39,375 bases of DNA. Origin: an uncultured Porphyromonadaceae bacterium. Lineage in GTDB: Bacteria > Bacteroidota > Bacteroidia > Bacteroidales > Muribaculaceae. The position numbers were made by a program, and so were the translations under genes. The notes below the pieces were generated by a model. That model ran no database searches, was not told where the DNA came from, and was given only the letters and a program-made list of their open reading frames with translations. The DNA lies in assembly GCA_947175425.1 (NCBI GenBank), contig CAMWMR010000022.1, forward strand, positions 1-39,375, in the 5' to 3' direction. Shown here one piece after another: positions 1-39,375 of this stretch; within the stretch, counting starts at the first letter, position 1; the number at the start of each line of letters is the position of its first letter.

Positions 1-537
1 CGGCAGTTTGGCAAGTGTATTGTCTTTTATAGGAGAACGAAGAACAGCCTGTGCCTGCGATTGAGCAAGAATTTCAAGCGAGGGCGATTGCGAATTACCG
101 GCATTCAACACTTCTCCGCTCTCCACTCCAAGGCGCATGGCATTATCGGCCGGCAAAAAATCCACATCCACAGTAGCTACTATGTTTTTTTGCGCGTCAA
201 GCTCGCCGAGAGCCGATGCGTGCACAGCCGAAAATACAGCCATACGCTCTACAGGAGTTCGCAGAACACGAACACCGGCAGGCAAATCCTCAGGCACGGC
301 TGAATCGCAATGCACAAAAGCATAAGTACCGAGCGCCTGCCCCTGCTGCCACGGATTCTTTATTGTGGCAAGGACAACACCGTCGGCTCGCTCAACCATA
401 GTAAGAAGACGGGCATTCGTCGTAAGTGTATCAATCGCTGAAACATCGATTTCTGCGACATTTTTGTTCATGCACGAACAAAAGGAGGCGCCCGAAAGCG
501 CCGCCAATATAAGTCCGCAAATAACGGAATTCCGCAT
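1..537 (-). CDS. ABC transporter substrate-binding lipoprotein, iron/cobalamin (BtuF/TroA-like) type; C-terminus beyond the window
   Basis: An open minus-strand frame runs from ATG at 537-535 to base 1 (179 codons, no stop), so only the N-terminal half is present. It starts with a hydrophobic signal ending in a cysteine pair (FCSCMN), consistent with a lipoprotein although the lipobox is not canonical. The next stretches (RLLTMVERADGVVLATIKNP, then VLRTPVERMAVFSAVHAS and LDAQKNIVATVDV) match, as I remember them, the start of Bacteroidales periplasmic-binding proteins of the TroA/BtuF fold, which deliver ferric siderophores or B12 to an ABC importer. Substrate cannot be read from the sequence. 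The ATG overlaps the stop codon of the upstream DUF805 gene by one base (TAATG), which suggests translational coupling. Permease and ATPase genes, if linked, lie left of the window. Confidence 0.75.
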   Translation of the reverse strand, partial: MRNSVICGLILAALSGASFCSCMNKNVAEIDVSAIDTLTTNARLLTMVERADGVVLATIKNPWQQGQALGTYAFVHCDSAVPEDLPAGVRVLRTPVERMAVFSAVHASALGELDAQKNIVATVDVDFLPADNAMRLGVESGEVLNAGNSQSPSLEILAQSQAQAVLRSPIKDNTLAKLP

Positions 538-989
538 TATTGCTTGTTTTTTTCGTATGCGTAAGGATCCGGGCCGTACTGGTTATCGGGGCCCGAAGGA
601 GTAACAGTAACTACCAGCATATAGATAAATGCTGCCAGAATAATGATACAGCCGACAACAGTTGCCCAGGTGCCAAGAGCGCCAACTCCCAATCCGCAGA
701 ATATTGCTCCTATAATGCACACCGCATAAATCCATGCTACAACCTTGCCGCTGCGGCCGGTATCATGGAAACGGCGTACAAGAATGGAAAGCTGAGGAAG
801 GAACAACGCCAGCGATACAAGCGAGGAAAAATATTTCCAGTGAATTAGTGAACCGATTCCATTGGCTACAATACCTACAATAAAGCAGAACAAGGCTGCA
901 AACCAGTATTCCGCACGGGTCGAACGCCCTTTAAAATTAGTATAATTGGCAAAAAACAATTTTATTGCCGTTACAAAATCTACATTCAT
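537..989 (-). CDS. DUF805 family inner-membrane protein
   Basis: A 150-residue protein with the DUF805 hallmarks: an N-terminal FKGRSTRAEYW motif (about residues 20-30), RRFHDTGRSGK in the middle, and a C-terminal GPDNQYGPDPY tail. About four hydrophobic segments lie between, so it is an inner-membrane protein of the YhaH type. The biochemical role of the family is not known. The start ATG (989-987) follows a clear Bacteroidetes promoter at 1018-1048. The stop overlaps the start of the following substrate-binding lipoprotein gene by one base, so the two form an operon; whether DUF805 takes part in transport is unknown. Confidence 0.88.
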   Translation of the reverse strand: MNVDFVTAIKLFFANYTNFKGRSTRAEYWFAALFCFIVGIVANGIGSLIHWKYFSSLVSLALFLPQLSILVRRFHDTGRSGKVVAWIYAVCIIGAIFCGLGVGALGTWATVVGCIIILAAFIYMLVVTVTPSGPDNQYGPDPYAYEKNKQ

Positions 990-1017
990 AGCATATTGTG
1001 TTTTATTGGTTATACCG

Positions 1018-1048
1018 CAAAATTATATTTTTTTTATAAAACTGCAAA
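1018..1048 (-). promoter_or_regulatory. Bacteroidetes-type promoter for the DUF805/lipoprotein operon
   Basis: On the minus strand TTTG (1048-1045) is followed after 19 bp by TAATTTTG (1025-1018), an exact match to the -33 TTTG / -7 TAnnTTTG layout. It sits 29 bp upstream of the DUF805 start codon. Confidence 0.7.
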
Positions 1049-1090
1049 ATTTTTCCGCGAAGAATTATGAACCAGCATGCAAATGCAGAT

Positions 1091-1108
1091 GTTTTACTGC
1101 TGTAAAAC
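1091..1108. promoter_or_regulatory. Perfect palindrome upstream of frc (operator or leader hairpin candidate)
   Basis: GTTTTAC and its exact reverse complement GTAAAAC flank TGCT, 23 bp before the frc start codon. It may be a regulator binding site or a small mRNA hairpin. No matching TAnnTTTG element was found on the plus strand between 990 and 1131, so the position of the frc promoter relative to the palindrome is unclear. Confidence 0.45.
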
Positions 1109-1131
1109 TACAAATTAAAACTACTGCTAAA

Positions 1132-2448
1132 ATGAACACAGCTCCTCTTCAAGGCATTAAAGTTGTGGACTTCACCGAAGTCCAGTCAGGCCCTTCATGT
1201 ACTCAGATGCTTGCATGGCTCGGCGCCGAAGTTATCAAAATAGAACGTCCCGGCGTGGGCGATGCCACTCGTAAAGAACTCCAGTTCAATCCCGACCTCC
1301 CAAGCTACTATTTTTTGCAGTTGAACTCAGACAAAAAGTCTGTTTCGCTCGATGCAAAAACTCCCGACGGAAAGGAAATTCTCACAAAACTCATTAAAGA
1401 ATGCGATATTTTCGTTGAGAACCTCCACCCCGGTGCTATGGATAAACTCGGCTTCAGCTGGGAAGTGGTGCATCAGCTCAACCCCCGCTGTATCTACGGT
1501 ACTATCAAAGGATTCCCTCTTTCATCCCGATACAAAGATCTTAAAGCATACGAGCCTATCGCACAGGTTACCGCCGCAGCGGCTTCTACAACCGGCTGGT
1601 ACGAAGGCGATTACAACATCCCGTCTCAATCGGGTGCGGCTCTTGGCGACTCAAACACCGGCATGCACCTCCTTATAGGTCTGCTCGCAGCTTTGCAGCA
1701 GCGAAACCAAACCGGCGAAGGATGCTACGTATATCAGTCAATGCACAACGCTTGCCTTAACCTTTGTCGTATTAAAACCCGCGACCAGCTGACTCTCGAT
1801 AAAATCGGATATCTCACACAGTTCCCCCAATATCCCGACGGACAGTTCGGCGACTGCGTTCCCCGTGCCGGAAACATCGAGGGTGGCGGTGTCCTCGGCT
1901 GGACATATAAATGCAAACCCTCGGGAAACTACGATTCTGCCGAAGATGCAAACAATTATGTATACGTCATTCTGCAGCGCGGTGCCAAAGACTTTGAACT
2001 ATTCTGCAACGCTGTAGGATTTCAGGATTGGCTTACCAATCCCGATTTCAACACCGCCGACGCACGCGACCGCCACAAACAAGAAATTTATCAACGCATC
2101 GGTGCATGGACGGCCGACAAAACCAAATACGAAGTCACTGAAATTCTTGGAAAAGCAGGTGTGCCTGTAGGGCCTGTTCTTTCAACCAAAGAATTGATGA
2201 CAGACGAAAGCCTGTACGATGGCAATACTTTGGTTAAAATCAACCAGGGAGGGGAAATCGGCGAATTCGTAACCGTAGGTTGTCCTTTCACAATGTCGAG
2301 CTATCAGCCGCAATACGGCCCCTGCCCCGACCTCGGAGGAAACACCGACGAAGTTCTCAAGTCTCTTGGATATACCGATGAACAAATAGCTTCGTTCGCG
2401 GCCAACGGGACAACCACTCCCGCAAAACCGCAGGCTCCTGCAAAATAA
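1132..2448 (+). CDS. frc: Formyl-CoA:oxalate CoA-transferase
   Basis: Class III CoA-transferase (CaiB/BaiF family), 438 residues from ATG 1132; the frame is open further upstream but homology begins at MNTAPLQGIKVVDFTEVQSG. It moves CoA from formyl-CoA to oxalate, giving oxalyl-CoA for the next gene's enzyme. Asp173 in GAALGDSNTGMHLLIG corresponds to the catalytic Asp169 of Oxalobacter Frc, and Gln18 to its Gln17. The blocks LNLCRIKTRDQ, QYPDGQFGDCVPRAGN and VGCPFTMS resemble E. coli YfdW closely. Two differences stand out against remembered sequences: the glycine loop reads GGGVLGW instead of GGGGQPGW, and the position of Oxalobacter Trp48 (Gln in YfdW) is Glu49. Followed 71 bp later by oxc. 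A generic CaiB-type transferase is the alternative, but the oxc neighbour makes oxalate by far the likeliest substrate. Confidence 0.93.
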   Translation: MNTAPLQGIKVVDFTEVQSGPSCTQMLAWLGAEVIKIERPGVGDATRKELQFNPDLPSYYFLQLNSDKKSVSLDAKTPDGKEILTKLIKECDIFVENLHPGAMDKLGFSWEVVHQLNPRCIYGTIKGFPLSSRYKDLKAYEPIAQVTAAAASTTGWYEGDYNIPSQSGAALGDSNTGMHLLIGLLAALQQRNQTGEGCYVYQSMHNACLNLCRIKTRDQLTLDKIGYLTQFPQYPDGQFGDCVPRAGNIEGGGVLGWTYKCKPSGNYDSAEDANNYVYVILQRGAKDFELFCNAVGFQDWLTNPDFNTADARDRHKQEIYQRIGAWTADKTKYEVTEILGKAGVPVGPVLSTKELMTDESLYDGNTLVKINQGGEIGEFVTVGCPFTMSSYQPQYGPCPDLGGNTDEVLKSLGYTDEQIASFAANGTTTPAKPQAPAK

Positions 2449-2519
2449 AAAAATACTCTCCTCGGGCACGGATGCCGGCCAACCGGTCGGTGTCCATGCT
2501 CTTTAATAAAGTACTCAAT

Positions 2520-4268
2520 ATGACAACAACAAATACATCAGCAGCAACTACACCCTCGTTCCCCGCACAGGTAACGGGTATGTATATTCTTGCTCAGGCG
2601 CTCAAAAGGCTCGGGCTCGACACTGTGTACGGGCTCGTTGGAATACCGGTAACCGAAGCGGCATACGCCATGCAGAAAGTGGGCGTAAAATTCGTAGGCT
2701 TCCGTTTCGAACAGCAGGCCGGAATGGCTGCCGCAACTCACGGCTACCTCACCAAGCAACCCGGTGTGCTCCTCACAGTTTCTTCGCTCGGTTTCATGAA
2801 CGGACTTACCGCAACGGCCAACGCCACCGTAAACTGCTATCCTATGATTCAGATTTCCGGTGCGTCCGACCCGACTATGGTAGACATGAAAATGGGCACA
2901 TACGAGGAACTCGACCAGCTCAATACTGCTCGTCCCTTGGTTAAAGCGGCATTCCGTTGCAGCCATGCAAAAGACATCCCCTCGGCTGTGGCTCGCGCCT
3001 ATCGCGCTGCAGTAAGCGGCCGTCCCGGCGGTGTATACATTGACATGACAACCCCGGCACTCGCCGAAATAATGGACGCCGACGAAGCCGAAAAACTGTT
3101 CTACGAACCCGTTGACCTCTACAGCCCCGTTGCTCCCAACGAAGCCGCCGTGGCACGTGCCGTTGAACTCCTCTCACAGGCAAAACGTCCCGCCGTTCTG
3201 CTCGGCAAAGGTGCAGCTTACGCACAAATCGACGATAAAATCAAAAAACTCGTCGAAACATATAACATCCCCTACCTCCCCATGTCAATGGCCAAGGGAC
3301 TTATGCCCGACAACGGACCCCTGAGCGCTCTCTCCTGCCGTTCTACAATCATGGAGCAGGCCGATGTGGTGCTCGTCCTCGGTGCACGCCTCAACTGGAT
3401 GCTCTCGTTCGGACGTGGAAAATGGAATCCGCAGATGAAGTTTATCCAAGTAGATGTTGAGCCGCAGGAAATGGACGTTAACGTTCCAATCGCCGCGCCT
3501 GTGGTTGGAGATATGGGAAAAGCCCTCGACGCTATTCTTGCCGGACTGGAAGGCAAAACCATGCATGCCGATCCCTCCTGGCTTACCTCTCTGCAGGCCG
3601 AGGCCAAGACAAAGAACGAAAAATTCCAGACCCGCCTGGCCGATGCCGCAAAAGTTTCGCCAATGAACCACTGGAGCGCTTTAAGCGCCATTAAACCCAT
3701 ATTGGAGGCCAACCCCGATGTGATACTCGTTAACGAAGGCGCCAACACCCTCGACGACACTCGCGACAGTATCGACATGACAATGCCCCGTCACCGCGTC
3801 GACTGCGCCACATGGGCAATCATGGGTATGGGAATGGGTTCCTGCGTAGGCGCTGCCGTGGCTACAGGCAAAAAAGTTGTGGCAATCGAAGGCGATTCCG
3901 CTTTCGGCTTCTCCGGCATGGATTTCGCAACTATTTGCCGCTTCAAGCTTCCTGTAACAGTCGTTGTTCTCAATAACGGAGGCATATACAACAATATCGG
4001 CGTCAACCCCTCTACCGACCCTGCTATTGAGCACGACCCCGCACCTACAACTCTCGACCTCTCGGCACGCTACGACAAGATGGGCGAGATTTTCGGAGCG
4101 AAAAACTACTATGTCACCACTCCCGACGAACTAAGTGCCGCCCTGAAAGCAGCCATCGATTCGGGCGAACCTAATATTATTAATGTTCAGCTCGCCGCCG
4201 ACGCAGGAAAGGAAAGCGGACATATAGGATACCTCAACCCTACGCCTCTAATCAACTTTACAGTCTGA
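2520..4268 (+). CDS. oxc: Oxalyl-CoA decarboxylase (thiamine diphosphate-dependent)
   Basis: 582 residues from ATG 2520 (MTTTNTSAATT); in-frame ATGs at 2472 and 2508 would only add a non-homologous leader. Decarboxylates oxalyl-CoA to formyl-CoA and CO2, consuming a proton. The N-terminal domain has YGLVGIPVTEAAY and RFEQQAGMAAATHGYL, whose Glu is the ThDP-activating Glu56 of the Oxalobacter enzyme; YEELDQ keeps its Tyr120. The middle domain has LLGKGAAYAQIDD, RLNWMLSFG and APVVGDM. The C-terminal cofactor motif is EGDSAFGFSG followed by NNGGIYNN. The tail ESGHIGYLNP keeps the equivalent of Ser553 but has His where Oxalobacter has Arg555. Acetolactate synthase-type enzymes share the fold but not these Oxc-specific blocks. 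Second gene of the oxalate operon. Confidence 0.95.
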   Translation: MTTTNTSAATTPSFPAQVTGMYILAQALKRLGLDTVYGLVGIPVTEAAYAMQKVGVKFVGFRFEQQAGMAAATHGYLTKQPGVLLTVSSLGFMNGLTATANATVNCYPMIQISGASDPTMVDMKMGTYEELDQLNTARPLVKAAFRCSHAKDIPSAVARAYRAAVSGRPGGVYIDMTTPALAEIMDADEAEKLFYEPVDLYSPVAPNEAAVARAVELLSQAKRPAVLLGKGAAYAQIDDKIKKLVETYNIPYLPMSMAKGLMPDNGPLSALSCRSTIMEQADVVLVLGARLNWMLSFGRGKWNPQMKFIQVDVEPQEMDVNVPIAAPVVGDMGKALDAILAGLEGKTMHADPSWLTSLQAEAKTKNEKFQTRLADAAKVSPMNHWSALSAIKPILEANPDVILVNEGANTLDDTRDSIDMTMPRHRVDCATWAIMGMGMGSCVGAAVATGKKVVAIEGDSAFGFSGMDFATICRFKLPVTVVVLNNGGIYNNIGVNPSTDPAIEHDPAPTTLDLSARYDKMGEIFGAKNYYVTTPDELSAALKAAIDSGEPNIINVQLAADAGKESGHIGYLNPTPLINFTV

Positions 4269-4360
4269 GGCAGGTGTTACCCGCTATTTATTTATGAATC
4301 AGGCCAAGCGCGGGCGACTGTTCCCGGTCGCCCGCCGCCGAAGCCATAAAATTTATTTTT

Positions 4361-5341
4361 ATGAACCTCACGCACGTTATTCTGTACGCCATTGTCCCTA
4401 TCATAGTGGTGATGCTTGCCGGATATATCTCCGGGAAGCGAGGGATTTTCTCCGGCGCGGACTCTAAAAAGTTCAACAAGGTTGTGCTCGACTACGCTTT
4501 GCCCGCTGCATTGTTTGTGAGCATTGTGCAGGCAAGCCGCGAAGACCTTATAAAGGATATCAAGCTAACCATTGTATCAACAGTGGGAATCATGGTATGC
4601 TTTATGATTGTGTATTTCATTTTCAAATACTGTTTTAAAAAGAATACCGGCGCCGACGCTGCCGTGAGCGCTCTTATCAGCGGTTCGCCAACAATCGGCT
4701 TTTTGGGCTTTGCCGTGCTTGAGCCTATTTTCGGCACATCGCCCGCTGTAGCTCTTGTTGTGGCAATTGTCGGTATCGTGGTAAACGCTATAGGCATTCC
4801 TGTGGGACTGTCGCTTATGAACGCCTCGCTTGCCGAACAGAATCCCGGAGCAAAGAAAGAAAGCGCATGGAAACCGGTGCTTCACGCTTTGGAACAGCCG
4901 GTTGCATGGGCGCCTATCTTGGCTGTAATTTGGGTTGTGGTGGGAATTCCCTGGCCTGCATATCTAAGCCCCTCGTTCAACCTTATTGCAAAAGCAAATG
5001 CTTCAATGGCTGTATTCTCGGCCGGTATAACCCTTGCATCCATCAAGTTCTCAATTAACTGGCAAGCCATTTTAGGTTCTATTCTCAAAATGGTTATGAT
5101 GCCCGCCGTTGTGCTCATTCTGGGTATGGTTTTCCACATGGACCCGCTTAACCTGAAAATGCTTGTCGTTGCAGCCGCTCTCCCCCCGGCATTCTCCGGT
5201 ATCATCATCGCCGACGAGTACAATACTTATGTGGCAACCGGCACCTCATCGCTTACACTTTCGGTAATTCTATTTATCGCCTTCTGCCCGCTTTGGATTT
5301 GGGCTACCGATGTGTGCCTGCACGCATTCCCAATGGCCTGA
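4361..5341 (+). CDS. AEC-family permease, probable oxalate/formate carrier (YfdV-like)
   Basis: 326 residues, mostly hydrophobic, with about ten predicted membrane helices and a break in the middle (NASLAEQNPGAKKESAWKP). The start MNLTHVILYAIVPIIVVMLA and the repeated GFLGFAVLEPIF / GITLASIKFSINW blocks are typical of the auxin efflux carrier (AEC) family, which includes malate and malonate permeases. It lies 92 bp after oxc and before the operon terminator, in the place yfdV occupies in E. coli yfdWUV. The inferred role is oxalate uptake, perhaps in exchange for formate, which would let decarboxylation build a proton gradient as OxlT does in Oxalobacter; OxlT itself is an unrelated MFS protein. 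Substrate and exchange mode are inference. Confidence 0.82.
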   Translation: MNLTHVILYAIVPIIVVMLAGYISGKRGIFSGADSKKFNKVVLDYALPAALFVSIVQASREDLIKDIKLTIVSTVGIMVCFMIVYFIFKYCFKKNTGADAAVSALISGSPTIGFLGFAVLEPIFGTSPAVALVVAIVGIVVNAIGIPVGLSLMNASLAEQNPGAKKESAWKPVLHALEQPVAWAPILAVIWVVVGIPWPAYLSPSFNLIAKANASMAVFSAGITLASIKFSINWQAILGSILKMVMMPAVVLILGMVFHMDPLNLKMLVVAAALPPAFSGIIIADEYNTYVATGTSSLTLSVILFIAFCPLWIWATDVCLHAFPMA

Positions 5342-5360
5342 TTATAAGTTAGCACCATAC

Positions 5361-5396
5361 GAAACGTCTCTCTTCCCGGGAGACGTTTCTTTTTTT
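5361..5396 (+). terminator. Intrinsic terminator of the oxalate operon
   Basis: Perfect 10-bp stem GAAACGTCTC / GAGACGTTTC with a 9-nt loop, followed by seven T. Lies 19 bp after the permease stop codon. Confidence 0.9.
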
Positions 5397-5446
5397 GTTG
5401 TTTAACAGGCTGATTAAAATTTCAACAGGTTTTTCCAAACAGTACA

Positions 5447-5476
5447 TTCGTGTGTTAATTTTTTTTTGTAATTTAG
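5447..5476 (+). promoter_or_regulatory. Possible promoter for the phosphodiester glycosidase gene
   Basis: TAATTTAG (5469-5476) differs at one base from TAnnTTTG; a TTCG lies 18 bp upstream where TTTG is expected. The upstream terminator implies that a separate promoter must exist between 5397 and 5507. Confidence 0.35.
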
Positions 5477-5507
5477 CGCCAAACAAAAAACTCTAATACC
5501 CTGAAAT

Positions 5508-7922
5508 ATGAAACAACTTTACTCACGCACATTGCGTTGCGCACTTCCTGCAGCTCTCGCTTTATGTTGCGCAACTGCCAATGCGGAACCGCTCACATGG
5601 CAGATTCAAGGAAAAACCTACAACGTGGACACCCTGTTCCATGCACAGATAGGGCCCGGAACAACACAGACATCACTTGAGCTTTCCGGCCCGCGCGCCA
5701 TGCGACTGTTCTACACAGTTTCCGATATTACAAACCCTTACGTTGACATGCGCGGCACTAAAGGCGGCAACAAAGTTGCCGGAGCAGGAAAAGTTTCCGC
5801 TCAGGGAGCTGCCGCAAGCCGTGAAGGCGCACAATATTTTGCAGGTGTGAACGCCGACTTTTTCGGCGGTTCCATTCCTTGCGGAGCCGTTGTCGTGGAC
5901 GGCCTTACAATTTACGGCGTAAACAACAACTGGGACTGCTGGTGGATGACCGATGAAAAACGCCCCGGACTCGGACGAATCATTTTTGCAGGCAATGCAA
6001 ACTGCGGCGAGGCCTCCCACCGTGTGACCGGCATTAACTCCGACCGTGGCGAAAACGCCCTTGTAATATACAACTCATGCAAAGGCAGCACTACAGGCAC
6101 CAACACCTATGGTATCGAAAGGCGAATGGAACTCATCGAAGGTTCCATAGGCTATACCGGCAAAGCCAAATGCCGCATAACTTCCGAAAACACGTCCACG
6201 GCTCTGAGCCTCTCGGGCGACCAGCTCGTCCTTTCAGGACACGGAAGCGGAAAAGCATTTCTGGAAAGCCTGAATGTGGGCGATGAAGTGGAATTCGACT
6301 TCACAAGCGAAATCCCCGGCGGAGGCAACATCACACAAATGATAGGCGGAATGCCCGTAATTCTTTCCAATGGCGAAATTCAGGAAACCATGGGAGCCAT
6401 CGATCATCTTTCAGCTCTTCATCCCCGCACGGCAATCGGTTATAACGAAGAAGCTACAAAAGTGGTGCTTATGGTTGTGGACGGACGCACAACAATATCA
6501 CAAGGCTGTACATCCAAAGAACTTGGCGACATTATGCGCAACGTAGGCTGCTCCGAAGCCCTCAACTTTGACGGCGGCGGCTCCAGCGAGCTGTACACCA
6601 CATCGCTCGGCGTACGCAACTCCCCCTCCGACGGCGTTGAACGAACTGTTGTAAATGCAGTGTGGGCAGTATCTACTGCTCCTACCGACAACGAGGTAAC
6701 AAGCATTGCCTTTGAAAACCACACCACTTTCGCAATGCCCCGCTACGGCTATTTCAATCCCCGCATTTACGGATACAACAAATATGGCGTTCTTGTCGAC
6801 ACCGACTTCAAAGGCTACACCCTGAGCTGTCCCGAAGAGCTCGGCAGCATTGTCGACAACGGACTGCAGCTGTTCGCCAACGGAACCGGATGCCATGCGC
6901 TCACAGCCACTTTCGGCGAGCAGACAATAAGCCTGCCTGTTGAAATAAGCGATTGCGAGCCCGCAATACAAAAAACAAGCATTCTAATCAACGACAACCG
7001 AAAATATTCCGTTGAAGTCGCAGCCGAAGTAAACGGTGAACTCATGGCAATTGACAACGCTTCGCTCAAATGGACAACTTCCGATATTTCTATTGCCGAT
7101 GTTGACGAAAACGGTGTTATAACCGGCATTGGCAACGGTACCGCAACTATCAACGGCGTTGTCGACAGCTTCTCGGGCAACATCGAAGTGGAAGTGCAGA
7201 TACCCGACAAGCGTTACATGCTCCCCGAAGGTTTTGCCGAAGCCGACGGCTGGGCTCTTACAAAAGCAAGCATGAACAGCGCCGAACTCAGTGTTTCTGA
7301 AGCCGGTGTAAAAGTGGACTACAACATAAAAACCGCACGCACTGCAACTCTCACCGTTAAGAAAAACCTCAACCTCTATTCAATGCCCGACTCGGTACGC
7401 GTTGTAATGGATGCCGCCGACAGCAAGCTTACCAGCGTCACTCTCACCCTTGCTCCCGCTACAGGACGTTCCAAAACAGTAACAATCAGCGATCCCGAAA
7501 AAGCCGACGACGGTACTACAACGCTGCAATACTACATTGGCGACTTCTTCGATTACGACGACATAAGCATCTATCCCATGGCGGCAACTACCCTCAAGAT
7601 TATCCCCGGCGATGACATCTCCACCGACCACAGCTTCACCATCCGCTCAATCGAAGGCGTTCACAATCACGTAGCCGCAGGTTCCGGTGTAGAGGCCGCA
7701 ATAGCCGACAAAACCCAACCTGTGCTTCTTCCCAACCCCGTACAATCGGGCGGCAAAGCTATGCTCAAAGGCTTGGACGAAGGCGAACAATACACCGTTT
7801 ACACCGTTACCGGCATGGAAGTAGCCAAAGGTACGGCTCCCGTTCTGGATGCAGGCAGCCTTTCATCGGGCATATATTTGGTACGCACCGAAAAAGCCGT
7901 ACTCCGCATGATAGTGAAATAA
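5508..7922 (+). CDS. Secreted phosphodiester glycosidase (NAGPA-like) with Ig-like and T9SS sorting domains
   Basis: 804 residues with a clear signal peptide (positively charged start, hydrophobic core, cleavage near ANA-EP at 26-27). Residues about 100-400 resemble the phosphodiester glycosidase family of human N-acetylglucosamine-1-phosphodiester alpha-N-acetylglucosaminidase: FAGVNADFFG, ALHPRTAIGYNEE and, around Asp355, ALNFDGGGSSELYT. Residues about 490-565 look like a bacterial Ig-like group 2 domain (KWTTSDISIADVDENGVITG). The last 70 residues (VLLPNPVQSGGKAMLKG to the end, YTVTGMEVAKG, GIYLVRT) are a type A C-terminal sorting domain for type IX secretion. The protein is therefore likely exported and perhaps surface-anchored, cleaving sugar-1-phosphodiesters; the true substrate is unknown. 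It is a single-gene unit between two terminators. Confidence 0.85.
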   Translation: MKQLYSRTLRCALPAALALCCATANAEPLTWQIQGKTYNVDTLFHAQIGPGTTQTSLELSGPRAMRLFYTVSDITNPYVDMRGTKGGNKVAGAGKVSAQGAAASREGAQYFAGVNADFFGGSIPCGAVVVDGLTIYGVNNNWDCWWMTDEKRPGLGRIIFAGNANCGEASHRVTGINSDRGENALVIYNSCKGSTTGTNTYGIERRMELIEGSIGYTGKAKCRITSENTSTALSLSGDQLVLSGHGSGKAFLESLNVGDEVEFDFTSEIPGGGNITQMIGGMPVILSNGEIQETMGAIDHLSALHPRTAIGYNEEATKVVLMVVDGRTTISQGCTSKELGDIMRNVGCSEALNFDGGGSSELYTTSLGVRNSPSDGVERTVVNAVWAVSTAPTDNEVTSIAFENHTTFAMPRYGYFNPRIYGYNKYGVLVDTDFKGYTLSCPEELGSIVDNGLQLFANGTGCHALTATFGEQTISLPVEISDCEPAIQKTSILINDNRKYSVEVAAEVNGELMAIDNASLKWTTSDISIADVDENGVITGIGNGTATINGVVDSFSGNIEVEVQIPDKRYMLPEGFAEADGWALTKASMNSAELSVSEAGVKVDYNIKTARTATLTVKKNLNLYSMPDSVRVVMDAADSKLTSVTLTLAPATGRSKTVTISDPEKADDGTTTLQYYIGDFFDYDDISIYPMAATTLKIIPGDDISTDHSFTIRSIEGVHNHVAAGSGVEAAIADKTQPVLLPNPVQSGGKAMLKGLDEGEQYTVYTVTGMEVAKGTAPVLDAGSLSSGIYLVRTEKAVLRMIVK

Positions 7923-7947
7923 AAACACTTAACAGCTAATAGAAAAA

Positions 7948-7975
7948 GCCATTCCTGCCGGGATGGCTTTTTTTT
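7948..7975 (+). terminator. Intrinsic terminator after the phosphodiester glycosidase
   Basis: Eight-bp stem GCCATTCC / GGGATGGC (one G-T pair), loop TGCC, then eight T. Starts 25 bp after the stop codon. Confidence 0.88.
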
Positions 7976-8279
7976 CGGATATATGTTGAAAAGAAAAAGT
8001 GCAGTTTTTTCTTTCGATATATTGTTTGTCGTGTAATATTGTCTAAAAAATTTTTACTACCATAAGAGCATATTTTTGCAGACATAGACACCCCACAAAA
8101 AACAAAAAATATACCACATTGCGCATCAAATCATTACCTGACAGAACAGCTATAATATTCATAACAGCCACACGCTTGGTTTGCTTGCGTTTTCCACGCA
8201 GAACGGCAACATTCCATATTAGTTATACCGAAAAAGCACCGCGGAGCGTTAAAAATTGCAAGAAGAGTATCGTTACAAG
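7976..8279. other. Gene-free AT-rich intergenic stretch with one isolated -7 element
   Basis: No convincing gene here. A perfect -7 element TATTTTTG lies at 8071-8078 (plus) but the nearest upstream TTG is 29 bp away, too far for the usual layout. A 61-codon frame starting with TTG at 8119 has no recognisable features. A short RNA transcript from 8071 is possible but unsupported. Confidence 0.4.
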
Positions 8280-8309
8280 TTGTGTATTCGGATATTTTAA
8301 TTAAATTTG
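8280..8309 (+). promoter_or_regulatory. Promoter of the Lrp-type regulator gene
   Basis: TTG (8280-8282), 19 bp, then TAAATTTG (8302-8309), an exact TAnnTTTG. The regulator's ATG is 39 bp downstream. Confidence 0.75.
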
Positions 8310-8348
8310 CAGCAGAATACCCAAAAACTATTTTGAAATAATTGACAT

Positions 8349-8813
8349 ATGGCTCCCCGTTTTGACAAACTTGACATCAGTATTTTACGCGCATTAAGTG
8401 AGAATGCCCGCACTCCTTACCTTGAAATTGCTCGTGAAACAGGAGTGAGCGGTGCCGCCGTTCACCAACGAGTACAACGCCTTATGGCCAGCAAAGTGAT
8501 AGTAGGCTCACAATGTCTCATCGACCCCTCCTCGGTAGGATTTGACGTAGTAGCATACCTCGGCATCAATGCCATGGCAAGTACCGATGTTGAAGAACTT
8601 GTCGAAGGTCTTCAACAAATTGAAGAAGTGACAGAATGCCACATCGTAGCGGGCCGTTACGATGTAATAGTAAAACTTCATGCAAAAAACAACGAACAAA
8701 TGCTTAACCTCATTCAGGAACGCATGCGTCCGCTTAAAATCGCCTCTACCGAAACCATGGTATCGTTCCGCGAGGCCTTCCATCGTCCGGTGCCCATCGG
8801 AAAGAGCAAATAA
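8349..8813 (+). CDS. Lrp/AsnC-family transcriptional regulator
   Basis: 154 residues, the usual length for the family. Residues about 5-60 form the AsnC-type winged helix-turn-helix (FDKLDISILRALSENAR, then PYLEIARETGVSGAAVHQRV and RLMASKVI). Residues about 66-140 are the RAM ligand-binding domain, with VTECHIVAGRYDVIVKLHAKN and the SFREAFHRPVPI tail. Such proteins sense amino acids or other small molecules as octamers. It has its own promoter and lies 137 bp upstream of the methylmalonyl-CoA epimerase gene on the same strand; a second promoter separates them, so control of the propionate genes by this protein is possible but is inference. It is not necessarily orthologous to E. coli Lrp. Confidence 0.93.
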   Translation: MAPRFDKLDISILRALSENARTPYLEIARETGVSGAAVHQRVQRLMASKVIVGSQCLIDPSSVGFDVVAYLGINAMASTDVEELVEGLQQIEEVTECHIVAGRYDVIVKLHAKNNEQMLNLIQERMRPLKIASTETMVSFREAFHRPVPIGKSK

Positions 8814-8822
8814 GTTTGGAAA

Positions 8823-8856
8823 TTGCTTCTTCGTTTAAAAATATTTAGTAAATTTG
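8823..8856 (+). promoter_or_regulatory. Promoter of the mce-mmd operon
   Basis: TTG at 8823-8825, then after 23 bp TAAATTTG (8849-8856), a perfect -7 element. The mce start is 94 bp downstream, leaving a leader with an imperfect repeat of GAAGCTTTCATTCCC / GAAAGCTTGGG that can fold back. Confidence 0.65.
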
Positions 8857-8950
8857 CAAGCGGACAACGCTTGAGTTGTTGCCGAAGCTTTCATTCCCAT
8901 GAAAGCTTGGGCAATATATTTTTTTTGACACATTAACCTTTAAACCAGTT

Positions 8951-9373
8951 ATGGATATTTCCCACATTGAACACATCGGTATAGCCGTACCCTCGCTGGA
9001 CGAAGCTATACCTTTCTATGAAAACATGTTAGGCTTCAAATGCTTTGCAATTGAAGAAGTTGCGGACCAGAAAGTCCGTACAGCCTTTTTCCAGGTAGGC
9101 CAGACAAAACTCGAACTGCTTGAAGGAACTGCCGAAGACAGCGCTATCTGCAAATTCATTGCAGCAAACGGCGGTCGCGGCGGCGTGCAGCACATTGCTT
9201 TCGCAGTGGAAGACGGCGTTGCCAACGCCCTTGCCGAAGTGGAAGAAAAAGGTTGCCGCCTCATCGACAAAGCTCCCCGCAAAGGCGCCGAAGGCCTTAA
9301 CATCGCTTTCCTGCATCCCAAGTCCACAATAGGAACTCTCGTAGAACTTTGCGAGGACCCCAAAAAGAAATAA
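8951..9373 (+). CDS. mce: Methylmalonyl-CoA epimerase
   Basis: 140 residues, one vicinal-oxygen-chelate module pair (glyoxalase fold). It interconverts (R)- and (S)-methylmalonyl-CoA, linking the B12-dependent mutase to the decarboxylase encoded next to it. Metal-binding residues expected for the family are present: His8 in IEHIGIAV, His81 in GGVQHIAFAV and Glu132 in TLVELCED. The blocks YENMLGFK, LELLEGT and GRGGVQHIAF distinguish it from glyoxalase I. First gene of the decarboxylase operon, 60 bp before mmdA with a stem-loop between them. Confidence 0.94.
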   Translation: MDISHIEHIGIAVPSLDEAIPFYENMLGFKCFAIEEVADQKVRTAFFQVGQTKLELLEGTAEDSAICKFIAANGGRGGVQHIAFAVEDGVANALAEVEEKGCRLIDKAPRKGAEGLNIAFLHPKSTIGTLVELCEDPKKK

Positions 9374-9385
9374 ACAGAAATCACC

Positions 9386-9417
9386 AATGCCGGGACGGTA
9401 TAAACAGCCCCGGCATT
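9386..9417 (+). other. Stem-loop between mce and mmdA
   Basis: Perfect 9-bp stem AATGCCGGG / CCCGGCATT with a 14-nt loop and no T-run after it, ending 16 bp before the mmdA start. Likely an mRNA processing or stability element, or a partial terminator, setting different levels of Mce and MmdA; the role is inference. Confidence 0.6.
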
Positions 9418-9433
9418 CATTTCAAAAAATACT

Positions 9434-10987
9434 ATGAGCAGCCAACTCGAAAAAGTACAGGAACTTATTGAGCTTCGCACCAAAGCAAGGCTCGGCGGTG
9501 GCGAAAAAGCCATTGAGAAACAGCATGAACGCGGGAAATACACTGCCCGCGAACGTATTGCACAGCTTTTGGACGAGGGTTCTTTTGAAGAGCTCGACAT
9601 GTTTGTCCAGCATCGTTGCACCAACTTCGGACAGGATAAGAAAACATTCTTGGGCGACGGCGTTGTAACCGGTTACGGAACAATCGACGGTCGCCTTGTT
9701 TATGTTTTCGCACAGGACTTCACCGTATTCGGCGGTTCTCTGTCGGAAACCATGGCTCTGAAAATTTGCAAAGTAATGGATATGGCCATGAAGATGGGCG
9801 CTCCCGTTATCGGTCTTAACGACTCCGGCGGCGCACGTATTCAGGAAGGTATCAACGCGCTTGCAGGCTATGCCGAAATTTTCCAGCGCAACATCCTCGC
9901 TTCGGGTGTAATTCCCCAGATTTCGGCCATTCTCGGTCCTTGCGCCGGCGGTGCCGTATACTCCCCAGCCCTCACCGACTTCACAATCATGGCAAAGGGC
10001 ATCAGCTACATGTTCCTCACCGGTCCCAAGGTTGTTAAAACCGTTACCGGCGAAGATGTTACCCAGGAAGACCTCGGCGGCGCCGACGTACACTCCAAAA
10101 AGAGCGGTGTTTGCCACTTTGCTGCCGAAGACGGCGAAGATGCAATCAAAATTATACGCAAACTCTTCAGCTACATTCCTCAGAACAACCTCGAAGAACC
10201 GCCGCTGGTTGAATGTACCGACCCCATCGACCGTCTTGAAGACTCGCTCAACGAAATTATCCCCGACTCGCCCACACGTCCCTACGACATGTACGAAGTT
10301 ATCGGAGCAATTATCGACAACGGCGAATTCCTTGAAGTTCAGGCCGACTACGCCAAAAACATCATCGTAGGTTTCGCACGCTTCAACGGCCAGACAGTAG
10401 GTATTGTAGCCAACCAGCCCAAATATCTTGCCGGCGTGCTCGACAGCAACGCATCGCGCAAAGGCGCCCGTTTCGTACGTTTCTGCGACGCCTTCAACAT
10501 TCCTTTGGTTACCCTGGTTGACGTTCCCGGCTTCCTCCCCGGTACCGGACAGGAATACAACGGTGTTATTCTCCACGGTGCGAAACTTCTCTACGCCTAC
10601 GGCGAAGCCACTGTTCCCAAAGTTACCGTTACCCTGCGCAAGAGCTACGGCGGCAGCCACATTGTGATGAGCTGCAAGCAGCTCCGCGGCGACATGAACT
10701 ACGCATGGCCTACCGCTGAAATCGCCGTTATGGGCGGTGCCGGTGCCGTTGAAGTACTCTACGCCAAGGAAGCCAAGGCAAGTGAAAATCCCGCCAAAGT
10801 GCTGGCCGACCGCGAAGCCGAGTACAACAAGCTTTTCTGCAACCCCTACAACGCAGCCCGCTACGGATATATCGACGACGTTATCGAACCCCGCAACACT
10901 CGTTTCCGCGTTATCCGCGCACTGCAGCAGCTGGCAACCAAAAAAGTTACCAATCCTGCCAAAAAGCACGGCAACATACCCCTGTAA
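9434..10987 (+). CDS. mmdA: Methylmalonyl-CoA decarboxylase alpha subunit / acyl-CoA carboxyltransferase
   Basis: 517 residues, full length for the carboxyltransferase family (PccB/MmdA). It transfers the carboxyl group of methylmalonyl-CoA to the biotin carried by MmdC. The first half-domain has [13 protein letters not shown] and [16 protein letters not shown], forming the acyl-CoA pocket and oxyanion holes; the second has [33 protein letters not shown] and [11 protein letters not shown]. The C-terminus ([18 protein letters not shown]) is standard. PccB of a biotin-dependent carboxylase looks alike, but no biotin carboxylase gene is present and a beta-type sodium pump follows, so decarboxylation is favoured. 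The stop codon TAA overlaps the next ATG by one base (TAATG). Confidence 0.94.
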
Positions 10988-11916
10988 TGTCCACTATGAA
11001 ACGTATAATATCGGGCCTAACCCTCGGCGTTTGTGCGCTTGCGCTTAGCTGCGGAGCTTCCGCACAAGGGCGTTCGTCGCTCAAAATCAACGAGGTAATG
11101 GTCGCCAACGAAAACAGCGTTGTTGACGAATACGGCAACCGAAACGCCTGGATTGAGCTTTTCAACCTCAATTTCGCGCCCATGGAAATTTCTGCCGTTT
11201 ACCTCACCAACGACTCCTTGCAGCCTCGCAAGTATCCTGTTCCATTAGGAGACGTAAACACCGAAATTCCCGCCCGCCAGCACGTGGTTTTCTTTGCCGA
11301 CGGCGAGCCTAACAAAGGAACTTTCCACACATCCTTTACCCTTACTCCGGGTCAGGACAACTGGATTGGCGTTTACGATGCCGACGGCATTACCCTTATC
11401 GACGAGGTCCTTATCCCCGCATCGCTTGAGCCTGACCAGACCTGGGCACGTACCAGCGACGGTACCGGCGAATGGGCGCTCCGCACCGGCGACGACTCCG
11501 CTTACATCACTCCCGGCGGAGCCAATGTGATTAAGGACACCAACAAAAAGATTGAAATGTTCGCCGAGCGCGACGAAAACGGTTTTGGCATGACAATCAT
11601 GGCTATGTGCGTTGTATTCAGTGCCTTGCTGCTGCTTTGCCTGAGCTTCTACGGCATCGGCAAGATAGGCGCCGGAATTTCCAAACTCAACAAGATGCGT
11701 GCACACGGTGTTACCCGCGACGAAGCCGCCGAACACCACGTTACCCACGACTCGGGAGAGGAAATCGCCGCCATTACCATGGCTCTCTACGAACATCTCA
11801 ACGCTCACGATACCGAGAGCACCATTCTCACCATAAACAAGGTGAAACGTGCATACTCGCCGTGGAGCTCCAAAATTTACGGTTTGCGCGAAGTGCCCGA
11901 GCACAGGCGTAAATAA
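10987..11916 (+). CDS. Lamin-tail-domain / OadG-like subunit of the decarboxylase sodium pump
   Basis: 309 residues in an unusual arrangement. A signal-like segment (1-27, ending SAQG) is followed by a lamin tail domain (about 29-165: SSLKINEVMVANENS, AWIELFNL, PGGANVI). A single membrane helix lies at about 202-226 (FGMTIMAMCVVFSALLLLCL) and resembles the OadG/MmdD anchor that holds decarboxylase complexes at the membrane. A basic, His/Glu-containing cytoplasmic tail ends RAYSPWSSKIYGLRE. The beta-rich domain would face the periplasm. It is translationally coupled to mmdA and precedes the biotin carrier, which supports a gamma/delta-subunit role. ATG at 10987 is used; ATG at 10996 (MKRIISG) is equally plausible. 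Confidence 0.85.
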   Translation: MSTMKRIISGLTLGVCALALSCGASAQGRSSLKINEVMVANENSVVDEYGNRNAWIELFNLNFAPMEISAVYLTNDSLQPRKYPVPLGDVNTEIPARQHVVFFADGEPNKGTFHTSFTLTPGQDNWIGVYDADGITLIDEVLIPASLEPDQTWARTSDGTGEWALRTGDDSAYITPGGANVIKDTNKKIEMFAERDENGFGMTIMAMCVVFSALLLLCLSFYGIGKIGAGISKLNKMRAHGVTRDEAAEHHVTHDSGEEIAAITMALYEHLNAHDTESTILTINKVKRAYSPWSSKIYGLREVPEHRRK

Positions 11917-11939
11917 TTCACTTTCAAGAAATTCAAGCA

Positions 11940-12374
11940 ATGAAAGAATATAAATACAAAATCAACGGAAACAACTACACCGTTGCCGTAGGCGATATCG
12001 ACGACAACATCGCCCAAGTAGAAGTAAACGGCGTACCCTACAAGGTTGAGCTTGACCGCAACAAACCTGTAGCCGCCAAAGTAGCCGCTCCGCGTCCTTC
12101 GGCCGCACCCCGCACAGCATCGGGCGAAAAGGTTATCGCCTCCAAGCCCGCAGTCGCAGGCCCTGGCTCTGTAACAGCTCCCCTGCCCGGCGTTGTTATC
12201 AGCGTCAATGTAAAGGTTGGCGACACCGTTAAAGCTTCCGACACCGTGGTTCTTCTCGAAGCTATGAAAATGGAGAACTCTATCCGTGCCGGACGCGACG
12301 GTCGCGTAAGCGCTGTAAATGTAAACGCCGGCGACTCGGTTCTTGAAGGTGCCGTACTCGTCACAATTGAATAA
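11940..12374 (+). CDS. mmdC: Biotin carboxyl carrier subunit of methylmalonyl-CoA decarboxylase
   Basis: 144 residues. The C-terminal 70 residues are a biotinyl domain with the motif EAMKMEN; Lys110 is the biotinylated lysine. Before it lies an Ala/Pro-rich flexible linker (about 43-75), and the N-terminal 40 residues form a small beta-rich dock (YKYKINGNNYTVAVGD). The biotin arm carries CO2 from the MmdA active site to the MmdB sodium pump. It sits 23 bp after the OadG-like gene and 25 bp before mmdB. Confidence 0.95.
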   Translation: MKEYKYKINGNNYTVAVGDIDDNIAQVEVNGVPYKVELDRNKPVAAKVAAPRPSAAPRTASGEKVIASKPAVAGPGSVTAPLPGVVISVNVKVGDTVKASDTVVLLEAMKMENSIRAGRDGRVSAVNVNAGDSVLEGAVLVTIE

Positions 12375-12399
12375 ACCGCCCTATTAAATACGACCAATT

Positions 12400-13557
12400 A
12401 TGTCATTCGGCGATTTTATCCAAACGAACCTCACGCAGTTCTGGGAGCTTACCGGCTTTGCCAACGCCCAGTTCGGCAACTTTGTAATGCTTGCCGTGGG
12501 CTTGTTCTTCATCTGGCTTGCCATAAAGAAGAACTTCGAGCCCATGCTGCTTGTTCCCATCGGCTTCGGTATCCTCATCGGTAACATACCTTTCGATTCC
12601 ACAGCAGGTCTCGAGATTGGTATCTACGAAGAAGGCTCCGTGCTCAACATTCTCTATAACGGTGTTGCCGCAGGCTGGTATCCTCCGCTCATTTTCCTCG
12701 GTATCGGTGCCATGACCGACTTCTCGGCACTGATAGCCAACCCCAAGCTTATGCTTATCGGCGCAGCAGCCCAGTTCGGTATTTTCGGTGCATACATGGT
12801 GGCTCTTGCCATTGGTTTTGCCCCCGACCAGGCCGGTGCTATCGCCATTATCGGCGGTGCCGACGGTCCTACCGCTATCTTCCTTTCGTCCAAGCTCGCT
12901 CCCAATCTGATGGGTGCCATTGCGGTTTCGGCTTATTCGTACATGGCTCTTGTGCCTGTAATCCAGCCGCCGCTGATGCGCCTTTTCACTACCAAGAAAG
13001 AGCGTCTTATAAAAATGAAACCCGCGCGTGCGGTGTCGCAGAACGAGAAAATCATTTTCCCCATTGTGGGTATGCTTCTCACTTGCTTTGTAGTGCCTTC
13101 GGGTATTCCTCTGTTAGGTATGCTTTTCTTCGGCAACCTGCTTCGTGAATGCGGTGTAACCACCCGTCTTGCCAAAACTGCCAGCAATGCCCTCACCGAC
13201 ATTGTAACCATTCTGCTTGGTATGACCGTAGGTGCGTCCACCCAGGCATCGCAGTTCCTCACCCCGCAGACAATTTTCATTTTCTTCCTTGGTTTCATGG
13301 CCTTTGTAATAGCTTCGTCGAGCGGCGTACTGTTTGTGAAGCTGTTCAACCTTTTCCTTTCCAAGGATAAGAAAATCAATCCTCTTATCGGCAATGCCGG
13401 AGTATCGGCCGTTCCCATGTCGGCACGTATCTCCAACAACCTCGGTTTGGAATACGACCCGTCCAACTATCTGCTCATGCACGCCATGGGTCCGAACGTT
13501 GCCGGAGTAATCGGTTCGGCAGTAGCCGCCGGTGTCCTCCTGGGCTTCCTTGCCTAA
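12400..13557 (+). CDS. mmdB: Sodium-pumping decarboxylase beta subunit
   Basis: 385 residues with about nine to eleven membrane segments. It decarboxylates carboxybiotin and couples this to Na+ export. The signature GGADGPTAIFLSSKLAP contains Asp155, equivalent to the Na+/proton-coupling Asp203 of Klebsiella OadB, and is followed by AYSYMALVPVIQPP, which carries the conserved Tyr/Ser region. NALTDIVTILLGMTVGAST and the C-terminal LLMHAMGPNVAGVIGSAVAAG match the family. It completes the pathway producing propionyl-CoA and a sodium gradient, and is the last gene before a strong terminator. OadB and GcdB are homologous alternatives, excluded by context. Confidence 0.95.
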   Translation: MSFGDFIQTNLTQFWELTGFANAQFGNFVMLAVGLFFIWLAIKKNFEPMLLVPIGFGILIGNIPFDSTAGLEIGIYEEGSVLNILYNGVAAGWYPPLIFLGIGAMTDFSALIANPKLMLIGAAAQFGIFGAYMVALAIGFAPDQAGAIAIIGGADGPTAIFLSSKLAPNLMGAIAVSAYSYMALVPVIQPPLMRLFTTKKERLIKMKPARAVSQNEKIIFPIVGMLLTCFVVPSGIPLLGMLFFGNLLRECGVTTRLAKTASNALTDIVTILLGMTVGASTQASQFLTPQTIFIFFLGFMAFVIASSSGVLFVKLFNLFLSKDKKINPLIGNAGVSAVPMSARISNNLGLEYDPSNYLLMHAMGPNVAGVIGSAVAAGVLLGFLA

Positions 13558-13637
13558 AAAACTTTATACACCAAACAGAGGCTGTTTACTTGTGAACAGA
13601 CCCAAAAAGTCAACAGGTTAAACATCATCCTGTCATA

Positions 13638-13674
13638 GAAAGAGTTCGGTATTGTACCGGACTCTTTCCTTTTT
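13638..13674 (+). terminator. Terminator of the mce-mmd operon
   Basis: Fourteen-pair stem beginning GAAAGAGTTCGGTA, loop TTG, containing one G-T pair, followed by CTTTTT. It lies 80 bp after the mmdB stop; a weaker hairpin CTGTTTAC / GTGAACAG precedes it at 13582-13599. Confidence 0.9.
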
Positions 13675-13839
13675 ACCGGGCTAAGATTTTGAAACCCATA
13701 ATAACTCTTTGACATACACACATTAAATAATTACCCGATTCACAATGAACCGGGCAATGGAACATATTCTGTTTATTTTAGTTTAAATGAAAGAGCCGTG
13801 TATGGCAACAACAATTTATGCGTGTATAAAGTCAGTCAA

Positions 13840-14493
13840 TTATTTCCATTTATCGGGAATTACGTAAGTTTTTCCGTCCTTGCAAACTGTGTCGGGCATG
13901 ACAGCAGACTGGAATCTTCGTATATTTTTTATCATCATAACAGGTTTGCTGCGATGGTGAATAAGGTTGTCTTTAAGGTCATTGCTAAAATTAGAAGGTG
14001 GAAAATATACCTTGATGCCAATATTGGGAAACCGGCGTTGAATTAGTTCTATTGGAGGCACAAGGTCGCTATCTGCACTAACAAGAGCCACAATATCGGT
14101 TGCGTTCATCACACAATCTTCAATCATGCGAATAGAGATATTGACATCGGTTTTCTTTTCTTCCGGTCTTGATATATCACCTTTGCAATAAGGGCATAAA
14201 ATATGCTTATCAAGATACTTGCCTCTGACAATCTCAAAGCGATTGCCGTTAATAAGTTTATTGGCATTAAGGAAGGCGCTCTGCCTACTATTCTTTTGAG
14301 GGCTTAGAGGTGAGGCCGTAAAGTAAATGACTCTTTCAAGAGACTGCCCCTCACCTAAAAAGCTTTCGCAGAGTTTTACAATGTCAATCCAATAAAAATT
14401 ACGCCAAGCGGAATCAGCTTTTTTCGTCCGCTTGAGGCCGAAATAAAAGTTGAAGCCGTCAATATAGAAAGTTACTCTTTTCTTCGGTTCCAT
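13840..14493 (-). CDS. NYN-domain (PIN-like) putative ribonuclease
   Basis: 217 residues of the NYN/LabA (DUF88-like) group, metal-dependent RNases of the PIN fold. Acidic active-site motifs are in order: YIDGFNFY (Asp12), EEKKTDVNISIRMIEDC (Asp116) and ALVSADSDLVPPI (Asp141, Asp143). A CPYC pair at 100-103 sits in the insert before the second acidic motif, with no clear partner pair, so zinc binding is uncertain. Proteins of this group act in RNA turnover and sometimes in phage defence or toxin systems; nothing here decides between them. It stands alone, opposite to the mmd operon, with its own promoter and a terminator-like leader hairpin ending 14 nt before the ATG. No antitoxin-like partner gene is visible. 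Confidence 0.88.
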   Translation of the reverse strand: MEPKKRVTFYIDGFNFYFGLKRTKKADSAWRNFYWIDIVKLCESFLGEGQSLERVIYFTASPLSPQKNSRQSAFLNANKLINGNRFEIVRGKYLDKHILCPYCKGDISRPEEKKTDVNISIRMIEDCVMNATDIVALVSADSDLVPPIELIQRRFPNIGIKVYFPPSNFSNDLKDNLIHHRSKPVMMIKNIRRFQSAVMPDTVCKDGKTYVIPDKWK

Positions 14494-14500
14494 GATAAAT

Positions 14501-14546
14501 AAAAAAAGCCGCTCGTAAGCGGCCTATTCCTTGCAAGAAAGCAAGG
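14501..14546 (-). promoter_or_regulatory. Two-hairpin leader with terminator-like structure before the NYN gene
   Basis: Between the promoter and the NYN start codon the minus-strand RNA can form hairpin 1 (CCTTGC / GCAAGG, 14546-14529) and hairpin 2 (GCCGCT / AGCGGC with 4-nt loop, 14523-14508), the latter followed at once by seven U (14507-14501). This is the form of an intrinsic terminator placed inside the leader, 14 nt before the ATG. It could attenuate the gene or simply block read-through from the TPR gene upstream. Confidence 0.7.
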
Positions 14547-14563
14547 CGTTGCTTTTTCTGATG

Positions 14564-14593
14564 CAAAGGTAATACTTTTTTCTCACCCTGCAA
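14564..14593 (-). promoter_or_regulatory. Promoter of the NYN-nuclease gene
   Basis: Minus strand: TTG (14593-14591), 19 bp, then TACCTTTG (14571-14564), an exact -7 element. A transcript from about 14557 would carry a leader of roughly 64 nt containing both hairpins. Confidence 0.72.
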
Positions 14594-14716
14594 TCGTTTA
14601 ACGAGAGAATATGCAAAAAAGTTTTGGTAGTGCACGGATCTTTCACTTAAGATTTAATCTCATATTCTATAAGTTACACTGAAAACGGGGCGCTTGACCA
14701 AGGACGTTCGCAAGGT

Positions 14717-14745
14717 GCTTGTGCGTTCAATTACACCGCACAAGC
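14717..14745. repeat. Inverted repeat in the gap after the TPR gene
   Basis: GCTTGTGCG and CGCACAAGC, a perfect 9-bp pair with an 11-nt loop, 40 bp past the TPR stop codon (minus strand). No T-run follows on either strand, so it is at best a rho-type or stability hairpin. The rest of 14594-14784 holds nothing I can identify. Confidence 0.5.
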
Positions 14746-14784
14746 GCACAATTATTTCGACACAAGACCCTTTGAGGGGGATTG

Positions 14785-16791
14785 TTATCGGGTGATTCGT
14801 TTGAGGAGGTTGTAGGCGGGGACGATGCCGAGTTCACCGGCTTTGCTGAGGTCGGCTATGCCGGCAGTGCGGTGCCCGTTTTTAAGTTCTATATATCCAC
14901 GGTTATAATAAGCCTCGCCGAACTCGGGTTTCAGTTCGAGCGCTTTGTCATATGCTTTGCAGGCGCCTTCGTAATCCTCCATTTCGAAGAGCACAATGCC
15001 TTTGTTGAACCATGCGGCGGGAGTTTCGGGAGAAAGGGAAAGGACGATGTCGAGGTCGGCATTTATGTCGTCGAGATTCTTGCGGTTAATAGCCGCACGA
15101 GCCATGGCTGTGGACGCTTCTTCCTCTCCGAGAAGATATGTACCGTACTTGGCCTGGGCGCGTATCATGTAGGCCAATGCAAGGTTGGGAGCAAGCTCTA
15201 TAGCCCGCGTGGCGTCTTTTTCGGCATTTATATAATCGCGGACAGTTATAAAATCGAGTGCTCGGCCAATGTAATCGACGGGTCGCGGCGAGTGAGTTGC
15301 GAGATAGGAATTATAGTAATCGATTGACTGGAAATGCTTTTGCGCCATGGATTCGTCGAGCAAGGGGACTTTGTTGGTAAGCATGAGCACGAAACGCAGT
15401 TCGCGAGTGCTGTTGATATTATCTACTTCGCGCATATACAGAGTTGCCGAACGCAGTTCTGTGGGGGAATTGTAGAAAGAGAGCATCATGTAGGGCTCGA
15501 CTTCTACATTGAGGTTCTTGTCCTGAACGCGACCTCGAATTGCGGTGTTGTTGTATTCTTCTCTGAAATCGGCGTTGTCGTCGACTGTAAGGAGGGATGC
15601 GAAAAGGCGTGAGGTTTCGTCGTCGGAAGGCTCGTTGTTGCCTGCTTCGGCAGGGATGTCCTGCTGCTCCATATCGGCATTTTCGGAAGCTGCGGGCAGA
15701 TTTTTACTTGCTTTATCGCCTCGCTTGTAGTCGGCTTCGGCGTTTGCAAGCTGTCCGAGTTTGCGGTAAAGATTTGCACGGTGGTAGTAAGCGCCGGGGA
15801 GCGCGGGATATGCCTCGGCGACTTTTGTAATGTCGGCTATGGCTTCCTTATAATTGCCTTTGTTACTCTGAACGATTGAACGGTTGTAGAGTGCCCGGAC
15901 ATCATCGGGATTGAGTTCGAGAACGCGGTTAAAGTCCTCCAAAGCAAGGTCGTTGGCATTTACTTCCATGAGGAGGAGTCCACGGTTGAACAGCGCAGTT
16001 ACGTTGTAGGGCTCGAGAGTGAGGGCGTAGTCGTAATCGGCCATTGCACCGGTATAGCTGTCGGTTTTGTATCGGAAGAATGCTCGGTTAATGTATAAGC
16101 CTGCCAGGCGTGGTTGCAGGCGTATGGCCATGTCCATGTCTTCGATAGCCTGCTTGTAATCGGCTTTAGAATTTATGGCAATGTCGGAACGCATGATGTA
16201 TGCGTTGACGGCGTTTTTGTTGATAGACAATGCCTTTTCAATGTCGGCAGAGGCGGCCACGGTATCCTTTAAGGCCAGATATGAGCGAGCACGACCGAGA
16301 TATGCGTTGTCGAATCCGGGGTAATAGCGCAGAATTTCATCAAAGGTATTTTTTGCATCGTCATACTCCTCGAGGTCGTTGAGGGCAAGCGCTTTGTTGA
16401 ACATGAGCTGGCGATTTCGTGGCAGGAGTTCGAGGGCCTTGTTGTAGTCCTCGATAGCGAGCCGATGTTTGCCGGCATTCTGTCGCGCCACCCCGCGTAC
16501 TTCCCAGGCATCGGTAAGATAGGGGTTTAGTTCAATGGCCTTAGAGGCATCGGTTTCGGCACCACGGAAATCCTCGAGATTGAGTTTTGCTATTGCTCGG
16601 AGGAAATAGGGGCGGGCAAGGTATGGCTTTGCCTGTATTGCCTGGTTAAAATACTGGATTGACAGCATGTAATCCTCGAAATACAAAGCGTTACTGCCGA
16701 TACGCAGCACCTGTTCCGTATTTACCTGCGCCTTGCCAGAGGCGGCAAAGGCAAGCAAAATGAGCAAAAGTCCGAATTTTATATAGTGCAT
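14785..16791 (-). CDS. Exported tetratricopeptide-repeat protein
   Basis: 668 residues from ATG 16791 (MHYIKFGLLLILLAFAASGKAQ), chosen because it starts a clean signal peptide; the frame opens 13 codons earlier. Roughly ten tandem TPR units fill residues about 25-360 (repeated patterns such as AIQAKPYLARPYFLRAIAKL, EDYNKALELLPRNRQLMFNK and NRGLLLMEVNANDLALEDFN). An acidic, Pro-rich linker at about 370-420 is followed by a less repetitive stretch, then further TPRs from about 510 to the end (YINAEKDATRAIELAPNLAL, GACKAYDKALELKPEFGEA). It is probably a periplasmic or outer-membrane scaffold; the partner is unknown. It lies 123 bp downstream of the transglutaminase gene on the same strand. A minus-strand TATTTTTG (16826-16819) may be its own -7 element, without a clear -33 box. 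Confidence 0.85.
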   Translation of the reverse strand: MHYIKFGLLLILLAFAASGKAQVNTEQVLRIGSNALYFEDYMLSIQYFNQAIQAKPYLARPYFLRAIAKLNLEDFRGAETDASKAIELNPYLTDAWEVRGVARQNAGKHRLAIEDYNKALELLPRNRQLMFNKALALNDLEEYDDAKNTFDEILRYYPGFDNAYLGRARSYLALKDTVAASADIEKALSINKNAVNAYIMRSDIAINSKADYKQAIEDMDMAIRLQPRLAGLYINRAFFRYKTDSYTGAMADYDYALTLEPYNVTALFNRGLLLMEVNANDLALEDFNRVLELNPDDVRALYNRSIVQSNKGNYKEAIADITKVAEAYPALPGAYYHRANLYRKLGQLANAEADYKRGDKASKNLPAASENADMEQQDIPAEAGNNEPSDDETSRLFASLLTVDDNADFREEYNNTAIRGRVQDKNLNVEVEPYMMLSFYNSPTELRSATLYMREVDNINSTRELRFVLMLTNKVPLLDESMAQKHFQSIDYYNSYLATHSPRPVDYIGRALDFITVRDYINAEKDATRAIELAPNLALAYMIRAQAKYGTYLLGEEEASTAMARAAINRKNLDDINADLDIVLSLSPETPAAWFNKGIVLFEMEDYEGACKAYDKALELKPEFGEAYYNRGYIELKNGHRTAGIADLSKAGELGIVPAYNLLKRITR

Positions 16792-16914
16792 TGAAAAGTT
16801 CTTATAGGTAAATTCGGACAAAAATAGCAAAAAAATTTCACGTCGGCGCTCCGTAACTACATAATGTTACGGTATGACAAGATTTTTTAAGAACCGAAAT
16901 ATGCTTTATTGCTG

Positions 16915-19380
16915 CTATTTACAGCGCGAAAGCAGCACCGAGAGCGTTCCGGGGAGGTTTATTGAGTAGCCTTGAGAGCGGAAAACGACACGATTGAAGG
17001 TGTCTGCAATGACGAATGTCGGGGTATCGGCGGGGGCGAGGTCGGCCAGCAATTCGGGCGTTGCTATTCCAAGAATCACATTTTCGGGGAGCCCTTCGAA
17101 ATTTTCGGGACGGAAGCGGGCGAAAGAGTCGGCGTCTTCGGCGAGGAGGACGACTTTTACACCCCAATTGGCCACACTTTCGGCCTGTGAGCGTAATTCA
17201 TTGAGGGCGTGGGAGGAAGGTTCATGGCCGGGGCGTACAATACCAAGAACATAGAAGCCTCGTCCTGTTGCCGAGAGGAGCGATTGCGAAGCACCTGATT
17301 CGGGAGAAATCCAAAGATTCTCGCTGTTGAAACTTCCTATAACCTGCGGCTCACCGTCGGAATCGGAGCGCAGAACAAGGGGGACGTTCGTTGTTTGTCC
17401 TTCTTTTACGGTAAACACCTCAATATTAGCGAGAACGCCGCCTTTGGCGAGTCGCTGACCGCTGACGAGCATGTACTGGCCTTCGTCGAGTTCGATACCT
17501 TCTTTTGCGGCGAAAGTATTGCTCCACGAAGTGCCATCTTCGTCGAACTCAAGCAGTTGGAGTTTACCGTTATCTATGCGTGAAATGGTGAACTGGAAGT
17601 AGTAGAGCGGGTCGGGATATGCGCCTTTACCGTCGTAGCTTATACATAGCCGTCCTTGTGGAGCCTGCTCGCGGCGAGCATCGAAGAGAGCTTCGTTCCA
17701 TTGTCCGTTCCACCATTGAGTTTTAGCAGTAACGGGGTCGATTCGCGCGGGAATTCCGAGACTGCGTGCCACGCTTACAAAAAATACGTTTCGGGAACGG
17801 GCGTCGATGTCGCGGCGGTGTTTCCATACGCTCATGGGAGAAATGTAGAAATTTTCGGGGTTGTGGAGCGAAGAAACGCTTATATTTTTCTTAACCCACT
17901 CGACAAGTTCGGCGGGGTTCTCACGGAAAAGTTGTGCGGTGTCGACGGGGAAAGCGTTGCGGAAGAAGTTTTTGTAATTTGTCAGGTTTTCGTTAGCCAC
18001 GCGCGGCGACATTACGTAGCGGAAGAAAAAATCGCTATTTTCGCCCGGTGTAGCGTAGTGTTCTTCAAGTATTTGCAGTTCAATATCGCGGAGGTCTTTA
18101 GCCGAAATTACACTCAGCATAGCTATTGCACGAGCTTTATCGGGAGCATTTTTGAGGAAATCGACAATTGTAGCGTGGTTTCCGTAGCTGTCGCGGAGGA
18201 AGGTTGCTACTTGTTCAACATTGTCGTACCCGAGTGAGGATGCTATGGCTTTGCCTTGTTCCAAGTCCACGAAAGTGCTCATGTAGGCCGTGCGGACAGA
18301 GTCCTCGTATGCTTTTCGTATTTCATTGAAAGCCAATTCATCGGCTGACGGTTTTGGCAATGCAACGCTTTGTACGGGAGGGATGAGGGTAAGGGCGTCG
18401 GAGAATGTTGAAGAGGCGTCCTTATCGAGGACAAGATTTACGGGATTTCCTGCGTGGCCGTTGAAATAAGCGTATCCGAAGCGGCCTGTAGCTGGGTTTC
18501 GTGCCCATATTAGCATATCGCCTTTTCCGGCGTTAAGGCTTGCTTTACCGTCCTTATCGGCAATTTTACGAGCTACGGGGTAAAATTCGCCGTAGTTGTA
18601 GAGCGAGAAACTGACTTCGGCATTTTCGGCGGGAGTTCCGTCGGCTTCCGTAACAGTTACAATTGCCTGTTGTACAGGGGCGTAATTTGATGTTACGTTT
18701 ATTGTTGTGATATATTCATTTCGGTCCAAAACTTCCTCGGGGCCATTGTATTGGCCGTTGCGCACTCGTGTTGTCATGAGCATACCACGTGATGCGGGTT
18801 CGTTGAACCAAGCGAGGTCGAGTACAGATTCCGGCTCGCAAGCGCCGATGAAATGCCATCCGTCGCCCGTCCAGACTTCGACCCACGCGTGATTGTCGTC
18901 GGTGTGCGCCCAACGCGGCGTATATACCTGACGAGCAGGTATTCCGACAGCACGCATAGCTGCAACGGCAAAGGTAGATTCCTCGCCACAACGTCCCCAG
19001 GAAGTTTTGAGGCTTGCGAGCGGGGAAGATGTACGTGCATCACTCGGGCGATAGTTCATTTTTTCGTGACACCAGTGGTTTACCTCCAAAGCCGCCTGCT
19101 CCATTGACATACCGGCAATGCGTGGCGCCAACTCGACAAAGAAGATTGCACGAGCCGAATCGAGTTTCTCGTTGTTTACACGCAGAGGGGCGACAAAATT
19201 ATCCCATTCGAGGTCGGGAACTGTTGCGGCATATGGAATTGTGTGCCTTATTTTTTCGGTGATAATTCGGTGATTTTCACGAAATTCGGGAGTTGTATCA
19301 AGGCTATCGGGCAAAACATCGCGGGCACACAATGAAGATGTACCGGCGAGCATAAGCAGCATTAAAGTTCCTGTTTTCAT
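16915..19380 (-). CDS. Exported transglutaminase-like protein with C-terminal thioredoxin-like region
   Basis: 821 residues with a signal peptide (cleavage near LCA-RD). The transglutaminase-like core at about 95-190 has the Cys131 motif SWGRCGEESTFAVAAMRAVGIPAR (split: GRCGEES then VGIPAR), His164 in DDNHAWVEVW, and an acidic third position in GACEPE (Glu rather than the usual Asp). A carboxypeptidase-like beta domain (EADGTPAENAEVSFSLYNYG) follows. A second transglutaminase-like segment near 530-560 (FFVSVARSLGIPARID) lacks the Cys. The last about 150 residues look like a thioredoxin fold without a CxxC (YVLGIVRPGHEPS, TPTFVIADTFNRVVF). The family may act as a peptidase or amidase on exported proteins or peptidoglycan. 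The start overlaps the cutC stop by four bases (ATGA). Confidence 0.85.
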   Translation of the reverse strand: MKTGTLMLLMLAGTSSLCARDVLPDSLDTTPEFRENHRIITEKIRHTIPYAATVPDLEWDNFVAPLRVNNEKLDSARAIFFVELAPRIAGMSMEQAALEVNHWCHEKMNYRPSDARTSSPLASLKTSWGRCGEESTFAVAAMRAVGIPARQVYTPRWAHTDDNHAWVEVWTGDGWHFIGACEPESVLDLAWFNEPASRGMLMTTRVRNGQYNGPEEVLDRNEYITTINVTSNYAPVQQAIVTVTEADGTPAENAEVSFSLYNYGEFYPVARKIADKDGKASLNAGKGDMLIWARNPATGRFGYAYFNGHAGNPVNLVLDKDASSTFSDALTLIPPVQSVALPKPSADELAFNEIRKAYEDSVRTAYMSTFVDLEQGKAIASSLGYDNVEQVATFLRDSYGNHATIVDFLKNAPDKARAIAMLSVISAKDLRDIELQILEEHYATPGENSDFFFRYVMSPRVANENLTNYKNFFRNAFPVDTAQLFRENPAELVEWVKKNISVSSLHNPENFYISPMSVWKHRRDIDARSRNVFFVSVARSLGIPARIDPVTAKTQWWNGQWNEALFDARREQAPQGRLCISYDGKGAYPDPLYYFQFTISRIDNGKLQLLEFDEDGTSWSNTFAAKEGIELDEGQYMLVSGQRLAKGGVLANIEVFTVKEGQTTNVPLVLRSDSDGEPQVIGSFNSENLWISPESGASQSLLSATGRGFYVLGIVRPGHEPSSHALNELRSQAESVANWGVKVVLLAEDADSFARFRPENFEGLPENVILGIATPELLADLAPADTPTFVIADTFNRVVFRSQGYSINLPGTLSVLLSRCK

Positions 19381-20075
19381 TTCAATAAACGGGCAAGACG
19401 TTCGACTTCATTTTTATCGGCGGGGAAAAATGGCGGGAAAAGAGGGTCGGGGGATACGGGCGGGATTACAATTCTTGCAGAGGCGTGGTAGTGACGACAT
19501 CCTGTAAGAGAAATGAGTTGCGCGAGATTTGATGATTTAATTCCGGCAGCGGCAATAATTTCAATCCTGCCATTAGACTGATTTACAAGCGATTTGAGCA
19601 AAGCAGCTCCTTGCATTGCCGAGGGTGCGCATCCGGATGTAAGCAGGTAGTCCACACCGTTTTCGATGAGAACTTCGAGGGCTTCGGCGGGCGCGGCACA
19701 GCGGTCGAAAGCGCGATGAAATGTTACTTGGGCATTTCCGGCGGCTTGTACAGCATCGCACAAGAAACCGGTGTCGATGCAGCCGTTTGCTTCCAAAGCT
19801 CCGACTACGACGGCTTTAACCCCCATTCGCACAGCCATTTCAACATCGCGGAGCATGATTTGTTTTTCCAAAGAAGAGTATACAAAATCGCCTCCACGCG
19901 GACGTATAAGGACGTGTACGGGCATTCCTGTGGCCACTGCTGCTTCCACCAGTGCGGGCGATGGCGTTGTACCACCCTCCTCCAAACCTGTGCAAAGCTC
20001 AACGCGCTGAGCACCACCTTGTTTGGCGGCAATTACCGAATTGATATCGGCGCAACAAATTTCAAGTTTTCTCAT
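19377..20075 (-). CDS. cutC: CutC family protein
   Basis: 232 residues, a TIM-barrel of the CutC family. Typical blocks are present: LEICCADINSVIAAKQGGAQRVELC at the N-terminus (read as LEICC and RVELC), HVLIRPRGGDFVYS, VTFHRAFDRC, DYLLTSG and ILAAAGI-like IIAAAGIKSSN. The family was linked to copper homeostasis, but direct evidence for this in bacteria is weak and the actual reaction is unknown. It sits between an alpha-fucosidase and a transglutaminase gene, overlapping each by four bases (ATGA), so translation of the three is probably coupled. In many Bacteroidales CutC genes neighbour glycan-degradation genes, which would fit a sugar-related role; that is recollection and inference. Confidence 0.93.
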   Translation of the reverse strand: MRKLEICCADINSVIAAKQGGAQRVELCTGLEEGGTTPSPALVEAAVATGMPVHVLIRPRGGDFVYSSLEKQIMLRDVEMAVRMGVKAVVVGALEANGCIDTGFLCDAVQAAGNAQVTFHRAFDRCAAPAEALEVLIENGVDYLLTSGCAPSAMQGAALLKSLVNQSNGRIEIIAAAGIKSSNLAQLISLTGCRHYHASARIVIPPVSPDPLFPPFFPADKNEVERLARLLK

Positions 20076-21379
20076 TCGGTTTCAAGTTCAACGACATAGT
20101 CAATTACATTGGGGCATTTTCCAATTTCGAGGCAGTACCCACCTGAAGACATTTTGGTGAATTTTACGGCATCAGCATCGGGAAATGTGCGAGCTTTTTT
20201 GATTTTTGCCGTAAGGGGGAGGTATATCACCGGGTTGGCGGTGTCGAATACATGGACGTACAGTTTATTGCCTTTTCGGGTGCTTGTACCCCATGCCTGA
20301 GGGGGGAAATCGCCTCGACGGGTTGAGTATACCGTTTCGCCGTAAATTTTGAGCCAATCGCCTATGGCAGAGAGGCGTTCGAGTGCGTCAGCAGGGATAG
20401 AACCGTCGGGCTGCGGGCCAACGTTGAGAAGGAGATTTCCGCCACGACCGGCAGCTTCGACGAGCATTTTTATGAGTACGGGGACAGATTTGTAATTTTT
20501 ATCGACAATTTTGTATCCCCACATGCCGTTCATAGTCTGGCACGTTTCGAGAGGTAATGAACTGATAGCCTGTTCGCTGTAACCGGCAGTATTTTCGCCC
20601 GGGAGGTCACGTTCAAAAATTTGTATGTCCTCGCCTGGATATACGTCCTCGTGATGATTGTTTGCGACAAGGCAATCGGGCTGGAGGCGGTGAATCATGT
20701 TATACTGCTGTTCGAGCTGCCAGTTGAAGGGGATTGTATCCTCATCGTGGTCCCATTTGCCGTCGAACCAAATAGCGCCTACTTTTCCATATTTAGTGAG
20801 TAGCTCGGTGAGCTGATTGTTCATAAAGCGATAATACTGAGGCCAATCGGCGTTTTCCGGTTTTTTGCCGTTATCGTGTCCTGTTCGACCCATTGGATAA
20901 TCGTCGCGCATCCAGTCGACATGGCTGTAGTAGAAATGTAGGCGCATGCCCTGCTTTTCGCATTCGTCGGCGAGTTCTTTAATAATATCTCTACCAAATG
21001 GCGTTGCATCCACTATATTATAAGGAGAATATTCGGTGTGGAACATTGAAAAACCATCGTGGTGACGAGTTGTGATTGTTATGTACTTAGCACCGGCGTC
21101 CTTAAAAGATTTTACCCACTGAGCAGCGTTAAAATTAGCGGGATAAAAGGCAGAAGCAGCTTTGGCATATTCCTCACGTTGAGGGCCATAGTTCAAATAC
21201 CATTCGCCTTGGCCGAAGATTGAATAAATACCCCAATGGATGAAGATACCGAAAGCGGCGTCACGGAATTCATTCACACTTTCGGGGGTTGCATATAAAA
21301 CAGTATCGGCAGGTATTTCGGCAGCTTTAAGAGGACTTATCCCCAACAAAGTGAGTAAGGCAAGAACAAGTTTTTTCAT
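20072..21379 (-). CDS. Alpha-L-fucosidase, GH29
   Basis: 435 residues with a signal peptide (MKKLVLALLTLLGISPLKA, cleaved near residue 19-20). The GH29 barrel runs from FRDAAFGIFIHWGIYSIFG through YITITTRHHDGFSMF (substrate-binding His pair) and GMRLHFYYSHVDW to GAIWFDGKWD, where Asp206 is the expected nucleophile. EAAGRGGNLLLNVGPQPDG closes the catalytic domain, and a short beta-sandwich follows. It releases terminal L-fucose from glycans, plausibly host mucin or plant polymers, in the periplasm or at the cell surface. It is shorter than multi-domain fucosidases because no CBM is attached. First gene of an overlapping operon with cutC and the transglutaminase gene; its promoter region contains a perfect palindrome. 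Confidence 0.94.
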   Translation of the reverse strand: MKKLVLALLTLLGISPLKAAEIPADTVLYATPESVNEFRDAAFGIFIHWGIYSIFGQGEWYLNYGPQREEYAKAASAFYPANFNAAQWVKSFKDAGAKYITITTRHHDGFSMFHTEYSPYNIVDATPFGRDIIKELADECEKQGMRLHFYYSHVDWMRDDYPMGRTGHDNGKKPENADWPQYYRFMNNQLTELLTKYGKVGAIWFDGKWDHDEDTIPFNWQLEQQYNMIHRLQPDCLVANNHHEDVYPGEDIQIFERDLPGENTAGYSEQAISSLPLETCQTMNGMWGYKIVDKNYKSVPVLIKMLVEAAGRGGNLLLNVGPQPDGSIPADALERLSAIGDWLKIYGETVYSTRRGDFPPQAWGTSTRKGNKLYVHVFDTANPVIYLPLTAKIKKARTFPDADAVKFTKMSSGGYCLEIGKCPNVIDYVVELETE

Positions 21380-21401
21380 AGCATAAGATTTCGTATCAGC
21401 A

Positions 21402-21409
21402 CAAAGTTA
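21402..21409 (-). promoter_or_regulatory. -7 element of the fucosidase operon promoter
   Basis: Minus-strand TAACTTTG, an exact TAnnTTTG, 22 bp upstream of the fucosidase ATG. No TTTG is found at the expected -33 position; that position lies inside the palindrome at 21416-21438. Confidence 0.6.
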
Positions 21410-21415
21410 CATAAA

Positions 21416-21438
21416 ATATCTGCCATTTTGGCAGATAT
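21416..21438. promoter_or_regulatory. Palindromic operator candidate at the fucosidase promoter
   Basis: ATATCTGCCA and its perfect reverse complement separated by TTT. It abuts the -7 element and covers the -33 position of the fucosidase operon, the place where a dimeric repressor would act or an activator would replace a missing -33 box. Confidence 0.55.
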
Positions 21439-21541
21439 GAATTTTTTTTGAAAAAAGTTTTGGGGGTGTGGCAGACTTTCGGATTTTTGTAAGGCGCGGT
21501 GGTTGTGGTGATTAAATGCTGTTTTGATGTTTTTTGAAAAG

Positions 21542-21567
21542 TACGGAAATCCGTAAGTCGGAAATCC
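21542..21567 (+). repeat. Direct repeats CGGAAATCC upstream of the orphan-gene promoter
   Basis: CGGAAATCC occurs at 21544-21552 and again at 21559-21567, a 15-bp period, and the first copy is embedded in the palindrome TACGGA-AA-TCCGTA (21542-21555). They end 26 bp before a -7 element, in an activator-type position. The whole 328-bp gap 21380-21707 otherwise holds only the two divergent promoters and the leader of the orphan gene. Confidence 0.5.
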
Positions 21568-21593
21568 TGTGTAAAATCGGCTTTTTGATGTTG

Positions 21594-21601
21594 TAACTTT
21601 G
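21594..21601 (+). promoter_or_regulatory. -7 element of the orphan gene
   Basis: TAACTTTG, exact -7 consensus, 106 bp upstream of the ATG at 21708. No TTTG stands 19-23 bp upstream (CTGTG is nearest), so the promoter may need an activator. Confidence 0.55.
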
Positions 21602-21610
21602 CAGTGTGAG

Positions 21611-21650
21611 AGTTGAAGAGTTCAACTTTTAAGCGGGAACCAAGATTCCC
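21611..21650 (+). promoter_or_regulatory. Structured leader of the orphan gene
   Basis: Within the predicted 5' leader are two hairpins: AGTTGAA / TTCAACT with a 3-nt loop (21611-21627) and GGGAA / TTCCC with a 6-nt loop (21635-21650). Their role is unknown. Confidence 0.45.
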
Positions 21651-21707
21651 CGATGCTAAAGAAATTATTCAAATATCAAATTCATTTATCCATTAATTCA
21701 AATTCCA

Positions 21708-22367
21708 ATGATTATGAACCGCAAATATTCAAATTTTATTCCGGGACGACAGCTTAACGAGCAAGAGCTCAAGTTTATAACCGCTGCAGAACGTGCGCGA
21801 AAAAGTCCGGGAGGAGGGAGAATTGTTATTGCGCCCAAAAAAGGGGTGGATTATACGCGAACGATTCTCGAGTATCTAAACTATGTCTATAAACATGTGT
21901 ATCCAGGCGTGATAAATCAATATCACGGGGCTGACTTGTGCGTTATTGCGGACAATTTGAAGGATCCTGCGATGCAGTATTGCCGGCGTCGTTTCAGGTG
22001 TCGTTATTCGACTCCTCGCAGCTTGTACGGCTGTCGCGGCGGTACGTTCAATGTGATTTGGATCCGTACCACGGAGTGGAATTTCTACTGGCTGCGAGTG
22101 GCCTGCGAGGCCATTCACTTAGAGAATGCCGTGATTATTATTCAGCTTATTCGTCCGTGTCATCAGGTGCCGGATTATTATCGTCCGTTGGAGGATTATC
22201 TGCCGAAGGTGCGCAAGCGTGCGATGAGTTTGCCTCCGCCTTTGCCGCCGGAGTTTTTGGAGGCGTATTGGGAGGTTAACGGGTACGAAGACCCGTATCT
22301 TGAGGATATTTTGTTTGAACTAAGCATTTACGAGCGGAAGCGAGGGCTAAAAGCTTTTCTCCGTTAG
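21708..22367 (+). CDS. Unrecognised 219-residue basic protein
   Basis: I do not recognise this protein. It has no signal peptide or convincing membrane helix and is rich in Arg, Tyr and Pro. Visible features are a predicted beta-strand then helix (RIVIAPKKGVDYTRTILEYL), a Cys/Arg cluster near residues 87-107 (YCRRRFRCRYSTPRSLYGCR), an aromatic block (IWIRTTEWNFYWLRVACEAI), a beta-strand (NAVIIIQLIRPC), a proline run (SLPPPLPPEFLEAYWE) and a charged C-terminus. The ATG at 21708 or the one at 21714 (MNRKYS) could start it. It is transcribed alone, away from the fucosidase operon, from a promoter with direct repeats. The frame is intact, with codon use biased toward CGN and GTN, so it is likely real. 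A basic, Cys/Arg-rich protein could bind nucleic acid, but that is a guess. Confidence 0.7.
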   Translation: MIMNRKYSNFIPGRQLNEQELKFITAAERARKSPGGGRIVIAPKKGVDYTRTILEYLNYVYKHVYPGVINQYHGADLCVIADNLKDPAMQYCRRRFRCRYSTPRSLYGCRGGTFNVIWIRTTEWNFYWLRVACEAIHLENAVIIIQLIRPCHQVPDYYRPLEDYLPKVRKRAMSLPPPLPPEFLEAYWEVNGYEDPYLEDILFELSIYERKRGLKAFLR

Positions 22368-22460
22368 GGCGGTAGCTGCCACCGCGCCTCGATGGGGGTT
22401 AAGCAGCGAAGAGTACATTGACATTGTGGGTTAGCTTATTCAGCTTTTGAGGCGAGAAAT

Positions 22461-22486
22461 AAAAAATCCCGGCGGAGTGCCGGGAT
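22461..22486 (-). terminator. Terminator of yicC
   Basis: Perfect 8-bp stem ATCCCGGC / GCCGGGAT with a 5-nt loop; on the minus strand it is followed by a T-run. Starts 26 bp after the yicC stop codon. The orphan gene on the other strand converges on it, but there is no T-run on that side. Confidence 0.82.
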
Positions 22487-22511
22487 GTATAGGGAGGATT
22501 TTGAACGAATG

Positions 22512-23399
22512 CTACATAACGTTTAGAACCTGTTCTTTAATTTGCTCGAGCATATCTTTCATACGGACGACAATTGCTTGCATTTCGGCATGATTGCTTT
22601 TGCTTCCGAGGGTGTTTATTTCACGACCCATTTCCTGTGCAATGAAACCGAGTTTTTTTCCTTGTCCGGGAACAGACGAAGCCATTGTTTCCATGAAATA
22701 GTCGAGGTGTTTGCCGAGTCGTTGCTTTTCCTCGTTAACGTCGAGTTTTTCGATGTAGAAAATGAGTTCCTGCTCCAGTCGGCCCTTATCGTATTCCACT
22801 GCGGGAATTTTAGCAAGGCCGTCCTCGAGGCGCTGGCGTATTTTTACGACACGTTCGCGTTCGTAAGGTTCAACCGATGCGAGGAGTTCGGCAATGGCCT
22901 TAATGCGAGCGGTAAAGAACTTTTCGAGTTCTTCGCCTTCGGCACGACGGTGCGCCATAAGGGCTTCGGTAGCCTTGGCAACGGCTTCCATGAGGGCTTT
23001 AGCGTCGTCGGTATCGGCGGTGTCGATATTCTCGGCATGAGTTGCATCGGGGAAGCGAAGGAGGACAGAATACCAGTCGGCCGGTTCGGGAATACCCAAC
23101 GCAGCGGAAGCTTCTTCGAATTTCTTCTTGTACTGAGCGAGCACCTCGATATTGATATTTGAAACCGGAGGCTGAGGCGCGCCGGGGAGAGTTTCCACAC
23201 TAATAACCGCATCGGCTTTACCACGTTCCAAGGCCTTTCCGACAAAAGAACGGACGTCGAGCTCATGTTCGCGGAAGATGTATGGAATGCGCACATTAAG
23301 GTCGAGTTGTTTAGAGTTAAGCGACTTAAGCTCAACAGTTATTTTACGGTTATTTGAAAGGGCAACGGCTTTACCGAAGCCTGTCATTGACATCAGCAT
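22512..23399 (-). CDS. yicC: YicC family endoribonuclease
   Basis: 295 residues from the ATG at 23399 (MLMSMTGFGKA), chosen because family members begin M-x-x-SMTGFGK; an in-frame ATG 14 codons earlier lacks homology. The N-terminal YicC-like region has VELKSLNSKQLDLNVRIPY and the C-terminal DUF1732 region ends GKKLGFIAQEMGREINTLGSKSNHAEMQ (read as FIAQEMGREINTLGSK), with the usual metal-binding Glu/His residues. In E. coli YicC is an RNase that influences sRNA stability. It is monocistronic here, divergent from tsaB with both promoters in the 146-bp gap. Confidence 0.93.
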   Translation of the reverse strand: MLMSMTGFGKAVALSNNRKITVELKSLNSKQLDLNVRIPYIFREHELDVRSFVGKALERGKADAVISVETLPGAPQPPVSNINIEVLAQYKKKFEEASAALGIPEPADWYSVLLRFPDATHAENIDTADTDDAKALMEAVAKATEALMAHRRAEGEELEKFFTARIKAIAELLASVEPYERERVVKIRQRLEDGLAKIPAVEYDKGRLEQELIFYIEKLDVNEEKQRLGKHLDYFMETMASSVPGQGKKLGFIAQEMGREINTLGSKSNHAEMQAIVVRMKDMLEQIKEQVLNVM

Positions 23400-23469
23400 A
23401 TAATCAATATCTATAAAATTACGCAGTGCGCGGCTAAACAAAAAAGCAACGGGCAGCTGCTTGCGAGTG

Positions 23470-23477
23470 CAAAATTA
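23470..23477 (-). promoter_or_regulatory. -7 element of yicC
   Basis: Minus-strand TAATTTTG, exact match to TAnnTTTG, 70 bp upstream of the chosen yicC start. No clear -33 TTG at the standard spacing. Confidence 0.5.
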
Positions 23478-23521
23478 CAAAATATAGTGCGAAGAAGGTG
23501 TGTTTTCAGTTGAAAAATGAT

Positions 23522-23529
23522 TAACTTTG
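23522..23529 (+). promoter_or_regulatory. -7 element of tsaB
   Basis: TAACTTTG, exact -7 consensus, 16 bp before the tsaB ATG, giving a very short leader. The -33 position reads GTGTG, a poor match. Confidence 0.55.
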
Positions 23530-23545
23530 CCAAAAAGAAGCACAA

Positions 23546-24256
23546 ATGGCAACAATTATAAATATAGAAACCAGCGGGAGCACATGTTCCGCAGCCCTCA
23601 CTGCCGAGGGTATGATTCTTGCACACCGCGAAGAATTTGAGGGTCGCAACCATGCCACCCTTCTCAGCGGATTTATAAAAGATTGTCTTGACCATGCCCG
23701 CGAGCATGAAATGAAGATAGATGCAGTGGCCGTGAGCCTGGGACCGGGCAGTTACACCGGTTTGCGAATAGGCCTCAGCGAGGCAAAAGGACTTGCATAT
23801 TCACTTGACGCGAAGCTGATAGGTGTTGACACGCTGCAGCTTCTTGCCACCCGCGTAATGTTCTCGGTTAACGACATAGACCCGGAGACGATTTTTGTAC
23901 CGATGATTGATGCACGCCGCATGGAAGTTTATACGGCTGCCTATGATTTTGCACTCAGCGAGCTTATGAAGCCTCAGGCACTTATTTTAGAGGGCGATGC
24001 CTACGAAGAAATACTTGCCACGGGACGTCCGGTGCTGTTCTTTGGCAGCGGAGCTGAAAAGGCTGTTGAATTTTTCGGTAAAGCCCCGCAGGCACAGTAT
24101 GTTCCGGGCGTAGATGCCGTTGCCGTCGATATGATTGCGTTGGCAGAACGAGCATGGGCCACAGGCGATTTTCTTGACCTTGCATATTCAACGCCGCTTT
24201 ATATAAAAGATTTTCAGGCAACGAAACCAAAGAATAAAGTAATAAGTAAATGTTGA
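23546..24256 (+). CDS. tsaB: tRNA t6A threonylcarbamoyl-transfer complex component TsaB
   Basis: 236 residues, ASKHA-fold scaffold protein that joins TsaD and TsaE in making N6-threonylcarbamoyladenosine at tRNA position 37. Typical blocks are IINIETSGSTCSAAL at the start, GRNHATLLSGFI, DAVAVSLGPGSYTGLRIGLSEAKGLAYSL (read as LGPGSYTGLRIGLS) and VPMIDARRMEVYTA. It lies upstream of tsaC, the gene for the first enzyme of the same pathway, but a 138-bp inverted-repeat element separates them. Confidence 0.95.
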   Translation: MATIINIETSGSTCSAALTAEGMILAHREEFEGRNHATLLSGFIKDCLDHAREHEMKIDAVAVSLGPGSYTGLRIGLSEAKGLAYSLDAKLIGVDTLQLLATRVMFSVNDIDPETIFVPMIDARRMEVYTAAYDFALSELMKPQALILEGDAYEEILATGRPVLFFGSGAEKAVEFFGKAPQAQYVPGVDAVAVDMIALAERAWATGDFLDLAYSTPLYIKDFQATKPKNKVISKC

Positions 24257-24394
24257 AAATTAGTTTATACCATATTCCGGTAGCCTGCAGGCGATTTTCA
24301 ACCTTGCTTGTCGGTCACAGAGCTACTGCTATGCTCCTTTCGCGCAAGGCCGAAACTCATCCACATTCAACCAAACTATAATATAAACTAATTT
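24257..24394. repeat. MITE-like 138-bp element with 13-bp terminal inverted repeats
   Basis: AAATTAGTTTATA (24257-24269) and its exact reverse complement (24382-24394) bound a non-coding insert that fills nearly all of the tsaB-tsaC gap. The left end overlaps the TGA end of tsaB by a base or so (stop 24254-24256), so the element abuts the stop codon. Inside are CCTTGC / GCAAGG arms (24302-24307 and near 24344) around a GC-rich core with GAGC / GCTC, so the transcript can fold into a branched structure. No ORF or obvious target-site duplication is visible. I have an impression of similar cores between genes in other Bacteroidales, which I cannot verify. Confidence 0.6.
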
Positions 24395-24407
24395 ATAACA
24401 CTTACTT

Positions 24408-24989
24408 ATGAGCGATTACACAGCTGACATCCGTCAAGCCGTCGCCGTACTAAAAAAGGGAGGTATAATCCTCTACCCTACCGACACGATATGGGGACTT
24501 GGCTGTGATGCGACAAATTCGGAGGCCGTCCGGCGGATATTTGAAATAAAACATCGCGCCGATGCCAAAGCACTTATAACCCTTGTGGGCTCGATAGCAC
24601 AACTTGAGCGCACCGTTGACGGCGTTCCCGAAGTTGCGTATGACCTGCTTGAGTTCAGCGAGCGTCCTACCACGATTGTTTACGACCGCCCTAATCGCTA
24701 TGCCGGGCTTGCTCCCGAGCTTTTGGCAGCGGACGGCACAATAGGAGTGCGACTGACGAAGGAGGATTTCAGCGCGTCGCTTTGCAGAGCGTTCAACCGC
24801 CCGTTAATATCGACGTCGGCAAACATCAGCGGCAGCGCCTCGCCCCGCAGTTTTGCAGAGATAAGCGAGGAGATAAAAAAGGCTGTTGACTATGTTTGCG
24901 AATCGCGGCGAGAAGAGACCGGCGAATCACAGCCGTCGGTTGTCATGCGATTGAGCGAAAGCGGATTGTTCAAAATATTGCGTTCGTGA
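24408..24989 (+). CDS. tsaC: L-threonylcarbamoyladenylate synthase (TsaC/YrdC family)
   Basis: 193 residues, single YrdC domain without the Sua5 extension. It makes threonylcarbamoyl-AMP from threonine, bicarbonate and ATP for t6A. Motifs include GGIILYPTDTIWGLGCDA, IKHRADAKAL in the nucleotide-binding loop, IGVRLTKE and the conserved LISTSANISGSASP. The stop codon overlaps the start of the next gene (TGATG), so the sugar transferase is probably co-translated. Confidence 0.95.
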   Translation: MSDYTADIRQAVAVLKKGGIILYPTDTIWGLGCDATNSEAVRRIFEIKHRADAKALITLVGSIAQLERTVDGVPEVAYDLLEFSERPTTIVYDRPNRYAGLAPELLAADGTIGVRLTKEDFSASLCRAFNRPLISTSANISGSASPRSFAEISEEIKKAVDYVCESRREETGESQPSVVMRLSESGLFKILRS

Positions 24990-26413
24990 TGAAACTATTG
25001 GCCGCACGACGACTGGAATATATGCTGACCGACTTTTTGGCGGCCAACACGGGTTTTGCCATTTTTGATGTGGCACGATTCTTTATGGTTCCTTCGAATG
25101 TGCGTCCCAACAATCTGACCGACTTTCTGCTTCTGCCTCCGCTTATCCTTGAGCAGGCGCTTGTACCATTAGGGATAATAATTCTGTTTGCCCTGTTCGG
25201 TTCGTACAACAGCTCGAACACGTTGTACAAATCGCGTCTTGACGAAGTGCTGACCACGGTTATAGTGTCGGTATCGGGCATGTTGGGAGTATTCCTTATA
25301 GCACTGATTAACGACAATATACCCGAGCGCCTGACCAATTACGAGCTGATGACGGTTCTGTTTTTATGTCTTTGCATACCGATATCGACAGCCCGCGTGT
25401 TTTTTGTGCGCACGGATGCCAAGCGCATACGAGAGGGACTTTATTCCATTGACGCGCTACTGATAGGCGCATCGGGCGTATCGGAGAGCAGCATAAGGAA
25501 GATACAGAAATCGGGCATTCACTCGGGACTGCGACTTGTAGCTTGTGTGGATACCGACGGGTCTTTTAAAGAAAACAAACTGTGCGGTTTGCCTGTATAC
25601 CATACCTCGGACATAGCGAATCTTGCGAAAGACATAGACGCGCAGGCGCTTATAGTTGCCCAGGTAAAATCGGGGTTAAACTCGACAGTAGACATAATCA
25701 ACAGTCTTTATCCGCTTGACAAGCCCCTATTCATTACGCCCGACTTACACGGGATGATGACATTGCGACCGCGTGTATCGTCGGTAGTCGGCGAGCCGTT
25801 GGTTGACATAACGAGCGCCGGCATATCGCCGAGTACGGCCAACTTCAAGCGAGTAGCCGATGTTTGCATATCGTCGCTTGCGCTTGTGCTGTTATCGCCG
25901 GTTCTTTTGGCTCTTGCCATTGCCGTTAAGATGGATTCGCCCGGGCCTGTTCTTTACCGCCAGTGGCGAGTGGGCTATCATAAAAAGCCGTTCAGGATAA
26001 ACAAGTTCCGGAGCATGTATACCGACGCCGAGAAGGACGGTCCGGCACTTGCGAGCGACAACGACCCACGCGTTACGCGTCTTGGCCATATAATGCGAAA
26101 ATACCGCTTGGACGAGCTTCCTCAGTTTTGGAACGTACTCATCGGCGAGATGTCGCTTGTAGGCCCGCGTCCGGAACGCCGGCATTATATAGACAAGATT
26201 GTTGAGCGTTATCCGGCCTATTCCCTAATCCACCAGGTACGCCCGGGAATCACTTCGTGGGGAATGGTAAAATACGGGTATGCCGCAAATGTAGACGAAA
26301 TGATAGAGCGTTTGCCCTACGATATGCTGTACATAGAAAATGTGTCGTTAGGAGTTGATCTCAAGATACTATTTCATACAATAAGTACAGTTATTACCGG
26401 CAAAGGTCAATAA
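24989..26413 (+). CDS. Polyprenyl-phosphate sugar phosphotransferase (WbaP/WcaJ-type)
   Basis: 474 residues from ATG 24989; the frame opens 31 codons earlier but inside tsaC. The N-terminal half has three to four membrane helices and a Rossmann-like segment (YSIDALLIGASGVSESSIRK, 152-171). The catalytic bacterial sugar transferase domain spans about 285-474, with a membrane entry helix (VCISSLALVLLSPVLLALAI), INKFRSM (337-343), the DE pair in RLDELPQFWNV (375-376) and SLVGPRPERRHY (389-400). It transfers a sugar-1-phosphate to undecaprenyl phosphate, the first step of capsule, exopolysaccharide or O-antigen synthesis. It sits in a housekeeping operon, not next to a polysaccharide cluster, which suggests a constitutive glycan. 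Confidence 0.92.
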   Translation: MKLLAARRLEYMLTDFLAANTGFAIFDVARFFMVPSNVRPNNLTDFLLLPPLILEQALVPLGIIILFALFGSYNSSNTLYKSRLDEVLTTVIVSVSGMLGVFLIALINDNIPERLTNYELMTVLFLCLCIPISTARVFFVRTDAKRIREGLYSIDALLIGASGVSESSIRKIQKSGIHSGLRLVACVDTDGSFKENKLCGLPVYHTSDIANLAKDIDAQALIVAQVKSGLNSTVDIINSLYPLDKPLFITPDLHGMMTLRPRVSSVVGEPLVDITSAGISPSTANFKRVADVCISSLALVLLSPVLLALAIAVKMDSPGPVLYRQWRVGYHKKPFRINKFRSMYTDAEKDGPALASDNDPRVTRLGHIMRKYRLDELPQFWNVLIGEMSLVGPRPERRHYIDKIVERYPAYSLIHQVRPGITSWGMVKYGYAANVDEMIERLPYDMLYIENVSLGVDLKILFHTISTVITGKGQ

Positions 26414-26429
26414 TCAAACACGAAGCTTA

Positions 26430-28229
26430 ATGAACATAAGCACCAATATATTTCATCCTGTTCGCGAAAGTTTTTTTCGCTTTGTACTATGGCGCGAGAA
26501 ACACATAAAGGAAAAGACCTTTGTGATGATTCTGGCATTTTTTGTGGGAATATTCTGCGGTCTTGCGGCGCTTGTACTGAAGTTTCTTATCCACACTTTT
26601 TCGGCGTTTCTGACGGCTGATGTGAATCCTACCGCAGGCAACATACTTTATATTCTATTTCCGGCGATAGGAATTATTATAACGGCATTATATGTACGCT
26701 ATATAGTTCGAGACAATATCAGCCACGGTGTTACACGCGTGTTGTATGCCATATCGCAGAACAAAAGCCGGCTGAAGCGTCATAACATCTATACCTCGGT
26801 ACTTGCGAGTTCGGTGACGATAGGCTTCGGCGGTTCGGTTGGAGCGGAAGGCCCCATTGTGTATACGGGCGCGGCGATAGGGTCGAATCTCGGGCGGGTT
26901 TTCCGTATGTCGCCCCGAATTCTGATGATTCTTGTCGGTTGCGGCGCGGCAGCAGGTATTGCGGGAATTTTCAAGGCACCCATTGCGGGAATGCTTTTCA
27001 CGCTTGAGGTGCTGATGCTTGATTTAACGGCAGTCTCGGTTATGCCGTTGCTTATAGCATCGATAACGAGTACTACACTTGCGTATGTATACACGGGCTA
27101 TGAATTTGAGTTTTTCTTTGCGCAGACAGAGAATTTTTATACATCGCGCATACCTTACGTAATAATGCTTGGCCTTGTGTGCGGATTTGCATCGCTCTAT
27201 TTTACGCGAGTGATGAACATGATGGAAAACTTTTTCGGGCGCTTCAAGAACAAGATTTACAAAACTATTACCGGCTGTTGCATACTGTCGTTGCTTGTGT
27301 TCCTTTTTCCGCCGCTATACGGCGAAGGGTACGGCTCCATAACGGGGCTTCTTGCAGGCGACCCGTCGAGTATAGTAAACGGCTCGATATTTTACGGCGA
27401 TCGTAACGAAATATGGTTTCTTGCACTGTTTATCGGTCTTGTGATACTTACTAAGGCATTTGCCACATCGGCCACGAACGGCGGCGGCGGTGTTGGCGGA
27501 ACATTTGCACCTTCGCTGTACGTCGGCTGCCTTACAGGGTTTCTCTATGCGTTTATAATCAACAATTTGGGGATAGTTGAGCTATCGACAAAGAATTTTG
27601 CGCTGATAGGCATGGCCGGCGTAATGAGCGGAGTAATGCATGCGCCGCTTATGGCAATCTTCCTTACCGCCGAGCTTACGGGTGGTTATGATTTGTTTTT
27701 GCCGCTGCTTATTGTGAGTACGATTTCGTATGGCACGATAAAAATTTTCGAGCCATATTCGATATATACAATGCGTCTTGCCAAGCGCGGGGAACTGCTG
27801 ACACACCAGAAGGATCAGGCCGTGCTGACACTGTTGAAAATCAACAATGTGATAGAAACCGATTTCATGGCCGTATCGCCGGAAATGACCTTGAAAGACA
27901 TGGTTGACACCATTGCGCAGAGCAAACGCAATCTTTTTCCGGTTCTTAACGAGAAAAAAGAGCTTGTGGGAGTTGTGCTTCTTGACGAGATACGAAACAT
28001 TATGTTCCGTCCCGACTTGTACCGGCGCATGAAAGTGAGCACTTTCATGTCGATGCCTCCTGCCAAAATAGAGCTTGGGCAAAGCATGGATACAGTTATG
28101 AAAACATTCGATGACACGGCAGCGTGGAATCTGCCTGTCGTAGACAAAGGAGTATACGTAGGCTTTGTATCGAAGAGCAAGATATTCAACTCCTATCGCC
28201 GCGTATTGAGACACTACTGCGACGATTGA
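26430..28229 (+). CDS. ClC-family chloride channel/antiporter with C-terminal CBS pair
   Basis: 599 residues. Ten or more membrane segments fill residues about 30-440. The anion-selectivity motif GSVGAEGPI (135-143) contains the gating Glu140; GGVGGTFAPSLYVG near 355 and GVMSGVMHAPLMAIFLTAELTGG near 395-417 (read as VMHAPLMAIFLTAEL) are the other conserved loops. Two CBS domains follow (about 470-525, TDFMAVSPEMTLKDMVDTIA; about 535-595, FMSMPPAKIELGQSMD) and may bind adenine nucleotides. The gating Glu points to a Cl-/H+ exchanger, or a fluoride-insensitive ClC, rather than a pure channel. Its start is 16 bp after the sugar transferase stop, so it is co-transcribed. Confidence 0.94.
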   Translation: MNISTNIFHPVRESFFRFVLWREKHIKEKTFVMILAFFVGIFCGLAALVLKFLIHTFSAFLTADVNPTAGNILYILFPAIGIIITALYVRYIVRDNISHGVTRVLYAISQNKSRLKRHNIYTSVLASSVTIGFGGSVGAEGPIVYTGAAIGSNLGRVFRMSPRILMILVGCGAAAGIAGIFKAPIAGMLFTLEVLMLDLTAVSVMPLLIASITSTTLAYVYTGYEFEFFFAQTENFYTSRIPYVIMLGLVCGFASLYFTRVMNMMENFFGRFKNKIYKTITGCCILSLLVFLFPPLYGEGYGSITGLLAGDPSSIVNGSIFYGDRNEIWFLALFIGLVILTKAFATSATNGGGGVGGTFAPSLYVGCLTGFLYAFIINNLGIVELSTKNFALIGMAGVMSGVMHAPLMAIFLTAELTGGYDLFLPLLIVSTISYGTIKIFEPYSIYTMRLAKRGELLTHQKDQAVLTLLKINNVIETDFMAVSPEMTLKDMVDTIAQSKRNLFPVLNEKKELVGVVLLDEIRNIMFRPDLYRRMKVSTFMSMPPAKIELGQSMDTVMKTFDDTAAWNLPVVDKGVYVGFVSKSKIFNSYRRVLRHYCDD

Positions 28230-28252
28230 CAAAACAAATTTAAAACTTACTT

Positions 28253-28645
28253 ATGGCAAAACAGGAATACATCCAGAAAAACAAGGAGTGGCTTGCCGCG
28301 AAGGCAGCCGAACCGGGCGTGCTGCCACTTGACAAAGGTATTTATTACAAGGTTTACAAAAGCGGGAAAGGGATAAGCCCGAACCGCAACAGTGTTGTTA
28401 CAGTCCATTATGTGGGAAAGACGATAAACGGCCGCACTTTCGACAGCAGCCGCGGGGGCACAGCACCGGCATTTCGCCTGCGAGAGCTTATTCCCGGGTG
28501 GATTATAGCGCTTCAAAAAATGCATGTGGGCGACAAGTGGGAAATATTTATTCCTGCCGAACAAGGTTACGGAAAAATATCTCAGCCCGGAATTCCGGGC
28601 GGCTCGACTCTTGTATTTGAAATAGAGCTGCTTTGCGTGGGTTGA
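28253..28645 (+). CDS. FKBP-type peptidyl-prolyl cis-trans isomerase
   Basis: 130 residues without a signal peptide, so probably cytoplasmic. An approximately 20-residue charged N-terminal segment (KQEYIQKNKEWLAAKAAEPG) precedes one FKBP domain: SVVTVHYVGKTINGRTFDSS, RELIPGWIIALQKMHVGDKW and PAEQGYGKISQPGIPGGSTL (read as YG...IPGGSTLVFEIEL). Active-site aromatic residues are largely in place. It is the last gene of the tsaB-tsaC-sugar transferase-ClC run, 23 bp after the ClC stop, ending at a bidirectional terminator. Confidence 0.92.
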   Translation: MAKQEYIQKNKEWLAAKAAEPGVLPLDKGIYYKVYKSGKGISPNRNSVVTVHYVGKTINGRTFDSSRGGTAPAFRLRELIPGWIIALQKMHVGDKWEIFIPAEQGYGKISQPGIPGGSTLVFEIELLCVG

Positions 28646-28664
28646 TTCACACCCCATTACAATA

Positions 28665-28700
28665 AATGAAAAAGCCGGGAAATTACCCGGCTTTTTCATT
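28665..28700. terminator. Bidirectional terminator between convergent genes
   Basis: Perfect 15-bp stem AATGAAAAAGCCGGG / CCCGGCTTTTTCATT with a 6-nt loop; the A-run and T-run in the arms serve transcripts from both sides, the FKBP operon (plus) and the GHL10 gene (minus). Confidence 0.92.
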
Positions 28701-28722
28701 ATAATTGGTGTTGAAGTTTCAA

Positions 28723-31629
28723 TTAACGTACTGCTACTCGTATGGCATTTGAGCCGAAGCGTACGATGTAGATACCGGCAGTTTCGGGGAGTTCGATTGC
28801 AGTGGCGTTTTGTGCTGCGGCGAGCTTCATGCCCGATACGTTGTATACGGCAGCATCAACAACTTGGCTGAAGTATACTGTGCGACCGTAAACGGCGTAA
28901 TCGACGGCGTCGGCAGCGGGCATTTCGTTGATACCGCCAAGTTTACCGCCGGTGACTTTGTAGACACCTATTGCGTTGCCGGGAGCCATGAAAGCGAGGT
29001 GAGCTTCCCAAGTATCGCCATTGACGGTTGTTTTTGCTGCCACGGGTGCGGAGATTGTTGTGGCGTTAACTTTGCCCATGCCCATTGAAGGGACGGTCCA
29101 GAGCACTTTTGCATCGTTTGTAAATCCGTGAGCGTTTCCTTTTACAATGTTGAATTTGTAGCCTTCGTTGTTCTCGTGGCTTTCGGAGGGATATGCCATG
29201 TAGCATTCTTCGGGGCCGAAATGAACAAAACCGTTTGCAACAGAATTTGCGGGAGCTATATTGGGAGCTGTTGCAAATGATTCAACAATTTCGCCGGTAG
29301 CGAAGTCGTACTCGGTTGGGAAAGTGAAGCTACCGGTAACAATAAAACGTTCGGGGCTGAGAGCGAATATGCGGGCGACAGTGCCGAAACTTGCAGCGCT
29401 TGCGGGGTAAAGGGCTTTTACTTTTACGCTTTCGCATTTAACACTCTTTCCGTCCTCAACAGTCCAGCGGAGAACAATATCCTGGCCGGAGATAGCAGCG
29501 AAAACATAGAAGCTGTTTTCCTTATCGAGATTCGACACAATTGCGGCGTGATCCACGCGGTGTGAAGAAGCTACTGCGGGAGCTGTGAGCTGCACGAGTT
29601 CGGAAGTTGTGTTTGTGTTATCGTCGAATTTATTGATAACGAGTGCTGTTTTTGTAATATCGAGGACAAGGTTGGTAATATAGAGCTGTCCTTTGTCGTC
29701 GGAGATGATGTCGTTTGCAGGATAGTTTTCGGGCTGAGCTGCAAGCATAATATCGTCGAGACGCTCGCCTGTTTCGAGGTCGTAGACACGGAGGTTTGCA
29801 GGACCTGTTGCAGTTTCGCGGTTGGTAACATATACCTTATCGCCTGCGATTGCAAGACCTCGGTTGTTTACGCCATTATCGGTGAATTCGGGGCTGTCGA
29901 AGCTGCCGGACTGAGCGCGGTACCAGAGGTTTGTCAATTCGAGGCCTTCGGAGTTAGCATATACCGAGGGGTCGGTTGTGATTACGGGCCCGGGGGTTAC
30001 TTCGCCGGTGTAGCCAATTAGAGCGGGTTCGGATTCGTAACCGTATCCGTCGTAGGCGCAAACGGCGTACCAGTATCCGGTGGTACGGTTTTGGGGGATT
30101 GTGTATTCGCCACCGTAAACAACATCGAGGAGATAACGAGCGGCTATACCGTCTTTTCCGGCAACGGCTCTGTCGTAGCTAACGCTTGTGGGAACGGCGT
30201 ATACGGTGTAACGCATAATGGGGTCGTTTCCTTTCTGTGCGGGAGCAGTCCAGGAGAGTGTGTTCTCGTTTTTGCTCACTTCGGGAGCCTGAAGGGCTGC
30301 ATGTTCCTTCCAGGTTACAACAGGGACGAGAGATTTGGTCTGGTAATTGTTTGCCTGGAGGTAATCGCCCCAACCGGTGCAGTAGGGACCGTCCATGTAT
30401 TTGGCGCTGTAGTAGATTTGACCGGGGGCGTTGTTACGGGTCATGCTGCGTGTGAGCTTAATCTGATTGCCCATATCGGCCCAATGGGTCTGGTCGTTGT
30501 GGTCTTTGTCCATTCGGTAAGCGCCCAATGAAGCGTAGAAGTGACGACCGAACTTGTTTGCAACGTCGCTCCACCAGTCGCAGAGTTTGTCGTAGGGGGC
30601 GGCGGTTGTATACGAGTTGCTTCCGGGCATCGAGAACCAGTAAATCTGGGGGGAGATGAAGTCGATGCTGCCTTCGGCGAGCCAAGCCATTGGGTCGGAG
30701 TAAATGTCCTCGTACTGCCAGTCGGAAGTACCGGGCACGGGCTGCGGGAGATTGTATTCTTCGCGATAAACATCGGCACCATGATATGCAATACCGGCAG
30801 GGGAGAGACCGAATCGCATGTCGGGACGGTCTTGGTCGATCTGCTCGTATATCATGTGCATCATGAGGTTGATGTTTGCACGTCGCCAGTCGCCCATTTC
30901 TTTTTTGAGGACTTCGGGGTCGGTTGAGTGGTTGGGGTTTTCGGCTTTGTAGTTTTCGTAGTCCATAGCCGTGGTTGTTGCGGGTATGTTGTTCGGGTAG
31001 AAATAATCGTCGAACAGGATACCATCCACACGGTAATTCATATATACGTCCTTAACAACATTGAGGATGTGCTGACGAACTTCGGGGAGTGCGGGATTGA
31101 AAACTACGTATTCGTTTGTGCTGAGCTGTTTGTCGGCATCGGAAACGGGACCCTGGTTAATGAGCCATCCTTTTTCTTTCCATTCGAGGTCCTGTGGAGT
31201 GCTGCGGTCGGCCCAGCTGCGGTTCTGGCGATAGGGGTTCATCCAGGCGTAGCACTCGAGGCCGCGTTTGTGGCATTCTTCGACAATGAATGCAAGGGGA
31301 TCCCAACCCGGGTCGGTGCCACGTTTTCCTGAAACATACTGGCTCCAGGGTTCGTAATTAGATTTGTATAAAGCGTCGGCCATTGGGCGTATCTGGAAAC
31401 ATACACCTGTAAAATTACGGTTTGCGTGCGCTTCGATGTATTGAATCAACTGCTGTTGCTGCAGTTTCTGAGTGGTTTCGGTAACTCCGAGGCGTGTAGG
31501 CCAGTCAATGTTCAGATAGGATGTAAGCCACACCGAACGGAAATCGCGTTTTGGTGGTTCCTGAGCTGCAACAGCATTGCTTCCGAGAATGGAGCATGCG
31601 AGTACGGCAGCAGAAATTGTTTTTTTCAT
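28723..31629 (-). CDS. Secreted GHL10-type glycoside hydrolase (DUF187) with T9SS sorting domain
   Basis: 968 residues. A signal peptide (MKKTISAAVLACSILGSNAVAAQ) precedes a GH10-like barrel (PF02638, about 28-430): RDFRSVWLTSYLNIDWPT, FTGVCFQIRPMADALY, CYAWMNPYRQNRS, VDGILFDDYFYP and LAEGSIDFISPQIYW (catalytic-side acidic residues in FDDYF and the PQIYW region). A fibronectin III-like domain lies near 450-545 (NTLSWTAPAQKGNDPIMRYTVYA, in two blocks) and a beta-propeller-like section at about 555-890. The last 70 residues (VYFSQVVDAAVYNVSGMKLA, GIYIVRFGSNAIRVAVR) match a type A T9SS sorting domain. Family members cleave peptidoglycan or polysaccharide glycans; the substrate here is unknown. 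Monocistronic, with its own promoter. Confidence 0.9.
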   Translation of the reverse strand: MKKTISAAVLACSILGSNAVAAQEPPKRDFRSVWLTSYLNIDWPTRLGVTETTQKLQQQQLIQYIEAHANRNFTGVCFQIRPMADALYKSNYEPWSQYVSGKRGTDPGWDPLAFIVEECHKRGLECYAWMNPYRQNRSWADRSTPQDLEWKEKGWLINQGPVSDADKQLSTNEYVVFNPALPEVRQHILNVVKDVYMNYRVDGILFDDYFYPNNIPATTTAMDYENYKAENPNHSTDPEVLKKEMGDWRRANINLMMHMIYEQIDQDRPDMRFGLSPAGIAYHGADVYREEYNLPQPVPGTSDWQYEDIYSDPMAWLAEGSIDFISPQIYWFSMPGSNSYTTAAPYDKLCDWWSDVANKFGRHFYASLGAYRMDKDHNDQTHWADMGNQIKLTRSMTRNNAPGQIYYSAKYMDGPYCTGWGDYLQANNYQTKSLVPVVTWKEHAALQAPEVSKNENTLSWTAPAQKGNDPIMRYTVYAVPTSVSYDRAVAGKDGIAARYLLDVVYGGEYTIPQNRTTGYWYAVCAYDGYGYESEPALIGYTGEVTPGPVITTDPSVYANSEGLELTNLWYRAQSGSFDSPEFTDNGVNNRGLAIAGDKVYVTNRETATGPANLRVYDLETGERLDDIMLAAQPENYPANDIISDDKGQLYITNLVLDITKTALVINKFDDNTNTTSELVQLTAPAVASSHRVDHAAIVSNLDKENSFYVFAAISGQDIVLRWTVEDGKSVKCESVKVKALYPASAASFGTVARIFALSPERFIVTGSFTFPTEYDFATGEIVESFATAPNIAPANSVANGFVHFGPEECYMAYPSESHENNEGYKFNIVKGNAHGFTNDAKVLWTVPSMGMGKVNATTISAPVAAKTTVNGDTWEAHLAFMAPGNAIGVYKVTGGKLGGINEMPAADAVDYAVYGRTVYFSQVVDAAVYNVSGMKLAAAQNATAIELPETAGIYIVRFGSNAIRVAVR

Positions 31630-31695
31630 GCTAATAAATTAGAGAATAAAAAAATACGGTATTAGGATTCTACAAGATGTATAATGTTTGTAGTG

Positions 31696-31726
31696 CAAAT
31701 TTAAGGAATATATTCGATTCAACCAA
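31696..31726 (-). promoter_or_regulatory. Promoter of the GHL10 hydrolase gene
   Basis: Minus strand: TTG (31726-31724), 20 bp, then TAAATTTG (31703-31696), exact -7 consensus, 66 bp before the ATG. The surrounding 305-bp gap (31630-31934) also holds another minus-strand TAATTTTG at 31820-31813 without a -33 box, and a 9-bp inverted pair ACAGCTTTT (31771-31779) / AAAAGCTGT (31836-31844) of unknown meaning. Confidence 0.68.
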
Positions 31727-31906
31727 TAACAAAGCCGCGCAGGAAAGTTGCGGCGACGGGCAGGAGAAAAACAGCTTTTCAGCTATATAGATTCAATACG
31801 TTTAAACGATTGCAAAATTACCCGATTCCATTAATAAAAGCTGTGAAAAGCGATATTGTATTGTCAATTAATTTTAAGACGAAATTCATTATCGGGACAA
31901 AAAAAT

Positions 31907-31914
31907 TATCTTTG
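31907..31914 (+). promoter_or_regulatory. -7 element of the DegP/HtrA gene
   Basis: TATCTTTG, exact TAnnTTTG, 20 bp before the ATG at 31935; no good -33 TTG is present, so this promoter may depend on an activator or an alternative sigma factor. Confidence 0.55.
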
Positions 31915-31934
31915 CATAAATTCATTAATATGCA

Positions 31935-33374
31935 ATGGATATGAAAAAACTGTTTCTCCTTGCCGCCTGTGTGACGGGAGCGATTATTGTAGCTTCGGCA
32001 CAGGAAACGGCTCATTCCACCAATTCTTATACGCGTTCAGGCGATGCTTTTGTAGAAGCCGCAAACCGCACAGTGAACGGCGTTGTGAGTGTAAAGAGTT
32101 TTGCCACACCGCGACAGACATCGCGCCGGCAATACGTTGATCCTTTATTGGAATTTTTTTACGGCAGTCCTCAGCGCCGCGAGCAGCCGCAGCAATCCGA
32201 GAGCCGGCAAATCGGTTTAGGATCGGGTGTGGTAATAGACCCTGACGGATATATTGTTACCAACAACCATGTTATTGCCGATGCCGAAAAGCTTGAGGTT
32301 ACGCTTAACGACAACCGCAACTATACCGCAACGGTGATAGGCGCCGATGAAACCACCGACCTTGCTCTTATAAAAATCGATGCCGAAGACCTGCACGTAA
32401 TTCCTATGGGCAATTCCGAGAATCTTCAGGTTGGCCAATGGGTGCTTGCGGTTGGCAATCCGTTCGGGTTTACATCGTCGGTTACGGCCGGTATTGTAAG
32501 TGCCAAAGCCCGCAACATATCAATGTCTACCGGCATGCCTGCGGGCGGGGGCATTGAGGCCTATATACAGCATGATGCGGCTGTTAACCAGGGTAATTCG
32601 GGAGGCGCGCTTGTAAACCTCGACGGCGAACTTGTGGGCATAAATACTGCAATCTATTCGCAGACCGGCACTTATGCGGGCTGTTCTTTTGCCATTCCGG
32701 TTTCTATTGTTGAAAAGATTGTTAAGGATTTGCGGGCATACGGAACTGTTCAACGGGCATATCTTGGCATTTCTTACCGGGAAGTTAGTCCGGAGCTGAT
32801 GTCGTCGCTCAATCTTACCGGTCCGTCGAGCGGCATTTATGTGGCAAGTGTTGAGGAACGTTCGGCGGCTCGGGCAGCAGGCTTGGAGGACGGCGATATA
32901 ATACTGTCCATCGATTCGCATCCTACCCGTAACTCGGCACAGCTGCAGGAGGCTATTGCCCGCTTAAGTCCCGGCAATGAGGTTGAAATACGCTATTGGC
33001 GCAACGGCGAAGAACACTCGTCCATGGCAACTTTGCGAAACAGTCGCGGCGACACAGCCATTACACGTGTTGCAGACGGGAATATTCTCGGCGCCAAATT
33101 CTCGGCTGTAGAGCCGTCGCTTGCCCGTCGTCTTGAAATAAAAGGCGGAGTGCAGGTATCGGAGCTAAGTCCCGAGGGACGCATGGCACAGGCAGGTGTT
33201 CAGCCCGGTTTTGTGATAATGGTAATAAATAATGTGCGAGTGAATAAACCGGAAGAAATCGAAACCATAGCCAAGGCAGTTTCCAAGGCCAACGGTTTTG
33301 AGAAAGTTCTGTTTATATCGGGCTTGTATCCGTCGGGCAAAGCCGCATATTATGCAGTTCCTATCGAAGAGTAA
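31935..33374 (+). CDS. degP: Periplasmic serine protease DegP/HtrA family
   Basis: 479 residues; ATG 31935 or 31941 (MKKLFLLAA) starts a signal peptide cleaved near SAQ-ET. The trypsin-like domain carries the full triad: His112 in YIVTNNHVIADA, Asp142 in TTDLALIKID, Ser222 in VNQGNSGGALVN. A short Arg/Gln-rich insert (RREQPQQSESRQ, 81-92) matches the LA-loop position. Two PDZ domains follow (about 255-360, YLGISYREVS and GLEDGDIILSIDS; about 385-470, GGVQVSELSPEGRM and GVQPGFVIMVINN). It degrades or refolds damaged envelope proteins. It is monocistronic, transcribed divergently from the secreted GHL10 gene. Confidence 0.95.
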   Translation: MDMKKLFLLAACVTGAIIVASAQETAHSTNSYTRSGDAFVEAANRTVNGVVSVKSFATPRQTSRRQYVDPLLEFFYGSPQRREQPQQSESRQIGLGSGVVIDPDGYIVTNNHVIADAEKLEVTLNDNRNYTATVIGADETTDLALIKIDAEDLHVIPMGNSENLQVGQWVLAVGNPFGFTSSVTAGIVSAKARNISMSTGMPAGGGIEAYIQHDAAVNQGNSGGALVNLDGELVGINTAIYSQTGTYAGCSFAIPVSIVEKIVKDLRAYGTVQRAYLGISYREVSPELMSSLNLTGPSSGIYVASVEERSAARAAGLEDGDIILSIDSHPTRNSAQLQEAIARLSPGNEVEIRYWRNGEEHSSMATLRNSRGDTAITRVADGNILGAKFSAVEPSLARRLEIKGGVQVSELSPEGRMAQAGVQPGFVIMVINNVRVNKPEEIETIAKAVSKANGFEKVLFISGLYPSGKAAYYAVPIEE

Positions 33375-33417
33375 CGAACGACCTGTTCATGTAAAATTAC
33401 GTGCAGCTTAAAAAAAA

Positions 33418-33452
33418 CGCCTCCCGGATGAAACAAAATCGCCCGGGAGGTG
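33418..33452 (+). terminator. Stem-loop after degP, overlapping the next promoter region
   Basis: CGCCTCCCGG / CCGGGAGGTG, ten pairs including one G-T, with a 15-nt loop. It has no proper T-run, so termination may be partial. It ends two bases before the -7 element of the YtxH cluster, occupying the spacer where a -33 box should lie. Confidence 0.6.
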
Positions 33453-33453
33453 T

Positions 33454-33461
33454 TATATTTG
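33454..33461 (+). promoter_or_regulatory. -7 element of the YtxH/holin cluster
   Basis: TATATTTG, exact -7 consensus, 47 bp before the first YtxH ATG. The -33 position falls in the degP stem-loop and shows no TTTG. Confidence 0.55.
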
Positions 33462-33508
33462 CATAACGAAACACTACCACTAATAATTACTACTAAAAAC
33501 CAAACGTT

Positions 33509-33712
33509 ATGAAAGGACTCCCCATTGTTGTAGCTGCCCTTGGCGGCGCTCTTGTAGGAGCGGCAGCCGCTCTGCTTCTCGCACCCCGTAAAGGCAGCGA
33601 CACCCGCGAAGCCATCAAAGGTTTCATTGTATCACATGTTCCCGGCATCAAACAGAAGGATCTTGACAGCCTTGCCGACCAGATTGCCGAAGAAATCAAA
33701 GACATTAAATAA
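33509..33712 (+). CDS. YtxH-like small membrane protein (first copy)
   Basis: 67 residues. A Gly/Ala-rich membrane helix (VVAALGGALVGAAAALLLAP, about 7-26) is followed at once by PRKGSDTREAIKGF and an acidic amphipathic C-terminus (LDSLADQIAEEIKDI). This is the YtxH layout: one helix with small residues, then a helical tail. Function is unknown; homologues are associated with envelope stress in Gram-positives. It is paired with a paralogue 22 bp downstream. Confidence 0.8.
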   Translation: MKGLPIVVAALGGALVGAAAALLLAPRKGSDTREAIKGFIVSHVPGIKQKDLDSLADQIAEEIKDIK

Positions 33713-33734
33713 GACTATCTAACATCTTCACATT

Positions 33735-33926
33735 ATGAAAGGACTGATGACATTCATTCTCGGGGCCGCTGTCGGTGCCGCCGCAACCGCTCTTCTCACC
33801 CCCACCACAGGCGAGGAACTCCGCGCCCGCATAAAGGTGATTCTACAGAAAAAGGGAATAATCGCTGCCGATGACATCGATGACCTTGTTGAAATGATTG
33901 CCGCAGAGGTGGAAGACCAAAAATAA
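33735..33926 (+). CDS. YtxH-like small membrane protein (second copy)
   Basis: 63 residues, paralogue of the preceding gene: MKGL start, FILGAAVGAAATALLTP membrane helix, a TGEELRARIK turn and an acidic tail (DDIDDLVEMIAAEVEDQ). The shared MKGL start and GAAVGAAA/LVGAAAA helix suggest a tandem duplication with divergence of the tail. Co-transcribed with the first copy and the holin-like gene. Confidence 0.8.
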   Translation: MKGLMTFILGAAVGAAATALLTPTTGEELRARIKVILQKKGIIAADDIDDLVEMIAAEVEDQK

Positions 33927-33967
33927 CTCCGCCATAAAACTTTACAAACAAGAACAGACACCAATAT

Positions 33968-34009
33968 GCCGCTGCCGGGCCTCGCTTATGTGGCGGTCCC
34001 GGCAACGGC
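33968..34009 (+). other. Stem-loop between the second YtxH gene and the holin-like gene
   Basis: GCCGCTGCCGGG pairs with CCCGGCAACGGC (11 of 12 pairs, one C-A mismatch) around an 18-nt loop. It covers the region just after an ATG at 33966, which argues that the holin-like protein starts at 34023 instead, and may tune expression of the distal genes. Confidence 0.6.
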
Positions 34010-34022
34010 TTGTCCATACATT

Positions 34023-34412
34023 ATGAACAACACATCCGAACCCAACACCCTATCAGGAATAGCGGCAACGGTGAGCGCCTATGTGAAACTCCTTGTAGAG
34101 GACACGAGGCTTAATGTCGCCGAAAAAATTACGCGTCTGCTTTCGGCGATAGCGCTTGCAGCCCTTCTTGTAATAATAGCGACAGTAGCAATGGTGTTCG
34201 TGACAATAGCTGTGGCGCTTGCACTTTCGCAGGCAATATCGCCGCTGTGGTCGTTCATTATAGTGGCCGCGTTCTACATTGTGCTGCTTGCGGTTCTGGT
34301 TCTATGCCGCCGCGCGTGCATTGTGAATCCTATTGCACGTTTCATAAGTTCCCTATTGCTTAATCCTCCGGTAACCGACAATAAAAATGATACTACTACC
34401 CCCGTTTCCTAA
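34023..34412 (+). CDS. Phage-holin-family / DUF1469-like small membrane protein
   Basis: 129 residues from ATG 34023 (MNNTSEPNTLSGIAATVSAY); the frame begins 19 codons earlier but within a strong hairpin. An amphipathic N-terminus (ATVSAYVKLLVEDTRLNVAEKITRLL, read as LVEDTRLNVAEKI) leads into two long hydrophobic helices (ALAALLVIIATVAMVFVTIA and FIIVAAFYIVLLAVLVLC). Proteins of this type are annotated as putative holin superfamily III but are chromosomal and usually found with YtxH genes, so they are more likely envelope proteins than lysis factors. Confidence 0.78.
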   Translation: MNNTSEPNTLSGIAATVSAYVKLLVEDTRLNVAEKITRLLSAIALAALLVIIATVAMVFVTIAVALALSQAISPLWSFIIVAAFYIVLLAVLVLCRRACIVNPIARFISSLLLNPPVTDNKNDTTTPVS

Positions 34413-34437
34413 CAATACCACTCCTCCATGGAAAGGA

Positions 34438-34668
34438 ATGACACTGGAGGAGATGCAAATGCGCCGGGCACTGGTACAGGCACGAATGGAAATACAGAAA
34501 TTCAAGCTGACGGCACAACTTGACGCATGCAAGCAAAAAACACCTTTGTTCGGAGGCAGCTCATCGCTGTTCTCGCGGCTTGCAAGCGCGGTTTCGTTTG
34601 CAGAATACGGCTTTTTAGCTCTTAAACTTTTCCGTACCGTACTTCCTTGGATGCGTCGAAAAAAATAA
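34438..34668 (+). CDS. Small conserved protein of the YtxH/holin module
   Basis: 76 residues from ATG 34438 (MTLEEMQMRRALVQARMEIQ), preceded by GGAAAGGA; an ATG at 34387 would extend it by 17 residues and overlap the holin-like gene by 26 bp, with a Pro-rich leader unlike the rest. The first 40 residues form a probable amphipathic helix or coiled coil, then FGGSSSLFSRLASAVSFAEYGFLALKLFRTVL (in two blocks) may dip into the membrane, ending in RRKK. Function is unknown. Small proteins starting with a similar LEEM/QMRRAL helix often follow the holin-like gene in Bacteroidales, by recollection. Confidence 0.65.
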   Translation: MTLEEMQMRRALVQARMEIQKFKLTAQLDACKQKTPLFGGSSSLFSRLASAVSFAEYGFLALKLFRTVLPWMRRKK

Positions 34669-34687
34669 ACCTGTATCACCACATATC

Positions 34688-35980
34688 ATGAAAAAAATAT
34701 TATTGGCGTCTGCGGCATGGCTGCTGACGCTTGCACCGTTTTATAGCGCAGCGCAAAGCGCACGATCATTGATTGAGGAAAATCCCGAACGTGCCGGAGG
34801 TATTTACTATGCTTATCCCGAGAGCGAAATCGACAGTATCGACATCAAGCTTCCCAAGGGCTACAAGCCTTTTTATATAAGCCACTACGGACGCCACGGA
34901 TCAAGGTATCTTATTTCCGACAAAGACTACATTCGCCTGATAGAACGGCTTGAAGATGCCTCGCAGGCGGGAGCACTTACAATGCGCGGCGAACTGCTCA
35001 AGAGGCAACTGGATACAATATGGACTGAAGCGCGTGGTCGCGGCGGCGAACTCACTCCACTCGGTACCCGTCAACACCGCTCTATTGCCCGCCGTGCCAC
35101 AAAGGCTTATCCGGAGATTTTTACCGACGGAGCACGCATTACCGCTGCGTCAACACCCGTAATGCGTTGCGCCCACTCTATGTTCGCTTTTATAGAGGGC
35201 ATAAAGGAATTTAATCCGGCGTTGGATATTCCGCGCGAATCGGCCGAGCGTAACCTTATATATCTGAACTATCACAGCCCCGAGTCGGGTCCATATTCAA
35301 GTGAAAAAGGTCCGTGGTTTCAGGATTTCAAAAGATTCAAGGCTCAGAAGACACATCCCGAACGCCTGATAAAGGATATTTTTTCCAATGAGGACTATGT
35401 ATCGCAATGGGTGGATACATCCGATTTCATGTGGGATTTGTACTGGCTTGCGGTTGATATGCAAAACATGGAAACCGATATAGACCTGCTTCCGCTGTTC
35501 ACGACACAAGAGCTTTACGACTTGTGGGAGGTTGCAAATTATAATTTCTTTGCGTGTAACTCATCGTATCCGCGAGCCAAAGGACTTCACATTGCCAATG
35601 CTCGTAACCTTGTGAAGCACATTATAGAACAGGCCGACAGTTATATTGCCGACGGCGCACACGGTGCAACCCTTCGCTTCGGGCACGACGGCAATATTAT
35701 TCCTCTCACCGCCCTTATGCAGCTTGAAAACTGCTATTCGGATGCCGAACGTCCCGAAGACCTTGCCTCGGGTTATGCCAACTTCCTCATCTCGCCAATG
35801 GCATCCAATGTGCAGCTCATATTTTTCCGTCCGGAAAACTCTACAGCCGATGATGTGCTTGTGAGGGTTATGCTGAACGAACGCGATATAAAACTTCCCG
35901 TGCAAGCTGTTGAGAACGGCAAGCTTTACCGCTGGCAGGATTTGCGCAAACATCTTGTAACAATAGCATGCGACCGATGA
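34688..35980 (+). CDS. Exported histidine-type (branch 2) acid phosphatase, MINPP-like
   Basis: 430 residues with a signal peptide (MKKILLASAAWLLTLAPFYSAAQS). The histidine acid phosphatase motif SHYGRHGSRYL places the phosphate-accepting His70 and Arg69/Arg73; the distal proton donor is His333-Asp334 in LRFGHDGNIIPL. Other family features are LTPLGTRQHRSIARR and TAASTPVMRCAHSM. MINPP/phytase proteins often carry HAE in place of HD, so phytate is not assured; sugar phosphates or another phosphomonoester are possible. It starts 19 bp after the small helical protein and overlaps the next gene by four bases (ATGA), so these form one transcription unit. Confidence 0.9.
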   Translation: MKKILLASAAWLLTLAPFYSAAQSARSLIEENPERAGGIYYAYPESEIDSIDIKLPKGYKPFYISHYGRHGSRYLISDKDYIRLIERLEDASQAGALTMRGELLKRQLDTIWTEARGRGGELTPLGTRQHRSIARRATKAYPEIFTDGARITAASTPVMRCAHSMFAFIEGIKEFNPALDIPRESAERNLIYLNYHSPESGPYSSEKGPWFQDFKRFKAQKTHPERLIKDIFSNEDYVSQWVDTSDFMWDLYWLAVDMQNMETDIDLLPLFTTQELYDLWEVANYNFFACNSSYPRAKGLHIANARNLVKHIIEQADSYIADGAHGATLRFGHDGNIIPLTALMQLENCYSDAERPEDLASGYANFLISPMASNVQLIFFRPENSTADDVLVRVMLNERDIKLPVQAVENGKLYRWQDLRKHLVTIACDR

Positions 35981-36687
35981 TTCCCAAAGTATTTGTTCTG
36001 CACGTCCGCAAAGGCTACGAAGAACGCGAGCGACACATAAACAGCATGATGCACAAGGCCGGTATCGACTTTGAGTATGTGCTTGCCTGCGACATTCCCG
36101 ACCTCACGCCGGAAATTATAGAAAAAACAATAGCTCCCGAAGGAATGCTTGCCGGAAAACCGGCGGCAATTTCGTGCCTGATGAAACACCTCCATGCCTA
36201 CAGTCTGATATTAGAACGAGACTTGCCGGGAGCTATAATTCTTGAAGACGACATACTGCTCTACCCCAACTTTAAGGACATTGCAATACATGCACTCGGA
36301 GAACTCGGCGACACCGACGAAGCTTCAATAATTTCTTTTGAGGACACTCGCCTTCGTTTTGTGAAGGGCAGTGTTCGCCAAAAAGGGAAAGTTCTTTATC
36401 CCGGAATATGCGACAGGTTTGCCGGAGCGTATTACATAAACCGCGCCGGAGCCGAAGCCGTTTTGCAGAATGTGAAACAAAACCGCGCCGAATTGCCTAT
36501 AGACCTTCTGCACAACCACATGCTTAACGCCGGAGAGCTAAAGTACTATTGGACACATCCTTGCACTGCGTCCCAGGGCAGTTTCAACGGTTTGTTCACC
36601 AGTTCTCTCAGTGCATCCGACCGCAGCAAGGCATTTGTTTGGCGACTGCAACGAATGTACAAAAAGCTGCTTTACCGACTGCGGTAA
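35977..36687 (+). CDS. Glycosyltransferase family 25 (LPS-type)
   Basis: 236 residues from ATG 35977, giving an ATGA overlap with the phosphatase stop; ATG 35968 is possible but extends upstream with no homology. Cytoplasmic GT-A fold of the LPS beta-1,4-galactosyltransferase family: IPKVFVLHVRKGYEERERH, the EDD motif in AIILEDDILLYP (Glu90-Asp91-Asp92, metal/UDP-sugar site), YYINRAGAEAVL and PIDLLHNHML. It probably adds a hexose to lipo-oligosaccharide or another cell-surface glycan. The C-terminus is short and basic (RRMYKKLLYRLR-type), which may tether it to the membrane. Confidence 0.9.
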   Translation: MIPKVFVLHVRKGYEERERHINSMMHKAGIDFEYVLACDIPDLTPEIIEKTIAPEGMLAGKPAAISCLMKHLHAYSLILERDLPGAIILEDDILLYPNFKDIAIHALGELGDTDEASIISFEDTRLRFVKGSVRQKGKVLYPGICDRFAGAYYINRAGAEAVLQNVKQNRAELPIDLLHNHMLNAGELKYYWTHPCTASQGSFNGLFTSSLSASDRSKAFVWRLQRMYKKLLYRLR

Positions 36688-36728
36688 AATAAAGTTATCA
36701 ACATTTCCAAAAAATCGATGCGCCAAGG

Positions 36729-36759
36729 TTGCACATTAAAAAAATTATGCTCAACTTTG
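36729..36759 (+). promoter_or_regulatory. Probable promoter of nrdJ
   Basis: TTG (36729-36731), 20 bp, then CAACTTTG (36752-36759), one mismatch from TAnnTTTG. It predicts a start of transcription near 36766, which fits an nrdJ start at 36780 and rules out the upstream TTG as a start codon. Confidence 0.55.
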
Positions 36760-36779
36760 CTACATCGATTTTTTATGCC

Positions 36780-39314
36780 ATGACATCTTTACCTCAGTAC
36801 ACATTCGACGAAGCCTGTCGGGCTTCCCTCCGTTACTTCAACGGCGACAATCTTGCCGCGCAAGTATGGGTGAGTAAATATGCTCTTAAGGACTCTCAAG
36901 GAATAATTTACGAGCTTACTCCCGATGACATGCATCATCGACTCGCACGCGAGCTGGCAAGAATAGAAAACAACTATCCCAACCCATTGTCGGAGGATGA
37001 TATTTTCGACCTCCTTAAAAACTTCCGCTATGTGATTCCCCAAGGCAGTCCAATGGCAGGAATCGGCAACGACTTCCAAGTCGGCTCTCTGTCCAACTGC
37101 TTTGTGATAGGTCTTGACGGAAAACCCGATTCCTACGGCGGCATTATGCGTATCGACCAGGAACAGGTGCAACTCATGAAACGCCGAGGCGGCGTAGGTC
37201 ACGACTTGTCGCATCTGCGTCCCAAAGGAACACCCGTAAAAAATTCGGCACTCACCTCCACCGGTCTTGTGCCGTTTATGGAACGCTACTCCAACTCCAC
37301 CCGCGAGGTTGCGCAGGACGGACGTCGCGGTGCTCTCATGATGACAGTTTCCATCAAACACCCCGATTCGGAAGGCTTTATTGATGCAAAAATGACACCC
37401 GGCAAAGTTACGGGTGCCAATGTTTCGGTGCGTATCGACGACGATTTCATGAAAGCCGTTAACTCGGGCGAACCTTACACCCAGCAGTATCCCATTGATT
37501 CGGCGAATCCCTCGGTTACACAGCAAATCGATGCCCGCGCACTTTGGAACAAGATTGTTCTCAACGCCTGGAAAAGCGCCGAGCCGGGAGTATTGTTCTG
37601 GGATACTATCCGCCGCGAATCGGTACCCGACTGTTATGCCGATCTCGGGTTTGAAACCATTTCCACCAACCCGTGCGGCGAAATACCATTGTGTCCTTAC
37701 GACAGCTGCCGCCTGTTGGCTATCAATCTCTATTCTTTTGTAGAGAATCCGTTCACACCTGACGCAAAATTCAACTTCGACAAGCTCAAGGAAGTTGTAA
37801 GCAAAGCGCAGCGCCTTATGGACGATATCATTGATTTGGAAATGGAGAAGATTGACCGTATCCTCAACAAAATCAATGACGACCCCGAGTGCGAGGAAGT
37901 AAAAGAAACCGAACGCGAACTATGGCTTAAAATAAAGAACAAAACTCTTAAAGGCCGCCGTACCGGACTTGGCACAACCGCCGAGGGCGACATGCTTGCC
38001 GCCATGGGGCTTAAATACGGTACTACCGCCGCCACCGATTTTTCGGTGGAAGTTCACAAAGCCGTTGCTCTGGCAGCATATGCCTCATCCGTTACCATGG
38101 CCGGCGAACGCGGCGCTTTCGAGGTTTACAATACCGAACGAGAAGCTGCCAATCCCTTTATCCGCCGAATTGCCGAAGCCGCTCCAGAAGTATATGAAGA
38201 AATGAAGCAGAAGGGACGCCGCAATATCGCGTGTCTCACCATTGCTCCAACGGGAACCGTGAGCCTGATGACACAGACTTCTTCGGGTATCGAGCCGGTT
38301 TTCATGCCCGTATACAAACGCCGCCGCAAAGTGAATGCCAACGATACGTCGGTACGCATTGACTATGTTGACGAGAACGGCGATTCCTTTGAGGAATATA
38401 TTGTATATCATCCCAAATTCCTGGAATGGATGAAGATTGAAGGTATTGATACCGACAAACAGTATACACAGGAAGAACTGGATGCCATTGTCGCCCGCTC
38501 GCCTTACGGCGGCGCCACAGCCAACGATATCGACTGGGTTGAGAAAGTGAGCATGCAGGGTCGAATCCAGAAGTGGGTTGACCATTCCATTTCCGTTACT
38601 ATCAATCTTCCTGCCGATATAAGCGTGGAAGCAGTTGATACTCTCTACCGCAAAGCCTGGGAGGTTGGCTGCAAAGGATGCACCGTTTACCGCGACGGCT
38701 CACGCTCGGGCGTACTTGTGGCTGTAGAGAAGAAAAAGGAAAAGGAAGGAAACGAACCTCACGCCATTCTCGACAAACGTCCCATTCAGCTTGAGGCCGA
38801 TGTTGTGCGATTCCAGAACAACAAGGAAAAATGGATTGCGTTTGTAGGACTTGTGGATGGTCGTCCTTATGAAATTTTCACCGGACTTGCCGATGACGAG
38901 GACGGAATTTTCCTTCCCAAATCCATTACCAACGGCTGGATTATAAAGGCCATGGACGAGAACGGCAACAAACGCTACGACTTCCGTTTCATTAACAAGC
39001 GCGGCCATAAAACCACAATAGAAGGTTTGAGCGACAAATTCAATCCCGAATACTGGAACTATGCCAAACTTATTTCCGGCGTACTGCGCTACGGCATGCC
39101 TATCGACCAGGTTCTCAAGCTTGTAGGCGGACTTGAACTTAATTCCCAAAGTATCAACACCTGGAAAATGGGAGTTGAGCGTGCGCTTAAAAAGTACCTG
39201 CCCAACGGAACCAAGGCAAGCGGACAGAAGTGTCCGAACTGCGGCCAGGAAACCTTGATTTATCAGGAAGGCTGTCTCATATGTACCTCTTGCGGCACAA
39301 GCAAGTGCGGCTGA
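36780..39314 (+). CDS. nrdJ: Adenosylcobalamin-dependent ribonucleotide reductase (class II)
   Basis: 844 residues from ATG 36780 (MTSLPQYTFDEACRASLRYF); the start is chosen from homology and from the promoter just upstream. It reduces ribonucleotides to deoxyribonucleotides using a B12-derived radical, without oxygen. Cys107 in GSLSNCFVIG and Cys299 in STNPCGEIPLCPYDSCRLL are redox and thiyl-radical candidates; the acidic base Glu301 lies in NPCGE. GGVGHDLSHLRP, STREVAQDGRRGA and MTPGKVTGANVSV match NrdJ. The C-terminal zinc ribbon (KCPNCGQETLIYQEGCLICT in blocks, ending CGTSKCG) is typical of Bacteroidales NrdJ. No cobalamin riboswitch was seen in the short leader. A cobalamin-type substrate-binding lipoprotein sits at the other end of the window. 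Confidence 0.95.
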   Translation: MTSLPQYTFDEACRASLRYFNGDNLAAQVWVSKYALKDSQGIIYELTPDDMHHRLARELARIENNYPNPLSEDDIFDLLKNFRYVIPQGSPMAGIGNDFQVGSLSNCFVIGLDGKPDSYGGIMRIDQEQVQLMKRRGGVGHDLSHLRPKGTPVKNSALTSTGLVPFMERYSNSTREVAQDGRRGALMMTVSIKHPDSEGFIDAKMTPGKVTGANVSVRIDDDFMKAVNSGEPYTQQYPIDSANPSVTQQIDARALWNKIVLNAWKSAEPGVLFWDTIRRESVPDCYADLGFETISTNPCGEIPLCPYDSCRLLAINLYSFVENPFTPDAKFNFDKLKEVVSKAQRLMDDIIDLEMEKIDRILNKINDDPECEEVKETERELWLKIKNKTLKGRRTGLGTTAEGDMLAAMGLKYGTTAATDFSVEVHKAVALAAYASSVTMAGERGAFEVYNTEREAANPFIRRIAEAAPEVYEEMKQKGRRNIACLTIAPTGTVSLMTQTSSGIEPVFMPVYKRRRKVNANDTSVRIDYVDENGDSFEEYIVYHPKFLEWMKIEGIDTDKQYTQEELDAIVARSPYGGATANDIDWVEKVSMQGRIQKWVDHSISVTINLPADISVEAVDTLYRKAWEVGCKGCTVYRDGSRSGVLVAVEKKKEKEGNEPHAILDKRPIQLEADVVRFQNNKEKWIAFVGLVDGRPYEIFTGLADDEDGIFLPKSITNGWIIKAMDENGNKRYDFRFINKRGHKTTIEGLSDKFNPEYWNYAKLISGVLRYGMPIDQVLKLVGGLELNSQSINTWKMGVERALKKYLPNGTKASGQKCPNCGQETLIYQEGCLICTSCGTSKCG

Positions 39315-39328
39315 GGCTGATATAATCG

Positions 39329-39370
39329 AGTAGGAGGTAAACACTAATCATAGGGTGTTTATCTCCTACT
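39329..39370 (+). terminator. Probable terminator of nrdJ
   Basis: Sixteen-pair stem AGTAGGAGGTAAACAC / GTGTTTATCTCCTACT (one G-T pair) with a 10-nt loop, 15 bp after the stop codon. The following T-run is short (TTT), so strength is uncertain near the window edge. Confidence 0.75.
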
Positions 39371-39375
39371 TTCGT

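Follow-up and report, generated by a model that had tools for sequence, protein, structure and literature searches.

In Oxalobacter, exchange by the antiporter OxlT, coupled to formyl-CoA:oxalate CoA-transferase (Frc) and oxalyl-CoA decarboxylase (Oxc), builds a proton-motive force, as set out in passages of PMC3720670. The passages of the same report on the yfdXWUVE operon of Escherichia coli, which holds frc, oxc, yfdV and yfdE, tie it to oxalate-induced acid tolerance rather than to oxalate consumption. They give YfdV, in 2013 'an unassigned membrane transport protein', a secondary role, and put forward yhjX rather than yfdV as a possible oxalate:formate antiporter of E. coli (PMC3720670). 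Among Muribaculaceae (S24-7), 19 of 30 genomes were reported to carry frc and oxc, each of the 19 having a permease next to oxc; in the part of the report concerned, this permease is absent from the remaining genomes and is proposed to take up oxalate (Ormerod 2016, PMC4936053). K01577, K07749 and the 'uncharacterized' K07088 are given as family-specific orthologues in a section of a later study (Lagkouvardos 2019, PMC6381624). Bacteroidetes Oxc and Frc were much more abundant in faecal than in caecal mouse metaproteomes (PMC5348496). Human metagenomes were found to contain oxc of Muribaculaceae (PMC8062136), and another human survey, in its portion on frc, has the gene in Pseudomonadota and Bacillota genomes only (PMC12188714).

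We analysed an operon of this kind in a window of 39,375 nucleotides, the whole of contig CAMWMR010000022.1 from an uncultured Porphyromonadaceae bacterium placed in Muribaculaceae (GCA_947175425.1). The operon with its adjacent permease is not new: the S24-7 report describes an operon alike in kind, family and proposed oxalate uptake, and yfdV of E. coli is a relative from the same clade; the original prediction for this DNA was correct in stating that oxalate genes had been noted in S24-7 genomes (Ormerod 2016, PMC4936053). The arrangement is already known, and the operon is an ordinary one for Muribaculaceae. Added here are a larger sample, the family of the carrier, the residues of its clade, copies that have moved away from oxc, and data on the fate of formate. 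In the open-licence literature we found neither a transport measurement for any YfdV protein nor an auxin efflux carrier together with both enzymes, in line with the original prediction, which knew of no test of the carrier; the one paper found on a permease and oxalate degradation in Muribaculaceae repeats the S24-7 report, and the relevant table of a 2024 paper has YfdV as 'Uncharacterized' (PMC10971958).

Gene order and expression signals

The source genome comprises 2.5 Mb in 64 contigs (C22 being the window), with a completeness of 99.99%. Three genes share the + strand: frc (1132..2448, 438 aa), oxc (2520..4268, 582 aa) and the gene of a YfdV-clade AEC carrier, the presumed oxalate importer (4361..5341, 326 aa). 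Between them lie 71 and 92 bases, and their products have 52, 51 and 52% identity to E. coli YfdW, YfdU and YfdV, respectively. Profile matches bore out the predicted positions and identities of the three genes within 4.2 kb, and the frc-oxc-yfdV order, which had been likened to yfdWUV, was confirmed on MG1655. Unlike the E. coli operon, that of the window has neither yfdX nor yfdE. Since YfdE (4hl6) is matched by the Frc of the window at 7e-41, a second, YfdE-like protein in the source genome should have shown itself; the genome gave a single Frc match at E ≤ 0.001.

The strong terminator that had been predicted lies on the + strand at 5361..5396, where a 12-pair stem (5361-5389) is followed by seven T; its folding energy is -20.1 kcal/mol (z -5.4). 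The prediction of a clear start region held in part. A gap of 142 bases on the + strand (990..1131) separates frc from a divergent DUF805 gene and is the presumed promoter region, but a promoter scan, which does not cover Bacteroidota promoters, saw no sigma-70-like site in it. The same gap had no notable fold (z -1.5). An in-frame ATG at 2472 precedes the adopted start of oxc; 2520 was taken since the alignments of most relatives begin at residues 1-10 of the protein read from there, and it is the preferred, though not proven, start.

Strong hairpins without a T run occur in both operon gaps (2470-2495 and 4308-4340; gap folds z -5.7 and -3.5). As an operon-specific feature they were rejected, because control gaps between other genes of the same loci fold equally strongly in relatives: the median z was -3.63 for 51 frc-oxc gaps, -3.57 for 42 oxc-carrier gaps and -3.14 for 71 control gaps, with no significant difference between operon and control gaps (p 0.73 and 0.51). 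The hairpins therefore look like a general trait.

The enzyme pair

Frc scored 569.6 bits against TIGR03253 (cut-off 504.2) and Oxc 783.3 bits against NF006721 (cut-off 557); against TIGR03254, Oxc reached 735.2 bits, 4 bits under the cut-off of 739.4. Both proteins align over most of their length with solved structures, 7ayg, 2q27 and 2c31 being the OXC structures matched. Frc carries Asp173, within GDSNTG, and VQSGP, which we take to be catalytic or cofactor-binding residues of FRC, Asp173 presumably being the catalytic aspartate. The Glu, YE, GDSAFGFSGM, NNGGIY and ESGHI of Oxc presumably have catalytic or cofactor-binding roles in OXC. Judged by these matches, the operon encodes the frc and oxc pair of type II oxalate degradation.

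The glycine loop of Frc (window 1870-1902, residues 247-257) reads GNIEGGGVLGW, as against GNAGGGGQPGW in E. coli. The form GN-x-EG-G/S-GVLGW was found in 53 of 54 Muribaculaceae-type rows, with ANTEGGGVLGW in the remaining one, and GN-x-EGGQVLGW in six Bacteroides-type loci; E. coli and 15 other non-Bacteroidota rows have GNAGGGGQPGW (9) or a loop of the GNDSGGGQ type (7).

An AEC carrier of the YfdV clade

With 187.4 bits against PF03547 (Mem_trans; cut-off 25.7), the carrier is a member of the AEC family, and it is the only PF03547 match in its genome. K07088, mentioned above, we take to be the AEC group. The best NCBIfam model of the carrier is that of YfdV (NF007384), which it matches at 326.7 bits, under the cut-off of 404; we therefore assign it to a YfdV clade and do not call it a YfdV equivalog. 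When a structure model (pLDDT 81.6, pTM 0.83) was compared with known structures (VIA), LYCHOS and PIN8 were at the top of the list. The model has helix breaks at 108-113 and 273-277. The predicted fold is PIN-like or LYCHOS-like, with two helices broken at the crossovers; sequence identity to plant PIN auxin carriers and LYCHOS, which share the AEC/PF03547 fold, is 16-20%. OxlT of Oxalobacter, in contrast, is an MFS protein.

A clade profile was built from the carrier of the window and 60 others, including E. coli YfdV and those of L114, L115 and L143. Member carriers, which themselves built the profile, scored 468.6-607.3 bits, and the next Bacteroidales AECs at most 52.5; E. coli YfdV, likewise one of the rows behind the profile, scored 468.6. 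AEC proteins over the cut-off were present in 36 of 119 genomes of the order. At the loci of the 30 best of these 36, the only clade members were those of the window, G013 and G716, each with oxc directly upstream. By sequence, these carriers form a sharply separate AEC clade, the YfdV clade, which is a grouping of our own.

Residues were compared between 60 clade rows (window included; L035 and L135 dropped) and 13 other AECs. Thr111 and Tyr290 are common to the clade rows, at columns where 12 of the 13 others have Asn and Asp, respectively. Ser279, Ser297, Thr224, Asp66 and Arg60 (59/60) are common to the clade and absent at these columns from all 13 others; Asn213, also shared by the clade, occurs in one of them. 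Thr111 and Ser279 are in the two crossovers, Thr111 in the first, where it aligns with the crossover Asn of PIN8, presumably a ligand of the auxin carboxylate. Outside the crossovers the placement of columns is less sure because the outgroup of 13 AECs is distant. Lys40 and Lys243, although the same in every clade row, were rejected as signature residues, since 7 and 12 of the 13 other AECs have Lys or Arg at these columns.

Linkage of the carrier to oxc

The original prediction had proposed a gene-neighbourhood analysis across Muribaculaceae. Among 247 genomes of the family, 152 have oxc and 156 have a carrier relative; both were present in 150, oxc only in two, the carrier only in six and neither in 89 (odds ratio 1112). 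In 171 high-quality genomes each gene was found in 115. All eight discordant genomes are less than 90% complete. Six of them have the carrier only (G047, G134, G201, G231, G235, G246). As for the two with oxc only, the gene is cut by a contig end in G230; in G221 (79% complete) it lies inside a long contig, followed by other genes, and the carrier was not found in the genome.

Of the 150 genomes that have both genes, 144 had the positions of both among the matches listed. In 138 of these 144 pairs the carrier follows oxc on the same contig and strand at a distance of 15-376 bases (median 88), and in six it is on a different contig. One gene of the split pair is at or near a contig end in G002, G045, G091, G161 and G196. 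G236 has the two genes in the interior of separate contigs, which indicates a real move with retention of the carrier.

A set of 80 named oxc loci comprises 62 of Bacteroidota type and 18 others (Pseudomonadota, Actinomycetota). The carrier, whole or cut, follows oxc in 58 of the 62; of the remaining four, three stop at a contig edge, and in the fourth, L034, RND efflux genes follow oxc and the carrier is kept elsewhere in the genome. Such moved but retained carriers were seen in two genomes (L034 and L143; L149 and L150). The frc-oxc-carrier order of the window recurs in six loci titled Bacteroides or Rikenellaceae, and all 20 relatives fetched around oxc keep the three genes. No YfdV-clade carrier was seen within the flanks of the 18 non-Bacteroidota loci, so the carrier is dispensable for the pathway. 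Carrier and OXC distances correlated with a Pearson coefficient of 0.90 over 50 loci plus the window; as the value was only 0.52 within the 44 Muribaculaceae, we did not use this mirror-tree comparison as support.

Other carriers and other neighbours

The claim that an AEC protein occupies the place that OxlT has in some other oxalate users agrees with the results of an OxlT search. The OxlT model (TIGR04259, cut-off 335) was over its cut-off in none of the 247 Muribaculaceae genomes (best score 62.8 bits); as a positive control, it gave 638.8 and 629.4 bits for proteins encoded close to oxc at two loci of Burkholderiales. An OxlT encoded elsewhere in the source genome was rejected as the importer, only weak MFS matches to the model (best 22.3 bits against the cut-off of 335) being found there. 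The 18 non-Bacteroidota loci include these two with an OxlT; L108 has Nramp-type proteins near oxc, L101 and L104 have two membrane proteins there without an NCBIfam name, and for most of the others a rough scan of the flanks gave no ORF with many helices.

The original prediction had further linked the operon to a sodium system encoded by mmd genes 5 kb away. These begin 4.1 kb after the carrier, with mmdA at 9434, and a phosphodiester-glycosidase gene and an Lrp-type gene lie in between. When 111 loci were searched at more than 60 bits, the neighbours of the window were absent from the 80 named oxc loci except for Lrp-like matches in two of them, L071 and L073; L117, a locus fetched for another AEC, gave a weak match to mmdA. 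Flanks in this search were at most 6 kb, at full length in 44 of the 62 Bacteroidota-type loci. Because mmdB would lie beyond their reach, 20 longer stretches around oxc were fetched from relatives picked for long contigs, eight of them of the same genus; 19 extend about 10 kb downstream of oxc, and L170 less than 2 kb. None of the 20 had a match over 60 bits to the mmdA, mmdB, epimerase, Lrp, NAGPA or DUF805 proteins of the window. The mmd genes were therefore rejected as part of the oxalate system, the proposed link to the sodium system is not supported, and the closeness of the two gene groups is probably due to chance.

The gene at window 5508-7922 encodes a protein with a NAGPA (phosphodiester-glycosidase) domain and a weak Big_2 match under the cut-off. 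At 10987-11916 an mmdD-like small subunit has an N-terminal part resembling a lamin-tail domain (33.4 bits, just under the cut-off of 34.3) ahead of its OAD_gamma part.

Distribution outside Muribaculaceae

A plasmid of Cetobacterium somerae from fish gut carries frc, oxc and the AEC gene, the carrier being 53% identical to that of the window; no paper on this trio was among the matches listed. On a conjugative Klebsiella variicola plasmid, the carrier is accompanied by frc, oxc, yfdX and yfdE. A search of 72,556 plasmid records at E ≤ 1e-40 gave eight carrier matches, in two Cetobacterium, one Klebsiella and five E. coli records. Four of the E. coli records are hardly plasmids, being over 1.4 Mb, and in the fifth the carrier stretch is in three pieces. 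In 50,697 phage records there was no carrier match at E ≤ 1e-10. Just upstream of the trio on C. somerae plasmid p4 (L145:2368-7029) is a small cupin gene.

A tree of 42 OXC rows has a branch with support 100/100 that sets the 17 rows of Muribaculaceae type apart from all others. The six Bacteroides-type rows are among those others, together with E. coli, and so look like a separate lineage. At E ≤ 1e-130, oxc was found in one of 395 sampled Bacteroidota genomes, that of the window itself; this draw consists mostly of other classes and does not contain the Bacteroides-type oxc loci. Four loci titled Desulfovibrio, Clostridium or Lachnoclostridium (L081, L049, L060, L077) have oxc units of Muribaculaceae type, L081 and L077 also lying within the Muribaculaceae branch of the tree; they are either mislabelled MAGs or cases of transfer.

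Possible exchange or import of oxalate

We propose that this is a type II oxalate operon in which the AEC carrier imports oxalate, with oxalate:formate exchange as the most likely mechanism, a reading to which we give a probability of roughly 60%. The carrier would bring oxalate into the cell. Going by family membership, Frc would move CoA from formyl-CoA onto oxalate with release of formate, and Oxc would convert oxalyl-CoA to formyl-CoA and CO2 with consumption of one proton. Formate would then leave, external oxalate (2-) being exchanged for internal formate (1-). Such an exchange would make the inside negative and, together with the proton use of Oxc, would generate a proton-motive force in the manner of OxlT in Oxalobacter, where the same two enzymes act and the same net transport is proposed. 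The parts of this reading differ in strength. Co-occurrence with oxc and the absence of OxlT make it quite probable that the carrier moves oxalate; that it does so in exchange for formate is a guess at about even odds.

Formate itself is probably excreted. Formate-THF ligase gave no match in the source genome and was over its cut-off in 9 of the 247 Muribaculaceae genomes; a control genome, Bacteroides ihuae, does give a match. A comparison of the lists by eye places four of the nine (G067, G084, G178, G226) in the group of 152 genomes with oxc, so the other 148 probably do not assimilate formate by this enzyme, although incomplete genomes inflate such absences. Its likely exit is by exchange or by a channel, and the sequence does not decide between exchange and import with a separate exit of formate.

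Import of oxalate alone or with protons, formate leaving through an FNT formate/nitrite channel or as formic acid, is the less probable of these two, though hardly to be neglected. The operon would in that case detoxify oxalate or raise the internal pH and would store little or no energy. An FNT channel is encoded in 165 of the 247 genomes, that of the window included, and more often in those with oxc (117/152) than in those without (48/95; odds ratio 3.3), which could give formate a way out that needs no exchange. Control of pH is a plausible alternative use, the same E. coli genes serving acid tolerance in the passages that describe them (PMC3720670). Yet 35 of the 152 oxc genomes show no FNT, absences that incomplete genomes again inflate, and something else must release or use formate in them. 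The FNT protein of the source genome scores 172.3 bits, under the FocA cut-off of 290.1, which leaves its substrate unsure, and by textbook transport energetics the uptake of a divalent anion without exchange opposes an inside-negative membrane.

It is improbable that the carrier mainly moves another acid or exports formate, oxalate entering by some other carrier. Most AEC proteins have no known substrate, and YfdV is among those listed as 'Uncharacterized' in the table cited above (PMC10971958); the near-perfect co-occurrence with oxc, the lack of any OxlT over the cut-off in 247 genomes and the fact that the carrier is the sole AEC match in its genome speak against this. To regard it as a passenger, beside oxc by chance or hitch-hiking, is hardly credible. 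Joint inheritance is common among operon genes, and the distance correlation within Muribaculaceae is low, but the carrier was kept after moving from oxc in two genomes and is absent together with oxc from 89. The trio is found in Bacteroidota, Pseudomonadota and Fusobacteriota, and the genes around it differ from those of the window in all 20 relatives.

Returning to exchange, a wider proposal can be made tentatively, with the odds somewhat against it: the YfdV clade may be a second electrogenic oxalate:formate exchanger, unrelated to and convergent with OxlT, that travels between phyla as a three-gene plasmid unit and has a signature of its own. The signature proposed comprises Thr111 and Ser279 at the crossovers with Asn213, Thr224, Tyr290 and Ser297. 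These residues and the two genomes with moved carriers make the carrier question directly testable.

If the carrier does import oxalate, the ability of these bacteria to clear dietary oxalate would hinge on this step. Oxalate is the main component of common kidney stones. A true importer would also assign a substrate to a carrier that has so far had none in E. coli. If the exchange reading is true, abundant gut Bacteroidota would earn proton-motive force from dietary oxalate.
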